Below are positions 1 to 64,000 of a DNA stretch of 64,000 nt, piece by piece. Positions within the stretch are counted from its first letter, which is position 1. Each line of letters starts with the position of its first letter. Source of the stretch: Campylobacter vicugnae (GTDB lineage: Bacteria > Campylobacterota > Campylobacteria > Campylobacterales > Campylobacteraceae). The position numbers were made by a program, and so were the translations under genes. Under the pieces are notes generated by a model that was given only the letters and a program-made list of their open reading frames with translations, did no database searches and had not been told where the DNA came from. The stretch is from the NCBI RefSeq assembly GCF_002139875.1, contig NZ_CP018793.1, forward strand, positions 1,240,001-1,304,000, read 5' to 3'.

Positions 1-475
1 TAGAGATGGCACCTTTTATAGAACTACCTGGAATTAAGGCTTTGTGAGTATTTGGGTCGGTGTAGGTTTTAGATATTGCTAGGTTATTTATCACATTTTT
101 ATTACCTTTTTCTTTATTTGCTATCTTGCCGATTCGTTTATTATACTCATCATATACAGCTTTATCAACGGCAATTTTGTGATAATGGGATTTTTTGGCT
201 GTGGCTTTATGTTTATTTATAAATTTATAAATTCTTAAAAGCCCATTTTCATCTATAGCGCTTGCAAGATTTAAAAACTCATCCTTTGCGCTCTCATCTA
301 AATTTGCATAAAAATCCATCTCATCAAACTCATAAAGAGCGTATCTAATAACCGTTTTATCATCTGTAGTTTTAGCTTTATAGCTATCTATTATGTAGTT
401 TATCGGCTCAAATTCCCTTCCAGATCCAATATGCAAATGCGTAAGTGGTTGAACTTTAATCAGATATTTTTTCAT
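1..475 (-). CDS. csm5: Csm5, type III-A effector subunit (3' end outside window)
   Basis: RAMP-family subunit that caps the type III-A Csm complex on the crRNA 3' side. The reading frame starts at an ATG at 475 with MKKYLIKVQPLTHLHIGSG, and near the window edge reads LIPGSSIKGAIS. The paired LHIGSG and IPGSSIKG motifs are typical of Csm3/Csm5 RAMP proteins. About 158 residues are visible, and the gene runs off the left edge with no stop. The start overlaps the csm4 stop in an ATGA arrangement, so translation is probably coupled. Gene order (after csm4) and the motifs support Csm5; csm6 would be expected further left but cannot be seen. Confidence 0.85.
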   Translation of the reverse strand, partial: MKKYLIKVQPLTHLHIGSGREFEPINYIIDSYKAKTTDDKTVIRYALYEFDEMDFYANLDESAKDEFLNLASAIDENGLLRIYKFINKHKATAKKSHYHKIAVDKAVYDEYNKRIGKIANKEKGNKNVINNLAISKTYTDPNTHKALIPGSSIKGAIS

Positions 476-1377
476 CCTATCTCCTTGGCTACTGATATTA
501 TTATGGCGTATCCTTGAGAGTAGGCATTTGGCTGACTTGATGAGATATTAGCTACTGCTTTGCCGATGTAGCCTTTGGATTTTATGCTATTTAACTCACT
601 AATTTTTGGAGTTATAAGTGCAGCAGTATCAGCCATTAAAATTGGATTTTTAAATGGATTTTTGACTGCTAATTGAGCACCATGTTTGCCAAATCTAGTA
701 AATGGCTCATAGTAGCACTCATCATAATCTCCTCCTATAACGCACGGACTAAGAGTCATAAAGCTACTTGAATTTGTAATAAATGGCTCTAAGACTGGAG
801 ATAACTCTTGGATTATTTCAAATCTACCTTTGCCTATGCTAGATTTTTTACCATAACCCATTTGTGAGACAAACTCTAATGTTTGAGCTAGCTTTTTAGC
901 GCTAAATTGATTAATATCAAGCAAAAAATAGATCTGCGTAATAGGTATATTAAATTCCATTAATGCATACGGGCTAAATCCATCGCCAGTAGTGTTAGAT
1001 AGATAGTTGATAGAGTTTTTTATTGTAGCGTTAGCGACTATTTTATAGTTTGCTTCATCGTTGCTTTTAGCATGGCTAAACTTAGCACTTTGTAAAGATG
1101 TAATATCTAGCCAGATTTTATCTCTATTTTGCTTTTTAGTTAGCATATCTTCGCCTAAAATATAGCTTGGAGCTTTTGGCTTTGGTAAAAAACCAGGCGC
1201 AAATCCATCTGATACTATCAAAAATGGCCTATTTTCATAGTTATTTAGCAAATTTTCTAGCTCATCTTTGCCATATTTGTATGCAATTGCCCAGCAAATT
1301 TGACCAAAGATTGTATCGCCTTTGAGTTTAGTAGCAAATGGGGCAATTGGCTTTATTTGACACTGATATAGATTCAT
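472..1377 (-). CDS. csm4: Csm4, type III-A effector subunit
   Basis: Csm4 binds the crRNA 5' tag and contacts Cas10 in the type III-A complex. I place the start at the ATG at 1377 (MNLYQCQIKPIAPF), one base after the csm3 stop; a longer frame to 1440 would run 62 bases into csm3. The early segment KLKGDTIFGQICWAI is the usual Csm4 N-terminal RAMP signature (Gly-Asp-x-hydrophobic-Phe-Gly). A glycine-rich stretch YGKKSSIGKGRFEI lies mid-protein. It is 301 aa, normal for the family. It sits between csm3 and csm5 with near-zero spacing, so it belongs to one operon. Confidence 0.88.
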   Translation of the reverse strand: MNLYQCQIKPIAPFATKLKGDTIFGQICWAIAYKYGKDELENLLNNYENRPFLIVSDGFAPGFLPKPKAPSYILGEDMLTKKQNRDKIWLDITSLQSAKFSHAKSNDEANYKIVANATIKNSINYLSNTTGDGFSPYALMEFNIPITQIYFLLDINQFSAKKLAQTLEFVSQMGYGKKSSIGKGRFEIIQELSPVLEPFITNSSSFMTLSPCVIGGDYDECYYEPFTRFGKHGAQLAVKNPFKNPILMADTAALITPKISELNSIKSKGYIGKAVANISSSQPNAYSQGYAIIISVAKEIG

Positions 1378-1378
1378 C

Positions 1379-2011
1379 TTAGCACCAATTTGTCTTATTG
1401 CTAAACTCAACTCTGCCATAACCTCTTGAGCCGCTACCACCTAGATAATCTCTTTCAATTAGCTCCAATCCACGAGTTACTAATCCCTTTAAAGCACTCT
1501 CATCATCGCCATCTAAAATCTTGATTCTAATATCATAATCAAATTTAATACCAGCTGGAACACGCTCAATTTGGCGTGGATGTTGAGCTTTTCCACTAAT
1601 TCTATCGATTACATTTTCATATTTAGCTTCACTTAATGTTAGCTCACAACATTCGCTACTTACAAAGCAATCTCCAATGCTAATTCTAGTAAAGCCAAAT
1701 TTAGACTCACTAGCACTATCGCCAAATAGTTTAATTAAATTTTGTGCTTTTTCCATATCATTTTGTGGAATTAAATTTAAGCAATTTGAACCAAATGGAT
1801 TTCCATTATTATACCCAGCTACTTTACTATCCCACTCTAATAAACTTCTTAATTTACCCTTAATAGAACTACCAGGGATATATGGTTTATTTGTTAGTGT
1901 GTCTTTTATTACTTGATTATCTATACCGCCAATCTTCATAACATCATCGCCACCACCTATATGCAGACCTGTTATTAGACTTATTTGACCTTTTAGTGAT
2001 ACTATTTTCAT
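1379..2011 (-). CDS. csm3: Csm3, backbone RAMP subunit and target-RNA nuclease
   Basis: Csm3 forms the helical backbone of the Csm complex and cuts target RNA at 6-nt intervals. The N-terminus shows GLHIGGGDD followed by IGGIDN, and Asp31 is in the position of the catalytic aspartate known in the family. YIPGSSIKGKLRSLLEW is the second RAMP signature and GLELIERDYLGGSGSRGYG is the C-terminal glycine-rich loop. At 210 aa the length is typical. Csm2 ends 9 bases upstream and csm4 begins 1 base downstream. Nothing suggests inactivation. Confidence 0.93.
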   Translation of the reverse strand: MKIVSLKGQISLITGLHIGGGDDVMKIGGIDNQVIKDTLTNKPYIPGSSIKGKLRSLLEWDSKVAGYNNGNPFGSNCLNLIPQNDMEKAQNLIKLFGDSASESKFGFTRISIGDCFVSSECCELTLSEAKYENVIDRISGKAQHPRQIERVPAGIKFDYDIRIKILDGDDESALKGLVTRGLELIERDYLGGSGSRGYGRVEFSNKTNWC

Positions 2012-2020
2012 ATTTTTCTC

Positions 2021-2359
2021 CTATCGTTTAGCAAAACCTAAAACTGCTTCAAAAAATAACTTAAAAATCATAAGCTTTTCTTTGCTATCTACCTGTGCAA
2101 CGCAAGTTTCTATCATATTTTTAAAATCGATAGTTGCATGCTTTCTAGCGTATGCATAAGCTACTTTTGAATTTAACATTTTTATAAATGGCAAAATCTC
2201 GCTAAAATCTTTCTCATCAGCTTTTACTAATAGATCAATTAAATAATCATAAAACCTTCTCATCTGAGTAGAGCTCATTTTTAAAGACTCAGCCGTTTTC
2301 TTTGCAACACTATCAAATAAATTTGGCTCTTTTATATAATCAAGCACGATTTTATCCAT
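2021..2359 (-). CDS. csm2: Csm2, small subunit of type III-A complex
   Basis: Small, all-helical 112-aa protein matching the type III-A small subunit that lines the target RNA channel. Recognisable family pattern: STQMRRFYDYLIDLL near residue 30, then ILPFIKMLNSKVAYAYARK, and the C-terminal FKLFFEAVLGFAKR. The start overlaps the end of cas10 by 8 bases, with an AGGAGA-type ribosome site just before it. Having csm2 rather than cmr5 or csx10-type neighbours makes this III-A rather than III-B or III-D. Confidence 0.9.
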   Translation of the reverse strand: MDKIVLDYIKEPNLFDSVAKKTAESLKMSSTQMRRFYDYLIDLLVKADEKDFSEILPFIKMLNSKVAYAYARKHATIDFKNMIETCVAQVDSKEKLMIFKLFFEAVLGFAKR

Positions 2360-3887
2360 TTTCTCTCCTTTTATATATTAATTCTGATACTACCATTTTG
2401 ACTGCTTTTGGTGATTTAGCAATATTTTTATTTAGACTTTGTAGTAAATTTTCATCTTTGGATTTTATATTTCTATTATAACTATAATTTAGCTTTGAAC
2501 GCCATAGCGCATCTTGTGGGCTAAATTTGCTTTGTAATCTGCTACTCATATCGCAAATATCTAAAATTCTATAAAAAAACGCCATCTTATCATCATCGCC
2601 TAAATCCCCCATAAGCGTTGATAACTCATCAAAAATTTCTATATATTCACTCCATTTAACACTACTATTAAAAAGCGTTATAGAGTTCTTGCCATCTATA
2701 TTTTTAGAATTTTTTAATAACTCCTCTAAATGATGAGCTAGATAATTAACAGGCCTACTAGGCTTAAAAAGTGCAATCCCAAGGGATATGCTAAGCTCTT
2801 TTGATTTTACAAAATCAATAAATTCAGCCCTAATTCGTCTGGCTAAATCAAGCGTGCTTTGCCACTGTCCAATGATAAAAAGATCATCTCCACCAGCAAA
2901 TACCACATAGCTATCTTTAAATTCATTTTGAATAATTTGAGGAATATAGAGTGAAAAGAATAAATCAATATTTTTAGCAAACATATTAAAATTTAAATAG
3001 CTATCTTTTATGCTACTATTTTGGATAAAAGCACCCATTCCATCAACATCAGCCTTAAAGCCTCCAATAGCGTTAAAATCATTACTACAAAGCTCTTCAA
3101 AGCTTTTAATAACTCCATCTTTGCTAGCTACATATGAACGGATTTTATCATCTAAATCTATACTGATATCGCCTACGAAATTTATGTGAAGTTTTTTTGC
3201 GCTTATGCTTTTAGTATTTTTATCTGTTAATACTTTACCTAAATTTATAAATGCATCACAAATATAGCATTGGTGATTATTTATAGCGATTTTTCGAGTA
3301 TTGCATATTGGGCAAAGAGTTTGATTGGTTATAGAGTTATCATAGTTTAATACTACTTTAGAGCGAGTTTGAAGGGTAAATTTATTAAATTTCTTTTTTT
3401 CAATCTCTTTGGCTATATTGCTTCGCATTTCTTGATATTTTATAGGAGATTTAAAATCATCTTCTTTGCAACTAAATGCTACTAAATTCATACCACTAAG
3501 CCCATAAAAATTATCTATAAAAAACTCATCTATTTGGGATTGTATATACTTTATTTGATCTTTAATATGCTCTAACTTCTTATGGATTAAAATCTCAAAT
3601 TTACCAGCATTTGTTGATAATATCAAACCGCCATCTCTAGCGATATACTCAGCAATAATCTGCGTAAAAATCTGCACAAAAGCTGACTTTGCACGGATTA
3701 CCTTGGCTGCATTTTTAGCCCCAAGTCCATCAAATATAAAACTTTGAATCCCATAAAAATCACCACAAACAATACTCATCTCATCGCTTAAAATAGTATT
3801 GATATCCAAATTTCTTAGCTCATTATTTAAATTTGCAAAAATTGGATTTTGTAAAAATTTGGTATTAAAAATATCGCTAAATTCCAT
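2352..3887 (-). CDS. cas10: Cas10/Csm1 with intact GGDD palm but no HD nuclease domain
   Basis: Large subunit of the type III-A complex. It makes cyclic oligoadenylate when target RNA is bound. The palm domain motif AGGDDLFIIG places GGDD at residues 332-335, so the cyclase looks intact. A zinc ribbon CPIC...CYIC lies around residues 190-215. The protein is only 511 aa, while Csm1 proteins with an HD domain are usually 700-800 aa. Its first 40 residues run straight into the first palm segment (MSIVCGDFYGIQSFIF), leaving no room for an HD nuclease and showing no HD motif. I infer a signalling-only Cas10 without DNase. It overlaps cas6 by 11 bases and csm2 by 8. Confidence 0.92.
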   Translation of the reverse strand: MEFSDIFNTKFLQNPIFANLNNELRNLDINTILSDEMSIVCGDFYGIQSFIFDGLGAKNAAKVIRAKSAFVQIFTQIIAEYIARDGGLILSTNAGKFEILIHKKLEHIKDQIKYIQSQIDEFFIDNFYGLSGMNLVAFSCKEDDFKSPIKYQEMRSNIAKEIEKKKFNKFTLQTRSKVVLNYDNSITNQTLCPICNTRKIAINNHQCYICDAFINLGKVLTDKNTKSISAKKLHINFVGDISIDLDDKIRSYVASKDGVIKSFEELCSNDFNAIGGFKADVDGMGAFIQNSSIKDSYLNFNMFAKNIDLFFSLYIPQIIQNEFKDSYVVFAGGDDLFIIGQWQSTLDLARRIRAEFIDFVKSKELSISLGIALFKPSRPVNYLAHHLEELLKNSKNIDGKNSITLFNSSVKWSEYIEIFDELSTLMGDLGDDDKMAFFYRILDICDMSSRLQSKFSPQDALWRSKLNYSYNRNIKSKDENLLQSLNKNIAKSPKAVKMVVSELIYKRRENG

Positions 3888-4716
3888 CTATATCCTCCAC
3901 TTCAATCTTACCTAAACCAAAAACACACTGCTTTCCTACGCCTAAAATCTCTGCTAGTTTTAATGCTTGATAGCTTTGCAAATCTAGATTTTCTATCCTT
4001 ATATTGCCAATTAATCCGCCTAAATTCATACTAACTTTTTGCCTATTGCTATGTCTTCTTAACTCGCAATATCGTAGATTTTTATTAGTAATTTGTGCTG
4101 AAGTTTGTATATCATATCTGCTATTTAGATGTTGAATTTTTTGGATTTTATCATAAATAGAGATTAAAATATCTCGTAGTTCTAAACTATCATCTCTTAT
4201 AAAACGATTTAATTTTTTAATGCGTAATGGTGTGATGAGTTTAAGATTAACCACGCTGCTAAAATTATCAAATTTAGCCACTTTTACTAGCTCATTAGGC
4301 AAGATTATAGCTCCATTTTCTAGTACATTATGCCCATTAACGAAGATATTAAAATCGCTAAATTTACACCCTCCAAGACCATATTGGCTAAGCATAATAT
4401 ATAGAGCTGATACCATATATGCTACGCTATTACATGCATCTTCAAATAGATACAATCTAAACTCATACCCAGCCTGCCCTAGCCTAAAATCTAGCCTATA
4501 ATTACGATAACTATTTTTTAACTCATAAAACTCATAATACAAGCACTCTTTAGATCCAAAACAGCTATCACAAGTAAATTTAGGATTTATGCATGTAACT
4601 CTTTTTAGCGCATATCCTAATGCACCTCTAATCTGCGAACCTATAAAAAATGGCGCCTTGCTATTAGGAATTGATACTAAAATAACGCTATATCTCAGCC
4701 CAGCTGAATTTATCAT
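3877..4716 (-). CDS. cas6: Cas6 pre-crRNA endoribonuclease
   Basis: RAMP-type endoribonuclease that cuts repeat RNA to give crRNAs for type III complexes. The C-terminal segment ILGVGKQCVFGLGKIEV has the G-rich loop of the PF10040-type Cas6 family. An internal Cys pair region CDSCFGSKECLYYEFYE is also common there. I chose the ATG at 4716 (MINSAGLRYS), which has AAGG upstream; a TTG at 4725 is possible. The gene overlaps the membrane-protein gene upstream and cas10 downstream. No repeat array that looks suited to Cas6 is in the window, so its array must lie elsewhere or to the left. Confidence 0.85.
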   Translation of the reverse strand: MINSAGLRYSVILVSIPNSKAPFFIGSQIRGALGYALKRVTCINPKFTCDSCFGSKECLYYEFYELKNSYRNYRLDFRLGQAGYEFRLYLFEDACNSVAYMVSALYIMLSQYGLGGCKFSDFNIFVNGHNVLENGAIILPNELVKVAKFDNFSSVVNLKLITPLRIKKLNRFIRDDSLELRDILISIYDKIQKIQHLNSRYDIQTSAQITNKNLRYCELRRHSNRQKVSMNLGGLIGNIRIENLDLQSYQALKLAEILGVGKQCVFGLGKIEVEDIDGI

Positions 4717-5065
4717 CTGTTTCAAGCCTTATAGTAATCTCATCGCTTTTACCCTTTTGCACCTGCAAAACATCATCAAAAAATTCTGGCGTAGATGTAT
4801 ATTTAATATTAAAGCTTCCTTCCTTATCAATTGCTCTTAAAATTCCAAATAGCTCAGAACGGGTAAAATTACGTCTAGTAATATGATATGGTACTAGTCT
4901 TGTGGAGTTATCTGGAAATTTAATATAAATTTTAATTAGCTTAGAGTCTTTACGGCGGTAAAAAAAATTAACAAAAGTCCCAATCATCGCAAAAAATGCA
5001 AACACAATCGTAATATAATCTAAAAACTCTATAAATTCAATAGTCTCTTTTAAAATCTCCATCAA
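4688..5065 (-). CDS. Small membrane-anchored protein of the type III CRISPR operon, function unknown
   Basis: 125 aa. Residues about 12-37 (FLDYITIVFAFFAMIGTFVNFFY) form one transmembrane segment, followed by the positive RRKDSKLIK, so the C-terminal ~85 residues should be cytosolic. That part reads as a small alpha/beta domain (IYIKFPDNSTRLVPYHITRR, then DEITIRLETDD). I do not recognise the family. Its ATG overlaps the csx20 stop (ATGA) and its 3' end overlaps cas6 by about 29 bases, so it is made with the CRISPR proteins. A membrane effector or sensor answering the Cas10 signal is possible but only inferred. Confidence 0.75.
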   Translation of the reverse strand: MMEILKETIEFIEFLDYITIVFAFFAMIGTFVNFFYRRKDSKLIKIYIKFPDNSTRLVPYHITRRNFTRSELFGILRAIDKEGSFNIKYTSTPEFFDDVLQVQKGKSDEITIRLETDDKFSWAEI

Positions 5066-5439
5066 TACTCCCTAAATCTAATATGTTTAAATATGGAAAT
5101 TTTTTTAGTCATTCCATCTTGAATTAGCTCTTTAGAATCCTTAGCAGTAGTAGCGTATATTGGCTTTAATCCTATACTTTTGGCATAATTTACCATATGA
5201 TATGTAGCGCCAAATTCCCCTTGTATTAAGATAAAATCCCCAGCTTTACATGACAATAAAGCTTCTCTAAACTCAGCTAAATACTCGCTCAAATCACTAA
5301 TCTTGGGCGGAATATTCATCCATTTAGCCATTAGCTCTTTGTCAAATTTGATAATCTTACTAACCCCAAGGCTAATTCTAGCATCATTAATCTGCTCAGG
5401 TGATAATGTATGTGAAATTAATAAAAATAGCCTAGCCAA
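5062..5439 (-). CDS. csx20: Csx20-like type III CRISPR ancillary protein, predicted ring nuclease
   Basis: About 125 aa, first gene of the type III operon. It has LFLLISHTLSPEQINDA, then GDFILIQGEFGATYHMVNYA and IPPKISDLSEYL, and ends KHIRFREY; these segments resemble Csx20 proteins as I remember them. Csx20, like Csx15 and Csx16, has been proposed to be a ring nuclease or cyclic-oligoadenylate-binding protein that tunes type III signalling. The TTG at 5439 has AGGA six bases before it and is my preferred start; a TTG at 5457 would add six residues. Family assignment is from memory of the motif pattern. Confidence 0.72.
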   Translation of the reverse strand: MARLFLLISHTLSPEQINDARISLGVSKIIKFDKELMAKWMNIPPKISDLSEYLAEFREALLSCKAGDFILIQGEFGATYHMVNYAKSIGLKPIYATTAKDSKELIQDGMTKKISIFKHIRFREY

Positions 5440-5457
5440 ATCCCATCCTAAAAACAA

Positions 5458-5681
5458 TCAAAAATATTATCAAATATTATGTTAAAAATAATTTAAAAAT
5501 TAAATTTTATTAATAATTTTATTTTTATGTTATAAAGCTTATTTGGCTACTATTTTTATTGCATTAGTTATAATCTAAATCTATTAATTTTTCTTTAAAT
5601 TGATAAGCTTATTTAATGATTTAAATCTTTGTAAGTTAAATTTTATTAAAATCTAAATAGTTTATATCGTTGGAGTTGTTT
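5458..5681. promoter_or_regulatory. Divergent promoter region between type III and type II operons; cas9 -10 at 5569-5574
   Basis: The 224-bp, very AT-rich spacer separates two divergent CRISPR operons. On the plus strand, TATAAT at 5569-5574 preceded by AGT gives a good -10 for cas9, with a leader of about 100 nt. T-rich stretches upstream fit the weak -35 usage of this group. On the minus strand several AT-rich -10-like boxes lie at about 5460-5490, none clearly better than the others. GGAG at 5672-5675 is the cas9 ribosome site. Confidence 0.55.
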
Positions 5682-8600
5682 ATGAATGAGTTATCTATAA
5701 ATATCGATATGGGTGCTGCAAATAATGGCGTATTTATCGCTATCACAAATGAGGATTCTATAGTTTATAAAAATGCGTTTAATATATATTTTGATAAAAA
5801 TTTAACATTTTCTAAAAACGATAGAACCGCTCGTCGCCATGCTAGGCGTAGTTATGATAGAGATAGATTTATCTTAAGATTACTTAATGAGATTTTGCCT
5901 ATAAATAGCTTGAGTCAAAGTCAAAAAGAGATGATTTATGGACTTTTTAAAAATCGTGGCTTTAACTATCACAATATCGAATTTAATGAAAGCCTAGATG
6001 ATGATGTGGTTAAATTTTTAAATAGTTTAGATGGATATATATTTGGACTTAGTAAAAATAAAGATGAGTTTGAACAAGTTCTAAATGAGATAGTTGTAGA
6101 TCACTCAAATGATGAAATTAAAGAGATACTAGAAACTCAAAGTCAAATTCTAAGCAATATAGATAAAAAGAATAAAGAAGCTATAAAAGCTAGTAAAAAT
6201 ATACAAAGCCTACTTCAAAGCATTCGCAATGAAATTGATAAAAATAACAAACATAGAATTAGCTACTTAAAAGATATAAAAGAATTAATTTATAAAGATT
6301 GCGAATTTATAATTCAAAAATCTGATAAATTTGATAATTTAGATGAATTTTATAATTTTGTTGGAAATATTGCAAATTTCCAAACTCGAATTTTAAGAAG
6401 GTATTTTAATAATAAATATCTAGATAATATAAATTTTGATGATGCAAAACTAAAGAAAAATATAATAAGAAATATCAACTATATGGAGTATATAACTGAT
6501 ATACAAAAAAGTAATAAACTAAATATGTTAAATTCTTTAAAGACAAAATCAGCTTTAGAGTATCTAAAAAGCATTGACCCAGTAATTACTATCCCGCCAT
6601 ACGAAAATCGTAAAAATAAAAATCCACAAAAATGCAATACTTTAATACTAAATATTGACAAAATTACTCCAAGTCTAGTAAATTCAACTTATAAAATTTT
6701 AAATAGTGATGATTTTACGCATATAAGAAGAGATGAAAATGGTCAGTTAATTAGCATTAATGATATAGATGAAAATAATATCGCTAAATATTTACAAAGA
6801 GTATTAGATATCTCAAAAGAGAGCCTAATGGATACAGCTTTATATCCAAGAACTCTTGATAATAATAGCAAAATATTTGCTGATACTTTTAGGTTAAATA
6901 GTGATGAAATTAGAGAATTTAAAGAGTTTGCTAGGAGATACTATAACGAAGTAGATAGTGCAAAAAAAGGAATAATAACTAATGATTTATTAATTCCGTG
7001 TGGCAAAAATACACCACATAAAAATAGAAATAAAAATGAGCTTATATCAGCTCTTTTTGGTAAAAATATTACTAAAGATGATGTAATTAGCCTTGAAGAA
7101 TTTATGCTAAAAAATAAGATAAAAGGCAATAGGGGCTATAAAGGGTTTTTTGAGAATTTAAACGAATTAAAAAAGAGTTATCAAAATAGCTTTTATCACA
7201 ATCTAAATAATGATGAAATTAACGATAAAGATATCCAAGCAATCCTAGAGCTATATCCAAAAGTCGCTCAAAATATCAGTAATCACAATAGTATATTTGA
7301 GTTTAAGCTCCCATTTGATAAAAGCAATTTAAATACAAATATCAACTATCTAAGCCAGTTAGGAGATATAATCTACGATGAGAAAAATCGTGGATTTTTA
7401 AAGACTTGCAAATGTCATACTTTAGAAAATTTAATTCGTTCTGGCTCGCAAAATGCTATTTGCACTAGACTACCATCTAACTCAGCTAGGCTTATCAATG
7501 GCAAAATAGAGATTGTTCTAAATCGTCTAGCGTATGAAATTAGCACCGCTCTTAAGCCAGAAATCTTGCAAGATATCTCATATATATCTATAAATGTAGA
7601 GATGAATAAATTTAGTTTTGAAAATAGTGCTAGCAACTTAAATTTAATAAGCAAACGCCAAAAAGCTAAAGAGATAATTTGCCCATACTCAGGCCAAAAA
7701 ATAGATGAAAGCAATTGTGAGTATGATCATATCTTGCCTCGTTCTAAAGGCTTATATAATTCTAGAGCAAATTTAATCCCAGCTAGCTCCACTGCCAATC
7801 TACAAAAGAGCAATCAAAGCTATACCTTAGAAAATTTACACCAAAAATATCTAGACTCAATCTATGAAAAAATAAAGGTAGAAAATCTTGATGAATTTAA
7901 AAATTTTATAGATACACAGGTGGCAAAGATAAATATTAATAAATTTACAAATTTTGATAATCTTAGTAGCCTAGAACAGATCGCACTTAGGCACGCTCTA
8001 TTTTATAAAGATTCAAATAGTTTTGCCAAAGCACTTGAAATTCTAAAACTAGATAGAATCAAGACCCACTCCAATGGAACTCAAAAGCGTTTTGTAAATC
8101 TTTTAATACAAAAGATAAAAGATAGGCTAAATAGTTCAAATCAAAATCTTGAATTTAGCGTTAATTTTATTAATGCAGAACTCGTAAGTGCAATTAGAAA
8201 TGAATTAAGCAAAGAAGATAAAGAGCTACAAAAAGCTAAAATTCAAGATAGCCATAGCCACTGCATTGATGCTAGTATAGTATTTTATTACGCTAATAGC
8301 AAACTTATAAATAACTCAAAAGGTCAGCGTGAATTTAAGTATGATTATAATCATATTAAGCCAGAGTATAGCAATAAGATAACTATGCAAAGCAAAAAAT
8401 ATCTAGAGTTAAACTCTAATAAAATAGCTCGTAAAAAGCTATTTGATGATGGTGTGTATTCGCTAGTTTATGAAAATGCCAATATATTAAAAGATAAAGA
8501 AGCTAGTATCTTGCTTGACCTTGGGCTTTTGCATACTAAAGAAAATGGCAAAAAGGTTGCAATAACTAGCGATTTAAAATCAAGTAAATTTTATATAAGC

Positions 8601-9518
8601 ACACATAAAGTTTTTGATCTATTATTTAAAGCCTTTAATGATAGCGATATTAAATTATTAAATAAACTCAAATTTCTAGATGATCATCTATCTTTTTATA
8701 TACGAAAAGATATATTTGCTATTATAAAAGACAAAGATAAAAGTAGTATGTTTTTTACCAATAAAAATGAGTTAAAAGAACCAGATACAAAAATAAAAAC
8801 AAAAAATATCGATAAATTCTACCATATCTTAAAAGCTAATGAAAGCAAGATTATAGAGATAAAAGATGACAAAAACATATTAAAACATCAAGAGATAAAA
8901 GAGCTGTTTAAAGAGTGTTTTTATACTAAAGAAGCCAAAAGAAGTAGAAACAAATCTCGTATAATCTACTCTTTGCCTATAAAAGCAATTAAAAGCCCTA
9001 ACTATATTATAAGGCAAAATGGCGGATATGCTGGACTTAGCAATTCAGCTATAGCTACTAAAACATATATAGATTTAGATAGTAAAAATATAATCAAAAT
9101 TCCATTTTTTAGCAAAAATATACTGCCTTGTAAAATAGCAGATATAATAAATATAATTAAATCAAAATCTAAAAATATAAAGCAAATTTACAAACTCCTA
9201 GTAATCAAAAATCTCCCATCAGCTATTACAAAACTTGAGTTTATAATCTCTCAAGCTAATAGACACGATATAGAGGTTGAATTTGATAAAAGCCAAATTG
9301 GAGATTATAATTTACTTGACCAAACTAGTCGTGATGAGTTTATAGATAAATATTTAAATGGTGAATTTAAAGAGCTACTAGGAAAACCAAGAGATAAGAA
9401 AATAACCATAATCAAAGATACAAAAGATAGCCTAATAATCAAATATTGCACTCAAACATCGGCTATACATCAAAAAATAATGCTAGATAATTTAATCGAT
9501 GAAACATCTAGTTCTTAA
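5682..9518 (+). CDS. cas9: Cas9, compact type II-B-like effector nuclease
   Basis: RNA-guided DNA endonuclease, 1278 aa from the ATG at 5682 (GGAG seven bases upstream decides it over the TTG at 5670). Domains in order: RuvC-I with INIDMGAANNGV (Asp9); arginine-rich bridge helix about 46-68 (RTARRHARRSYDRDR), as in Francisella Cas9; long REC lobe; RuvC-II with Glu640; HNH with CPYSGQKI and EYDHILPRS (His683) plus ANLIPASSTANLQKSN; RuvC-III with HSHCIDAS (His860, Asp863); then about 400 residues holding the PAM-interacting part. All catalytic residues are visible. II-B Cas9s are generally about 1400-1630 aa, so this one is small. Its end overlaps cas1 by 20 bases. Confidence 0.95.
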   Translation: MNELSINIDMGAANNGVFIAITNEDSIVYKNAFNIYFDKNLTFSKNDRTARRHARRSYDRDRFILRLLNEILPINSLSQSQKEMIYGLFKNRGFNYHNIEFNESLDDDVVKFLNSLDGYIFGLSKNKDEFEQVLNEIVVDHSNDEIKEILETQSQILSNIDKKNKEAIKASKNIQSLLQSIRNEIDKNNKHRISYLKDIKELIYKDCEFIIQKSDKFDNLDEFYNFVGNIANFQTRILRRYFNNKYLDNINFDDAKLKKNIIRNINYMEYITDIQKSNKLNMLNSLKTKSALEYLKSIDPVITIPPYENRKNKNPQKCNTLILNIDKITPSLVNSTYKILNSDDFTHIRRDENGQLISINDIDENNIAKYLQRVLDISKESLMDTALYPRTLDNNSKIFADTFRLNSDEIREFKEFARRYYNEVDSAKKGIITNDLLIPCGKNTPHKNRNKNELISALFGKNITKDDVISLEEFMLKNKIKGNRGYKGFFENLNELKKSYQNSFYHNLNNDEINDKDIQAILELYPKVAQNISNHNSIFEFKLPFDKSNLNTNINYLSQLGDIIYDEKNRGFLKTCKCHTLENLIRSGSQNAICTRLPSNSARLINGKIEIVLNRLAYEISTALKPEILQDISYISINVEMNKFSFENSASNLNLISKRQKAKEIICPYSGQKIDESNCEYDHILPRSKGLYNSRANLIPASSTANLQKSNQSYTLENLHQKYLDSIYEKIKVENLDEFKNFIDTQVAKININKFTNFDNLSSLEQIALRHALFYKDSNSFAKALEILKLDRIKTHSNGTQKRFVNLLIQKIKDRLNSSNQNLEFSVNFINAELVSAIRNELSKEDKELQKAKIQDSHSHCIDASIVFYYANSKLINNSKGQREFKYDYNHIKPEYSNKITMQSKKYLELNSNKIARKKLFDDGVYSLVYENANILKDKEASILLDLGLLHTKENGKKVAITSDLKSSKFYISTHKVFDLLFKAFNDSDIKLLNKLKFLDDHLSFYIRKDIFAIIKDKDKSSMFFTNKNELKEPDTKIKTKNIDKFYHILKANESKIIEIKDDKNILKHQEIKELFKECFYTKEAKRSRNKSRIIYSLPIKAIKSPNYIIRQNGGYAGLSNSAIATKTYIDLDSKNIIKIPFFSKNILPCKIADIINIIKSKSKNIKQIYKLLVIKNLPSAITKLEFIISQANRHDIEVEFDKSQIGDYNLLDQTSRDEFIDKYLNGEFKELLGKPRDKKITIIKDTKDSLIIKYCTQTSAIHQKIMLDNLIDETSSS

Positions 9519-10456
9519 TAGTTTTGGGCTATTTTTAGGATTAAAATCTCAAAGGATAGTAATATATCAAAATAAAGAGATAATAAAAGAGATAGCCCTT
9601 AAATCATTAAAAACCATATCTATAAATTCAAATGGCATAACCATTTCTAGCGATTTAATTTTTGCTTGCAGTGTGCGTGGGATAAAGATTTTTTATCAAA
9701 GTTTTAATACATTTAGTGCTACTCATACACTTTATGAACATAAAGGAGTAAATGTATTAAAACAGCAATTTTCATCCAAAGATAATGCCAAAGGATTGAT
9801 ACTAGCCAAAGAGTTAATAATCGGCAAGATTAAAAATCAACGCTCCACAATTTTATACTTTTCTAGAAATCAAAATAACGAACAAAAAAATGCAACATTA
9901 ATAAGTATGCAAAAAGCAATCAATACACTAAAAAGCTCAAAAATCATAGATACAAATGATATATTTAGCATTGAGGCTAATGCTGCTCATAAATATTTTG
10001 AATTTCTTAAATTTAACTCTCTTTTACCATCTAGTTTTGAACACCGTACTAAAAGGGCAAGCAGCGAAATATCAAACCAAGCTTTAAATTACGGCTATGC
10101 TATACTATTAAACATAATCTATAAAAGCATTATAAATGCCGGATTAAATCCATATTTTGGAGTTTTGCATACTATGCGAAGTGCTAAGCCATCTTTGGCT
10201 TTAGATATTATGGAGGAGTATAGAAGCTTTATAGTAGATAGAAATATTATTAAAATTCGCTCATCTCTCAAAGGCGAATTAAATGCAGAATTAAAAAAAA
10301 GTAATAGCTTCAAATATACTAAATTCATTAAATAAAAAGCTTACCTATAATCACAAAAAGCTTACCCTAGAAAGTATTATCCAACGCCAAGTATATAAAA
10401 TTTCAGCATTTTTTTGCGGTGATAGCAAGTATAAATCATATATATTTAGGTGGTAA
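9499..10456 (+). pseudogene. cas1: cas1 integrase, frameshifted near the 3' end
   Basis: Cas1 forms the spacer integrase with Cas2. The open frame from 9499 gives 278 aa and stops at 10333-10335. The catalytic set is present: Glu159 (SIEANAAHKYFE), His224 (FGVLHTMRSA) and Asp236/Glu239-240 (SLALDIMEEYR). After the stop the next frame continues as KKLTLESIIQRQVYKIS and ends KSYIFRW just before cas2, which is a normal Cas1 C-terminus. Skipping one base between 10293 and 10335 (an A8 run is at 10293-10300) restores about 318 aa, the size of Francisella Cas1. Either a real lesion, a slippery tract or a sequencing error. A 12-bp direct repeat (AAAAAGCTTACC) at 10334 and 10355 lies in the same stretch. 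Confidence 0.85.
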
Positions 10457-10725
10457 ATGAGATATCTAATCTGTTACGATATAGAAGATAATAAAACAGA
10501 ACCAAGCTATTTGAAAGACTAAAAGATTTTGGGCTTTTAGCTGTGCAAAAATCAGTATTTTATGGGGAGCTAAGCAAAGCTGAAAAACTCGCTATTAAAG
10601 AGCTTTTATCTAAATATTGCACTAAAGAAGATAAAGCTATTATCACATCTATAAATTTAGATTTTAATGATACTTTAGGCTATACCAAAGAGTATTTTGA
10701 GAGTAAAACATATGAGATTATTTAG
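10457..10725 (+). pseudogene. cas2: cas2, one-base deletion early in the gene
   Basis: Cas2 bridges two Cas1 dimers in the adaptation complex. The ATG at 10457 directly follows the cas1-frame stop and reads MRYLICYDIEDNKT, a classic Cas2 start with the metal-binding Asp. The frame then ends at 10520-10522. A one-base shift after about 10498 gives RTKLFERLKDFGLLAVQ and continues to a stop at 10723-10725. The total of 269 nt is one short of a clean 89-aa gene. A missing A at ACA-GAACC is the simplest repair. cas4 starts on the next base. Confidence 0.85.
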
Positions 10726-11292
10726 ATGATTTTAGTTAGTCATATTAGACAGTTTGTATTTTGTCCTAGGATTTTATATTTTTATACATTTTGCGATATC
10801 AAACCAGTATATCCAGAGTATGTAAATTCAGGCTCACAGTATCATAATAAACAAAATGAGCTATTTAAAAATAGAAAATTTATTAAATTTAAACTACCAA
10901 TTATAAAAGCACATAGTAATCTATATCTACAAGATTTATCTATGCAAGGAGTAGCAGATTTGGTGCTAGAGTGTCAAAATGAAATAATCGTAGCTGAGTT
11001 TAAAAATCAAACCAAGCCAATACTAAATAAAGGGACTAAAATGCAACTTATAGCCTACTCAAAACTAGCAAGTAAACATTTTAATAAGCCATTTTTTAAG
11101 ATAATGCTAATTTGCGGTAATAATCTTAAATTTAAGATATTTGATATAAAAAACGATGATTTAGCTCAATTTAATAGCACGATAGATAAGATTAATAAAA
11201 TGTTAAATCAAGAGTTATTTCCACAAAGTTGCGCTAGTATAGCTGCTTGTATGCAGTGTGAATTTAAAAACTACTGTGATGATAGAGAATAA
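10726..11292 (+). CDS. cas4: Cas4 RecB-like exonuclease with Fe-S cluster cysteines
   Basis: Cas4 trims prespacers and helps choose PAM-correct ones for Cas1-Cas2. At 188 aa it has Cys13 (FVFCPRILYF) and the C-terminal triad CMQCEFKNYC, the four-cysteine Fe-S set. The RecB nuclease motifs are GVADLVLE and EIIVAEFKNQ (Asp, Glu-x-Lys). The ATG abuts the cas2 stop. A cas4 with cas9 points to subtype II-B (II-C2 is the only other subtype I know with cas4). The gene is intact, unlike its two upstream partners. Confidence 0.93.
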   Translation: MILVSHIRQFVFCPRILYFYTFCDIKPVYPEYVNSGSQYHNKQNELFKNRKFIKFKLPIIKAHSNLYLQDLSMQGVADLVLECQNEIIVAEFKNQTKPILNKGTKMQLIAYSKLASKHFNKPFFKIMLICGNNLKFKIFDIKNDDLAQFNSTIDKINKMLNQELFPQSCASIAACMQCEFKNYCDDRE

Positions 11293-11382
11293 TACCGGGG
11301 GTGCCAAAGGCAGTTGCCCCGATCTGTTAACACCTTTAGGTGATTTCAAACGCTAAAGAGTTAATCTGTAGTATAATTTGCA
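11293..11382 (-). ncRNA. tracrRNA candidate with anti-repeat and 3' hairpins
   Basis: Read on the minus strand, 11382-11342 is a degenerate repeat: TGCAAATTATACTACAG, then TTAACTC, a short TTTAGC insertion and GTTTGAAATC. It parallels the array repeat base for base over most of its length, so its RNA would pair with the crRNA repeat. It is followed by a CACC-TAAA-GGTG hairpin (11331-11342) and a strong stem built from CGGGG/CCCCG and TGCC-TTT-GGCA (11297-11321), ending in TATTATT. A -10 box lies at 11388-11393. Location between cas4 and the array, opposite to the cas genes, agrees with Francisella II-B loci. Confidence 0.85.
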
Positions 11383-11387
11383 TTTGT

Positions 11388-11393
11388 ATTATA
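11388..11393 (-). promoter_or_regulatory. -10 box for the tracrRNA
   Basis: On the minus strand the sequence reads TTAGTTATAATAC. TATAAT lies six to seven bases before the first base of the anti-repeat, so transcription would begin about 11381. A T-rich stretch upstream replaces a recognisable -35, as is usual in Campylobacter. Confidence 0.6.
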
Positions 11394-11397
11394 ACTA

Positions 11398-11450
11398 AAT
11401 TTTTCCACAAATTTGCTATTTTTAGCATTTTTTTTCAAAGTGGAAAAATT
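11398..11450. terminator. Nested inverted repeat between tracrRNA and array
   Basis: An 11-bp perfect inverted repeat (AATTTTTCCAC at 11398-11408, GTGGAAAAATT at 11440-11450) encloses a second small hairpin TGCTA-TTTT-TAGCA (11414-11427). On the plus strand the small hairpin is followed by eight T, a weak intrinsic terminator for the cas operon. The outer stem could also act on the minus strand to end the array transcript before the tracrRNA promoter. Which role is real cannot be settled by eye. Confidence 0.45.
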
Positions 11451-11502
11451 AATACCTCTAAACCATAGCCAAACGCCCATAAAATAGGCTAAATTTGGCT
11501 CA

Positions 11503-12275
11503 GTTGCAAATTATACCACAAACCAACTCGGTTTGAAACAAGAATGTCCTTTATCGACTTTAATTTCGCATGGTGTTGCAAATTATACCACAAACCAACT
11601 CGGTTTGAAACATTATCATAGGTGCTGTTTTAATTGCATCTGCTTGTTGCAAATTATACCACAAACCAACTCGGTTTGAAACACATTTGTGATTTGCTCA
11701 TTTACACTTGTAGCTAATGTTGCAAATTATACCACAAACCAACTCGGTTTGAAACATAGTAGAAAAATACCACTCTTCAAGCTCTTTAAAATCAGTTGCA
11801 AATTATACCACAAACCAACTCGGTTTGAAACTCCATATATACAGTATCATCTTGTCCTAAAATACCGTTGCAAATTATACCACAAACCAACTCGGTTTGA
11901 AACGCCTAAATTCTCTTTTTTATACTCGCTAATTGCCTCGTTGCAAATTATACCACAAACCAACTCGGTTTGAAACCTAACGGATAAAGGAGTTGCGGTA
12001 GTTCCATCTTTTGGTTGCAAATTATACCACAAACCAACTCGGTTTGAAACTAGTTTGAGCCTTTATGCTTTAGCTCTGTAATTCTAGTTGCAAATTATAC
12101 CACAAACCAACTCGGTTTGAAACAAAAGAGCCAAGTTGGGATAATTTAACAAAAGTCTTTAGTTGCAAATTATACCACAAACCAACTCGGTTTGAAACAT
12201 GGATTTAGTTAAACCAGCCATAACTGCATAATGAGCGGTTGCAAATTATACCACAAACCAACTCGGTTTGAAAAC
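11503..12275 (-). CRISPR. Type II-B-like CRISPR array, 11 repeats and 10 spacers
   Basis: Eleven copies of a 37-nt repeat, from GTTGCAAATTATACC to CTCGGTTTGAAAC on the plus strand, start at 11503, 11575, 11646, 11719, 11795, 11867, 11940, 12014, 12087, 12162 and 12238. All match except the last, which has an extra A (GAAAAC). Spacers are 34 to 39 nt. The tracrRNA position and the GTTTCA start on the minus strand (as in Francisella crRNA) set the crRNA strand as minus. On that strand each repeat contains TGG-TATAAT seven bases before its end, a ready-made extended -10. By eye I saw no spacer matching another part of this window. Confidence 0.98.
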
Positions 12276-12388
12276 AAATCTAAACATCTAATCAAATTTA
12301 AATATTATCTACTATTATATTAAATTTATTATCAAAATAGATTAGCTAGTTAAAGATATAATTTTATAAATTTATTTTTGCAATAATA
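12276..12388 (-). promoter_or_regulatory. AT-rich flank upstream of the array in the crRNA direction
   Basis: The 113 bases between the last repeat and the recO stop hold no gene. On the minus strand TATAAT at 12319-12314 could start an array transcript about 30 bases before the first repeat in that direction. The only imperfect repeat borders this flank, so it may be the old, distal end of the array rather than the acquisition leader. Confidence 0.4.
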
Positions 12389-13003
12389 TTAAAATCCCTC
12401 AAGAAGGATAAAATATAGCTCTTTAATCTGCGAATCACTCAAATGAGCAGTCGAAGAAGTACTAAGAAATCGAATAATACTATCTTTATTTAATGCATTT
12501 TTGCCAATACAAGCAGGATGAGCGATCAAAAACGCCCTACCTACACCAATCTCATCACCTAGCTTTCCATCACAAATAAAACAACTCATATCTAAATGCA
12601 ATCGCCCTTCAAACTGCAAAATCATAGCATAAGCCTCAAGCACGACTCTAATAGGATTTTGGCGGTGGAATTTTTTCGCACAATTTTCTAATAAGTTATA
12701 ATAAAACTCATCACTATCTTCTACATCTCGCAAATGATCAGCTAAAAGACGCATAAAATTTTGCCAAATTAATAACTTATCTCTATCAATAAGCCAGCTA
12801 AATCCTAAATGCATAGTAGAGCGAAGATGTGGTAAAAATGTCTTACTCTCTACTAGCTCAAAGTCTAGCTTAAAACCTTGCGTTATTATAGGATGGCGAG
12901 CGCCATAGAATCTATAGCATTTTATCTGCTTATTTGGTGAGAGAATCGTAACCAAGCAGTCCTCATCTCTAACCTTTTGAACCTTTAAGATATAGCCCTG
13001 CAT
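12389..13003 (-). CDS. recO: RecO recombination mediator
   Basis: RecO helps load RecA on single-stranded DNA in the RecFOR repair route. The 204-aa protein starts MQGYILKVQKVRDEDCLVTILS, the OB-fold N-terminus of RecO, and has CFICDGKLGDEIG around residue 140, where the zinc-site region of RecO lies. The short length is usual in Campylobacter. Its start overlaps the dus stop by 19 bases. Identification rests on the N-terminus and general layout. Confidence 0.75.
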   Translation of the reverse strand: MQGYILKVQKVRDEDCLVTILSPNKQIKCYRFYGARHPIITQGFKLDFELVESKTFLPHLRSTMHLGFSWLIDRDKLLIWQNFMRLLADHLRDVEDSDEFYYNLLENCAKKFHRQNPIRVVLEAYAMILQFEGRLHLDMSCFICDGKLGDEIGVGRAFLIAHPACIGKNALNKDSIIRFLSTSSTAHLSDSQIKELYFILLEGF

Positions 13004-13923
13004 GGGTCAAAAAAACAATCAATCTGCTCTCTCATAATTTCAGCTGAATGAATTTGATTTACCATACATCTAAACTCACTAGCTCCACTAATTCCCTTAG
13101 AATACTCATGTAAATGCTTACGAAATATCCCAATAGCATGATCTCCATAAGTCTTAAGCATTAGCTCAAAATGCTCTTTGATTATCTGCTTTTTCTCATC
13201 TGGATTTATACTTTGATTCTCTTTAATCTCTTTAAATATCCATGGAGAACCAATACTAGCACGCCCGATCATCAAGCCATCACAACCAGTAATCTTAAAA
13301 ACCTCTTGATAATTATTAATATCTATATTGCCATTAGCTACAACAGGAATAGTAGTAGCTGATTTAACTCTTGCTATTGCTTCATAATCCACTGGTGCGC
13401 TATATCCACCAGCTCTAGTGCGACCATGCACGCAGATAAAATCAGCCCCAGCATTAGCTAGATCACGCGCAATCTCGTGAGCCATTTTGGTATTAAATCC
13501 TAAGCGAATTTTAACTGAAGTATAGCGTTTATTAGATCTATTTTTAATAGTCTCTATAAGAGTGCAAAGCAACTTTGGATCATTTAAAAGAGCTGAGCCG
13601 GCATTTTGCTTTATGACTTTTGGAACTGGACAGCCGCAATTTAGATCTATTCCATCTATTCCATCAAATTGATTTAAAATATCTACAGCTTTAGCGATTA
13701 TATCTTTATTACTACCAGCAATCTGAACTATATAAGGGGTCTCTAGTGGAGATTTTTCAATCATTGATAAAGTCTTATCATGCTCATACACAAAGGCATT
13801 TGAGCTAATCATCTCACTAACAGTACAATCACACCCAAATCTCTTAGCTAAAGTGCGAAGTGGCAGATCAGAAAAGCCCGCTAATGGGGCTAAAAATAGT
13901 GGCTTAGAGCTAAAATCTATCAT
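12985..13923 (-). CDS. dus: tRNA-dihydrouridine synthase (Dus family)
   Basis: FMN enzyme that reduces uridine to dihydrouridine in the tRNA D-loop. Seen in the 312-aa sequence: LAPLAGFSDLPLRTLAKRFG at the N-terminus, GIDLNCGCPVPKVIKQNAGS with the catalytic cysteine, VKIRLGF, FICVHGRTRAGGYSAP, VVANGNI and GCDGLMIGRAS for phosphate binding. This is the full TIM-barrel pattern of DusB-type enzymes. The start overlaps the stop of the next upstream gene by one base, so it belongs to the same minus-strand run. Confidence 0.92.
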   Translation of the reverse strand: MIDFSSKPLFLAPLAGFSDLPLRTLAKRFGCDCTVSEMISSNAFVYEHDKTLSMIEKSPLETPYIVQIAGSNKDIIAKAVDILNQFDGIDGIDLNCGCPVPKVIKQNAGSALLNDPKLLCTLIETIKNRSNKRYTSVKIRLGFNTKMAHEIARDLANAGADFICVHGRTRAGGYSAPVDYEAIARVKSATTIPVVANGNIDINNYQEVFKITGCDGLMIGRASIGSPWIFKEIKENQSINPDEKKQIIKEHFELMLKTYGDHAIGIFRKHLHEYSKGISGASEFRCMVNQIHSAEIMREQIDCFFDPCRAIS

Positions 13924-14915
13924 TAATAAAATAGATCCGCTCTAGCGATTTTGCCATGATCTCTTAAAAATAGCAAGGTTTCAATGCGTTCAAATTTGCT
14001 ATTTTCATTCATTATTTTCTCTCTTAATTGCTCAATCATTTGAAAATCATACAGTAGATATAAATAGGCCTCAAATGCTAGTGATTCTTCATTTCTTAAG
14101 CGATCAAACATTGATATAAGTAGATCTGGTTCGATTTTAGTTTTTAAAATTTTAGCTATTTGGATATACTCATCTTGAGTAAATTTAACCTTGCTAATAA
14201 TATTAAAAATATCATTGGTGCTAATCTCAAATTTATCCTGAGCATATCTATTTATTAAAACAAAAACATCCTTAACTGTGTATATTGGATTAAATTTAGA
14301 TAATTCCAAAAATGAGCCATTTTCTACTAATGCATTAGATGCCAAAGCCTTTAACTCTTCGTTTATATCACTATTTGATAAAACTGTAATAGCATATTTA
14401 TAATCAGCCATTATCTTATTTTTTTCATTTTGGATATATAGTGGATTTGTTTTTAAAAGTTTAAATCTTTTTAAATCACACACTTTGCCGCTTTTTACAT
14501 CACTGCATAACTCATATGCTGCTCTTAAATCATCATTTTGCAAGGTTGGTTTGCCTAAATTTAACCACGGAGATAGCGATTTAGTTACTTCGCTAGATGC
14601 GGTAAATAGATCGGTTTTAAAATCTTTATTTGATTCTAAACCAAGATAAATCTCCTTAGCTAAAACATTATAAATTTGAGCATCGCTTCTCATAGCTCTA
14701 CCCTCTAAATATATCTTAAATCCGTAGTAGCTCATATGAAAAATAGCTAAGATAACAAACATAATCAAAGGCAATATAACCCATGTAGCAATAGGAAAAT
14801 CTATATTATACCCAAAAATATTAACAGCATAATTTTGATTAGCAAAAGAGAAAATCCCTAACCAAACAAGACCGATATAAATAATAGAATATAGAAAAAA
14901 TCTTCTAGTTTTCAT
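13923..14915 (-). CDS. Conserved membrane protein of unknown function
   Basis: 330 aa. Two transmembrane segments occupy residues about 7-27 and 41-66 (IIYIGLVWLGIFSFA and ATWVILPLIMFVILAIFHM), followed by a long, mostly helical cytoplasmic part with no enzyme motif I can see. The N-terminal layout resembles LapA-like proteins, but the large soluble domain does not. It is the first of a run with dus and recO on one side and dksA on the other. A Campylobacter-specific conserved protein is likely; no function is claimed. Confidence 0.7.
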   Translation of the reverse strand: MKTRRFFLYSIIYIGLVWLGIFSFANQNYAVNIFGYNIDFPIATWVILPLIMFVILAIFHMSYYGFKIYLEGRAMRSDAQIYNVLAKEIYLGLESNKDFKTDLFTASSEVTKSLSPWLNLGKPTLQNDDLRAAYELCSDVKSGKVCDLKRFKLLKTNPLYIQNEKNKIMADYKYAITVLSNSDINEELKALASNALVENGSFLELSKFNPIYTVKDVFVLINRYAQDKFEISTNDIFNIISKVKFTQDEYIQIAKILKTKIEPDLLISMFDRLRNEESLAFEAYLYLLYDFQMIEQLREKIMNENSKFERIETLLFLRDHGKIARADLFY

Positions 14916-14925
14916 CTTATCCTTC

Positions 14926-15282
14926 CTATTTTATTATAGTTTTTTCTGCAATTTCACGACATGTAATGCAATATCTTGCATGAGGCTTAACCTTTAAACG
15001 CTCAATATCAATATCATCTTCACACATATCGCAAATGCCATAAATACCAGATTCTATCTTTTTTAAAGATTGATCAATTTCATTAAGCTCTTGTTGTTGT
15101 TTAGCCGATATAGAGTGTTCTAGTTCTTCATCTGCACTAATACTAGCAAAATCAAACTCATCAGTAGCTCCACTTTGTCTAAGGCCATCTATTTCATTTG
15201 CTGCATCATTAATATTTCTTTGAATTTGTTCTTTTCTTTCTAAAAGTAACTCTTTAAAATAGTCCAATTCGCTTTGTTTCAT
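14926..15282 (-). CDS. dksA: DksA/TraR-family zinc finger regulator
   Basis: RNA polymerase-binding regulator that modulates the stringent response. The 118-aa protein has a long coiled coil (residues about 3-75, LKERKEQIQ... to LNEIDQSLKKIE) and a C4 zinc finger CDMCEDDIDIERLKVKP with CITC. The Asp-rich coiled-coil tip seems to be DEFDFAS. Size is shorter than E. coli DksA (151 aa) and typical for this group. It sits directly after rlmH in the same direction. Confidence 0.88.
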   Translation of the reverse strand: MKQSELDYFKELLLERKEQIQRNINDAANEIDGLRQSGATDEFDFASISADEELEHSISAKQQQELNEIDQSLKKIESGIYGICDMCEDDIDIERLKVKPHARYCITCREIAEKTIIK

Positions 15283-15293
15283 ATAACTCCTTT

Positions 15294-15740
15294 TTATTTA
15301 TGATAAGGGTGATTTGCATTAATGCAAAGAGCGCGAAAAATCTGCTCATATAAGACAAGCTTAGCAATTTTATGCGCAAAAGTTAGCCTTGATAGGCTTA
15401 CTAGCTTATCCATTCTCCCTCGTAAATTATCACCTAAACCATAAGCCCCGCCTATAAAAAATGAAATTTGCGTTTTATCTTTTAATAGCTTCGCAAACTC
15501 AAAACTATCAAGCATATCGCCACGCTCATCAAGTCCAATACAAAAACCATTTAAACAAGGCTTATATGCCTCCTCATATGCTCTATGCGATGCGGCTTGG
15601 CCTTGAATTTGAGCTTTAGCAATTTGTGGGCTAAATTTATTAATCTCTTTAATGCTAGCCCATTTACTACTCATCTTTATATACTCTTTTAGCTCTTTAT
15701 CATCGCTAAGTTTTTGTAGGCAATGGACTAAAATTTGCAC
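15294..15740 (-). CDS. rlmH: 23S rRNA pseudouridine-1915 N3-methyltransferase RlmH
   Basis: SPOUT methyltransferase acting on helix 69 of 23S rRNA. The 148-aa sequence has the family C-terminal knot: ISFFIGGAYGLGDNLRGRMDKLVSLSRLTFAHKIAKLVL and the ending NANHPYHK. The GLDERGD segment near residue 70 is also typical. The start shares one base with the accD stop, so the two are probably co-translated. Confidence 0.95.
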   Translation of the reverse strand: MQILVHCLQKLSDDKELKEYIKMSSKWASIKEINKFSPQIAKAQIQGQAASHRAYEEAYKPCLNGFCIGLDERGDMLDSFEFAKLLKDKTQISFFIGGAYGLGDNLRGRMDKLVSLSRLTFAHKIAKLVLYEQIFRALCINANHPYHK

Positions 15741-16612
15741 TAAATAGCCTCATTAATTGGGCTGTAAAAATTATCATTTTTCATAAAAAATCTTATCATA
15801 TCGCTAAGATATTTTTTATGCTCATCTCTTGGGACTATAGCATCTATTAATCCATGCTCCAGTAAGAACTCAGCTCTTTGAAAACCCTCTGGCAAGCTTG
15901 CTTTAATAGTTTGTTCAATAACTCTTTGACCTGCAAAACCTATTAAAGCCTTTGGTTCAGCAATAATCAAATCTCCTAACCACGCAAATGAGGCTGAAAC
16001 TCCACCCATCGTAGGATCAGTAAGAACTGAGATATATGGCAATCTATTATCACTTAAAAGTTTTAAAGCAGCACTTGTCTTACTCATCTGCATAAGGCTA
16101 AAAGTACTCTCTTGCATTCTTGCGCCTCCACTTGCGCTTACTATAATAAGTGGATTTCTCTTTTCTATTGCTCTGCGAACTGCACGAGTTATCTTTTCAC
16201 CTTCAACTGAACTTAAACTTCCGCCCATAAAGCTAAAATCAAAAACCACTAGCTGAATAGGTTGGCCATCAATTGTTGCTTCTCCTGAGATTACCGAGCT
16301 TGTTTTGCCATTTTTACTTTGACCTTCTTCAATTCTTTTTTTATATGATTTTTTATCTACGAAATTTAATGGATCTATTGGTCTTAAATTTGCATCAAAC
16401 TCAACAAAGCTTCCAACATCGCTAATTAATTCTATTCTTTTTTGAGCGCTAAGTCTCATATGATATCCGCATTTTGGACAGACATTATAACATGCTTCAA
16501 CCTCTTTAAAATACATCAAAGAGCTACAACTATTACATTTTACCCAGTGGCTTGGGGCTTCACTTGGGTGAGATTGCTTTTTGCGTATTTTTGAAAAAAA
16601 ATCACCTAGCAT
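15740..16612 (-). CDS. accD: Acetyl-CoA carboxylase carboxyltransferase beta subunit
   Basis: Transfers the carboxyl group from biotin to acetyl-CoA, the first step of fatty-acid synthesis, with AccA. The N-terminal zinc ribbon CNSCSSL...CPKCGYHMRL spans residues 26-52. The carboxyltransferase core shows VVFDFSFMGGSLSSVEGEK, SASGGARMQES and PTMGGVSASFAWLGD. The 290-aa length is normal. It is the first gene of the run accD-rlmH-dksA and is divergent from ahpC. Confidence 0.97.
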   Translation of the reverse strand: MLGDFFSKIRKKQSHPSEAPSHWVKCNSCSSLMYFKEVEACYNVCPKCGYHMRLSAQKRIELISDVGSFVEFDANLRPIDPLNFVDKKSYKKRIEEGQSKNGKTSSVISGEATIDGQPIQLVVFDFSFMGGSLSSVEGEKITRAVRRAIEKRNPLIIVSASGGARMQESTFSLMQMSKTSAALKLLSDNRLPYISVLTDPTMGGVSASFAWLGDLIIAEPKALIGFAGQRVIEQTIKASLPEGFQRAEFLLEHGLIDAIVPRDEHKKYLSDMIRFFMKNDNFYSPINEAI

Positions 16613-16736
16613 TTTTTTCCTTTAATAAAAAATTGGGCGATTATATCAAATTTTTCTTTAAATTCATATTTTTATTACTTTTAAATTTATTTTATAGATT
16701 GTTTTATCTGTGTTTAATTATAGTTAAATTTACATA

Positions 16737-16775
16737 GATACAATTTCGCAATTCATAAAAATTATTTAAGGAGAT
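16737..16775 (+). promoter_or_regulatory. ahpC promoter and ribosome site
   Basis: GATACAAT (TACAAT at 16739-16744) is a plausible -10 and AAGGAG at 16769-16774 is a strong ribosome site before the ATG at 16781. The AT-rich stretch TTTAATTATAGTTAAAT just upstream (about 16714-16730) is PerR-box-like. Control of ahpC by the PerR encoded 5 kb away would fit but is inferred. Confidence 0.45.
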
Positions 16776-16780
16776 TTAGT

Positions 16781-17377
16781 ATGATAGTTACTAATAAAGC
16801 ACCACAACTAAGTGGCGTAGCAGTTCTAGGCAATGGTCAAATTGAAGAAAATTTTGATCTATATAAAAACATTGGACCAAAAGGTGCAGTAGTATTTTTC
16901 TATCCAAAAGATTTTACATTTGTTTGCCCAAGCGAAATCATCGCTTTTGACAAAAGATATCAAGAATTTAAAGATAGAGGCATTGAAGTTATCGGCGTTA
17001 GCACAGATAATGAATACTGCCACTTTGCATGGAGAGAAACAGATATTAAACAAGGCGGTATCGGTAGAGTACAATTCTCTCTAGTAGCTGACCTTAAAAA
17101 AGAGTGGGCAAGAGGTTTTGATGTATTATTTGATGAGGCAGTTGCTCTAAGAGGTAGCTTCTTACTAGATAAAGATGGCACAGTTCGCCACGCAGTAATC
17201 AACGACCTACCGCTAGGTAGAAATATTGATGAAATGGTAAGAATGGTAGATACAATGCTATTTACAAATGAGCATGGTGAAGTATGCCCGGCAGGCTGGA
17301 ATAAAGGCGATAAAGGTATGAAACCTACAACTGAAGGCGTTGCTAACTACCTTTCTACAGATGGCGACAAACTATAA
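16781..17377 (+). CDS. ahpC: Alkyl hydroperoxide reductase AhpC, 2-Cys peroxiredoxin
   Basis: Reduces hydrogen peroxide and organic peroxides. The 198-aa protein contains the peroxidatic cysteine in DFTFVCPSEI and the resolving cysteine in HGEVCPAGW, so it is a typical 2-Cys enzyme. The C-terminal YF motif region is replaced by YLSTDGDKL, an insensitive-type tail. It stands alone with its own promoter and a hairpin after it, so it is probably a single-gene unit under oxidative-stress control. Confidence 0.95.
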   Translation: MIVTNKAPQLSGVAVLGNGQIEENFDLYKNIGPKGAVVFFYPKDFTFVCPSEIIAFDKRYQEFKDRGIEVIGVSTDNEYCHFAWRETDIKQGGIGRVQFSLVADLKKEWARGFDVLFDEAVALRGSFLLDKDGTVRHAVINDLPLGRNIDEMVRMVDTMLFTNEHGEVCPAGWNKGDKGMKPTTEGVANYLSTDGDKL

Positions 17378-17390
17378 TTAACTCACAAAA

Positions 17391-17411
17391 TAGCCCCTTT
17401 TTTTGGGGCTA
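17391..17411 (+). terminator. Hairpin after ahpC
   Basis: Perfect 7-bp stem TAGCCCC/GGGGCTA with a loop of seven T, 14 bases after the ahpC stop. There is no long T run after it on the plus strand, so it may end transcription weakly or protect the mRNA. Confidence 0.6.
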
Positions 17412-17465
17412 ACTTCAAAATAATCTAAAATATCCGATTTACTTTTAAATTTAAAAGGGGATCAG

Positions 17466-17831
17466 ATGGAAATTAACAATATAAATTTAAATTTAAACTC
17501 TCTAACAGAGAATCAAAAACCTGCAAATACGCTATCAGCTAAGAAAAATGCCCAGCCAACTCTGCTAAAAGCTGACCCTAGTGGCTCTAGCTCAAAACTA
17601 GAAGAGACACTTGAAATGTTACAAGAACAGCTCAAAAAGCTTCAAGAGCAGCTAAGCAAAATTCAAGAGAAGGTAAAAGCTCTAAGCAGTAATCAAAATG
17701 AGTATTCTAAAAATATGATAATGGAGCTATCAAATCAAGCTTCAGCCATAATGGTGGAAATATCAGCTATAAACGCCCAGATTATAGAGCTGCAAAAGAA
17801 AATAACGGAGAGTGAAAAACAACAAGCTTGA
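17466..17831 (+). CDS. Coiled-coil protein, FlxA-like
   Basis: 121 aa, hydrophilic, no signal peptide. A low-complexity N-terminal 45 residues (NNINLNLNSL...) is followed by a continuous coiled coil from about residue 46 (LEETLEMLQEQLKKLQEQLSKIQEKV) to the end. This pattern resembles small FlxA-like proteins, but I am not certain. AAAGGGG precedes the ATG at 17466. It has its own hairpin downstream and converges on serC. Confidence 0.6.
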   Translation: MEINNINLNLNSLTENQKPANTLSAKKNAQPTLLKADPSGSSSKLEETLEMLQEQLKKLQEQLSKIQEKVKALSSNQNEYSKNMIMELSNQASAIMVEISAINAQIIELQKKITESEKQQA

Positions 17832-17885
17832 TAAGATTATTTTAGCTGAAATTTTTAAAATTTAGATATATTATAGAGATTAAAA

Positions 17886-17908
17886 GTGGCGTTCATATCA
17901 GACGCCAC
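17886..17908. terminator. Hairpin between the coiled-coil gene and serC
   Basis: GTGGCGT (17886-17892) pairs with ACGCCAC (17902-17908) around a 9-base loop. It lies in the 85-bp space between two converging genes and could serve both directions. On the minus strand it is followed by TTTTAATC, the better terminator context. Confidence 0.6.
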
Positions 17909-17916
17909 AGACTCAT

Positions 17917-18993
17917 TTAGCCATTTTTTCTCTCGAACTCTCTCATAAATTCACATAGAGTTTTTAGGTCATCCAGACTTACAGCGTTATAGATAGAGGC
18001 TCTTAAACCACCTAAAATCCTATGACCTTTTAGCCCTATCATACTATTTTCTTCAGCCTCTTTTACAAATTTCATATCAAGCTCAGCATTATCTGTAGTG
18101 AAGCTAACATTCATCAAGCTTCTAGAATCTTTTTTAGCAAACCCTCTATAAAAGCTAGAGCTATCTATTTGATTATAAATCATCGCGGCTTTTTGCATAT
18201 TTATCTTATTAATAGCACTTAATCCACCTTGCTCTTTTATCCAGTCAAGCACCAAATCAAACATATAAATTCCAAAAGTCGGCGGCGTATTAGCCAAAGA
18301 GTTAGCCTCGATTTGTGTAGTGTAGCGAAGTGGCGTAGGAACGCTATCTTTAACTCTTGCGGCTAAATCTTTTTTAACTATAACAATAGTTATACCAGCT
18401 GGACCAGCATTTTTTTGCGCTCCACCATAAAATAGTCCAATATTATGTGCTTTAAAATCAATTTCACGGCTTAAAAGATCAGAACTACTATCTACGACCA
18501 GTGGGCATTTTGGGCTTGGAAGGGTTGAATATTGGGTTCCATATATTGTATTATTAGAACAGATATATCCATAATCTGCATTATCGCTAAATTCTACCTT
18601 AGGAATATGATCAAACTTCACATCCTCGCTACTAGCAACAACCTTATAATTGATATTTTGGATTTTTGCTTCTTTAATTGCTTTTTGCGTCCAAACTCCA
18701 GTATTTGCATACTCAGCTACGCCACCAGCATAGATATTTAATGGAATTTGGGCAAATTGTAAAGTTGCTCCACCTTGTAAAAATAAAACTGCATAATCAT
18801 CGCCAATATTATAAAATTCACGAACCTTAGCAATTGCATTATTATGCAACTCTTCAAATACCTTGCCACGATGGCTAACCTCCATAATGCTAAAGCCAAG
18901 ACCGTGATAATCAGTAAATTCAGCCTGTGCACGCTCTAAAACTGCTAATGGAATCGCACTTGGACCAGCGCTAAAATTTAAAACTCTACTCAT
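17917..18993 (-). CDS. serC: Phosphoserine aminotransferase
   Basis: PLP enzyme converting 3-phosphohydroxypyruvate to phosphoserine in serine synthesis (also used in pyridoxal phosphate synthesis). The 358-aa sequence opens [20 protein letters not shown], has [16 protein letters not shown], the PLP lysine in [20 protein letters not shown], and ends with [17 protein letters not shown], all standard SerC features. It is the first gene after the xseA-ubiE block in the minus direction, 9 bases from xseA. Confidence 0.96.
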
Positions 18994-19002
18994 TTTATCC
19001 CC

Positions 19003-20163
19003 TTATTTTATTATTGCTTGTTTGCATAAATATTGTGAACTAATAGTAATCTCATCTCCGCTTTTTAACTCAGCTAATGAGATAATTTGTGAATCTTTTA
19101 TAATATGTGCCATATTTTTTGTTACCTTATAAAAGTACTCTTGTCTTTTAAAAACTAACTCAAATTTATCAATTTTTGATTGAGCTAAATTAAATTTTTT
19201 GTGTAAAAAGTTATCTAAATTTGACTTAAAACTATCTAAAGTAAGAGTAGCTAAGTTGATTTTTTGTTCTATTGCTTTAGATTTTATCTGTGCTTTGGCT
19301 AAATTCAGATAGCTTTCGCATTTGTTGAATTTAGATGATATAATCGCTTCAAGAGTATTTTGAATAATATCGAGTCTTTGATGAAGTTCATTGCTATCAG
19401 GCAAGAGATCAACCATCGCAGCAGTAGGCGTAAGAGATCTGTGATCAGCTACAAAATCACTAATACTATAATCAATTTCATGTCCTACGGCTGAGATAAT
19501 AGGTGTTTTAGCTTCATAAATTGCATAGGCTAGAGCCTCATCATTAAAACACCACAAATCCTCTTTAGACCCGCCACCTCTAGCAATGACAATTACATCT
19601 AACTCCATAGAATCAGCAAGTTTTAGCATCTTAATTAAATTTGCTGGAGCGCTATTTCCTTGAACTAAGGAATTAAATAGATAAAACTTAGGTAAAATAT
19701 ATCTATTGCTAATAACTCTATACATATCAGCAAATGCTGCTGAGCTAGCACTTGTAATGATTCCTATTTTGCTTGGATATTTTGGTAGTGGTTTTTTATG
19801 CATTTTATCAAATAATCCAGCAAGAGCTAGACGCTCTTTGAGCTGATTAAATGCAAGTTCAAGCTCGCCTATGCCAATTGGAATAATACGGCTAGCTATA
19901 AATTGGTAGCTACCATTTGGGCTATAGATTGAAAGCTTACCAATTAGCGTAACTTTCATACCATCTTTAACTTCAAATTTGATATTTTGATTGGCAAATT
20001 TATAAATAGCAACGCTAATAGTTGATCTTTCATCTTTAAGAGAGAAGTACCAATGGCCACTATTATGTTTAATCAAACGGCTAATCTCGCCTTCAACCTC
20101 TACAGAATTAAAATGAGACTCTAATAACGCCTTAGCCGACTCATTTAGATCGCTTACTGTCAT
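19003..20163 (-). CDS. xseA: Exodeoxyribonuclease VII large subunit
   Basis: Large subunit of the single-strand exonuclease used in mismatch repair and recombination. The N-terminal OB fold is clear (VEVEGEISRLIKHNSGHWYFSLKD), followed by the nuclease domain with IGIITSASSAAFADM, DVIVIARGGGSKEDLWCFND and SAVGHEIDYSISDFVADHRS. The C-terminal half is coiled coil. 386 aa, slightly shorter than E. coli. The start overlaps ubiE by four bases. xseB is not in the window. Confidence 0.95.
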   Translation of the reverse strand: MTVSDLNESAKALLESHFNSVEVEGEISRLIKHNSGHWYFSLKDERSTISVAIYKFANQNIKFEVKDGMKVTLIGKLSIYSPNGSYQFIASRIIPIGIGELELAFNQLKERLALAGLFDKMHKKPLPKYPSKIGIITSASSAAFADMYRVISNRYILPKFYLFNSLVQGNSAPANLIKMLKLADSMELDVIVIARGGGSKEDLWCFNDEALAYAIYEAKTPIISAVGHEIDYSISDFVADHRSLTPTAAMVDLLPDSNELHQRLDIIQNTLEAIISSKFNKCESYLNLAKAQIKSKAIEQKINLATLTLDSFKSNLDNFLHKKFNLAQSKIDKFELVFKRQEYFYKVTKNMAHIIKDSQIISLAELKSGDEITISSQYLCKQAIIK

Positions 20164-20873
20164 ATATTTTTAACCTTTTTAGCAATAAACATAGTGCTAA
20201 TATCCATGCTAAATCCCTTAACTATCACTATCTCAAAACCATTGTCTTGAAGCTCACGACAAAACTCATTTGAGTCTAAAAAACCTTCAATGCTTTTAGG
20301 CAGGTACTCATAGGCTTCTTTATTTTTACTTATTAATCCGCCAATTATAGGCAAAATATTATGCAGATAAAAATCCCTAATCTTTGCTATTAGGCCGTTT
20401 TTATCTCTTTTGGTAAATTCTAAAACAACTAAATAGCCACCAACTTTTAAAACTCTATTAAACTCACGCAAAGCCTGAGTTCTAGCAACAACATTTCTAA
20501 TTCCATAGCTTATACTAACTATATCTTGAGTATTTAAGTTTAGACTCATTTCATCAGCCTTAGCCTCGATAAACTCACACTCTGGCAATTTCTCTTTAGC
20601 AACTTTTAGCATCTCTTTGCTTGGATCTATTCCAGTAATCTTCTCAATAGTTAAATTTGCTTTTTTAGCACTACTTTTCCAAGCTTTAATCATATCTCCA
20701 GTACCACAAGCTACATCAGCAATATTTAGCGTAGATTTAAAATTCTTTAACACTAAATCACAAGCTGAACTTCTCCAAGAAGCATCTATACCAAAACTTA
20801 AAATTTTATTTGCTTTATCATAGGTAGGAGCTATTTCATTAAACATATTTATAATTTTATCTTGATTTTGCAC
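20160..20873 (-). CDS. ubiE: Demethylmenaquinone C-methyltransferase UbiE/MenG
   Basis: SAM-dependent methyltransferase that makes menaquinone from demethylmenaquinone. The 237-aa protein has LNIADVACGTGDMIKAW (SAM site), TGIDPSKEMLKVAKEK, DIVSISYGIRNV and LKVGGYLVVLEFTK, matching UbiE motifs. Campylobacter respires with menaquinone, so MenG activity is expected. It overlaps xseA by four bases and abuts the upstream hypothetical gene directly. Confidence 0.93.
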   Translation of the reverse strand: MQNQDKIINMFNEIAPTYDKANKILSFGIDASWRSSACDLVLKNFKSTLNIADVACGTGDMIKAWKSSAKKANLTIEKITGIDPSKEMLKVAKEKLPECEFIEAKADEMSLNLNTQDIVSISYGIRNVVARTQALREFNRVLKVGGYLVVLEFTKRDKNGLIAKIRDFYLHNILPIIGGLISKNKEAYEYLPKSIEGFLDSNEFCRELQDNGFEIVIVKGFSMDISTMFIAKKVKNI

Positions 20874-21641
20874 TTAGTCTTCCTTTTTGTAATGTGGTTT
20901 TAATTTTTTAGATATTTTTGATAGCTTTTTATCGAATTTGCTTAATTTTTTATTTAACTCTTTTTTTATAGATTTTTTATCTGAATATCTATATTTATCT
21001 TTAAAAGCAGAGATTTTAGCCAGTTTTAACCTAAATTTACCCATATGAAAAAGCTCTTCAAAAATAGCAACAAGAACCAAAAGCTCATAAAGTAAATTTG
21101 ATTTTAATACATTTTTATCTTTTATATTTTCTCTTAAATTTACAATTTTTTTGCGAATTACATATGCTGCACAGCTATGCATCGATGAGTTTAAAACGCA
21201 ATAAAATGAGTGCGTATCATATAAAAAAATTTCTAACTCAAAACAAAGAGACTCAAATCCATTATCAAAATAACTATCAATCTGAATTAGATCATCATGT
21301 AACTCAATATTTTTTTTAGATAAAGTATGATAAACTCTGCTTACTGCTGGCAAAATATCACCTAAAAGCTTATTAAATTTAGCCACAACAAGCTTATCAA
21401 ATATAAAATCAAAGCTATTAATAAGTACATTTATAGCTATTAAATGCTCACTAATCTTAATTAATAGTGTAAAATCTTTATCTTTTAAATAGAGCTTTCT
21501 AAGTTCATTAATTAAAAATAACTTTTGTAAAATCAACAATCTAACGCCATCATAAGCACTAATATCAACACCAAAATATAGTTTTTTATCACCTAGTTTT
21601 GGTAATTTAGATGTGATCTCTAGATAGCTGATATTTTGCAA
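20874..21641 (-). CDS. Helical hypothetical protein, possibly CHAD-like
   Basis: 255 aa, almost entirely helical by composition, with a very lysine-rich C-terminus (residues about 220-255, KKSIKKELNKKLSKFDKKLSKISKKLK). No transmembrane segment or catalytic motif is visible. Conserved histidines, arginines and lysines on helices recall CHAD-type polyphosphate-binding proteins, but this is a guess. It ends directly at the ubiE start and begins after the perR terminator. Confidence 0.6.
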   Translation of the reverse strand: MQNISYLEITSKLPKLGDKKLYFGVDISAYDGVRLLILQKLFLINELRKLYLKDKDFTLLIKISEHLIAINVLINSFDFIFDKLVVAKFNKLLGDILPAVSRVYHTLSKKNIELHDDLIQIDSYFDNGFESLCFELEIFLYDTHSFYCVLNSSMHSCAAYVIRKKIVNLRENIKDKNVLKSNLLYELLVLVAIFEELFHMGKFRLKLAKISAFKDKYRYSDKKSIKKELNKKLSKFDKKLSKISKKLKPHYKKED

Positions 21642-21699
21642 AATTCTTCCTTGAATAAAAGTGGGAAATTCTACACTAAAACTACTAAAATATAGCTTT

Positions 21700-21720
21700 A
21701 AAACCCCGCAACAGGGGCTT
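21700..21720 (-). terminator. Intrinsic terminator after perR
   Basis: On the minus strand, CCCC-TGTTGC-GGGG is followed directly by TTTTAAA. It lies 6 bases past the perR stop and is a compact rho-independent terminator. Confidence 0.75.
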
Positions 21721-21725
21721 TAAAT

Positions 21726-22136
21726 TTAACAGCATTTTGAGCAGTTTGAGATATTAGCTACAATATTTAATCTATTAATTAAGTTGCCAATCTTTTGCTC
21801 TAGATGTGTTTGATATGCAATCATTTGCGCATCATTTGCACCGATATCTTCGATATTGCCACAACTACTACATACTAAATGAATATGAGGTTTTTCGTAG
21901 ATATCATATTTTGCTTTTTGATTTGGACTGTTTACTTCTATTACTAAATTTTCATTTATAAGTGTATTGAGGTTTTTATATACAGTCGCAAGTGATATAG
22001 ATGGGTGTTCTTTTTTTATCTGCTCATATAGCTCATCTATAGTAGGATGCGTGTGATTACTTAGTATCTTTAATACACAAAGCCTCTGTGGAGTGGCTTT
22101 AAGTTTAGCTTGTTTTAAAAGCTCCATGTAATCCAT
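21726..22136 (-). CDS. perR: PerR, Fur-family peroxide-responsive repressor
   Basis: 136-aa metal-dependent repressor. The winged helix is LKATPQRLCVLKIL through HPSISLATVYKNLNTLI. Two CxxC pairs (CSSC near residue 92, CSKC at the end) make the structural zinc site. The metal-sensing region has EKPHIHLVCSSCG. The Fur family also includes Fur and Zur, but the short N-terminus and CSKCC ending fit Campylobacter PerR. It has its own upstream region with palindromes and its own terminator. Confidence 0.85.
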   Translation of the reverse strand: MDYMELLKQAKLKATPQRLCVLKILSNHTHPTIDELYEQIKKEHPSISLATVYKNLNTLINENLVIEVNSPNQKAKYDIYEKPHIHLVCSSCGNIEDIGANDAQMIAYQTHLEQKIGNLINRLNIVANISNCSKCC

Positions 22137-22187
22137 ACTTTTTTCCTCTTAATTAAAATGGGCTAATTTTATCAAAAAAATATTTAA

Positions 22188-22262
22188 ATTTTACTTTATT
22201 AATTAATATTTTTTATTGCTTGTAATTTGTATATAAATATTATTTTACTTTATTAATTAATA
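22188..22262. promoter_or_regulatory. Duplicated 21-bp palindromic element upstream of perR
   Basis: Two copies of ATTTTACTTTATTAATTAATA lie at 22188-22208 and 22242-22262, 54 bases apart. The second extends to TTATTAATTAATAA, a perfect 14-bp palindrome similar in style to Fur/PerR boxes. Their place just ahead of perR suggests autoregulation. They could also act on the SLOG gene end, which is less likely because it stops at 22277. Confidence 0.5.
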
Positions 22263-22276
22263 ATATCTTTACATAA

Positions 22277-23040
22277 TCATAATAGCGGCAGCAAAGGTTC
22301 ACTTTGTGATTTAATTATTTTATCTATTTGGTCAAAAAGATCATTAGTAAAATTATAATTATCAAATTTACCTTTATATATTTTTTTAATAAAAAAATTT
22401 TTATATTCATCTGTTGGAATATATTTTTTTCCATCTTTCATTAATATTTTATTTTTTACTAAAAACTCATTAAATGTATTATTATTTTTTAAATTTAAAT
22501 TCTCTGGATAGCTTTCTTTAAGCAACTCTAAACATTTTTCTTTGGTAAATCCACTATTTGTAGTATATATATCTTTGATCTCGTTTTTAAAATTAGGCTC
22601 TTTTGAATGAATATATTTGTTGGAGGAAGCTAGATACACTTTGACATATTTATTTTCTTCTAATGAACGCATTATATTAGCATAGCTACCAGAACTTTTT
22701 TCATCCCAAATTACAAAAGAATAAGTAGAATCCTTTGTCATTTTAATATCTTTTCGACTTTGCTTGGCTTTTTCTGTTTTATCTTCATCTGATATATTTA
22801 CTTTTTTATAGCAAAAGTTTCATTTTCTAAATTTCTTGCTTTGTCGCCTACATAATATATTGTGATGCGATCATATTTTTTTTTGAAGCAATATTTCTGA
22901 ATTAATTTATCTATACCAGGTGCATCACCAATCAAAATTTCAGCATTCTTATTCATTATTTTATCTATAGTTTCTTCAGTTGCTTTGGGTAATGCTTTTA
23001 TAGAAAGAGATCCTGAAATAAAAACTTTTTCATTATTCAT
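22277..23040 (-). pseudogene. SLOG-type nucleotide-binding protein, split by a one-base frameshift
   Basis: From the ATG at 23040 the first frame gives 80 aa: KVFISGSLSIKALP, then NAEILIGDAPGIDKLIQKY, a Rossmann-like SLOG/DprA-like start. It ends in an A6 run (22802-22807). One added A continues the frame through KVNISDEDKTEKAKQSRKDI into the 154-aa downstream frame with YSFVIWDEKSSGSYANIMRSL, the usual second half of such proteins (a WDxKSxGT-like motif). The repaired protein would be about 254 aa. The ATG overlaps the phosphoribosyltransferase stop (ATGA). SLOG domains bind nucleotides or nucleotide-derived signals in conflict systems. Confidence 0.75.
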
Positions 23041-23626
23041 TTTTTACTCCTAGTTTTTGTAAAACATAAAACATACACATTGTCAACTTCACCTTGCGTA
23101 TAAAGTGTTTTTGTAATTTCATTTAAAGTTGCACCACTTCTATATAAATCATCTATTAAAAGTATTTTTTTCCTTTGTATCTTTTATCGCAAATAAAAGC
23201 ACCGTCTAATATCTTCTGTCTTTCTTCTAAAACTTCTATAGATTTCAATTCATTAGTATTTTTAATTTTTTTTATATATTCACCATCGATTTTCCGATTA
23301 AGAAAATATGCTATTTTATCAGCTAATAGATATACTGGCTGTAACTCTCTATCTTTTGAAGATGGAACCGGAGCAATAACCCATATATAAGGAGTAACCA
23401 GAATTTCATTTTTTAAAAAATTAGCAGCAGTAAACGCTAAATTTTCAACTAATTGGATTTTATCTTGATTGGAGATAGAGTTGTTATATTTTAAATCATA
23501 AACCATTTGACCTATTTTGGTACGATTATTATCAAAATGCCCCCCCCTTAAAGACACGCTACTTAAGGTATGCAAATCTAATGCCCACCCACATTTCCAA
23601 TTTCCTTTTAATGTTATCACAAACAC
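23037..23626 (-). pseudogene. ComF-like phosphoribosyltransferase, frameshifted
   Basis: From the ATG at 23626 the open frame gives 156 aa, with PYIWVIAPVPSSKDRELQPV typical of ComF-like PRTases, but stops at 23156. Adding one A to the A7 run at 23165-23171 restores ILLIDDLYRSGATLNEI, the PRPP-binding loop, and runs to a stop at 23037. A second homopolymer, eight C on the plus strand (23540-23547), codes for the RGG in SLRGGHFD. It forms a coupled pair with the SLOG gene and sits between core genes perR and dxs. Confidence 0.78.
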
Positions 23627-23693
23627 CTCCTAATTATATTAATTAAATTGTTATAAAAGTAACAAATCGCTACTTAAAAATTAAGTAGCTTGA

Positions 23694-25505
23694 TTAAATT
23701 TGCCTAAAATACCTTACGATAGAATCTACATCGATATTAAGCGAGTTTTCTACTTTAGATATATTTCCATGTGTTATAAAATTATCTAGATATTCAAAGC
23801 TTACAACACTTACATCTTTAATATCATTATCTTGTAAAAATCCAGATAAAATCTCGCCAACCCCACCACGCTTAGCACTATCACTAAAGATATACCATTT
23901 TTTATGCTCTTTAGCTAGATTTAAAAGTAGTTCTTCATCAAGTGGTTTTATAAAAATAAGATCAATAATTGTAGGATTAATATCTAAAATACTAGCTACT
24001 TTATATGCCTTAGCCACAGCATTGCCATATCCGATAAATGCAATATTTTCACTATTTTGTAATAGAATTTGAGATTTACCAAGCTCTACTTTAACTGGTT
24101 TAAACTCATCACTAAGCCCAAAATTTCCCCTAGGATACCTAATAGCAAGTGGCGAATTAAAACTATAAGAAAACTCCATAATCTCTTTAAACATTAGTTC
24201 ATCTCTAGGTGCTACAAGAGTAAAATTTGGCACAGTGTTTAAAAAGCTAATATCAAAAGCTCCTTGATGTGTCTCACCATCTTCTCCTACAATACCAGCC
24301 CTATCCATACATAACACTACAGGTAAATTTAAAATAGCACAATCATGAATCACTTGATCATAGGCTCTTTGCATAAATGTTGAATATATTGCAATATACG
24401 GCTTAAAACCCTCTTTTGCCATTGCTGCCATAGATGTAACTGCATGCTGTTCTGCAATTGCAGTATCCCAAAATCTATCTGGAAATTTCTCAATCAAAGC
24501 CCCAATTCCAGTTCCACTAGGCATAGCAGCTGTCACGCCTACTACATTATCATACTTGCTAGCAAGTTCTAAAAGCAAACTGCTAAAAATTTCAGTAGCA
24601 CTTTTTTGGTTAGATTTTTGAAGCGCCATACCATTTTGTGGATTAAATGGGCTAACGCCATGCCACTTCTCTTTTGGGCCTTCGGCAATTTCATATCCCT
24701 TGCCTTTTATAGTTTGGACATGGACTATTACTGGCTTTTGAATACTTTTTGCTACGCTAAAAGCCGAGATTAAATCCTTGATATTATGGCCATTTACTGG
24801 GCCTATATATTCTAATCCAAGCTCTTCAAAAAACATCCCAGGAGTAATAAGCCTAATGCCTTCTTCAAGTCTTTTAGCCATATATGCAGCAGAATCTGGA
24901 ACATGCTGTAATAGTTGATTTATCTTATTTTTAAATTTTTGATAAAATGGTCCAGCCATCATCTGAGATAGATATTTACTCATCGCTCCAATTGGCTTTG
25001 ATATACTCATCTCATTATCATTTAATATAATTACACACGGATATTTTTTATCCCCTAGCTCATTTAGAGCCTCATATGCCATCCCAGCACTCAAGGCTCC
25101 ATCGCCAATTACAGTTACTGGCAAACGATCTTCGCCTTTTAGCCTTATAGCCTTAGCAGCACCTACAGCAAGACTAATAGATGTAGAGCTATGGCCAGCT
25201 ACAAAATAATCATATTTGCTCTCACTAGGCTTAGTATATCCACTAATTCCGCCAAATTTACGCAAACTATCAAACTCATTCCAACGCCCGCTTAAGAGCT
25301 TATGAGTGTAGCTTTGGTGGCTAACATCAAATATAAATGGATCATTTGGAGGATTAAATACATAGTGCATCACAATGCTAAGTTCTACAACTCCTAAATT
25401 TGAGCTTAAATGCCCGCCATTGGTGCTAACTACACTTAAAATCCTCTCTCTAATATCAGTTGCTAAAGTCTCAAGTTCGCTAAATTTTAAAGATTTTATA
25501 TCCAT
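23694..25505 (-). CDS. dxs: 1-deoxy-D-xylulose-5-phosphate synthase
   Basis: First enzyme of the MEP isoprenoid route; condenses pyruvate and glyceraldehyde-3-phosphate with thiamine diphosphate. About 603 aa from the ATG at 25505 (MDIKSLKFSEL), preferred over a GTG at 25514. ThDP-binding motif GDGALSAGMAYEALNE and the following NDN are present, as are SSNLGVVELSIVMHYVF, HGVSPFNP, AIAEQHAVTSMAAMA and DRAGIVGEDGETHQGAFDIS. It follows fliH closely, a Campylobacter arrangement. Confidence 0.97.
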   Translation of the reverse strand: MDIKSLKFSELETLATDIRERILSVVSTNGGHLSSNLGVVELSIVMHYVFNPPNDPFIFDVSHQSYTHKLLSGRWNEFDSLRKFGGISGYTKPSESKYDYFVAGHSSTSISLAVGAAKAIRLKGEDRLPVTVIGDGALSAGMAYEALNELGDKKYPCVIILNDNEMSISKPIGAMSKYLSQMMAGPFYQKFKNKINQLLQHVPDSAAYMAKRLEEGIRLITPGMFFEELGLEYIGPVNGHNIKDLISAFSVAKSIQKPVIVHVQTIKGKGYEIAEGPKEKWHGVSPFNPQNGMALQKSNQKSATEIFSSLLLELASKYDNVVGVTAAMPSGTGIGALIEKFPDRFWDTAIAEQHAVTSMAAMAKEGFKPYIAIYSTFMQRAYDQVIHDCAILNLPVVLCMDRAGIVGEDGETHQGAFDISFLNTVPNFTLVAPRDELMFKEIMEFSYSFNSPLAIRYPRGNFGLSDEFKPVKVELGKSQILLQNSENIAFIGYGNAVAKAYKVASILDINPTIIDLIFIKPLDEELLLNLAKEHKKWYIFSDSAKRGGVGEILSGFLQDNDIKDVSVVSFEYLDNFITHGNISKVENSLNIDVDSIVRYFRQI

Positions 25506-25506
25506 T

Positions 25507-26328
25507 TTATTCACTTAGTATCTTTTTAATCTTATTAAATCTAGCCATCACGCTACCATCTACATTACCTATATCGCTTAATACTATTACCCCACCAGCT
25601 AATACCGCATCATCACTAGTAATCTTAATATGCGATTTTTGAGTTAAATTTGATTTTAAAAACTCATAATCTTTTGGATTGGTTTTAATCTCTATTGTAG
25701 TAGCTTGACTTAGCTCTTCTATTAGGCTTTTAGCGATGTTTGAGGCGATTTGTGCTGAGCTATCTTTAATCTCTTTTAAAACTACCTCTTTGGCAATCTC
25801 AATTGCTGTGGCTGCGATTTCACTTTGACTTGAGCTTAATAGTGCTTCTAGCTTTGAGGCTTGCTCATCAAGTTTATCAATTGAACTAGCATATTTTTTA
25901 CTATTTTCATTTAGCAAAATTTCATACTCAGCTTTTGCTTGTTCTTGTCCCTCTCTTAGCCCCTCTTCTTTAGCTCTAGTAGTCTCATTTGCCAAACGTA
26001 TTTTAAACTCATTTTCTTGATTTTCTATCTGCATTTGAAGCTTAACAATATTTCCACTTAAATCATCAGTTCGTTTTAGAAGCTCTTCAATAAATGTGGA
26101 TTCTACCGTATTTGCCTCTTGGGTTGTAGGTGGATTTGGCTCAGATAATTCTAAATCCGAGTTAGTTTGCTCTGTTAGCTCATCGTTATTAATAACTGGA
26201 GCCAAAGGTTGAGCAGTCTCTTTAGCTGGCTCTTTTGGCTCATTTGAGTGAAGTGCTAAAACCTTAAATCTATATGGCTCTACAGTATGTTCGCCCCTAG
26301 TATTATCTATTACACTACTTAGTATCAT
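25507..26328 (-). CDS. fliH: Flagellar export regulator FliH
   Basis: FliH binds and regulates the FliI ATPase of the flagellar export apparatus. At 273 aa it has a proline/glutamate-rich N-terminus (about 30-75), a coiled coil about 85-165, and the C-terminal domain AATAIEIAKEVVLKEIKDSS...IKITSDDAVLAGGVIV typical of FliH/YscL. Its start overlaps the fliG stop by four bases. Identity also rests on the fliF-fliG-fliH order. Confidence 0.88.
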   Translation of the reverse strand: MILSSVIDNTRGEHTVEPYRFKVLALHSNEPKEPAKETAQPLAPVINNDELTEQTNSDLELSEPNPPTTQEANTVESTFIEELLKRTDDLSGNIVKLQMQIENQENEFKIRLANETTRAKEEGLREGQEQAKAEYEILLNENSKKYASSIDKLDEQASKLEALLSSSQSEIAATAIEIAKEVVLKEIKDSSAQIASNIAKSLIEELSQATTIEIKTNPKDYEFLKSNLTQKSHIKITSDDAVLAGGVIVLSDIGNVDGSVMARFNKIKKILSE

Positions 26329-27350
26329 TCTATCATCTCATCACTTACGCCGACTTGGAATACTCCATCTTCAGCTAGTTTTTGAACTAGTTCAACTACT
26401 TTTCTTTGTGCTTCTTCAACCTCTTTTACGCGTACAGCACCGATAAATTGCATCTCCTCAATAAATGCTTCACTAGCTCTTTGACTCATATTGGCTAAGA
26501 ATTTGCGTTTTAACTCCTCGCCACTACCTTTTAGACCAACCATAAGAACCTTTTTATCCACAACTTTAAGAATCTCTCTAATAGCATTATTATCAAGAGT
26601 ATTAATATCTTCAAATGTAAACATAAGCTCTTTAATCATAGTAGCAAGACTTGGGTCATTTTTCTCAATAATATCAATTGTGGATTTGCTAGCTTTTTGA
26701 CCAAGACGGTTAAGCACTTCTGCAACAGCTCTTGGACCGCCAACTTCAACCTTATAGCTTGTAAGGCTCTCTAGCTTAGATTCTAGTACAGTTGAAACAC
26801 GTTTTACTACTGAAGGGCTGATATCGCCTAGATTTGCCATACGGATTACAACCTCACTTCTAATATCATCTGGAAAATAGACTAAAGTCTCAGCCGCACT
26901 AGAAGCGTCCATATGCGCTACGATTAGAGCTATTGTTTGTGGGTGTTCTTTGACAATAAAGTCAGCAAGCTGCTGAGGGCGAACCTGTCCAAGATAGCTA
27001 AATGATTTAGTAGTTTCCATAGATTTTTGAAGCTTATCCATAATCTTTTGTGCTATTTCTGGACCAAAAGTTCTAAATAAAATCTCCTTAGCGTACTCTA
27101 TACCACCACTTTTTAAATACTGATTTGATTGACTAACTACATAAAATTCCTCTAAGACTGCAGCTGCTACGCTTTTATCAATTGTCTTAGCTGTAGCGAT
27201 ATATTTTGATATCTCAGTAATAATATCAATATCCATATGAGAAAACAGCATAGTAGTAGCATCTTCACCTAATTGAATGAGCAAGATAGCGATTTTCTCA
27301 GCCATACTAAGGTCATCATAGACCATCTTTTGTTCTTCATTTAGTCTCAT
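26325..27350 (-). CDS. fliG: Flagellar motor switch protein FliG
   Basis: Rotor protein of the C-ring that receives torque from the stator. The 341-aa protein shows the N-terminal AEKIAILLIQLGEDATTMLF, the middle-domain EHPQTIALIVAHM, and the C-terminal FTFEDINTLDNNAIREILKVVDKKVLMVGLKG with the charged torque helix ASEAFIEEMQFIGAVRVKEVEEAQ. The start shares one base with the fliF stop. All domains are complete. Confidence 0.97.
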   Translation of the reverse strand: MRLNEEQKMVYDDLSMAEKIAILLIQLGEDATTMLFSHMDIDIITEISKYIATAKTIDKSVAAAVLEEFYVVSQSNQYLKSGGIEYAKEILFRTFGPEIAQKIMDKLQKSMETTKSFSYLGQVRPQQLADFIVKEHPQTIALIVAHMDASSAAETLVYFPDDIRSEVVIRMANLGDISPSVVKRVSTVLESKLESLTSYKVEVGGPRAVAEVLNRLGQKASKSTIDIIEKNDPSLATMIKELMFTFEDINTLDNNAIREILKVVDKKVLMVGLKGSGEELKRKFLANMSQRASEAFIEEMQFIGAVRVKEVEEAQRKVVELVQKLAEDGVFQVGVSDEMIE

Positions 27351-29056
27351 TAGAAGTCCTTACTAGAGTTAAATCCATTATCATTTTTAAGCATAGTTTG
27401 AAGCAAGGTGGCAATCTCTTCGCTTCTTTCAGTCGCAATTAGTTTGAGTTTTTCAAGCATAACTTCATATTTAAGCTCATTTTCATCAAAGTTATCACCA
27501 ATTCCAAGCTCATCTTCAACTCTTTTTCTAGCAGCTTTAAATTTCTCCAATGTATCTTCGGCCTCTTCTTGTATATTTGTCTCATCTGGTATTGGCTCAA
27601 GCTCATCATCTTTAGACTCTTCAAGCATCTTAGCAAGAAATGGAGTAATAACCTTTTTGTAAAATACATATAAAATTAGTAAAACTATTAGATACTTTAA
27701 TATTGGCATAATAGGTTTAAAATATGTATCTACAACTTTTTGAAGTGGGCTTACTTGGATAATTGTTCCAGTTTTTCTAAACTCAAAATTACTTACTGTA
27801 ACCTCATCTCCTCTATTTTCATTATAGCCGATTGCTTGTTGAACTAGGCTTTTGATTGAATTTAATTCATTATCATTTAAAGGAATATAGGTTAAAGTAT
27901 CATCTTTAGTTCCATCTTCAATAGTTTTAAACTCATATTTGCCATCTACTACTACAGCTGCAGTTACTCTTTTTATCGTAGCGTATTGATCTTTTACTTT
28001 AATGGTTTGCTTAGATATTTCATAGTTGGTATTGGCGACATTTTTAGAGTATAACTCAGTTGGTTTATCATCTTCTATGCCTTGTACTGGGCCTATATTG
28101 CTTACAGCTCCAGGCACTCCGCCTACATCTTTTGGCTCTTTGCCTTCGCGTCTTTCTTCAATATTTTGTTCGCTTCTAATAACTGAGTTTGGATCATAAA
28201 TTTCATTTATACTATCCTTAGTTGAAAAGTCAAACTCAATGCTAACCTTAGCCGTAACCTTATCTCTACCACCAATAAATTTACCAATCATATCAATAAT
28301 TTTTTGTTCATATGACTCTTCAAATTCACTTCTATACTTAATCTGTGCGGCTACAAGCTCATTTTCTAATGCTATATCATCATCACCTAAAGATACGCCA
28401 TCTTGAGTTACGATTTTGACATCTTCAAGCTTTAGATTTGGTACTGAACCAGATACTATTCGCTTTATCCCATCTATCTGTCTGCGATTTAGTTTTGAGC
28501 CTTCTTTAATTTTGACAACGACAGAGGCAGTTGGTGGTACTTGACGCTCGGTAAATACACTATCTTTAGGAAATGCAATATAGACACTAGCTCTTTCTAT
28601 TGGCTCTAGGCTCTCAATTGTTTTAGATAATTCGCCTTGGATTGCTCTTTGAAATTTAACTCTTTGTTCATTTTCAGTAGCACCAAAATCTTGAGTATCG
28701 TAAATTTCAAAACCCTTTTTATTATCACCCATTATCCCAAGGCTAGCTACTGCGATTCTTTGGCGATATACATCGCTTGTAGGCACAAGAATAGTACCCT
28801 CATCTGCTAACTTATATTTAACTCCTTGGGTTTCAAGTTCGTTAATTATCTGAGCCGATGCAGCTGGGTCTATATTGCGAAATAGTACGCTATAACCTTC
28901 ATACTGGGCCTCAGGATCTTTACTACCACTAAATAGCGTCAAAAACACCAAAAATCCAATCACCAAAACAATTGAGCTTGCAGCTACAATCTTTTGTTTT
29001 AGGCTTAAGTTTTGGACAACTTGACTAATTTGCTGAAATAGAGCTTTGAAATCCAT
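27350..29056 (-). CDS. fliF: Flagellar MS-ring protein FliF
   Basis: Forms the membrane MS ring that anchors the flagellum. The 568-aa sequence has a first transmembrane segment about residues 24-44 (IVAASSIVLVIGFLVFLTLF), ring-building motifs (EGYSVLFRNIDPAASAQIINELE, RVKFQRAIQGELSKTIESL, ASVYIAFPKDSVFTERQVPPTASVVVK), a second transmembrane segment about 450-470 (ILKYLIVLLILYVFY), and the acidic C-terminus that binds FliG. First gene of the fliF-fliG-fliH block. Confidence 0.97.
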   Translation of the reverse strand: MDFKALFQQISQVVQNLSLKQKIVAASSIVLVIGFLVFLTLFSGSKDPEAQYEGYSVLFRNIDPAASAQIINELETQGVKYKLADEGTILVPTSDVYRQRIAVASLGIMGDNKKGFEIYDTQDFGATENEQRVKFQRAIQGELSKTIESLEPIERASVYIAFPKDSVFTERQVPPTASVVVKIKEGSKLNRRQIDGIKRIVSGSVPNLKLEDVKIVTQDGVSLGDDDIALENELVAAQIKYRSEFEESYEQKIIDMIGKFIGGRDKVTAKVSIEFDFSTKDSINEIYDPNSVIRSEQNIEERREGKEPKDVGGVPGAVSNIGPVQGIEDDKPTELYSKNVANTNYEISKQTIKVKDQYATIKRVTAAVVVDGKYEFKTIEDGTKDDTLTYIPLNDNELNSIKSLVQQAIGYNENRGDEVTVSNFEFRKTGTIIQVSPLQKVVDTYFKPIMPILKYLIVLLILYVFYKKVITPFLAKMLEESKDDELEPIPDETNIQEEAEDTLEKFKAARKRVEDELGIGDNFDENELKYEVMLEKLKLIATERSEEIATLLQTMLKNDNGFNSSKDF

Positions 29057-29062
29057 AATCTA

Positions 29063-30160
29063 TTAAATTTCCTTTTTAAGTGCTTCTAAAACTTTGATAT
29101 TTTGCTCATTTGTACCAATTGTGATACGAATAGCATTCAATCCATAACTTCTTAAATTGCGTAAAATTATACCTTGTCTTAATAATTTATCACAAATTTG
29201 AGTTGAGTCTTTACTATTATCAAATATAAATGTTATAAAATTTGTATAACTTGGTATAAACTCTATATCATTATCTTTAGCAAACTGCTCATAAATACTC
29301 ATCTCTTTAAAGTTATTTTGCAAGGTTTTAACTATAAAATCTTGATCTTTAACTGCTGCAATAGCTGCAGCTAGACTTGGTGTTGTGATATTAAATGGAG
29401 CTCTAAGCTTGCTAATTGCAGTAATTATCTGCTCATTTGCAATACCATATCCTACTCTCATTCCACCTAATCCATAAGCTTTAGAAAATGTGCCTAAATA
29501 GATAGAGTTAGATAATTTTATTATATCGCTTGGGTTTATAGTTTTTCTACTATCTTTAAATTTCGCAAACTCCATATATGCACCATCAATTACTACAAGA
29601 GTATCACTATCAATACTAGATATAAACTCATACACATCGCTAGCGTCCAAACACTCACCAAGTGGGTTATTTGGTAAGCATAAAAATACTACCTTAATCT
29701 CCTTTTTATGAGCATTATATAACTCTTTTATCTCATCTAAACTGTGCTGAGAGCTTTTGGTTTTATAAATTTTAGCACCTATATGTTTGGCATAAATTTC
29801 ATACATTGCAAAGGTTACACCTGCACTTAGCATTGCTGTATTTGGATTAAGCTTTGCGTGCATGATAAACTCTATAACTTGATCGCTTCCGCTACCTATT
29901 ACTATATTTTTGCTATTTACATTATATAAATTAGCCAAAGACTCTTTTAACTCATAGTAGCTATCATCTGGATATAAATTTGCAGATTTGATAGATTCTT
30001 TCATCGCTTCAAGCACAAGCGGTGAACAGCCTAGTGGATTTTCATTGCTAGCTAGTTTTACTACATTTTGTGGCTCAATGCCAAACTCTCTAATAACAAG
30101 CTCGATTGGCTTGCCAGCTTCATATATTGGTAAATTTGATATTTGTGGGTTAAAATTCAT
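29063..30160 (-). CDS. hisC: Histidinol-phosphate aminotransferase
   Basis: PLP enzyme of histidine synthesis that may also act on aromatic 2-oxo acids. The 365-aa protein has [52 protein letters not shown] and the PLP lysine in [19 protein letters not shown], as in HisC. Position next to pheA suggests it could also serve phenylalanine/tyrosine transamination. Two bases separate it from the pheA stop. Confidence 0.93.
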
Positions 30161-30162
30161 TA

Positions 30163-31236
30163 TTATCCTTCTTGGTTTAAATAGCTACCCAACCAGGTAA
30201 TTTCATGACCATTTTGAGTGGCGTTTTTTAGTACTGTATCTACATTTTCATCATCTATATGACCTTCAAAATCTATATAAAATACAGTTTTAAAATCTTT
30301 TTGCTTAATTGGTCTACTCTCAAGCTTAGTTAAATTTATTCCACCTTCTTTAAACATATTAAGAAGCTCCACAAGTCCGCCTGGACGATGTGCAGTCAAA
30401 GCTAAAATACTGGTTTTATCACAATTACTTCTAATATTTTTAAAATCACTTAAGACAAAAAATCTTGTTCTATTTGCCATATTATCTTCGATTTTTTCAA
30501 ACATTATTGGCACTTTATTTATATGTGCAGCTATTTTTGAGCAGATTGCTGCTGAGCTAGGATCTTGCGAAGCTAAATAGGCAGCTTGAGCAGTTGATTT
30601 AGTTGGTATAAATTCTATCGAATTGAGATCATGATCATCTAAAAATTTATGGCACTGATTATAGCCTTGCGGATGAGAATAGATCTTTTTTATATCGCTT
30701 AAATTTTCACTTAAACTAACAAAACTATGGTGAATATCCATATAAATTTCAGCTACAATTTTTACATTTTCATATTTTCTTAAGCAATCAAGGGTAATCC
30801 CAACAGCACCTTCTGTATTATTTTCAATCGGTACAACTCCATATTTAGCCTCGCCATTATTAAGCTCACGAAAGACACCTTCTATAGAACTAATTGCCAT
30901 ATAGCTACTCATCGCACCAAATCTACTCTCAGCTGCTTGGTGAGTATATGTCCCAATTGGGCCTAAAAATGCTACCTTTTGTGGAAGTTCTAGATTACGA
31001 CTAACAGCAAAAATCTCTAAATATATCGCCTCAATTGCTTCGCTACTTAAAGTGTTGCTAGGTAGTGATTTTAATCTTTCTAGTATTGCTCTTTCACGCT
31101 CTGGGCGGTAAATTGGAACATTTGAGCCAACTTTTAATTCACCAATTTTTTTGACAAATTCCATTCTTTGATTTAATAAATTTAAAATCTCATTATCTAT
31201 CTTATCAATGCCAACTCTTAAATCATCAATACTCAT
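30163..31236 (-). CDS. pheA: Chorismate mutase/prephenate dehydratase (P-protein)
   Basis: Bifunctional enzyme making phenylpyruvate from chorismate. 357 aa. Chorismate mutase domain residues 1-85 ([22 protein letters not shown]), prephenate dehydratase about 90-270 ([45 protein letters not shown]-type segment [20 protein letters not shown]), ACT regulatory domain about 275-357 with [10 protein letters not shown], the phenylalanine-binding ESRP motif. Feedback inhibition by phenylalanine is therefore likely. The start overlaps the HAD gene by four bases. Confidence 0.97.
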
Positions 31237-32003
31237 CTAAGAATCTCCCAAATTTTACTCACATCATCATATATATTATCAATTTTATCTCTATTTAAAT
31301 TTGCAGTACTACTTTTATCTATTTTACCACTTAAAACCAAAGCCGTACTCATATTTAACTCTTTAGCCCCATAAAGATCGCCAGTTGCGTCATCGCTAAT
31401 TATAGTTATATCTTTAAACTCAGCCTTAGCATTTTGCTGTTTTAAAAGCTCAAGCGCAGCAATATAAAATCCTAAACTCGGTTTGCCAACACTGCTAAAT
31501 TTAGCACCAGTAGAGTAGCTAATCATATTAGCAATAGCACCAACTCCTGGATATAATCTACCATTTTTTTTGTAGATACTAGTCTCATGCATAGCAATTA
31601 TTTTTACACCTTTTAGTGCTAACTCATTAATCAAAGCAAAATCATCAAAGCTAAATTTATCCCAACTAGCAATCAAAATCGCCTTTGGATCTTTTAGATC
31701 TTGAGTATAGCCAATATCTTGCATAGTTTGCACAAATTCTTTAGCACCAAAAAGCGCTACATTACAAGGACTTATTATCTCATTTAATACACAAAATGGA
31801 TCTAAATAAGCACCATCTTTAATCGCCAATCCTTTATCTCTTAGCGTTTGTAAAAACTCATCACTTTTTATCTTAGTGTTATTTGTTATAATAACATATG
31901 GAATAAGCTTAGAATTTAAAGTATCAATTAGCTCACAAGCGCCATTAATTGGACTTTTATCGCTATCGCTTATTAAGGTTCCTTGCACATCTATAAAATA
32001 CAT
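31233..32003 (-). CDS. HAD-superfamily hydrolase, NagD-like (subclass IIA)
   Basis: 256 aa. HAD motif I is DVQGTL at the N-terminus, motif II PYVIITNNTK, and motif IV ITIISDDATGDLYGAKELNM. The cap between motifs II and III is of the IIA (NagD/PGP) type. Substrate is unknown: such proteins dephosphorylate nucleotides, phosphoglycolate or sugar phosphates. It lies between pheA and lysA with one- and four-base overlaps, so it is transcribed in an amino-acid biosynthesis run without an obvious pathway role. Confidence 0.85.
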   Translation of the reverse strand: MYFIDVQGTLISDSDKSPINGACELIDTLNSKLIPYVIITNNTKIKSDEFLQTLRDKGLAIKDGAYLDPFCVLNEIISPCNVALFGAKEFVQTMQDIGYTQDLKDPKAILIASWDKFSFDDFALINELALKGVKIIAMHETSIYKKNGRLYPGVGAIANMISYSTGAKFSSVGKPSLGFYIAALELLKQQNAKAEFKDITIISDDATGDLYGAKELNMSTALVLSGKIDKSSTANLNRDKIDNIYDDVSKIWEILR

Positions 32004-33199
32004 TATATAAACTCTCTCTCATTTCTTATCATATCTTCAAAACTCTCTCTTTTGCCTATTAGGCGATCTTTGCCGCTTTCAATAGCGACTTGTGCAGCTC
32101 TGCCTCTTGTGTTATAGTTACTAGACATTGAATATCCATATGCACCAGCTGATTTAATTATTAACATATCACCATGTTCTAGCTTTGGCAACTCTATATT
32201 TTTACCTAAAAAATCCCCACTTTCACAAATTGGACCTACTACATCACAATTAGTTTTATCTCCATCTTTTAATGCTATTATCTCATGATAAGCCTCATAT
32301 AAACTTGGTCGAAGAAGATCATTCATAGCCGCATCGACAATTACAAAACGCTTATCACCATTATTTTTTTCATATAATACTTGAGTGAGTAATTCTCCAC
32401 TATTTCCTACTATAAATCTACCTGGTTCGCATACTATGGTTGCATCTTGACCCTTTAGTGCTGCTAAAATTCCTTGAGCATATTCATATAAATTTGGCTC
32501 ATTTTCATCACTATATCTAATGCCAATACCGCCACCTATATCAAAGAATTTAATATTTATATCAGCTGCTCTTAACTCTCTTAATAGATCGCTAGTAATA
32601 TTTGCTGCTTCAATAACTGGGCTAATATCACTTAGCTGACTTCCAATATGGCAGTGAATACCAACTGGATCTAGATTATCGCTTCTATGAGCATGTAGAT
32701 AAATTTTCCTAGCTTCATTTATACTAACACCAAATTTATTTTCATGTAATCCTGTAGAGATATATGGATGAGTTTTTGGATCTACATTTGGATTAACTCT
32801 GACTGAGATTCTAGCCTTTTTACCTAACTCTTTAGCTATTAATTCAACTCTTTGCATCTCAGCAAAGCTCTCTAAATTTATCATTAAAATATCTAAATTT
32901 AAAGCCTCTTTAATCTCTTCATCGCTCTTGCCAGCTCCGCTATAAATTATCTTATAACTACTAGCACCTGCTAATAAAGCTCGCTTTACCTCACCGATAC
33001 TCACACAATCAAATCCCCCGCCAAGAGTAGCAATATGCTTTAAAAGGCTCAAATTTGAATTGGCTTTAACAGCGTAGCAAATTAGAGATTTTCTAGCGTT
33101 AAATTCCTTTTTTAATTTCTCATATTGAGCTGTAATATGGTCAAAATCATATATATAAAGTGGTGTTTGATACTTCTTAGCCAGTGCTAAATAATCCAT
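32003..33199 (-). CDS. lysA: Diaminopimelate decarboxylase
   Basis: PLP enzyme that forms lysine from meso-diaminopimelate. I choose the ATG at 33199 (MDYLALAKKYQTPLYIYDFD), which has AAGGA 8 bases upstream; a longer frame to 33283 is unlikely. About 398 aa. The PLP lysine is in ICYAVKANSNLSLL; other motifs are CVSIGEVKRALLAG, GIHCHIGSQLSD, FDIGGGIGIRY, EPGRFIVGNSG and the catalytic cysteine in GPICESGDFLGK. It is the first gene of the lysA-HAD-pheA-hisC run. Confidence 0.96.
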   Translation of the reverse strand: MDYLALAKKYQTPLYIYDFDHITAQYEKLKKEFNARKSLICYAVKANSNLSLLKHIATLGGGFDCVSIGEVKRALLAGASSYKIIYSGAGKSDEEIKEALNLDILMINLESFAEMQRVELIAKELGKKARISVRVNPNVDPKTHPYISTGLHENKFGVSINEARKIYLHAHRSDNLDPVGIHCHIGSQLSDISPVIEAANITSDLLRELRAADINIKFFDIGGGIGIRYSDENEPNLYEYAQGILAALKGQDATIVCEPGRFIVGNSGELLTQVLYEKNNGDKRFVIVDAAMNDLLRPSLYEAYHEIIALKDGDKTNCDVVGPICESGDFLGKNIELPKLEHGDMLIIKSAGAYGYSMSSNYNTRGRAAQVAIESGKDRLIGKRESFEDMIRNEREFI

Positions 33200-33300
33200 A
33201 TATAGTTCCTTGATAATTTTAGAATTTACAATATTATCTAATCTTGGCTTAAATTTAAGACTAAATTTAGCATTTAATCTCAAAATTAATATTTTAAAAT

Positions 33301-34239
33301 CTACTCCAACTCAACTTTTAAAAAACCCTTAAGCGACTCTTTTACTAAATTTAAATCTAAATTTTGTGCAATTATAACAAGGCAAGAGCCTGGATTTTCA
33401 CCATTTAGATTGTCTATATGGCGTGGCGGATGCACAATATGACAGACTGAATTGATAGATATTAAATGATTTTGCTTAGTTGATATTATCCCTTTGGTGC
33501 GAAGAATTTGCGCTCCATAACGATATAGAAGAAGACTAAGCCAGATAGTAAATGCACTCCACTCAACTGGTTTATTAAAATTTAACGATATACTGCTTAA
33601 CCCTTGAGTATGGCTATTTTGCTCAATATTACTATAATCTTTTTTTACATCATTGAAAAGATCGCTAAATTTAATATATCTCTTATCATATATTTTTACA
33701 CCAGCATATATGGATTTAAGAGTTTTGCAAAGCTCCTTATAATCGCTATTTAAATCACTTTTAGTAATAATAACTGAATCACTAGCACTTATTTGATTTA
33801 TAGCTTCTTGATGATTTAAGTGATTTAATCCATTTATCGCATCTACGCAGGTAAATAATCCAGCAATCTCAAAGTGATTTGATAAAAATGGATCACTCAA
33901 TACAGTCCATAAAATCGGAGCTGGATTTGCAAGACCTGTAGTCTCGATAATAACTCTATCAAGACTTTTACCATTTAATTCATAGCTATTTAATATATCT
34001 TTTAACTTAATTATTAAATCATCTCTTTTATTACAACACATACATCCTGAACCTATTACGGTGGTTTTTTCTTTAGCGTAAGAGGCGTTTAAAATTGTAT
34101 CATCTAAGCTATTTTGACCAAATTCATTTACTATGATGGCTAAATTTGAACTATCAATATCAGACAAAATTTCGCTTAAAAAAGTGGTTTTACCACTACC
34201 TAAAAAACCTGTAATTATGCTTATTTTTACCTTTGACAC
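33301..34239 (-). CDS. G3E-family GTPase, CobW/YjiA-like metallochaperone
   Basis: 312 aa. Walker A is ITGFLGSGKTTFLSEIL, the metal-binding CxCC is in IGSGCMCCNKRDD, followed by IIETTGLANPAPIL and a TKSD nucleotide-specificity motif. A CobW C-terminal domain follows, with histidines in CHIVHPPRHIDN. Such proteins insert zinc or cobalt into client proteins; the metal is not decidable here. It overlaps the small upstream gene by 13 bases, so the two probably act together. Confidence 0.85.
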   Translation of the reverse strand: MSKVKISIITGFLGSGKTTFLSEILSDIDSSNLAIIVNEFGQNSLDDTILNASYAKEKTTVIGSGCMCCNKRDDLIIKLKDILNSYELNGKSLDRVIIETTGLANPAPILWTVLSDPFLSNHFEIAGLFTCVDAINGLNHLNHQEAINQISASDSVIITKSDLNSDYKELCKTLKSIYAGVKIYDKRYIKFSDLFNDVKKDYSNIEQNSHTQGLSSISLNFNKPVEWSAFTIWLSLLLYRYGAQILRTKGIISTKQNHLISINSVCHIVHPPRHIDNLNGENPGSCLVIIAQNLDLNLVKESLKGFLKVELE

Positions 34240-34556
34240 TGCTTTATATGCTCCAATAATTTTGGTTCTAATATATCTAAATTTCGCCCTAGCATACTCT
34301 CAGCCTTACTCCATAAATCACCTAAGTCATTTACGATTACACTTTTGCCAGTTTTATTGCTTAATATATATTTTGAGTTTTGCCATTCGCTTAGTTTAAG
34401 AGCGTAAAAGCTTAGAATTTCATTAGCATATTTTACTTTTTTTAAACGAGATTTTAATCTTTGACCTTGAATATCACCAACTGTGATAGTAGAGCCATTA
34501 CCACCTAAATCACTCCAGTGCAAAGCACTAACAAGCTCACCGCATAAAACGCACAT
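34227..34556 (-). CDS. Small conserved protein paired with the G3E GTPase
   Basis: About 109 aa from the ATG at 34556 (MCVLCGELVSALHWSD); a longer frame to 34640 starts in AT-rich non-coding sequence. The N-terminal CxxC and the HWSD motif suggest metal binding. The rest is helical and charged, with no domain I recognise. Its end overlaps the GTPase gene, so it may be a partner or client of that metallochaperone. Confidence 0.65.
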   Translation of the reverse strand: MCVLCGELVSALHWSDLGGNGSTITVGDIQGQRLKSRLKKVKYANEILSFYALKLSEWQNSKYILSNKTGKSVIVNDLGDLWSKAESMLGRNLDILEPKLLEHIKQCQR

Positions 34557-34701
34557 TAGGCTTCCTTTTAGCTTAAATTTGGATTTAAATTTACCATTTT
34601 TTAAATTAAATTTAGATTTATTAAATTTAATATTTATCAATTATAAGCAAATAATTATATAAATTTAGCTACAATCTAAAAGATAAATTTCAAGGAAAAT
34701 C

Positions 34702-34746
34702 ATGGCAATTAAATTTAAATTTACATCAAAAATAGCTACAAAATAA
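34702..34746 (+). other. Short open frame ahead of the flippase gene, probably its displaced true start
   Basis: ATG at 34702 with AAGGA 5 bases upstream opens a 14-codon frame, MAIKFKFTSKIATK. Removing one A from the A4 run at 34740-34743 joins it in frame to the flippase as IATNNQIMYLNLF, giving a natural N-terminus. The flippase ATG at 34754 has no visible ribosome site. So either the sequence has an extra A here, or the flippase is made by reinitiation. Confidence 0.6.
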
Positions 34747-34753
34747 CCAAATT

Positions 34754-36256
34754 ATGTACTTAAATTTATTTACCACTATTACTGTTTTTGCTTTGCAGAC
34801 AGTTATTAATTTTTTCTTAACTCCATATATTTTACGAGTTTTAGGCGATGAAGCTTATGGATTTTTAGCATTAGCAAATTCATTTGTAAATTATGGATTT
34901 ATCCTAACTCTTGTAATTAACTCAGTAGCTAGTAGATTTATCGCTTCAGCTTATCACAAAGGCAATTTTACTAAAGCTTCTAAATTTTATAGTTCAGTTT
35001 TAATGGCTAATCTTATATTTAGCGTTATTGTGGCTTTTATTTCGCTTATATTTTTACTTAAAATTCAATCAATAATAAACATATCTGATACTTTATTAGA
35101 TGATGTACGAGCAACGATGGCTATATATTTTATCAACTTTAGCATTGGATTATTTAATGCTATTTTTAGCGTTCATGCCTTTATTAAAAACCAGATGTAT
35201 CTCATCTCAATTCGCAACGCTATATCCACTACTATATATGCTGGATGTGTGCTTTGGCTATTTTGGGCATTTGAAGCGATGATATATTATACAGCAATAG
35301 CAGCTTTAATATCATCTATTTTTGTATTTTTTAGCGCTTTGGTTTTAAACCGCAAATTTAGGCTAAATTTAATCTTTTCGCCTAAATATTTTAGAATTAA
35401 TTTTATCAAAGTTCTAGCTAGAAGTGGATTATTTAACAGCTTAAATATGCTAAGTCAAGTATTATTAAGTGGGGCTAGCTTGCTTTTGGTTAATATCTTT
35501 ATAAACGCTCTTAGTATGGGGATTTTAGCCATATCTCGCTCAGTTATAATGATAGTTGAAAGCTTTGTAATTACTACAGCAGTAGCATGGGATCCTCGCC
35601 TTGTTCAAATTCATGCAAATGCCAAACCGCTTAAAGATGAAGCAATCTTGGCCATTAAAAGTGTAAGCTTTATAGCCTTACCTTTAATTGCTACTTTTGG
35701 AGTTTTAGCAGATGAGTTTTATAGGCTTTGGCTGCCTTTTAAAAGTAGTGATGAGATAAATTATATTTATGAATTAGTGCTTATTTCTCTTTTGCCATCT
35801 ATTATATTTGCTAGTTCTAGACCTTTAATTAGCACATATTTAATAACTGATAGGCTAAAGCGTCCAGCACTTGTTACGCTATTTATGGCTGTTTGTGTAT
35901 TTTGCGTACAGATTATTGGGTTAGCTTTTTTTAATTTTGGGCTAAAAGAGATAGTAATGACTATTACTATAGGAATTAGCTTAAAAATTACCCTATTTGA
36001 TGTTGCTAATGCTGGAGTAAATTTAGGCCTTAAATTTAGCACTTTTTATCCTATATATTTTAAAAGTCTTGGTGTTTTTGTTTTAATTACAGCTATTATA
36101 TATCCATTTTCCAATATATTAAATATAAGTAATTGGCTTGAGTTTTTGATATATGCTGTAGTTATCTCAACTTTGGGTTATTTAATAGCTTTTATGATAA
36201 TATTTACAAAAGAACAAAGAGCAATATTTATAGGTAAGATTAGGGGGAGATTTTGA
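34754..36256 (+). CDS. wzx: Wzx-type polysaccharide flippase of the pgl locus
   Basis: 500 aa, about 12-14 transmembrane segments, with N-terminal TPYILRVLGDEAYGFLALANS typical of Wzx/MOP-family lipid-linked oligosaccharide flippases. It stands at the head of the pgl cluster where C. jejuni carries PglK, an ABC-type flippase; no Walker motifs are present here. It probably moves the lipid-linked oligosaccharide to the periplasm for PglB. The N-terminus may be longer (see the short frame upstream). The stop overlaps the next gene's TTG start. Confidence 0.85.
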   Translation: MYLNLFTTITVFALQTVINFFLTPYILRVLGDEAYGFLALANSFVNYGFILTLVINSVASRFIASAYHKGNFTKASKFYSSVLMANLIFSVIVAFISLIFLLKIQSIINISDTLLDDVRATMAIYFINFSIGLFNAIFSVHAFIKNQMYLISIRNAISTTIYAGCVLWLFWAFEAMIYYTAIAALISSIFVFFSALVLNRKFRLNLIFSPKYFRINFIKVLARSGLFNSLNMLSQVLLSGASLLLVNIFINALSMGILAISRSVIMIVESFVITTAVAWDPRLVQIHANAKPLKDEAILAIKSVSFIALPLIATFGVLADEFYRLWLPFKSSDEINYIYELVLISLLPSIIFASSRPLISTYLITDRLKRPALVTLFMAVCVFCVQIIGLAFFNFGLKEIVMTITIGISLKITLFDVANAGVNLGLKFSTFYPIYFKSLGVFVLITAIIYPFSNILNISNWLEFLIYAVVISTLGYLIAFMIIFTKEQRAIFIGKIRGRF

Positions 36257-37287
36257 AAATTGCGTTTGTTATCTCTACGCTTGGATTTGGTGGGGCTGAA
36301 AGAGTGCTAAGCATAGTAGCAAACCGCCTAAGCTGCGAACATAGCGTAAGTATTATTAAATTTGATAACCAAGAGCCATTTTATAAAATTAACGATAGTG
36401 TAAAAATTATAAATTTAACCACATCAAATGGTGGATTTTTAAATTTAAAAAAGCGATTTAGTAAGATTTTTGCTCTAAGAGATATATTTAAAAGCGGCCA
36501 ATATGATGTAGTTATCAGCTTTATGGATAGCACAAACCTACTTTGTTTAATAGCAAATTTAACCCTAAAACAAAAGCTAATAATCTCAGAACATAGCGAC
36601 CATAGCTTTTTACCTTTAAAATGGCAAATGGCAAAAAGAGTGCTATATCCATTTTGCGATGCTCTATCAGTACTAAGCAAAAGCGACTATCAATACTACA
36701 GCTATGTAAAAAATAGATCAATAATATATAATCCATTTTTTGGAGATGATGAAAATATAGAGTATCAAAAGGAGAATTTAATCCTTTTTGTCGGTAGATT
36801 AGAAAAAGTCAAAGGATGTGATATATTTTTAAACTCACTTAAAGAGTGTGATTTAGGTGATTATAGTGTTGAAATTTGTGGTAATGGTAGTGAGTTTAAT
36901 ACCCTTAAAAATGAATTTAAAAGTAAAAAAATTAAATTTTTAGGCACTGTAAATGATATAAAAAATCACTACAAAAGAGCCAAAATCATAGTCTCAAGCT
37001 CACGCAATGAAGGGCTTGGCAATGCTTTAATTGAGGCTTGTTTTTATAATATTGCAAGAGTTGCCACGCCTACAATTGGTGCTTGTGAGCTAATTGATGA
37101 TAACAAAAATGGATTAATAAGCGATGATTTTACACCACAAAGCTTGGCTAAAAAATTAAATTTAGCCATAAAAGATGAAGCTTTAAGAGCTAAATTGGCT
37201 AAAAACGCATTTGATTCTAGAGGTAAATTTGAATTAGAAAATATATATCAAGAGTGGCTAAAACTTATAAATAAGGCCTTAAAATGA
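36253..37287 (+). CDS. pglH: PglH-like GT4 glycosyltransferase, first copy
   Basis: 344 aa GT-B enzyme. N-terminus IAFVISTLGFGGAERVLSIVANRL, then IISEHSDHSFLPLKW and the donor-site part LILFVGRLEKVKGCD with SSSRNEGLGNALIEA. The sequence resembles PglH, the GalNAc transferase that extends the undecaprenyl-linked glycan. The start is a TTG with GGGGGAG before it. The stop overlaps the next ATG. The sugar added cannot be told from sequence. Confidence 0.8.
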   Translation: MKIAFVISTLGFGGAERVLSIVANRLSCEHSVSIIKFDNQEPFYKINDSVKIINLTTSNGGFLNLKKRFSKIFALRDIFKSGQYDVVISFMDSTNLLCLIANLTLKQKLIISEHSDHSFLPLKWQMAKRVLYPFCDALSVLSKSDYQYYSYVKNRSIIYNPFFGDDENIEYQKENLILFVGRLEKVKGCDIFLNSLKECDLGDYSVEICGNGSEFNTLKNEFKSKKIKFLGTVNDIKNHYKRAKIIVSSSRNEGLGNALIEACFYNIARVATPTIGACELIDDNKNGLISDDFTPQSLAKKLNLAIKDEALRAKLAKNAFDSRGKFELENIYQEWLKLINKALK

Positions 37288-38318
37288 AAATAATGCTAGT
37301 AATTTCAGCTCTTAGAAATGGTGGGGCCGAGCGTGTAGTAGAGCTTTTAAGTCATGAATTAGGCAAAAATCATCAAATAGAAACCCTATATTTTGAAGAG
37401 AATTTAAACCTATATAAAATCAGTGGCAAACTCACCCATCTAAATCTTTACAAAAATAGAAATTGGCTTAGTAAATTTAGCAAATTCTTTAAAATTCGAG
37501 CATATATCAAAAGCGCCAATCCAGATCTAATAATCTCATTTATGGATCAAACAAATATAAATATAATACTCTCAACAATCTTTACAAATAGAAAAATTAT
37601 CGCCACTGAACATGTAAGCTATGATCTATTACAATCTAAAATTTGGAGAAGAATTAGAGATTTTAGCTATAAATTTTGCGATGCATTAGTAGTACTTAGC
37701 AAAAGAGATAAAGAGTATTATAATTTTGTTAAAAGATGTAAAATCATATACAATCCACTATTTAACAAGCCTAAAAATATAATCAAAAAAGAAAAACTAA
37801 TCCTAAGCGTAGGCAGACTTGAGCCAGTAAAAGGGTATGATTTATATCTAAATTCACTTGCTTTAGTAGATAAAAATCTATTAAAAGAGTATAAAATCGT
37901 AATTGCTGGAGATGGCACTCAAGCAAACGCTCTTAAAACACAAGCTAAGAATTTAAATCTTAATGTAGAGTTTTTAGGACATGTGCGTGATATTAACAAG
38001 CTATATCAAAGGGCTGAAATTTTAGTTCTTCCTAGTCTTAGCGAGGCTTTTGGAAATGTTTTAAATGAGGCTGGGGCTTATAATATAGCAAGAATTAGCA
38101 CTCCAACAGCTGGAGCTTTAGAGATTTTAAACAACAATAAAGACTCACTAATAGCCAAAGATTTTACTCCACAAGCCTTAAGTTTGTGTATTACTAAAAT
38201 GATTGAAGATAGTAATTTAAGAGAAAATTTGATAAAAAATATAAACCTAGATAAATTCTCTTCGCAAAATATTATATCAGAGTGGAACAAACTAATTAAA
38301 GAGCTAAAAGGAAAATAA
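37284..38318 (+). CDS. PglH-like GT4 glycosyltransferase, second copy
   Basis: 344 aa, same length as the gene before it and similar throughout: MLVISALRNGGAERVVELL, IIATEHVSYDLLQSKIW, LILSVGRLEPVKGYDLYLNSL, LPSLSEAFGNVLNEA. It looks like a tandem duplicate of the PglH-like gene that has diverged. In C. jejuni this place is held by PglI, a GT2 enzyme adding a glucose branch; here there is no PglI. The pair may add successive or different HexNAc units. Confidence 0.78.
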   Translation: MKIMLVISALRNGGAERVVELLSHELGKNHQIETLYFEENLNLYKISGKLTHLNLYKNRNWLSKFSKFFKIRAYIKSANPDLIISFMDQTNINIILSTIFTNRKIIATEHVSYDLLQSKIWRRIRDFSYKFCDALVVLSKRDKEYYNFVKRCKIIYNPLFNKPKNIIKKEKLILSVGRLEPVKGYDLYLNSLALVDKNLLKEYKIVIAGDGTQANALKTQAKNLNLNVEFLGHVRDINKLYQRAEILVLPSLSEAFGNVLNEAGAYNIARISTPTAGALEILNNNKDSLIAKDFTPQALSLCITKMIEDSNLRENLIKNINLDKFSSQNIISEWNKLIKELKGK

Positions 38319-39439
38319 TGAAAAAAATATCTCTATTTATATACTCAATGGCCGGCGGTGGAGCTGAGCGTGTAGTCTCAAATTTGCTTAGCGAACTTGT
38401 AAATTATTATGAGGTATATTTAATTTTAATGAACAATAGAATATCTTATAAAATACCTCACGATGTAAAAATTCACTATCTAGAAAACTCAAATCCTTTT
38501 GAAAGTGGGATTTTAAAATTTGCTAAACTCCCATTTTTAGCCCTAAAATACAAAAAATTTTGCGATGATGTTGGGATTGATATGCACTTTGTATGGATGA
38601 ATAGACCATGCTATGTAGCGGCTTTAGCAAGACTTTTTGGGGATAAAAAACCACTTGTCTTAAATGAATGCTCAACTCCATCTGTGCTATATGCTAGTAA
38701 TAATTTAAAATCTAAAATTAGCAAATTCTTACTTAAATGGCTATATCCAAAAGCTGATTTTATCTATCCAAATAGTTTAGGAAATTTAATTGATTTACGA
38801 GATAATTTTGGTATAGAAGCAAATAAAATGAAAGTGCTATATAATGCTATTGATCTAGAAGATATCCAAGCAAAATCAAACGAACCAATTGAATTTAAAG
38901 GGGAGTTTTTTTTAAGTGTGGGAAGATTAGATAGTGGCAAAAATCATGAGTTATTAATTAAAGCTTATGCTAAACTTAAAAACTGCGATAAATCTCTTAT
39001 AATTTTAGGCGATGGAGTTTTAAGAAAAAAATTAGAAGCATTAATAAAAGAGTTAAATTTAGAAGATAGAGTCTTTTTACCAGGTTTTGATAATAATCCA
39101 TATAAATATATGTCAAAATGTTATGCCTTTGTATTTGTAAGTCTATTTGAAGGATTTTCTAATGCATTAATAGAAGCTTTAGCATGCGGTAAGCTAGTTA
39201 TTACAAGTGAACATAAAAGTGGAGCCAAAGAGCTAATGGGAGAAAATGAGTGGGGATATTTAGTACCAGTAGATAATCAAGAAGCAACACAAAAAGCAAT
39301 GCAAAGAGCAATTGATGAACCAGACTTTGTAAAATATTATGAAAAAAACGCTATCATAAGAGCTAAAGAATTTAATAAAAAAACAATAGCAAAAAATCTT
39401 ATAAATGAGTTAGAGGAGATATATGCAACTTCTAAATAG
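38318..39439 (+). CDS. pglJ: PglJ GT4 glycosyltransferase
   Basis: 373 aa. It follows the C. jejuni PglJ pattern closely: ISLFIYSMAGGGAERVVSNLL, VYLILMNNRISYKIP, LPFLALKYKKFCDDVGID, VLNECSTPSVLYASNN, LYNAIDLEDIQAKS, FFLSVGRLDSGKNHELLIKAYAKL and LPGFDNNPYKYMSKC. PglJ adds the second GalNAc of the heptasaccharide in C. jejuni. The gene overlaps pglB by 17 bases. Confidence 0.9.
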   Translation: MKKISLFIYSMAGGGAERVVSNLLSELVNYYEVYLILMNNRISYKIPHDVKIHYLENSNPFESGILKFAKLPFLALKYKKFCDDVGIDMHFVWMNRPCYVAALARLFGDKKPLVLNECSTPSVLYASNNLKSKISKFLLKWLYPKADFIYPNSLGNLIDLRDNFGIEANKMKVLYNAIDLEDIQAKSNEPIEFKGEFFLSVGRLDSGKNHELLIKAYAKLKNCDKSLIILGDGVLRKKLEALIKELNLEDRVFLPGFDNNPYKYMSKCYAFVFVSLFEGFSNALIEALACGKLVITSEHKSGAKELMGENEWGYLVPVDNQEATQKAMQRAIDEPDFVKYYEKNAIIRAKEFNKKTIAKNLINELEEIYATSK

Positions 39440-41513
39440 ATATCAAATTCCAATATTTATAATAATTGCCTATCTTTTTGCTATTTTATGCAGAATGGAG
39501 TGGGTAGTTTGGGCAAGTGGATATAGTGATTTTATCTGGAATAATCAATTAATGATTAGCACAAATGATGGATATGCTTATGCTGAAGGCGCTAGAGATA
39601 TGATAGCTGGATTTCACCAGCCAAATGATCTTAGCTACTATGGCACTCCACTTTCTACATTGACATTTTTACTAGCTAAAATTCTACCAGTTAGCTTAGA
39701 AACAATTATGGTATATTTAAGCGTATTTTTAGCTTCGCTTATTGTGGTGCCGATGATATTAATAGGAAAAGAATTTGGCCATGTTAAAGAATTTTTTGTT
39801 GCTAGTCTCCTTGCATCAATCGCAAACAGCTACTACAATCGCACAATGGCTGGATATTATGATACTGATATGTTGGTAATTGTTTTACCACTTTTTGCTA
39901 TTTGGGGGCTTATTAGATTACACTTTAGAGGTGATTTAGGCTCATTTTTAATAATCTCAATATCTATGCTAATATATAATTGGTGGTATCCATCTAGCTA
40001 TACACTATGTGTGGCTATGACTATATTTTATGCACTCTATACTATAGTTTTTGAACGCAAAAATTTACGCAACTATCAAGCAATTTTATTTATGATTTTA
40101 GCTATTACAGCAGCTTCATATATATTTAAATTGGCTCTTATTTTAGCTCTTTTTGGGCTTATATATTTTAGGTCATATTGGTTAAATTTCAAACTTATGG
40201 CGATGCTTTTTATTGCTGTTTTAGCTCTATTTATAGCATTTGGCGGATTAAATCCTATATGGTTTCAAGCTAAGTTTTATCTATTTAGAAGTTTAGGTGA
40301 TAGCAGCTCATTAGCATTTTATTTTTATAATGTCAATCAAACTATAATGGAATCAGGCAGAATAGATTTAGATCTATTTACCCAAAGAATTAGCGGACAC
40401 TGGAGTATCTTTATAGCTGGTGTTATAGGATATGTATTGCTATGTGTGAAATTTAGAATATTTTTAGTAGCAATTCCTATGGTTGGTCTTGGATTTTTAG
40501 CACTAAAAGGTGGATTAAGATTTACTATATATGCAGTGCCAATTATAGCTATGGGATTTGGTTTTTTACTATTTTATATACTAAATAAGGCTAAAATTGC
40601 AAGATTAAATTTAATCGCTGGCATTATAACTGCTTTAGCTTTAATGCCTTCACTAATACATATCTATTATTATAAGCCATCAAGCGTATTATTTAAAACC
40701 GAAGTAAATGTATTAGATAAATTAGGTAAAATAGCTGATCGTGAAGATTATACGCTTGCTTGGTGGGATTATGGATATGCTATTAGATATTATAGCGATA
40801 CAAAGACCTTAATTGATGGTGGCAAACATTTAGGTAGAGAAAACTACGCAGTAAGCTATGCCCTAACCATGCCGCCAACAAGCTCAGCTAATATGGCACG
40901 ATTAGAAGTAGAATATACTCAAAAGGGTTATGAACAAAACTACAATGGTAAAAATTTAGAACAAATTTTAAAAGATTACAACTATGATGAGCTTGGCAAA
41001 TTTTTAAGCGATATTAAAAAAGATAAATTCAGCTTGCCACAAAAAAGCCGTGATATATACTATTTTTTACCAGATAGAATGATGGGGATATTTCCAGTAG
41101 TAGCTAAATTTTCAAGGTTAGACTTATTAAATGGCAAGGAGTGGGCTGATCCATTTTTTGTTATTGCGACAAACTTTGCTCAAGTAGATAATGGAATTTC
41201 TCTAAATAATGGCATAATAATCTCAAATGACGCTACTCATATTGAGCTAAATGGGCAGAAATTTAGAGTAAATAGCTATATAGAGACTAAATATGATGAG
41301 AATATGAAGCTTAAAAAAACTATTCATAATATAGACAATCTAGCTGATATATATCTAATTTATATGGTAGATTATGGAAGATTTATTTTACTTGATAAAG
41401 AGATGTTTGAAAGTAGCTATATCCAGCTTTTTGTACTTGAAAACTACGCTGGTACTCCATTTGAGCCTGTAATCCTTGACCCTGCTGCTAAGGTATATAA
41501 ATTAAAAAGGTAA
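39423..41513 (+). CDS. pglB: PglB oligosaccharyltransferase
   Basis: Transfers the assembled glycan from lipid to asparagine in D/E-x-N-x-S/T sequons in the periplasm. 696 aa (713 in C. jejuni). Thirteen or so transmembrane helices fill residues 1-420; the catalytic motif WWDYG lies in YTLAWWDYGYAIRYYSDTK at the start of the periplasmic domain. Asp in SYYNRTMAGYYDTDM and the early SGYSDFIWNN match catalytic acidic residues of the family. It lies centrally in the pgl cluster. Confidence 0.96.
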   Translation: MQLLNRYQIPIFIIIAYLFAILCRMEWVVWASGYSDFIWNNQLMISTNDGYAYAEGARDMIAGFHQPNDLSYYGTPLSTLTFLLAKILPVSLETIMVYLSVFLASLIVVPMILIGKEFGHVKEFFVASLLASIANSYYNRTMAGYYDTDMLVIVLPLFAIWGLIRLHFRGDLGSFLIISISMLIYNWWYPSSYTLCVAMTIFYALYTIVFERKNLRNYQAILFMILAITAASYIFKLALILALFGLIYFRSYWLNFKLMAMLFIAVLALFIAFGGLNPIWFQAKFYLFRSLGDSSSLAFYFYNVNQTIMESGRIDLDLFTQRISGHWSIFIAGVIGYVLLCVKFRIFLVAIPMVGLGFLALKGGLRFTIYAVPIIAMGFGFLLFYILNKAKIARLNLIAGIITALALMPSLIHIYYYKPSSVLFKTEVNVLDKLGKIADREDYTLAWWDYGYAIRYYSDTKTLIDGGKHLGRENYAVSYALTMPPTSSANMARLEVEYTQKGYEQNYNGKNLEQILKDYNYDELGKFLSDIKKDKFSLPQKSRDIYYFLPDRMMGIFPVVAKFSRLDLLNGKEWADPFFVIATNFAQVDNGISLNNGIIISNDATHIELNGQKFRVNSYIETKYDENMKLKKTIHNIDNLADIYLIYMVDYGRFILLDKEMFESSYIQLFVLENYAGTPFEPVILDPAAKVYKLKR

Positions 41514-41516
41514 TAT

Positions 41517-42632
41517 ATGACTATAGGATTTTTATCTCACTCTGATATGAGTATATATCATTTTAGATTGCCTATTATGCGAGCCTTAAAAGAACTAGGT
41601 CATGAGGTTATAGCTATTGTTCCAAATGGTAGCTACAATAACTTTATTAGTGCTGAGTTTAAATTGGTAAATTATGATATAGATAAGGCTAGTTTAAATC
41701 CGCTTAGAATATTTAAAGATAGTGCAAATCTAGCTAAAATTTTAAAATCTCTAAATTTGGATATGATTCAAACTTCTGCTCATAAATCCAATATATTTGG
41801 CACTCTTGCAGCTAAAAAAGCAGGTATAAAATATATAGTAAATTTAGTTGAAGGATTGGGTAGCTTTTATATCTCAAATTCAGCTAAAAATAGAGTTATT
41901 AGAGCTATTATAGAGTTTTTATATTTTATAACTTTTAGATTATCAAATGCTACAATCTTTGTCAATGATTCAGACCCAAACTATATGCTAAGCCATCACC
42001 TAATCCCAAAAAACAAGATAATTCGCATTAAAAGCGTAGGTATTGATGCAAGTAAATTTGACCCACAAAGTGTAACTCCATATGATTTTCAAAGCAGTAA
42101 AAAAATAGTTTTGATGATAGCTAGAGCATTAAAAGATAAAGGCGTAATAGAGTTTTATCAAGCAGCTAAAATTTTAAAAGATAGAGATGATTGTGAATTT
42201 GTTTTTGTCGGCTCAAGCGATCTAGGAAACGCCTCGAGTTTAGATGAGAGCTTCTTATCTTCGCCTTATGTTAAACATATTAGTTGGAGTAATGAGGTAG
42301 CAAATATGTTACGCTCTTGCTATTTATTTGTCCTTCCTAGCTACAAAGAGGGCTTTCCACGAACAGTACTAGAGGCGATGAGTATGGCAAAACCATCAGT
42401 TGTAAGCGACTGCGATGGGTGCAAAGAGGCTATAGAAAATGGAATTAATGGGTTAATTTGTAAAACAAAAGATCCAAAAGATTTAGCTAGTAAAATTGCT
42501 ACTCTTTTAGATGATGAGAATTTAGCCAATTATATGGGGCAAAATGGTAGAAAGATAGTTTTAAACCACTATAACCAACCACTCATAACTGCTAAATATA
42601 TTAAATTTTATAAGGAATTAACCGGTGTATAG
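41517..42632 (+). CDS. pglA: PglA GT4 glycosyltransferase
   Basis: 371 aa. Near match in layout to C. jejuni Pgl[113 protein letters not shown]. PglA adds the first GalNAc to undecaprenyl-diphospho-bacillosamine. It ends inside the start of pglC (8-base overlap). Confidence 0.93.
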
Positions 42633-43230
42633 ATATTTTTTTAAACGAGTATTTGATATTTTAGGAGCTTTGATTTTAATTATTTTAACACTTCCAGTGA
42701 TGATATGGGCATATTTTGCTATTAAAAAACATCTTGGTTCTCCAGTTATATTTACTCAATCTCGCCCAGGCAAAGATGAAAAGATATTTAAAATTTACAA
42801 ATTTCGCTCAATGAGCGATGCTAGAGATGAAAATGGAAATCTACTTAGTGATGAGATTCGCCTTGGTGAATTTGGCAAAAGACTTAGAGCGCTTAGCATA
42901 GATGAGCTTCCGCAGCTCTTTAATGTATTAAAAGGCGATATGAGCTTCATAGGTCCAAGACCGCTGTTAATAGAGTATCTACCACTATACTCAAACGAAC
43001 AAAAACGCCGCCACAATGTCCGACCAGGAATTACAGGCCTTGCGCAAGTAAATGGCAGAAATGCTATTAGCTGGAAGGAGAAATTTGAATTTGATACATA
43101 TTACGCTGATAATCTAAGCTTGATCTTAGATATCAAAATTGCCATCAAAACTATTCAAAAAGTAATCAAAAAAGATGGAGTAAATAAAGAAGGGATGGCA
43201 ACTACGGAGAAATTCAATGGCTACAACTAG
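42625..43230 (+). CDS. pglC: PglC phosphoglycosyl transferase
   Basis: 201 aa monotopic phosphoglycosyl transferase that links di-N-acetylbacillosamine phosphate to undecaprenyl phosphate, starting glycan assembly. Re-entrant membrane helix about residues 9-32 ([23 protein letters not shown]). Catalytic region [29 protein letters not shown] (Asp-Glu pair) and [25 protein letters not shown] are as in PglC. It ends [14 protein letters not shown], like C. jejuni. The start is a GTG (ACCGGTGTATAG). Confidence 0.95.
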
Positions 43231-43801
43231 CTTATATATCTATGGCAACGGCGGTCACGCTAAGGTAGTAGCCGATATAGCTAGAGCAAACGGCTATGAT
43301 AATTTGATATTTTTAGATGATAATAGCGATATGAAATTTAACTCAAATTTGCCAAAACACCCAATTATCATCGCTATTGGCAACGCTTTAATTAGACAAA
43401 AATTGCAAAATTTGGTTTTGTCAAGCGGATTTGAGTTAATTACGCTAATCCACCCTACAGCAGTAATAGGCAGTGATGTAACTATCGGCAATGGGAGCGT
43501 GGTAATGCCAGGCGCTATAATCAATACTAAAAGCACAATTGGCAATGGAGTTATTATAAATAGTGGTGCGATAATAGAACATGAATGCACAATTGGCGAT
43601 TTTGCTCACATCTGTCCAGGCGTGGCAATAGCTGGAGGATCACTTGTAGGAGAGCGTTCATGGATCGGTATTGGCTCAAGCGTTATCCAAAATATTACAA
43701 TAAAACCAGATATTACAATTGGTGCTGGAAGTGTAGTGGTTAAAGATATTTTAGAAGGTAGCTTAGCATACGGAAATCCATGCAGGGTAGTAAAGAGCTA
43801 A
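43217..43801 (+). CDS. pglD: PglD acetyltransferase
   Basis: 194 aa. Acetylates the UDP-4-amino sugar to make UDP-di-N-acetylbacillosamine, the donor for PglC. N-terminal Rossmann-like part [22 protein letters not shown], then hexapeptide repeats (left-handed beta helix) from about residue 85 ([29 protein letters not shown]...), with the catalytic histidine likely in [20 protein letters not shown]. It overlaps pglC by 14 bases and ends the cluster. PglE and PglF are not in the window. Confidence 0.94.
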
Positions 43802-44196
43802 ACTTGCTGTGATTTATTGTACATCTGTTTGTTTAAATTTGTATAGTTATATAGATTAAGCTAGATTTATCTATTTGACAAATTTGACTTTTTAGCTTAT
43901 ATTTTTGCAATTATAAATAACTTCTATATATTATAATATATTGCTATCATTTATAATAAGTATTTGATTTACTTTATCTCTATTGAGATTGGCTTTTATT
44001 TTATTATTTTGCTTTTAATTTTAATAGATAATAATTTAATAAAATTATCTTAGCGTATCCATAATAATACATCTTTATTATACTACAATCACTAAAAATA
44101 ATCTGATTAAAATTGCAATATAAAATAATCTTTCTAAAAATTCTCAAAATTATTTTTATAATACTATCTATTTATATATTAAATTATAACAATAAA
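43802..44196. other. Convergent AT-rich intergenic region, nothing recognised
   Basis: 395 bases between the end of pglD and the end of the ABC ATPase gene, which face each other. About 80% A+T with many short TTATA-type runs. I see no open frame with a ribosome site, no strong hairpin, no tRNA and no repeat. Terminators for both operons may be here but none stands out. Confidence 0.6.
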
Positions 44197-44832
44197 TTAA
44201 ATTTTAGTTAGAGTATAGTTAGCTAATTGATATCTATCATCGCATAATTTAGCTAAATCATCATCATGAGTTACTAAGACTAAAGCGGCATTATTAGCGC
44301 TTACATAATCAAAAATTACACTCATTACCTCTTTTGCAGTGGCTTGGTCTAGATTGCCAGTTGGCTCATCGGCAAATATAATCTTAGGCTTTTTAGCTAA
44401 AACTCTAGCTATACTTACGCGTTGCTGTTGGCCGCCACTTAATTCGCCAATTTTTTGATTAACTACCTTATCTATTTTCAACGCTTCTAGCAACTTTGGA
44501 TCTATCTTTTGACCGCTTAAAATTGTAGCAAGTTCAATATTTTCAAATCCATTAAATCCCTTAAAAAGATAGTGCGCTTGAAAAATAATACCAAAATCAT
44601 ATCTGCGTATTTTTAGAAGCTCACTATTGCTTAATTGGTAAAGTGATTTATTATTATAGATAACTTCGCCAGAATAAGGCGGTAAAAGTGTAGATAAAAT
44701 ATGTAAAATTGTGGATTTCCCGCTACCACTAACTCCCATAATAGCAGTAGTAGTAGCAGGTTTTATATCTAAGTTTATATCATTAAAAAGCGTATAATCA
44801 AACTTATGAGTTAAATTTAACGCTTTTAGCAT
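44197..44832 (-). CDS. ABC transporter ATP-binding protein, LolD/MacB-like
   Basis: 211 aa. Walker [18 protein letters not shown]-loop [12 protein letters not shown], signature [18 protein letters not shown], Walker [13 protein letters not shown] and the switch histidine in LVTHDDD. This subgroup works with MacB/LolC/E-type permeases in lipoprotein release or envelope export. No permease gene is adjacent. It lies two bases after tsf in the same direction. Confidence 0.85.
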
Positions 44833-44834
44833 AA

Positions 44835-45899
44835 TTAAGCCATTTGAGCAGCTACTTCAGCGGCAAAATCCTCAGCTTTTTTCTCTAGGCCTTCACCTAC
44901 TTCAAATCTTACATAGCTTACGATTTCTATTTGACCGCCAAGTTTTTTAGCTTCTTCAGCTATAACTTGCTCAATTGTTTTTTTATCATCCATTACATAA
45001 AATTGTCCTAAAAGCGTAAGGCGTTGGTCTAATTGAGTATTATCAGCTATATAGCGATCGATTTGACCTAGAAGAATCTTATCCCAGATAGCTTCTGGTT
45101 TGCCTTGTTTTCTTAATTCTTCTTTTAAATTTTCAGTAGCTTTAGCTATTACCTCATCACTTAGTTGAGCACGGCTAGCATATTCTGGAATTTTATGAAG
45201 AGGTTTTTTAAGACGCACAAGCTCTTCATTCTCTTTTTCTAATTCACCTTTTAAAGCTAAATACTCTTTTTCTACAAATTCAGCATCAAATTCTTTATAG
45301 CTAATTACTTGTGGTTTCATAGCAGCAGCATGCATACATAGGTTGCGTAAAAAATCACCTATCTTACTAGCAGTATCTTCAGAATCACAAGCTGCACCAA
45401 TAAGAACGCCCACACGGCTATTTGAGTGGATATATCCAGCTACAACGCCATTTTGGCTAGCTTTAATAGTTTCAAATCTTCTTACTACTAAATTTTCACC
45501 AATTGTAGCGATTTGGCTTTGGAAAAACTCCTCAAATTTAACTCCACCGATGCTTGATTCTTTTAACTCATCTACTGTTGTAATTGAGTTAGTTTGCACA
45601 TGAAGTGTTGTATTTTTAACTAAATCAACAAATGTAGCATTTTTAGCAACAAAGTCAGTCTCAGAGTTGATTTCTGTGATAGTTGCTGTTTTGTTATCAT
45701 CACTTACAACTACACTTACAAGACCTTCACTAGCTAGACGATCAGCTTTTTTAGCAGCTTTACCAAGACCTTTTTCTCTTAGGATATCAACTGCTTTTTC
45801 CATATCGCCATCAGCTTCTTGAAGAGCTTTTTTACAATCCATCATTCCAGCTCCAGTGCTTTCACGGAGCTCTTTTACCATACTTGCGCTAATTTCCAT
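44835..45899 (-). CDS. tsf: Elongation factor Ts
   Basis: Guanine-nucleotide exchange factor for EF-Tu. 354 aa, the long form typical of Campylobacter. N-terminal UBA-like domain with LRESTGAGMMDCKKALQEADGD, then DRLASEGLVSV and the core motif ITEINSETDFVAKNATF that contacts EF-Tu. It directly abuts rpsB (shared base), the near-universal rpsB-tsf pair. Confidence 0.98.
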   Translation of the reverse strand: MEISASMVKELRESTGAGMMDCKKALQEADGDMEKAVDILREKGLGKAAKKADRLASEGLVSVVVSDDNKTATITEINSETDFVAKNATFVDLVKNTTLHVQTNSITTVDELKESSIGGVKFEEFFQSQIATIGENLVVRRFETIKASQNGVVAGYIHSNSRVGVLIGAACDSEDTASKIGDFLRNLCMHAAAMKPQVISYKEFDAEFVEKEYLALKGELEKENEELVRLKKPLHKIPEYASRAQLSDEVIAKATENLKEELRKQGKPEAIWDKILLGQIDRYIADNTQLDQRLTLLGQFYVMDDKKTIEQVIAEEAKKLGGQIEIVSYVRFEVGEGLEKKAEDFAAEVAAQMA

Positions 45900-46672
45900 T
45901 ACTCTTCCTCTCCTTCAGCCATAGCTTCTGCTACTACTTCATCTTTTTCTTCTTGAGTTGGAGCTTCTACATCATCAGCGCTCTCATCTTGATCTCTTAA
46001 AGCTTTACCTTCGTTAATTGCTTCAGCCATCTCTTGGCAGAATAGTTGAACGCTTCTAATAGCGTCATCATTTCCTGGAATTGGGTAATCGATGATATCT
46101 GGATCGCAGTTTGTATCGATTGGCGCTACAACTGGCATTCTTAATTTATTAGCTTCTGCTACTGCGATTTTCTCTTTTACAGTATCAATTACAAAGATCA
46201 TATCTGGTAGAGTTTTCATATTTCTAATACCGCCTAAAGTTGCGATTAGTTTCTCTTTTTTGCGGCGAAGCATTAGGGCTTCTTTTTTAGTTAATAGATT
46301 AATTGAGCCATCTTCTTCCATAGCTTCGATAACTTCTAATTTTCTAATTGATTGTCTAATTGTTCCAAAGTTTGTCATCATACCGCCAAGCCATCTTTGA
46401 TTAACATATGGCATACCGCATTTTTCTGCATACTCTTTAATAGCTACACCAGCTTGTTTTTTTGTACCTACAAATAGAATTGTTTTACCTTCAGCTGCAG
46501 CATCTCTAACTACATTGTAAGTATATCTAAAATATCTAATAGTTTTTTGTAAATCTATAATATAGATACCTTTTCTTTCGCCAAAAATAAATTTTTTCAT
46601 TTTTGGATTCCAGCGTCTTGTTTGGTGACCAAAATGCACACCACACTCTAGTAAATCTCTCATAGTAACCAT
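45899..46672 (-). CDS. rpsB: 30S ribosomal protein S2
   Basis: 257 aa. Family signatures: [35 protein letters not shown] at the N-terminus and [25 protein letters not shown] near residue 180. The C-terminal ~35 residues are very acidic ([17 protein letters not shown]), common in this group. An AAGGAGAAA ribosome site precedes the ATG. The 184 bases upstream hold no gene and should contain the promoter. Confidence 0.98.
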
Positions 46673-46856
46673 GAGTTTCTCCTTAAAAATTTAATTAGTT
46701 TATTCCTCTTGCACCCCTTAATAGCATATTTGCTACAACTAAATAAGGATTGATGCAATGTGAAATGAGACGAGATTTTATCTAAATTTAACTTATTTTT
46801 TGCTTTATTTATTTAATACCAAATTTTATAAAAAATAAATTTATCCTAAACTTAAT

Positions 46857-47063
46857 CTATTTACTTAGCTGAAACTTCTCTTTTATGCTCTCAAGTGAAG
46901 TAAAAACTAGCCCAATATTTTGCAAATCACTACTAGTTATATCAAAATTTTTTGGACGAAAAAACAACTCCAAAACTGCTAAATTCTCCCCAAATTCCAA
47001 TCCATAATTTCTAGCATTTTGAGCGATTTTTAATAGCTCAATATCAGTACATCTCTCATACAT
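46857..47063 (-). CDS. Small hypothetical protein downstream of pgeF
   Basis: 68 aa, acidic-to-neutral, with MYERCTDIELLKIAQNARNYGLEFGENLAVLELFF. No domain is recognised and no membrane segment is present. The start is five bases after the pgeF stop with an AAAGGA ribosome site, so it is co-transcribed with pgeF. It may be a conserved Campylobacter small protein; no function is proposed. Confidence 0.6.
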   Translation of the reverse strand: MYERCTDIELLKIAQNARNYGLEFGENLAVLELFFRPKNFDITSSDLQNIGLVFTSLESIKEKFQLSK

Positions 47064-47068
47064 TTTCT

Positions 47069-47749
47069 TTATCCTTTTAACATTATAAATCCAGCAAATC
47101 TACCAGTTACTTTACTTTTACGATATGAATAAAATCTATCATCGCAGTGCGAACATATATTTAAAAATTTATAGTTATCAACACCAAGCTCTTCAAGCTC
47201 ATCTTTTATAGCCAAATTCATATCAAATTTACTATCTTTTATAAACTTATTAAACTCTCCTAAATCCAAATTTTTAACTTCGTAGCAATTTTTACTAATA
47301 TTTGGCCCTATTATTACGCTTAAATTTTTAGGATTTGAATTCATTTTTTCTATGCTTTTGCTTATGATTTTTTGCACTATTCCAGCTCTGCCAGCATGAA
47401 TTGCAGCAATTTTATCTTGAGCCTTATCATATATCAATACAGGCGAACAATCAGCGACCATAACGCATAAAGCAAGGCCTTTAATATCTGTAATAACTCC
47501 ATCACAAGGTGGTAATTTTTGATTAAAATCATCTACTACATATACTAAATCGCTATGAATTTGCTCCATAAAAATGAGCTTTTTAGCTGAAATTTTACTA
47601 GTTAAAATCTCACGATTTTTGCTAACTTTTTTTGGGTCATCACCTACATGAGTAGCTAAATTTAAACTCTCATACTCTTTACTGCTTACCCCTCCAAATT
47701 TAGTAGTAAATCCAGCTATTAATCTCTCATCATCAATAGATACTAGCAT
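47069..47749 (-). CDS. pgeF: PgeF/YfiH purine nucleoside phosphorylase-like protein
   Basis: Laccase-fold (DUF152) protein related to YfiH, linked to editing of peptidoglycan precursors and purine nucleoside phosphorolysis. I choose the ATG at 47749 (MLVSIDDERLIAGFTTKFGG); the frame extends 12 codons upstream inside ribE. Metal ligands are in MVADCSPVLI, AAIHAGRAGIVQK and ICSHCDDRFYSYRK. About 226 aa, normal. It overlaps the end of ribE by about 17 bases. Confidence 0.88.
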   Translation of the reverse strand: MLVSIDDERLIAGFTTKFGGVSSKEYESLNLATHVGDDPKKVSKNREILTSKISAKKLIFMEQIHSDLVYVVDDFNQKLPPCDGVITDIKGLALCVMVADCSPVLIYDKAQDKIAAIHAGRAGIVQKIISKSIEKMNSNPKNLSVIIGPNISKNCYEVKNLDLGEFNKFIKDSKFDMNLAIKDELEELGVDNYKFLNICSHCDDRFYSYRKSKVTGRFAGFIMLKG

Positions 47750-48344
47750 AAAAATCAGCCTTTTGCCAAGTAAGAGTCTGTTCATTAGATTTTAAAATTC
47801 TATCAATATAACGAGCTAAAATATCGCTTTCTATATGAACTCTTCTTCCTACTTTAAACTCGCCAAATAGCGTATCTTTCATACTTATAGGAATTAGCGT
47901 TAGACGCATAAGATTGCCATTAATTTCATTAACTGTCAAACTCACGCCCTCAACTCCAATAGCTCCCTTATTTGCTACAAAATGTAAAATATCACTAGGC
48001 AATTCTATAAAAAAATCAAATCCGGTTGAGAGTTTTTTAATACTTTTTATCACACCTATTGCGTCAATATGTCCTTGCATTAGATGTCCATCTATTCTAT
48101 CGCCAATTCTCATAGCCGGTTCTATATGAACCCTATCTTTGTAATTTTCTAAGGCCAAAACATTTGAACTTTCACTGCTAAGCTCAACGCTAAAACCATC
48201 ACTCCCTACTTCTACCACACTAAGACAAGCACCATTTACTGCGATACTATCGCCTAAATTTGGCTTATGACTAGCCTTAATTATTAATATTTTACCATCA
48301 AAACTTTTAACTTCACCAATCTCACGAATAAGTCCATTAAACAT
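47733..48344 (-). CDS. ribE: Riboflavin synthase alpha chain
   Basis: Converts two 6,7-dimethyl-8-ribityllumazine molecules to riboflavin. 203 aa with the tandem lumazine-binding barrels: MFNGLIREIGEVKSFD...DSIAVNGACLSVVEV in the first and HLMQGHIDAIGVIKS...GVEGVSLTVNEI in the second. The N-terminal MFNGLI matches the usual MFTGLI. It is the first gene of the ribE-pgeF-small ORF run. Confidence 0.95.
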   Translation of the reverse strand: MFNGLIREIGEVKSFDGKILIIKASHKPNLGDSIAVNGACLSVVEVGSDGFSVELSSESSNVLALENYKDRVHIEPAMRIGDRIDGHLMQGHIDAIGVIKSIKKLSTGFDFFIELPSDILHFVANKGAIGVEGVSLTVNEINGNLMRLTLIPISMKDTLFGEFKVGRRVHIESDILARYIDRILKSNEQTLTWQKADFYASIY

Positions 48345-48451
48345 AAATTCCCTTAATTTATAAATATCGAATTATATCTATTTTTTAATAAATATATAAA
48401 CTAAACATTGTGATTAATAAAATATTTTAGAATGACATAGTAGGCAAATCA

Positions 48452-48477
48452 TAGGTGCTATAAATTTAGCACCTATA
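48452..48477. terminator. 10-bp perfect hairpin between ribE and the lipoprotein gene
   Basis: ATAGGTGCTA (48452-48461) and TAGCACCTAT (48468-48477) form a perfect stem with a 6-base loop. It lies 74 bases after the lipoprotein stop on the minus strand and about 110 bases upstream of ribE. No clear T run follows on the minus strand, so terminator or upstream regulatory hairpin for ribE are both possible. Confidence 0.5.
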
Positions 48478-48550
48478 AATATTCGTGATTTTATTTTAAA
48501 ATCATTGCTATATTAGTTCAAACTATAATTATATCTGAGCATATTAATAT

Positions 48551-49003
48551 CTACCATAACTTTAAAAAATTATAGTTTCTTAAATTTTGTAAATTTCTAT
48601 TTAGCTCTCGCTCTCGACTATCTTCTAGATACATATTTAATTCTTGCTGTTGGAGCATTTCTCGATGTTGAATATAATTGAGTTCTGCTTGACCTAATGG
48701 ACTTGAACATCCAGCTAAATTTTGCGAAAACATATCATGCAATTTATCATTAGTAATTAAATTTGGATCTATACTTCCATCATACCATAAAACCTGATCT
48801 AAAGAGCAGTATATATCATATCCTGCAGATTCTAAACCTGCAATTCGTTGAGAATCCATATAAATATATGTAGAACCATATGGTATATAATATGATTGAC
48901 CATTTAAAAATAAAACCCCACGATTTGATGGATTAAAAGCACATCCTGCTAAAATAGTAAGAAATCCAAATATCAAACTAAAATTAATTATTAAACTTTT
49001 CAT
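48551..49003 (-). CDS. Putative lipoprotein
   Basis: 150 aa. A signal peptide with lipobox (IINFSLIFGFLTILAGC, cleavage before Cys21) predicts membrane lipidation. The mature part is rich in Tyr, Asn and Gln (GQSYYIPYGSTYIYMD) and ends in a helical region with many Leu/Arg/Asn (ELNRNLQNLRNYNF). No family recognised. It follows a 131-aa gene by three bases and is probably co-transcribed with it. Confidence 0.7.
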   Translation of the reverse strand: MKSLIINFSLIFGFLTILAGCAFNPSNRGVLFLNGQSYYIPYGSTYIYMDSQRIAGLESAGYDIYCSLDQVLWYDGSIDPNLITNDKLHDMFSQNLAGCSSPLGQAELNYIQHREMLQQQELNMYLEDSRERELNRNLQNLRNYNFLKLW

Positions 49004-49006
49004 ATT

Positions 49007-49402
49007 TTATCCTTTTAAATATTCCTTAAACTCATCTATCATAGATGCTATAAGTTGCATATCTCCATATGAATGCTTTAACCACTCTTTACCATATTTT
49101 TCTAATAATGGATTATTAGATGCAATTTTATCTTCATCATCTATAACAGTATAATAAAAATCAGCAAATATCTCCAAAACTAACTCATATTCTCCACTAT
49201 CCAACTCTTTTAATTTTTTAAAGATTTCATCATCGCTTAAATTTGAACCTAATATAGATTTTAAATCATTCATATATAAAATAGAAAGTTTTTTACAAAG
49301 CATTATAATTACATCTGGGTAGCTTTCTATATTATCTTTTTGCAAAATATTTAAAACTTGGCTTAATTGTTCTTGCATAGTAAAATAACAATTATTTTGC
49401 AT
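49007..49402 (-). CDS. Hypothetical acidic helical protein
   Basis: 131 aa, acidic, no signal peptide, mostly helical (MQEQLSQVLNILQKDNIES..., LEKYGKEWLKHSYGDMQLIASMIDEF). I do not recognise the family. An AAGGAGC ribosome site precedes the ATG at 49402. It is the first gene of a pair with the lipoprotein. Divergent from mnmG with only 145 bases between. Confidence 0.6.
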   Translation of the reverse strand: MQNNCYFTMQEQLSQVLNILQKDNIESYPDVIIMLCKKLSILYMNDLKSILGSNLSDDEIFKKLKELDSGEYELVLEIFADFYYTVIDDEDKIASNNPLLEKYGKEWLKHSYGDMQLIASMIDEFKEYLKG

Positions 49403-49440
49403 ATTGCTCCTTTTTTAAAATTATAATCATTAAATGTTAG

Positions 49441-49453
49441 AAAAAAAAAAAAA
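49441..49453. repeat. A13 homopolymer in the mnmG upstream region
   Basis: Thirteen consecutive A between the divergent hypothetical gene and mnmG, about 95 bases before the mnmG ATG. Such a tract can change length and alter promoter spacing, though no promoter is clearly placed around it. Confidence 0.7.
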
Positions 49454-49547
49454 TAAATAGTAAACATATTTATAAAAATATTAAATTTATAAATCTTTTA
49501 CTATAAATTAGGTAAAATCGCCCCTAAAAATAATAAGGCAAATAACA

Positions 49548-51413
49548 ATGAAATATGATATTATCGTAGTTGGCGGTGGGCATGCTGGGATTGAGGCATC
49601 CTTAGCGGCTGCTAAGATGGGAGCAAAAACTCTATTAATTACAATTTTAGCTGAACAAATCGGCGCTGCAAGCTGTAATCCTGCAATTGGTGGACTAGCT
49701 AAAGGGCATTTAGTAAAAGAGATTGACGCTCTTGGCGGTCAGATGGGGCTTACTACAGATGAGTGTGGGATACAATTTAGACTTTTAAATGAGAGCAAAG
49801 GCCCAGCTGTGCGTGGTAGCAGAGCGCAAATCGATATGGATAGATATAGAATCTATATGAGAAATTTATTGCTAAATACTCCAAATTTACAAATTACTCA
49901 AGAGATAGCCACTCAAATCTTAACACAAGATTCAAAAATAACTGGAGTAAAAACTCACTTAGATAATGAGTATAGTTGCGATAAACTCATTATCACAACT
50001 GGCACCTTCTTAAATGGCTTAATCCATGTAGGAACCAATAAGCTAGAAGCTGGCCGTGTAGGCGAACTTAGCTCAAAAGAGTTACCAGATTCTCTAAGAT
50101 CTCTTGGCCTTGAAATGGGAAGATTAAAGACTGGAACATGCCCAAGAGTTTTAGCTAGCTCAATTGATTTTAGTGTTTTAGAAATTCAAGATGGAGACGC
50201 AGAGCCAGCGCCATTTAGTTTTAGAACTAAAAACTGGACTCCAAATCAACTTCCTTGCTACATAGCATACACAAATACAGACACACACGATATAATTAGG
50301 TCAAATTTTGATCGCGCTCCACTATTTACAGGACAAATAGAAGGCGTAGGACCTAGATACTGCCCAAGTATAGAAGATAAGATCAACCGCTTTGGCGATA
50401 GAGAGCGTCACCATCTATTTATAGAGCCTCAAACTCTAGAAGCGACTGAATACTATATAAATGGCTTTTCTACTTCACTTCCATATGATGCTCAAGTAGC
50501 AATGCTGCGCTCTATAAAAGGCTTTGAAAACGCTATAATAGTTCGCCATGGATATGCTATAGAGTATGATTATGTCAATCCTACTGAGCTAAAACACACC
50601 CTAGAGAGTAAAAAAATTAACGGACTATATCTAGCTGGTCAGATAAATGGCACCACCGGATATGAAGAGGCTGCAGCTCAAGGATTAATGGCTGGGATAA
50701 ATGCAACTCTAAATTTACAAAATAAAGATCCGCTTATCCTTCGCAGAGATGAGAGTTATATTGGTGTTTTAATCGACGATCTAGTAACAAAAGGCACAAA
50801 AGAGCCATATAGAATGTTTACTAGTAGGGCTGAGTTTAGACTACTTTTAAGAGAAGATAATGCAAATTTACGCCTTAGTGAGTATGGATATAATATTGGT
50901 CTTTTACCTAAAGATGCATATAATGAGGTTTTAGCCTTAAAAGATGATCTAGAAAAAGCAATGGAAATACTACTTACAAAAGAGATCACTCCAAATAAAG
51001 ATACCCTAAATTTTCTATCAAATATAGAAGAAGAGCCAATAAATGAAAAGATGACACTTCAAAAATTAGTCGCTAGAAAAAGTTTTGATGATAAAAAATT
51101 AAGAGCGCTTGATCCATTTTTTGAAAATTTAAACCAAAACTCTATAAATCAAATTTTAACTGAAGCAAAATATTATCACTATATCGCCCAGCAGCATATA
51201 GAAGTTGAGAAGATGAAAGGGCTTTTAGATGTTAAGATTCCAAACGATTTAGATTTTAAAACAATTAGTGGTTTAAGCAACGAAGTAGTAGAAAAACTAA
51301 TCAAATTTGCCCCACCAACCTTAGCAGCTGCTTCAAATATCAGCGGAATCACCCCAGCAGCAATAGATATACTACACATAGCAATTAAACGTTATAAATC
51401 TACAAATAGCTAA
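49548..51413 (+). CDS. mnmG: tRNA uridine-34 carboxymethylaminomethyl modification enzyme MnmG
   Basis: FAD enzyme that with MnmE modifies the wobble uridine of several tRNAs. 621 aa. FAD-binding [79 protein letters not shown] with the catalytic cysteine; [39 protein letters not shown]. All are standard. Start has AATAAGGC upstream. It is followed by its own hairpin. Confidence 0.98.
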
Positions 51414-51429
51414 GCTTTATGGCTTAGCT
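51408..51429 (+). terminator. Hairpin overlapping the mnmG stop codon
   Basis: AGCTAAGC (51408-51415) and GCTTAGCT (51422-51429) pair around a 6-base loop and include the mnmG stop TAA. T-rich sequence (ATATATTTTTCTTT) starts about 10 bases later. A likely intrinsic terminator. Confidence 0.6.
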
Positions 51430-51548
51430 GTTGAATATATTTTTCTTTATAAAAATTAATTCTAATTAAATATATTTTTAACTTTAAAATGGTAAAATTA
51501 CAAGTTTAGCTTTTACTTATTATAGTTTAAGGCTAGCTTAAATTTGGT

Positions 51549-51576
51549 TACAATAAATAATAATCGAAAGGAAAGA
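51549..51576 (+). promoter_or_regulatory. petA -10 box and ribosome site
   Basis: TACAAT at 51549-51554 preceded by GGT is a plausible -10, and AAAGGAAAG at 51567-51575 lies just before the ATG at 51578. Position fits a single promoter for petABC. Confidence 0.5.
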
Positions 51577-51577
51577 A

Positions 51578-52084
51578 ATGTCTATTCAAAAGCAAGAAAG
51601 ACGTGATTTCATCGGAATGGCATTTGGTGCTGTCGCAGCTGTCGGCGGTGCTTTTGCTTTAGTAGGGATGAAAAAGTCTTGGGATCCGCTTCCTAGCGTT
51701 AAGGCTGCTGGTTTTACAACAGTAGATCTAAGCCCTATGCAACCTGGCGAATTCCGCCAAGTAGAGTGGCGTAAAAAGCCTATATTCATCCTTAAAAAAG
51801 ATGATAGCATGAAAGCTAACCCTAAAAGAGATATCGTAATAGGCGATGGTAATTATATTGTTACAATCGGTCTATGTACGCACCTTGGCTGTATACCTAG
51901 CTGGAGTCCAAGTGATAAGCTATTTAAATGTGCCTGTCATGGTGGCGAGTTTAACGCTGATGGTATGAATGTATTTGGCCCACCACCACGCCCACTTGAT
52001 ATCCCACCATTTAAAATTGACGGGACTAAACTTGTACTAGGTGAAGAAGGCCCTGAGTACAAAAAATTAGTCGCAACAGTATAA
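51578..52084 (+). CDS. petA: Rieske iron-sulfur subunit of cytochrome bc1 complex
   Basis: Carries the 2Fe-2S cluster that accepts electrons from quinol. 168 aa. A twin-arginine signal anchor (QERRDFIGMAFGAVAAVGGAFALVG) shows Tat export. Cluster ligands are CTHLGC and CACHGG, both complete. It opens the petABC operon, with a 10-base gap to petB. In this group the complex reoxidises menaquinol and feeds cytochrome c and terminal oxidases. Confidence 0.97.
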   Translation: MSIQKQERRDFIGMAFGAVAAVGGAFALVGMKKSWDPLPSVKAAGFTTVDLSPMQPGEFRQVEWRKKPIFILKKDDSMKANPKRDIVIGDGNYIVTIGLCTHLGCIPSWSPSDKLFKCACHGGEFNADGMNVFGPPPRPLDIPPFKIDGTKLVLGEEGPEYKKLVATV

Positions 52085-52094
52085 GGGAGGATTT

Positions 52095-53342
52095 ATGGCA
52101 CACATTACAAAAGCTACAAGCATACGCGATTGGTTTGATCAGCGTATAGCTGTTACAAAGTTATGGAATATACTAGCAGCACAGTACTGGATACCAAAAA
52201 ATATCAACTTTCTTTGGGCAATGGGTGTAGTTTTAACTGTACTTTTTACCCTACTTTTTATAAGCGGTTTATTATTGCTAATGTACTATAAACCAGATGC
52301 AAATTTAGCCTTTGATAGTGTTAATTACACTATTATGAAAGAGGTTGAATATGGCTGGTTATGGCGTCATATTCACGCAGTTGCAGCCTCTGTTATCTTT
52401 TTAATCATCTATATTCATGCATTTGTAGGTATTTACTACGGTTCATACAAAAAAGGTCGTGAGATAATTTGGATTAGTGGTATGCTACTTTTCTTAATAT
52501 TCTCTGCTGAAGCATTTAGTGGATATATGCTACCGTGGGGTCAAATGAGCTACTGGGCAGCACAAGTTATCACTCAACTATTTGGTGGAATTCCATTTAT
52601 TGGAGATGCTCTTGTAGAGTGGATTAGAGGCGATTATGCAGTTAGCGATCCTACACTTACAAGATTCTTTATGCTTCATGTTTGCTTATTACCAATTGTT
52701 ATTATAATGGTTATAGGTGTTCACTTCTATACTTTACGCATCCCTCATGTTAATAACCTTGAAGGCGAAGAGATTGATTTTGAACTAGAAGCTGAAAAAT
52801 ATCTAAAAGGTGATACTGTAAATTCAAAAGTTATTCCATTTTGGCCAGGATTTTTAAGTAAAGATTTCTTCTATGTATCTTTATTTATGATTTTCTTCTT
52901 CTATTTAGTAAGTTTCCATTTCAATTTTGCTATGGATCCAATCAACTTCGATCCTGCAAATGCTGCTAAAACTCCAACTCATATCTATCCTGAGTGGTAT
53001 TTCTTATGGCAATATGAAATTTTACGCGGTTTCTTCTTTGATATTGGACCTTTAAAAGCAGCTGATATTGGTGCTTTAGCTATGGCGTTTGCTGGTATTT
53101 CGCTATTCTTTATGCCTCTATATGATAGAAGCGATGTAGTAGCTCCAGCTCATAAAAGAAAAGGTTTCTTTATATGGTTCTGGTTACTTATTATCGATTT
53201 AATTATCCTAACAGTGTATGGCAAACTTCCTCCAACAGGATTTAATGCTTGGATAGGATTCTTCTCTTCAGTTGGCTTCCTTGTGTTGCTACTTGTAGTA
53301 CTTCCTATCATCACAATCAAGGAAAGAAAGGCAAATAAATGA
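52095..53342 (+). CDS. petB: Cytochrome b subunit of bc1 complex
   Basis: Membrane subunit with two b-type haems and the quinone sites. 415 aa. Haem ligands are in WRHIHAVAASVIFLIIYIHAFVG and MLHVCLLPIVIIMVIGVHFY; the Qo-site motif PEWY is in HIYPEWYFLWQYEIL. About eight or nine transmembrane helices. GGGAGG precedes its ATG. The stop overlaps petC by four bases. Confidence 0.97.
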   Translation: MAHITKATSIRDWFDQRIAVTKLWNILAAQYWIPKNINFLWAMGVVLTVLFTLLFISGLLLLMYYKPDANLAFDSVNYTIMKEVEYGWLWRHIHAVAASVIFLIIYIHAFVGIYYGSYKKGREIIWISGMLLFLIFSAEAFSGYMLPWGQMSYWAAQVITQLFGGIPFIGDALVEWIRGDYAVSDPTLTRFFMLHVCLLPIVIIMVIGVHFYTLRIPHVNNLEGEEIDFELEAEKYLKGDTVNSKVIPFWPGFLSKDFFYVSLFMIFFFYLVSFHFNFAMDPINFDPANAAKTPTHIYPEWYFLWQYEILRGFFFDIGPLKAADIGALAMAFAGISLFFMPLYDRSDVVAPAHKRKGFFIWFWLLIIDLIILTVYGKLPPTGFNAWIGFFSSVGFLVLLLVVLPIITIKERKANK

Positions 53343-54364
53343 AAGAATTAAAAGCGTTTTTAATTGTCGTCCTTGTTACAGGCGCTATTTATTGGGGTGT
53401 TGAGCCTTACGCACATTCAATTTTACACCCACATGTTGAACCGGCTAATTTTGACTTTGCCAAAGAGGATACAACTCTAGCAAAAACAAATGTAGAAAAA
53501 GCAGAAGCTGTTTTAAAAGCCGCTCAAACTAGCGGTGATAAAAGCGTAATTGATGGTGCTACAAAAACTCTAGAAAATGCAAAAGCTGAACTAGAAAAAT
53601 ATAGTGCATTTTGGGCAGACATCGAAAGTATAGACCTTGCAAAAGGCGATGCAGCTTCAGGTGCAAATTTAGTAGCAGCTGCCGGATGTACAGCATGCCA
53701 CAGCATTAAATCAGCTGGTTTTGAACCGGCAATGGATGATAAAAGTGCTAGCGAGGCTTATGGTGTTGCTCCTCCAGATCTTAGCAATATCGGATATCTT
53801 TATGATGGTAAATTCCTAGCTGCTCTTATTAAAGATCCAGCTATGGCGTTAAAAGTTACTCATAAATTTAATGATACAAACCCATTTCCTATGACAGCTT
53901 TCTATGGTGCTGGCGGTGATTTAAATCAAGAAGTAGCAGACTTAGTAGCATATTTCAAAAGCATAGCACCAAAAGAGATGAGCGATAGAGATGTATTTAT
54001 AGAGTCTTGTGCTAGATGCCATGATATGAAATATGTAAATGTATTTGCTAATGGCAACAAACAAAGTATAGCAAACTATCTAGGTATGACACCTCCGGAT
54101 CTATCTATGTATATTAGATCTAGAAGTGAGTTATATCTAAATAACTTTATAAACGATACTCAAAAAATGCTTCCAGGCACATCTATGCCACGTGTAGGTT
54201 TAAATGAACAAGCTCAAAAGCAAGTTATTGAGTATATGAGAGAAGCCGGTGATAGCAAAAAAGAAGAAAGAGAGACAACAGGTATCTATATCATGATTTA
54301 TTTTGCTATTCTTAGTGTATTTGCTTGGGCATGGAAACGCAAAATCTGGTCTAAACTACACTAA
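53339..54364 (+). CDS. petC: Di-haem cytochrome c1-type subunit
   Basis: 341 aa. N-terminal membrane anchor about residues 5-22, a helical insert (TLAKTNVEKAEAVLKAAQ...), then two haem c motifs CTACH and CARCH with later methionines as likely sixth ligands. C-terminal transmembrane segment IYIMIYFAILSVFAWAW. The tandem di-haem form replaces mono-haem cytochrome c1 in Campylobacterota. Last gene of petABC, followed by a hairpin. Confidence 0.95.
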   Translation: MKELKAFLIVVLVTGAIYWGVEPYAHSILHPHVEPANFDFAKEDTTLAKTNVEKAEAVLKAAQTSGDKSVIDGATKTLENAKAELEKYSAFWADIESIDLAKGDAASGANLVAAAGCTACHSIKSAGFEPAMDDKSASEAYGVAPPDLSNIGYLYDGKFLAALIKDPAMALKVTHKFNDTNPFPMTAFYGAGGDLNQEVADLVAYFKSIAPKEMSDRDVFIESCARCHDMKYVNVFANGNKQSIANYLGMTPPDLSMYIRSRSELYLNNFINDTQKMLPGTSMPRVGLNEQAQKQVIEYMREAGDSKKEERETTGIYIMIYFAILSVFAWAWKRKIWSKLH

Positions 54365-54378
54365 AATTTAAATTTATT

Positions 54379-54412
54379 CAAGACTTAGAGCAAATTATTG
54401 CTTTAAGTCTTG
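54379..54412 (+). terminator. petABC terminator hairpin
   Basis: CAAGACTTA (54379-54387) pairs with TAAGTCTTG (54404-54412), and inside them AGCAA pairs with TTGCT around a 4-base loop. It starts 15 bases after the petC stop. Its 3' arm overlaps the -35 of the following tRNA promoter. Confidence 0.65.
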
Positions 54413-54438
54413 ACAAATATCAAAAAATATTGTATAAT
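54410..54438 (+). promoter_or_regulatory. Full-consensus sigma-70 promoter for the tRNA genes
   Basis: TTGACA at 54410-54415, a 17-base spacer and TATAAT at 54433-54438. Both hexamers match consensus exactly, which is unusual in Campylobacter. Expected start about 54445, 12 bases before tRNA-Gln. Confidence 0.9.
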
Positions 54439-54456
54439 CACAACTCATTTTTAGAT

Positions 54457-54531
54457 TGGGGTATCGCCAAGCGGTAAGGCAACAGGTTTTGGTCCTGTCA
54501 TTCAGAGGTTCGAATCCTCTTACCCCATCCA
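54457..54531 (+). tRNA. tRNA-Gln (anticodon TTG)
   Basis: Acceptor stem TGGGGTA/TACCCCA closes perfectly. The anticodon stem ACAGG/CCTGT holds the loop TTTTGGT, giving anticodon TTG. T-arm AGAGGTTCGAATCCTCT is standard. The 3' end encodes CCA (54529-54531). Followed by tRNA-fMet after 15 bases in the same transcript. Confidence 0.97.
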
Positions 54532-54546
54532 CCCTATATATTATGA

Positions 54547-54621
54547 CGCGAGATGGAGCAGTGGTAGCTCATCGGGCTCATAACCCGAGGGTCGGGGGTT
54601 CAAGTCCCTCTCTCGCAACCA
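54547..54621 (+). tRNA. Initiator tRNA-fMet (anticodon CAT)
   Basis: CGCGAGA/TCTCGC acceptor with base 1 C opposite base 72 A: the C1-A72 mismatch is the mark of bacterial initiator tRNA. The anticodon stem has three G-C pairs (GGG/CCC) around the CAT loop, the second initiator mark. CCA is encoded (54619-54621). Its 3' 45 bases serve as the integration site of the adjacent element and are preserved. Confidence 0.97.
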
Positions 54622-54624
54622 ATA
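54577..54624 (+). repeat. Left attachment repeat in tRNA-fMet
   Basis: 48-bp direct repeat starting CTCATAACCCGAGGG, inside the anticodon loop, and ending CAACCAATA just past the tRNA. An exact second copy lies at 61253-61300. These are the att sites of the element in between. Confidence 0.95.
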
Positions 54625-54628
54625 ATCT

Positions 54629-55888
54629 TTAGCACACACCTACACCAATCCCATCTCTTATATCATCGATATTTAGATGGACATACTTCAAACTACTTTG
54701 TATATTTTTATGGCCTAAGTATTGCATTAGCCTATAAGCTGAAAACTTCTTTAGGCTAACCAAACGACTTGCTACAGTATGTCTTAAGGCATATTGGTTA
54801 TACTCTTTAGCGTTTATTCGCTTATCAAAACCCAAAGCCTTATTCATATCCTTCCACCTTGATACACATATGCTGTGTGTCAAATTATTTATCTTACAAT
54901 TCTTATAATTTTCTCTATCTAATCCTTTGTAACGCCCCCTAGCTATTGAGTAATAAACTCCCTTCAGATATCCTTCAGGTTCCTTAAGATATAACTCCAT
55001 AGCTTCTGACTTTTTTAAAGATAAAGCTAAATTAATCCTATCGCATATATCACTTAAAAGTTTTAAGGTTATGCCACCTAAGGGTAAGGTTCTACTATTA
55101 GCGTTCTTAGTAGTCCCTACTTTTAATGTAGTAGAGTGTGTTTTTAAAGCTCTACTGATGGTAATAGTCTTGTTTTCTAAGTCTATATCACCTACCCTAA
55201 GTTCATAGTATTCAGCTGGTCTTAGTCCTAGATTAGAGTTTATTACAAAATACTCATACATCTCTCTATCTACTAGGCTACCTGTCTTATCACTGATACT
55301 CTTAAAGTACTCAGCAATATCATTTATCTCAGCATCGCTATAGCATACTATCTTATTCTCTCTTATACTAGCTGCTAGCTTTTTAAAATTAGGTTTATTC
55401 TTAAACTCATAAACCCCAGTTCGCTCTAGCGTCTCAAAGGTTGTCCTAAGAGTGCTTAACAAGTGATTAAAGGTTCTCTCTTTGTACCGCTTACCATTTA
55501 CACCACTGATTAACATAGTTCTTTTTAAGTTCATCAGTAGCTCTGTGGTAATAAGAGATAAGTCTAAATCACCAACCATTTTTATTAGAGTGTTAATCCT
55601 AGATGGTGGATTTTTATTATCCTCCAAGTATTGCCACACACTCTCTACCATATAATCCCTAGCTTCACTAAGTAAGAAGGGTTTGGTTTCTTTAGGTGGT
55701 TCTAATAACCACTCTAGATTATTAAAGCCTAATTGCTTAGGTGTTAATAGGGCTGCTTGTAGGCTAACCCTTAAATCCTTTTCACATTTCTCTGCCACTT
55801 CTATATCAGTGGTATTCCAAGTTCTTTGGTATCTTTTACCGTTTATATAAAAGTCGCTTTTGTAGCGTCCATCTTTTAATTTAAACAT
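54629..55888 (-). CDS. int: Tyrosine recombinase (integrase) of the tRNA-fMet element
   Basis: 419 aa. N-terminal DNA-binding domain (MFKLKDGRYKSDFYINGKRYQRTWNT), a SAM-like core-binding part about 80-180, and the catalytic domain about 190-419. Active-site arginine is in NLGLRPAEYYELR, second arginine in YALRHTVASRL, then YLGHKNIQSSLKYVH with the nucleophilic tyrosine. The first histidine of the usual HxxR box is replaced (YALR). It ends 4 bases from the att repeat, the usual place for an integrase that targets a tRNA. Confidence 0.92.
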   Translation of the reverse strand: MFKLKDGRYKSDFYINGKRYQRTWNTTDIEVAEKCEKDLRVSLQAALLTPKQLGFNNLEWLLEPPKETKPFLLSEARDYMVESVWQYLEDNKNPPSRINTLIKMVGDLDLSLITTELLMNLKRTMLISGVNGKRYKERTFNHLLSTLRTTFETLERTGVYEFKNKPNFKKLAASIRENKIVCYSDAEINDIAEYFKSISDKTGSLVDREMYEYFVINSNLGLRPAEYYELRVGDIDLENKTITISRALKTHSTTLKVGTTKNANSRTLPLGGITLKLLSDICDRINLALSLKKSEAMELYLKEPEGYLKGVYYSIARGRYKGLDRENYKNCKINNLTHSICVSRWKDMNKALGFDKRINAKEYNQYALRHTVASRLVSLKKFSAYRLMQYLGHKNIQSSLKYVHLNIDDIRDGIGVGVC

Positions 55889-55933
55889 ACCTGTTGCCTT
55901 TGCTTATATTATAAGACCCTCTTATAATTTTGC

Positions 55934-56287
55934 TTAACTTCTCTCCTTTCTTAATAAGCTTTCTATAAACTCTCTTCCTTTTGGCGTTATAAACAGCCTT
56001 CTAGCTAAGTTACGCATATCTCTATCATCATAGGCTTTACTTATAAAACCATTATCATAAAGATACCCAGTATGTATGCTAGTATTAGCTGTAGTCCAGT
56101 CTAATAACTCAGAATAAAAAGCCTGTGTTTCTCCTTCGTGTTTTGCTATTGTAAATAACAATATAAAAAGCTTTATAGAGTAGCTCTTTACATTTTTACC
56201 ATTACCATTAGTAGGTGGTTTAAAATTATCTAATCTATTTAAAAGTGTTAGAGCTTCACTAACCCTATCTAGATATGTGTTTTGCAT
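55934..56287 (-). CDS. Winged-helix-like protein of the element
   Basis: 117 aa. The central part SIKLFILLFTIAKHEGETQAFYSELLDWTTANTS, then NGFISKAYDDRDMRN...FITPKGREFIESLL has the layout of a MarR-like winged helix (RDxR wing, then a TPKG turn). No name is certain. It lies 45 bases from the integrase and could control it. No membrane segment. Confidence 0.6.
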   Translation of the reverse strand: MQNTYLDRVSEALTLLNRLDNFKPPTNGNGKNVKSYSIKLFILLFTIAKHEGETQAFYSELLDWTTANTSIHTGYLYDNGFISKAYDDRDMRNLARRLFITPKGREFIESLLRKERS

Positions 56288-56298
56288 TTTGTTCTCCT

Positions 56299-57270
56299 TT
56301 ATATTACTCCTGCTTCAATTGCTTTAGCTAATGATTTATCATCTGCTATTGTCCTATATATATCAGGATTAAACCTTTCATCAACTAACTCTACTATCTC
56401 CCAGTCTTCTACTGTTTTCTCTAGCCTATAGTTTTCTTTCTCACCAGTTTTAGGGTGGATTGTTATAGATAACTGCCTAAAAGCCTGTGGTTTTTCTACA
56501 AGCCTCAACTCCCCCTTATATCTCTCATAACAAGTAGATAATCTTATCGATGCGTTATTAAACACAGTCTTAGAGCTAAAGAGTTTATTAAAAGCCCTGC
56601 CGTCCATCTCAGTATTATGGATAAAGCCCCCAATACCTTGTATATACTTATCATATTTCTTTAGCTTTGCTATCTCTATAATTATCCTTCTATCTTTCGT
56701 AGTTACTTCTAAAGTTCTAACTCTATCAACAAGTTTAAAAGATATCTTAGCATTTAGCCAATTATGATGCCTACTTAAATGTATTTTCTCATAGGTTATA
56801 GGGTACCTATACATAGTATGCCCCTTTAGTATCCTACAATCAGCCTCAGCCTTTTCCTTTAGCTCCTTTGGTATTAAGCTCAAACCCATTAGCTGCAACT
56901 GTGCTATGTAGGTAACATCACTATCACTATCATATCTAAAGCCATTATTCCTAGCCGTTAGCCACAATGAACGCCCTGAGTTATGCCCTGATAATACTCC
57001 AGTAGCCCCTATACAGAATATAAACCCAATTACAATAACTGCTATAAACCAAGGGTTATACCCATAGGTTATACAAGCAAGCAAGGCTATACCCCACACA
57101 GCCCATATCCTTAATAGCAATTCGTTAGCTTTTGCTATTTCTTCATCAGATTTCTTTGGTATTTCACCTGTTCTAAGTATCTCTATATCATTCTCAAAAT
57201 GTTCCCTAACCCATATAGGGTCAGCGTGGTGGGCTTCTATTATCCCACCTTGAGCTTTTATAATTGCCAT
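56299..57270 (-). CDS. Two-TM protein of unknown function
   Basis: 323 aa. Two adjacent transmembrane segments at about residues 52-95 (LLLRIWAVWGIALLACITYG and FIAVIVIGFIFCIGATGVLSG) split a short N-terminal region (QGGIIEAHHADPIWVREHFE) from a large cytosolic C-terminal domain of ~220 aa. The latter has alternating beta and charged segments and no motif I know. It is 12 bases from the winged-helix gene. A membrane-anchored sensor is possible, without direct evidence. Confidence 0.6.
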   Translation of the reverse strand: MAIIKAQGGIIEAHHADPIWVREHFENDIEILRTGEIPKKSDEEIAKANELLLRIWAVWGIALLACITYGYNPWFIAVIVIGFIFCIGATGVLSGHNSGRSLWLTARNNGFRYDSDSDVTYIAQLQLMGLSLIPKELKEKAEADCRILKGHTMYRYPITYEKIHLSRHHNWLNAKISFKLVDRVRTLEVTTKDRRIIIEIAKLKKYDKYIQGIGGFIHNTEMDGRAFNKLFSSKTVFNNASIRLSTCYERYKGELRLVEKPQAFRQLSITIHPKTGEKENYRLEKTVEDWEIVELVDERFNPDIYRTIADDKSLAKAIEAGVI

Positions 57271-57300
57271 TTATATTCCTTTTGCTATCTTAAAACTTAA

Positions 57301-58335
57301 TTATGCTAAAGCTTTCTTTGGGTACTTAAGATTTTCCATATCATCTATAGCATCTTTAAAACCAGCTAAATAAGATATATACCACGCTTCAGAGCTATAA
57401 ATTCCCTTTAGATTTTCCTCATATAATTCATCTTTGGATATTTCATAGCCCTGCTCCATAGCTTTATTATAGCCTTCTATATACCATTCTTCCAGTGCTT
57501 CACTATCATCATCACCATAGTTATATAAATCACCATTACCATAATAATATAAATCATCATCATCACCATAATAATATAATTTACTTTGATAAAACTCATT
57601 ATAAATCATAAAATTCTCTATTAAAAATGGCTTAGATGTTAGCTCATCAACCATATCTTTTAAAATTGTTAAGGTTCTATTCATCGCCGTTGTGTTTATA
57701 GTTTCCTTTGGTGTGTGTTCATTATAATAACCCACACTTAGATTTATACACGCTACTCCTTTAGAATACATACCAGCTAAGTTGCTAGCATCTGTAAAGC
57801 TCCCTTTTGCCTTAAAATATCCCCTTCTTTCGAATAAAGCCATTAATTCACTATTATCATAGCCATAAATAGCTGCTTGGTCTGCCCCACGCCTATCTAA
57901 ACCTATAAAGGCTGTTATATTATCCGTTAAATATTGTAGCATATATTTACTACCTACACCCCCTATCTCTTCATCATAGAAGAAACCGAAGGCATAAGGT
58001 AATCTAGCCTTAATTAATTCTAATGCTATATATACACCACACCTATCATCACCCCCCCCCAAACAACTGCAAGGGCTATTATTTGTGAGCGATAAATAAT
58101 CGCCTTGTATATTTATATCGCTAATCTTAGGCGTTTCTTTTGGTTTTCTTTGGTCATTTATAGTATCAAGGTGAGAGCAAATTAATGGATACTTTTCACA
58201 TTTCTTTGGTGTTACTATGATACCCCCATTATCAATAAAGATTATACTATAAAAATCCCTATAATCGTTAATAATCTCTTTAATTTTAGTACCTAATTCA
58301 CTTTGGTTTATTGTTAATAATTCTATTATATTCAT
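57301..58335 (-). CDS. M20/M28-type metallopeptidase-like protein with a G9 tract in the active-site motif
   Basis: 344 aa. Metal-binding pattern of co-catalytic zinc peptidases: PLICSHLDT, CLGGGDDRCGVYIALEL, FFYDEEIGGVGSKYML (catalytic Glu-Glu), FIGLDRRGAD, and NLSVGYYNEHTPKE (last histidine). The GGGDD part is coded by a G9 run (C9 at 58052-58060), so a one-base length change would end the protein at the second metal ligand. The C-terminal part after about residue 245 has a Tyr/Asp repeat (YYYGDDDDLYYYGNGDLYNYGDDD). Cargo role in the element unknown. Confidence 0.75.
   Translation of the reverse strand: MNIIELLTINQSELGTKIKEIINDYRDFYSIIFIDNGGIIVTPKKCEKYPLICSHLDTINDQRKPKETPKISDINIQGDYLSLTNNSPCSCLGGGDDRCGVYIALELIKARLPYAFGFFYDEEIGGVGSKYMLQYLTDNITAFIGLDRRGADQAAIYGYDNSELMALFERRGYFKAKGSFTDASNLAGMYSKGVACINLSVGYYNEHTPKETINTTAMNRTLTILKDMVDELTSKPFLIENFMIYNEFYQSKLYYYGDDDDLYYYGNGDLYNYGDDDSEALEEWYIEGYNKAMEQGYEISKDELYEENLKGIYSSEAWYISYLAGFKDAIDDMENLKYPKKALA
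58052..58060. repeat. C9/G9 homopolymer inside the peptidase gene
   Basis: Nine C on the plus strand, read as G9 in the gene. Poly-G tracts of this size in Campylobacter genes are the classic sites of phase variation. This one codes for Gly-Gly-Gly next to the Asp-Asp metal ligands. The read length here is in frame (ON). Confidence 0.9.
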
Positions 58336-58392
58336 ATTAATTATACTTCTTTCACTCTTTAAAAAATAGGGGCTATAATGCCCCTTATACTC

Positions 58393-59574
58393 TTAAGCTC
58401 TGTATGTGCTTAGACTATCTAGAAAATAGACTTCATCATTTATTTCTACTAATTCAACCCCACTTCCGCGGTATGTGTAATCGTACTCAACATATCTCCC
58501 TGGTGTGTGAACCGCTATAGCATCGCTATCATCTAAAATATATGCTTGATGATAGTCACTATATATACAACTATCCATATGAGTTACGCCACCATAATTT
58601 ATAGGCTCTACAGCGTAGTCCCTATCGATGCGTTCTTCATTGTAATCATCCCATACTCTATCATCATCATCTTCATTATATACGCTTCCATCAGTGTATA
58701 GTAGAACATTATCTACACTATCATCCCACTCAAAACTGTCATAATCTAACCTATCAGGCCAGTGAAATGAGTACAACACCCCCCTTCCACTGTTATAGTG
58801 GCTAAATGTATCCATAAAAGGAGCTTTACTACCCCATATGGCATTATCCAGCTCTTCCTTAATTTCTTCAGGCAAGTTAAGGATATATTCTGCATAATCA
58901 AAAGGCCTATCTCCAGCCTTTTCCCAAATGCAATCTATATCTAATTTTTTTAACTCATTTTTTAGAGCTAAGTGGTGTATCCCTTCATTATAATACAGCC
59001 TATCGGCTACATCATTAAGGCAAGCCTCGCCGTTATGTGTGATATAATTCTTATCCCAAATTAAGCACCTTGCTACTATTTTACCATTATTATCCATTAA
59101 TATTGCCATTTTGGCTATCTCATCTACCCATTTAAAAAAGCTGCCTCTACCCTTTTGGCAACTAGTAGGTATATCAAGGTTATAGCCTAAGCTTGGTTTA
59201 ACAAAACTTAAGCTATAATTATGCTTCAAAGCATTTTGTTGGACTCTCAAGTTTTCCCTAAACTCTTGAGAGCCTTCTGAAGTCTCTAAAATCTGCATAA
59301 ACAAATCTTGTTTAAGGGTTCGTTCCTTTATATTTCCTAATCTATCTAAATATATGGCTATTGGGTTACCTTTAGAATCTAGGCTATAACAAGGATACCC
59401 AGCGTTCTTATTACGCACTAAAGCCCATTTATCTTGTAGGCTGTCATATAACGCTACATAAGTAACGCTCTCTAATCTTCCCAAAACTCTTTGTTTTTTG
59501 GTTTCAACTAAACTTAACACTCTACCCGCTTCTATAAAGCGGCTCTTAAACTTTGTTAAAGTTAAGCTATCCAT
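58393..59574 (-). CDS. Large hypothetical protein, first gene of the element's main transcript
   Basis: 393 aa, acidic C-terminal half with many Asp/Tyr/Glu (ESVYNEDDDDRVWDDYNEERIDRDY-like). Segments IVARCLIWDK, DVADRLYYNEGIHHL and LLYTDGSVYNEDDDDR recall uncharacterised phage and plasmid proteins, but I cannot name a family. Two strong tandem promoters lie just upstream on the same strand, so it should be well expressed when active. No membrane segment or catalytic motif seen. Confidence 0.6.
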   Translation of the reverse strand: MDSLTLTKFKSRFIEAGRVLSLVETKKQRVLGRLESVTYVALYDSLQDKWALVRNKNAGYPCYSLDSKGNPIAIYLDRLGNIKERTLKQDLFMQILETSEGSQEFRENLRVQQNALKHNYSLSFVKPSLGYNLDIPTSCQKGRGSFFKWVDEIAKMAILMDNNGKIVARCLIWDKNYITHNGEACLNDVADRLYYNEGIHHLALKNELKKLDIDCIWEKAGDRPFDYAEYILNLPEEIKEELDNAIWGSKAPFMDTFSHYNSGRGVLYSFHWPDRLDYDSFEWDDSVDNVLLYTDGSVYNEDDDDRVWDDYNEERIDRDYAVEPINYGGVTHMDSCIYSDYHQAYILDDSDAIAVHTPGRYVEYDYTYRGSGVELVEINDEVYFLDSLSTYRA

Positions 59575-59603
59575 CTTTAACCCTTTCTTTTTTAATTTAT
59601 ATT

Positions 59604-59632
59604 ATTATACCAAAAAACTTAACAAAAGTCAA
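59604..59632 (-). promoter_or_regulatory. Proximal near-consensus promoter of the element
   Basis: On the minus strand TTGACT, 17 bases, TATAAT. Start expected near 59597, about 20 bases before the ATG at 59574. Preceded by AAAAAACC as in its twin. Confidence 0.8.
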
Positions 59633-59663
59633 GGTTTTTTAGTAAGTTTTTTTAAAAAGATTT

Positions 59664-59710
59664 GAAAACCTTTAAAAGCCCCTTTTTAAGGGTTTCTTTT
59701 AAAGGTTTTC
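59664..59710. terminator. 15-bp perfect hairpin between the two promoters
   Basis: GAAAACCTTTAAAAG (59664-59678) is perfectly inverted at 59696-59710, with CCCTT/AAGGG pairing inside. On the minus strand it is followed by TCTTTTT about 10 bases on. It can end or attenuate the transcript from the distal promoter. Confidence 0.65.
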
Positions 59711-59730
59711 TTTTCTTTTTAATTGATATA

Positions 59731-59759
59731 ATTATAGCATAAAAATATTTTAAAGTCAA
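59731..59759 (-). promoter_or_regulatory. Distal near-consensus promoter of the element
   Basis: On the minus strand TTGACT, 17 bases, TATAAT, with the same CTAAAAAACC upstream as the proximal one. The 18-base stretch AAAGTCAAGGTTTTTTAG is repeated at 59625-59642 and 59751-59768, so one promoter probably arose by duplication. Confidence 0.8.
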
Positions 59760-60010
59760 GGTTTTTTAGCAAAAATATCAAAAAATATTCCAAAAAATTA
59801 TCAATTTATTCCAAAATCGTTTATTTTATCCGATGATTTAGCCCATTTTTAGGGCTTTTAAAGCGTGTTTAGCAGTGTTAAGAGTGATTAAAAGGGATAT
59901 TAAAACAACTATTTAGATTAATCTTAAGGGGCTTTTAGGGTTGCAAGGGGTTGCCCTTGATTGTTATTAAGATTAGCTTAAGGTTTGCTTAAGGTTTCCA
60001 AAGGGGGCAA

Positions 60011-60023
60011 GGGGGGGGGGGGG
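60011..60023. repeat. G13 homopolymer in the element's non-coding region
   Basis: Thirteen consecutive G, not within an obvious gene, followed by an inverted repeat AACGCTC-GCCGATT-GAGCGTT (60024-60044). It could be a length-variable switch of an RNA or promoter, or the end of a decayed gene. Confidence 0.85.
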
Positions 60024-60136
60024 AACGCTCGCCGATTGAGCGTTTATTAAGTGTTTCAAATATTTTTTCCAATTTTTTACACCCCCTTAGGAAACCCTAA
60101 ATATCCAAAAATATCCTCAAAATAAGAAGAAGTAAT

Positions 60137-60396
60137 GTGTAAGAATAAAATTCAGGTGGGTAAAGCTCCCACCCTTATGGTGAAGTACTACGGCGACTTC
60201 TAGCCACCTCTTTCTACCAGTGGTAGTTGAGCTAAGGGGTGAATAGTATCACACTAAAGAACCTAAAAAGTACCCCAGCTATTACACTGGGCGACCCACA
60301 AAGCATATAAAGCTTCGAGCCGAAAATATTAAATAAAAACTACCACCCCCTTTGCAGATAAAATTCTCAGAGCTGTGGGTGGTCTCGTGTAAGAAT
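60137..60396. ncRNA. Hairpin-rich non-coding region, candidate structured RNA or origin/transfer site
   Basis: Flanked by a direct repeat GTGTAAGAAT (60137-60146 and 60387-60396). Inside are at least five hairpins: GGTGGG/CCCACC (60155-60173), GAAGT/ACTTC (60182-60200), CTACC/GGTAG (60214-60226), CCCAG/CTGGG (60274-60291) and ACCACCC/GGGTGGT (60342-60383). The G+C is clearly above its surroundings and no open frame covers it. Such density suggests a folded RNA, or an oriT/ori region. Confidence 0.5.
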
Positions 60397-60572
60397 TTAG
60401 ATAGCTCTAAATGGCTCATAAATCGCTAAAGTATCCTTAGGCTATACCTAGGTATGCCTTAGCTATCCAAAGGCTTTTATAGGCTATCTAGAGAGATTGT
60501 ATTATATATTCTCTTTTATAAATTAATATATAAATCAAGAAAGGGATATCCCATAGATAGACTAGAGTATCT

Positions 60573-60636
60573 CTAAGATATCCTTAAGGACACCCTAGAC
60601 TAAACCTAAGATATCCTAAAGGATACCCTAGACTAA
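60573..60636. repeat. Iteron-like 31-bp tandem repeats
   Basis: Two 31-bp copies at 60573-60603 and 60606-60636 begin CTAAGATATCCT and end CCCTAGACTAA, differing at two places. Related shorter units (GGATATCC at 60544-60551, CTAGGTATC, GGTATATC) continue on both sides from about 60450 to 60690. Period is 33, three helical turns, as in iterons of plasmid origins. Confidence 0.7.
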
Positions 60637-60813
60637 TCTCTAGGTATCTTATAGTATATCCTATGGTATATCTATAGTATATTTTATAATATATCTTCCC
60701 TTTCCCTTCCCCCATATGGGACACCCCCATAAATAGGGCATTTGAAGGGTATGATTTTTAGTGATAAAATCAGTGTTTAATATACTAAAAAATAGACTAT
60801 ATTTAAATAAGCT

Positions 60814-60898
60814 CATAAATAGCCTTTAAATCCATTTTAACCCTTTAGGCATACCTAGATATACCCCAAGGGTTCTTTAGCGATTTATGAGGCGTTCT
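60814..60898. repeat. Duplicated ~85-bp segment, inner copy
   Basis: CATAAATAGCC to GAGGCGTTCT. A near-identical copy lies at 61168-61254, right next to the right att repeat, with one substitution and two added bases. This copy includes the last codons of the 77-aa gene and its 3' flank. Confidence 0.9.
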
Positions 60899-61110
60899 GT
60901 GGCTTCTATGAGGCTATCCTTTATCTTGTCATAGCTATGCCAAACTTCCCAAGCTTCCTCTCTTAGTTTATAATCTAAGTTTGTATCTAGTTCTTTTATA
61001 GATATTGCTAAATCTTCACTTACTCTTTTTAAGCGTCTTTGTATATTTGCAGCTAGGTCTGCTTTAGTAATCTCTTTTTTTACAAGTTTTCTTTTAGCTA
61101 CTTTCTCCAT
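60877..61110 (-). CDS. Small basic helical protein of the element
   Basis: 77 aa. Basic N-terminus (MEKVAKRKLVKKEITKADL) followed by amphipathic helices (NIQRRLKRVSEDLAISIKEL...EEAWEVWHSYDKIKDSLIEATERLINR). AAAGGAGAATAAATG gives a strong ribosome site. It is the first gene inside the right end. Could be a DNA-binding or excision-type factor by size and charge, but no family is recognised. Its last seven codons are repeated next to attR. Confidence 0.6.
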   Translation of the reverse strand: MEKVAKRKLVKKEITKADLAANIQRRLKRVSEDLAISIKELDTNLDYKLREEAWEVWHSYDKIKDSLIEATERLINR

Positions 61111-61167
61111 TTATTCTCCTTTAGTGTTGTTTATAGATATATTATAATCATATAAAACTTAAAATAC

Positions 61168-61254
61168 CATAAATAGCCTTTAAATCCATTTTAACCCTTT
61201 AGGCATACATAGATATATACCCCAAGGGTTCTTTAGCGATTTATGAGGCGTTCT
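61168..61254. repeat. Duplicated ~87-bp segment, outer copy abutting attR
   Basis: Copy of 60814-60898 ending in GAGGCGTTCT, whose last two bases are also the first two of the att repeat. It carries the 3' end of a second, now lost, copy of the small gene. Suggests past recombination or tandem integration at the right end. Confidence 0.9.
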
Positions 61255-61300
61255 CATAACCCGAGGGTCGGGGGTTCAAGTCCCTCTCTCGCAACCAATA
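61253..61300 (+). repeat. Right attachment repeat, remnant of tRNA-fMet 3' end
   Basis: Exact 48-bp copy of 54577-54624. Only the 3' half of the tRNA is present, so it is not a functional tRNA gene. It closes the first element and may be the left att of the next. Confidence 0.95.
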
Positions 61301-61355
61301 TCCATAAAATCAGATTTTAAAATATATAATTTATTTCTTATAAGATACTTAAATT

Positions 61356-62231
61356 TTACTTTACTGATTTTAACATATTTTCAATAACACTTAGCGACAT
61401 TTTCATATCTTTAGTTATATACCTTTGAGTAGTGGCAATATTAGTATGCCCTAAACAGTAACTAACTAATTCAACAGATGATCCTAAATGATTTATAGAA
61501 TAAGTTGCTATCAAGTGCCTTATATCGTGTAATCTAAGCTTAGGTAGATTATTGGTTTTTAACAATCTATGCCAAGATTTACGCAAATCAACATATTTGT
61601 TATTAGTAGCTGGATTGACAAAAACATAATTATCTAGAGAATATGAACCAGATTTTACAAGCGATACATATCTTTTATAAAGTCTATGATATAAACCATC
61701 GCTCATCAAATATATCATAGTTCTTTTAGCTTTATTTATTTGAAATGGTATAGAATATGTTTTATTTTTAAAATTTATATCAGACCACTTCAAAGATAAT
61801 ACTTCGTTTTTTCTCCTACCGTGCAATAAAAAATAAAATATATCACTAGTTGGAGAATCATTATTAATGATAGCCTTTATGATATTCTTTTGCATTTTTA
61901 CAGAGTAGTTAAAGTAAATTTTATTATCAAATCTAGGTAATTCTACAAAATCACAAGGATTTTTAGTTATCAGCTCGAGCTTAATAGCAAATTTAAAAAC
62001 TACCTTTAATTTGGTTAGTATATTTTTAACTGTTTTTATTTTATATCCAGATCTTATCAAGTTATTACAAAAACTCTGAATATCTAAAAAGACAATCTCA
62101 TTAATACAATTAAGACCCAAACCTTGTTTAATATGCTTATTATATGTAGCTATATCACTTTTTAAAGTTGATGGGCGAAGTAAAAATTCATAGTATATCA
62201 AATAATTATCAAAAACTTCATTTAAAGTCAT
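61356..62231 (-). CDS. Tyrosine recombinase of the prophage
   Basis: 291 aa. Core-binding domain about 1-105 (MTLNEVFDNYLIYYEFLLRPSTLKSDIATYNKHI), catalytic domain about 110-291. Active-site residues: Arg in LLHGRRKNEVLSLKW, HDIRH (His and Arg), CLGHTNIATTQRYI with the tyrosine. All are present. Shorter than and unlike the integrase of the neighbouring element. The start overlaps the end of the replication gene by 14 bases, so the two are coupled. Confidence 0.92.
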   Translation of the reverse strand: MTLNEVFDNYLIYYEFLLRPSTLKSDIATYNKHIKQGLGLNCINEIVFLDIQSFCNNLIRSGYKIKTVKNILTKLKVVFKFAIKLELITKNPCDFVELPRFDNKIYFNYSVKMQKNIIKAIINNDSPTSDIFYFLLHGRRKNEVLSLKWSDINFKNKTYSIPFQINKAKRTMIYLMSDGLYHRLYKRYVSLVKSGSYSLDNYVFVNPATNNKYVDLRKSWHRLLKTNNLPKLRLHDIRHLIATYSINHLGSSVELVSYCLGHTNIATTQRYITKDMKMSLSVIENMLKSVK

Positions 62232-63645
62232 AGTAAATCACTCCATCAGAATCAACAGCTAAATTTTCAAACACAGCATTTAAATCATTTAATCTATTTT
62301 TACCGCAGAATATACCCATTTTTCTTTTTACAAGTTCGTTTTCTACATATGCAAAATGTTGCAAATTACAAGTATTGGTATCAAGGCTGCGATAATAACT
62401 TAACAAGGTATAATCTTTCATATTTGTAACTATAGGCTTACTCTCAAACCAAATTTTACTTGATCTATTTTTTATCGTAGGCTTTTCATAAACCCTATAA
62501 ATTCTATCTACATTTTTGGCTTTTTCCTTATGGTAATAATGTATGATATTATCACCTATAGAATGCTTTATTACACCATCTACGCAAGAGATTGTTTCTC
62601 CACTATCAACATTCTTAAGCAAAAAATAAGATTTATCAAAATTCCACTCGCAGTGCCATTCAGACATTGATTTTATACTGCATAAATTATAAAAATCCTT
62701 GTAAAAAAAGTTGATTTTTCTATATATCCATAGCGGAATTTGGTGCTTAGAGCTGATAAAACGACGAACCTTATATTTAACATACCAAGCGGTATTATAG
62801 TCTAGATTGTCACGCTCATTAAAATTTATAAAAGTTTTATTGATATATTTTAGAATATAGCCAGTAGGATTGCTTAAAGTCCATTGAAAGCCGTTAATTT
62901 CGCCCTTGGCTATCTGCTCTTTTGTTAAATAATTTTGCCTTAAATTTTGCGGAGCATAGAATATATCTTTAAAAGCCTTGAGTATGTATTCATGCGCATA
63001 TTGCGGATAACTAATTAAAGCGTGGATATGCGGAACGCCATCTTTTTTATGTGGCTCAAAAGAGCGGATATAATACTTAGTCAAATTCTTATATTTGCGG
63101 TGTATGCGAACTATAAATAAATTCCACTGGTAATTAAGCAAATTTATCAAATCTTTAATATTTATATCATTAAGACAATTTTTCATCTTATATTTAAACT
63201 CTTCACTTAATAAATCCCTATCCTTAGCCTTAAACCTACTAAAATCACCCATAAGGGCATCTCTAAAGCAACCATTAAGCGTAATTGTCAAAAAACTAGA
63301 CTGCAAACCTTGGTTAAATGAGAAATCATTAATTGTATTAACACGATTATTTAACTCAGCATAATATCTACTAGAAAAATTGGCAGAATACGAACAATCA
63401 AGCAAGGTTTTGACTTCGCCACTCTCATCATCTACTTTATAAATTTGAGATTTGAGCCATAATCTTTGGCTTTGTAGCTTGGCATTCGCCAGCTCCAAAT
63501 CAGCTTCACTGATTCCAAAGCTTAAAGGTAAGACTTTTTTATTAACTTGACAAGCCGCCGCTTTATTCGCGCCGCGCTCGTTCCTCGCGCTGCGCTCATA
63601 GTCGGCGTTAGCGGCGGCAGTCATTAAAAAATTTGACCTTAGCAT
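62218..63645 (-). CDS. HUH-family replication initiator, pII-like
   Basis: 475 aa. The HUH metal motif is EPHKKDGVPHIHALISYP (HIH), preceded by a conserved beta strand YYIRSFE. The likely nucleophile region is NPTGYILKYINKTF with paired tyrosine and lysine. This is the layout of filamentous-phage and single-strand plasmid Rep proteins that nick for rolling-circle replication. The first ~35 residues (AANADYERSARNERGANKAAA) are coded by unusually GC-rich repeated DNA, and the true start could be further in. Confidence 0.82.
   Translation of the reverse strand: MLRSNFLMTAAANADYERSARNERGANKAAACQVNKKVLPLSFGISEADLELANAKLQSQRLWLKSQIYKVDDESGEVKTLLDCSYSANFSSRYYAELNNRVNTINDFSFNQGLQSSFLTITLNGCFRDALMGDFSRFKAKDRDLLSEEFKYKMKNCLNDINIKDLINLLNYQWNLFIVRIHRKYKNLTKYYIRSFEPHKKDGVPHIHALISYPQYAHEYILKAFKDIFYAPQNLRQNYLTKEQIAKGEINGFQWTLSNPTGYILKYINKTFINFNERDNLDYNTAWYVKYKVRRFISSKHQIPLWIYRKINFFYKDFYNLCSIKSMSEWHCEWNFDKSYFLLKNVDSGETISCVDGVIKHSIGDNIIHYYHKEKAKNVDRIYRVYEKPTIKNRSSKIWFESKPIVTNMKDYTLLSYYRSLDTNTCNLQHFAYVENELVKRKMGIFCGKNRLNDLNAVFENLAVDSDGVIYYDFK
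63567..63597. repeat. GC-rich 13-bp direct repeats in the 5' part of the replication gene
   Basis: TCGCGCCGCGCTC (63567-63579) and TCGCGCTGCGCTC (63585-63597) lie 18 bases apart within a ~70-base island of more than 65% G+C (about 63555-63620), in an otherwise AT-rich genome. A replication origin, packaging signal or recent insertion are all possible. Confidence 0.75.
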
Positions 63646-63659
63646 TTTGAATCACTCGC

Positions 63660-64000
63660 TTAAAACACTTCAATAGATATAGAGATAATAGAGTTGCTAA
63701 CTTCAACTTTTTGGGTAGAAAATAGATACTTTAAGAGCCATATATCTTTTAAAATTGGGATACCGGTTCTATTTGTATTTTCTATCTGCTCGTTAATTCC
63801 GCTAAGAACTAAAATATCTCCCTTTTTTAGCTTATAATTAGACTTTAACTCCTTTTTAGTCGTAGTAGGCGTTAAATTATCAGTATTAATCAAATTCTCA
63901 TATACAAAATGTATATCTGTATATACAAATTCACCAATAATTCTAGGCTTTAAGGTAAGCTTTAAACCGACATCTTTATATTCAAAATTCTCTTGAGTAG
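63660..64000 (-). CDS. Secretin C-terminal part (pIV-like), 5' end outside window
   Basis: The frame is open from the right edge. Visible part: EYKDVGLKLTLKPRIIG, then KLKKGDILVLSGINEQIENTN and GIPILKDIWLLKYLFS, ending ISISIEVF. This order (DVG-L-L-P, GD-hydrophobic-GG-like, P-hydrophobic-L-DI-LL-LF) is the conserved C-terminal secretin domain that forms the outer-membrane gate for phage extrusion or type II secretion. About 113 residues seen. Next to an HUH Rep it is best read as inovirus pIV. It lies 14 bases before the Rep start. Confidence 0.85.
   Translation of the reverse strand, partial: TQENFEYKDVGLKLTLKPRIIGEFVYTDIHFVYENLINTDNLTPTTTKKELKSNYKLKKGDILVLSGINEQIENTNRTGIPILKDIWLLKYLFSTQKVEVSNSIISISIEVF

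Follow-up and report, generated by a model that had tools for sequence, protein, structure and literature searches.

Extended -10 boxes in the repeats of a Campylobacter type II-B CRISPR array: predicted promoters of individual crRNAs

Promoters carried inside CRISPR repeats have been described for type II-C systems (PMC3656092, PMC4607530, PMC7038990, PMC8616872). In Campylobacter jejuni and Neisseria, each repeat contains an extended -10 element on the crRNA strand, the array converges with the cas operon and the degenerate repeat is the first to be transcribed (PMC3656092, PMC4607530), all of which recur in the locus described here; PMC4607530 also reports that II-C repeats have a -10 box and II-A repeats lack one. 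The first transcribed base of the C. jejuni crRNAs is the fifth after the box, and the repeat is processed by RNase III as well, alongside these individual promoters; the housekeeping promoters of that species, defined from 8,019 mapped starts, read TGxTATAAT without a clear -35 element (PMC3656092). An extended -10 at the repeat end was likewise noted from sequence in Clostridium cellulolyticum and proposed as an internal promoter (PMC7038990), although that system is II-C and belongs to a Firmicute.

Type II-B systems, represented by Wolinella succinogenes, Francisella novicida, Sutterella, Legionella and Parasutterella (PsCas9), resemble our locus in the order cas9-cas1-cas2-cas4, in 37-nt repeats starting GTTTCA, in an array opposite to the cas genes and a tracrRNA that adjoins the array, and, for FnCas9, in an NG-type PAM (PMC3936727, PMC4607530). 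One review groups II-B with II-A processing (PMC8616872), and the available text of PMC4607530 prints four II-B repeats with no statement about promoters in them. The earlier note on this DNA knew of no II-B system reported to have repeat promoters; we also found no such claim in the literature, mostly non-subscription papers, so an earlier report is possible. Here we describe an array of this type in a 64-kb stretch of Campylobacter vicugnae DNA (the window; 32% GC) and compare its repeats with those of related loci. We consider it probable that each repeat of this array carries a sigma-70 extended -10 promoter on the crRNA strand, giving every spacer a separate primary transcript.

The locus, its subtype and its crRNA strand

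The array consists of eleven 37-nt repeats spaced 71-76 nt apart (Table 1). On the minus strand the repeat reads GTTTCAAACCGAGTTGGTTTGTGGTATAATTTGCAAC, and the copy at 12238-12274, first in the order of transcription, has a single mismatch to the consensus. As the earlier note had proposed, this is a cas4-containing II-B system, on which the Cas9 tree, the profiles and cas4 agree. Cas9 matches the PADLOC Cas9b profile (4.5e-65) and the NCBIfam II-B model (9.7e-51, but at 173 bits against a cut-off of 399), and is shorter than in the II-B systems named above; in a tree of Cas9s of the phylum it groups with Wolinella-type II-B sequences, apart from II-C and II-A (SH-aLRT 100). The nearest solved structures are chains 9ko9 and 8umf, followed by 5b2o, each labelled only Cas9. 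Cas4 matches PADLOC Cas4_II (1.1e-75), csn2 is absent, and no ORF of at least 90 aa other than cas1 and cas4 lies between cas9 and the array. Array and tracrRNA run opposite to the cas genes, as described for II-B (PMC3936727), with the tracrRNA adjoining cas4.

Compared with the II-C systems of C. jejuni and Neisseria, the repeat is 37 rather than 36 nt long, cas4 is present and Cas9 belongs to another subtype; a II-C identity was ruled out, since Cas9 falls outside the II-C clade and cas4 is there. The cas2 frame is broken close to an A-run in the early part of the gene, and is intact in locus L043; either spacer acquisition is impaired at this locus or the break is a sequencing error. A second system lies in the same genome outside the window (L080:7652-13065, contig G000:C1), an intact II-C locus with cas9, cas1, cas2 and 11 repeats. 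Its repeats end in TGTTATAAT, which is the known II-C design, so that, as read from sequence, II-B and II-C box designs stand side by side in one genome.

Table 1. Coordinates of features in the window; repeats are numbered in the order of transcription
Feature	Position	Strand	Remark
cas9	5670-9518	plus	type II-B; 1282 aa with TTG taken as start codon
cas1	9499-10335	plus	intact
cas2	10457-10725	plus	reading frame interrupted; intact in relatives
cas4	10726-11292	plus	intact
tracrRNA 3' part	11290-11343	minus	with G/C hairpin; extent and end inferred
tracrRNA anti-repeat	11344-11382	minus	pairing with nearly entire repeat
TATAAT of presumed tracrRNA promoter	11388-11393	minus	
Conserved leader	11394-11502	minus	on the downstream side of the array in crRNA direction, before the tracrRNA gene
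Leader motif GTGGAAAAA	11400-11408	minus	
Leader motif TTTTTCCAC	11440-11448	minus	
CRISPR array	11503-12274	minus	crRNA strand; 11 repeats of 37 nt, 10 spacers of 34-39 nt
Spacer 6	11832-11866	minus	34/35 nt match to tail-sheath genes of three Campylobacter phages; 3' flank TGG
TGGTATAAT, repeat 1	12245-12253	minus	repeat off consensus only at its first base
TGGTATAAT, repeat 2	12169-12177	minus	
TGGTATAAT, repeat 3	12094-12102	minus	
TGGTATAAT, repeat 4	12021-12029	minus	
TGGTATAAT, repeat 5	11947-11955	minus	
TGGTATAAT, repeat 6	11874-11882	minus	
TGGTATAAT, repeat 7	11802-11810	minus	
TGGTATAAT, repeat 8	11726-11734	minus	
TGGTATAAT, repeat 9	11653-11661	minus	
TGGTATAAT, repeat 10	11582-11590	minus	
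TGGTATAAT, repeat 11	11510-11518	minus	leader-side; would read into leader and tracrRNA gene

That crRNAs are read from the minus strand, also a claim of the earlier note, is shown by the pairing of the tracrRNA anti-repeat and by a phage protospacer flanked 3' by NGG, that of spacer 6, whose three phage matches count as one observation because the phages are homologous. The tracrRNA gene, also encoded on the minus strand, sits between the array and cas4, about 120 nt downstream of the leader-side repeat, and in most loci compared it comes with a -10-like box of its own. Its anti-repeat forms a duplex with almost the full length of the minus-strand repeat, box included. An Rfam scan of the locus gave no match. 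The plus strand of the anti-repeat contains TAGTATAAT at 11369-11377, pointing toward the array and antisense to the crRNA, which may either result from the pairing or act as an antisense promoter.

The box in the window and in related repeats

The sequence TGGTATAAT occupies repeat positions 22-30 in 11/11 repeats on the minus strand, leaving 7 nt to the repeat end, and equals the C. jejuni housekeeping consensus at every specified base (PMC3656092); the earlier note's description of a full-consensus extended -10 element in each repeat, in the crRNA direction, thus holds. There are 12 exact matches in the window against 1.3 expected, and 11 of the 12 are inside array repeats. For the looser TGnTATAAT, composition predicts about 11 matches per 64 kb, and 11 occur outside the array. 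By our own arithmetic, from composition only, the chance of TGnTATAAT in one 37-nt repeat on a given strand is about 0.0025, and none of 3000 dinucleotide shuffles of the window repeat matched as well. We did not treat the 11 boxes as independent matches: the repeats are copies of one, so that together the boxes amount to a single event. Given this and the expected background of TGnTATAAT, the match is modest evidence, and the weight of the promoter case rests on the comparison of sequences between relatives.

For this comparison II-B arrays were gathered from Campylobacterota genomes, and the repeats of Francisella, Legionella and Sutterella were taken only from a table in PMC4607530. The plasmid and phage collections held no II-B Cas9 relatives, and three genomes with weak Cas9 matches (L056-L058) had no array nearby. 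On a tree of nine repeats of Campylobacter and Arcobacter type, the window's own and those of eight relatives, the TATAAT hexamer (positions 25-30) underwent 0 changes, against 31 at positions 10-24; the chance of an unchanged hexamer is 0.017 when the rates of all 37 sites are shuffled, and 0.0025 for sites 10-37 only. Positions 1-8 are also invariant and positions 31-37 moderately conserved (7 changes), so constraints from the integrase or from pairing act on the repeat as well. The tracrRNA follows the variable repeat positions by compensating changes. Since many such compensated changes occur at positions 10-24 and none at 25-30, pairing alone would not be expected to freeze the hexamer.

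Where the hexamer has gone from its usual place, in L045, L046 and L047, TGnTAGAAT stands five nt upstream, as TGATAGAAT in the first two and TGCTAGAAT in the third. L044 keeps TATAAT without the TGn. The Wolinella-type repeat of L051 (G252), so named because it is identical to the W. succinogenes repeat printed in PMC4607530, has TGCTATAAA as its box. The box, perfect in the window, is weaker in the Wolinella-type L051 and in L052, L053, F. novicida and Sutterella, and is absent from the Legionella repeat as scored in the shuffle test. In that test repeats were scored against the published consensus and compared with dinucleotide shuffles, using seven divergent II-B representatives. The crRNA strand of II-B repeats was enriched (p = 1.8e-5; 0.0018 with the window left out) and the opposite strand was not (p = 0.98); the II-C positive control gave 1e-11, and the II-A negative control showed no enrichment (0.81). 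Conservation of TATAAT in related II-B repeats, which the earlier note had proposed as a check, is therefore found either in place or re-positioned, with L044, L051-L053 and Legionella as exceptions.

Flanks and polarity of the arrays

Beyond the transcription-last repeat the sequence is conserved across loci and includes the pair TTTTTCcac...GTGGAAAAA. The pair TTTTTCCAC ... GTGGAAAAA occurs, with variants, in most II-B loci examined and is possibly bound by a protein that acts in integration or regulation. On the other side of the arrays no conserved flank was found, the regions before the transcription-first repeat being unrelated between the loci compared; in the window a non-extended TATAAT lies there at 12314-12319. 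The degenerate repeats are those transcribed first, with most of their changes in the 5' half. The box is kept in the degenerate first repeats of L046, L048, L049 and L054; it has one change each in the first repeats of L045 and L051, and some in that of the plus-strand array of L046. As the first repeat enters no mature crRNA, retention of its 3' part points to a role for the box.

The conserved leader and the decay of the repeats together suggest that new spacers enter on the leader side, downstream with respect to transcription, and the same polarity is described for II-C (PMC4607530). Spacers common to genomes, as a test of polarity, yielded only one shared spacer, within L046. In L045 two arrays flank the cas genes (6120-9242 and 17481-19981), each followed by its own leader and anti-repeat, so that the locus has two tracrRNA-like genes; two arrays are also present in L046.

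Transcription of single spacers and competing explanations

If the boxes are active, RNA polymerase would start 5-7 nt after each of them, at one of the last three repeat bases or at the first spacer base. The earlier note placed the start at the first spacer base, which lies within this range, but the range also takes in the last 3 nt of the repeat, and the fifth base after the box, the start in C. jejuni, is here the A of a C-A step within the repeat end. In II-C the last base of the box is also the last of the repeat, which places the start inside the spacer (at position 5 in C. jejuni; PMC3656092); the 7 nt that follow the box here would leave the full 34-39-nt spacer in the transcript. 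Each transcript would thus open with a full-length spacer and run into the next repeat, where the tracrRNA, encoded just past the leader, would form a duplex with nearly all of the repeat, and the 3' end of the crRNA would probably be set by RNase III with Cas9. The earlier note associated this design with crRNAs made without RNase III; we expect RNase III to cut the 3' side still, because the repeat:tracrRNA duplex is so long. As new spacers would lie last in any long transcript, repeat-borne promoters would express each one without a distant upstream promoter, and it is plausible, given the reversed polarity, that expression is independent of array length.

The strongest competitor, which we nevertheless regard as unlikely, is a single promoter before the first repeat, for instance the upstream TATAAT of the window, producing a long pre-crRNA that tracrRNA and RNase III cut; the box would then be kept for pairing, or for a Cas1-Cas2 integrase that reads the 3' end of the repeat. 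It accords with a duplex that covers the whole repeat, with the conservation of the first eight and last seven repeat bases, with the Legionella repeat, and with F. novicida, whose crRNAs and tracrRNA were seen by RNA sequencing and whose loci are drawn with a putative pre-crRNA promoter (PMC3936727). It does not account well for a hexamer that is fixed while compensated changes accumulate beside it, nor for TGnTAGAAT upstream in L045 and L047, which have lost the block at its usual place. Moreover, the conserved leader is downstream and the upstream flanks are not conserved, and II-A repeats lack the motif though they, too, pair with tracrRNA and are used in integration.

Alternatively, the boxes may be active for other ends, with transcription from the last repeat supplying the tracrRNA, or transcription of the leader aiding spacer integration. 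The leader-side repeat does read straight into the leader and toward the tracrRNA gene, and most C. jejuni tracrRNA species start at upstream promoters (PMC3656092); the tracrRNA gene has a box of its own in most loci, however, and a single repeat would suffice for such a role, although all repeats copy one. We judge this improbable. Least credible of all is that an AT-rich repeat happened to read TGGTATAAT and was copied 11 times with no promoter role, for although TGnTATAAT is as frequent outside the array as composition predicts, the enrichment in divergent II-B repeats is strand-specific even with the window left out, and the hexamer shows zero changes. Individual promotion of each crRNA from its own repeat is the reading that we prefer.

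A wider proposition, possible but on balance doubtful, is that individually promoted crRNAs are general in II-B, kept or re-made in the Campylobacter, Arcobacter-like, Wolinella, Sutterella and Francisella lineages, that they arose apart from those of II-C, and that they go with a reversed array polarity, in which spacers enter at the transcription-downstream end and are ill served by a single leader promoter. If the repeats do promote individual crRNAs, the rule of one precursor cut by RNase III would fail for II-B crRNAs, at least in Campylobacterota, and crRNA expression would be tied to polarity, with downstream entry of spacers matched by a promoter in every repeat. Guide 5' ends would carry the full 34-39-nt spacer, which would be useful in guide design for compact II-B Cas9s. 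The box would also offer a motif for calling the direction of II-B arrays, for more than 70% of which a standard direction predictor fails (PMC6737040).

Two further observations concern copies of the box in related loci. L048 and L050 have a broken cas9 reading frame, yet the box is kept in their arrays. Lone repeat copies lie off the arrays at L049:5593 and L050:17600, each with two mismatches and an intact box, and may be either remnants or scaRNA-like genes.
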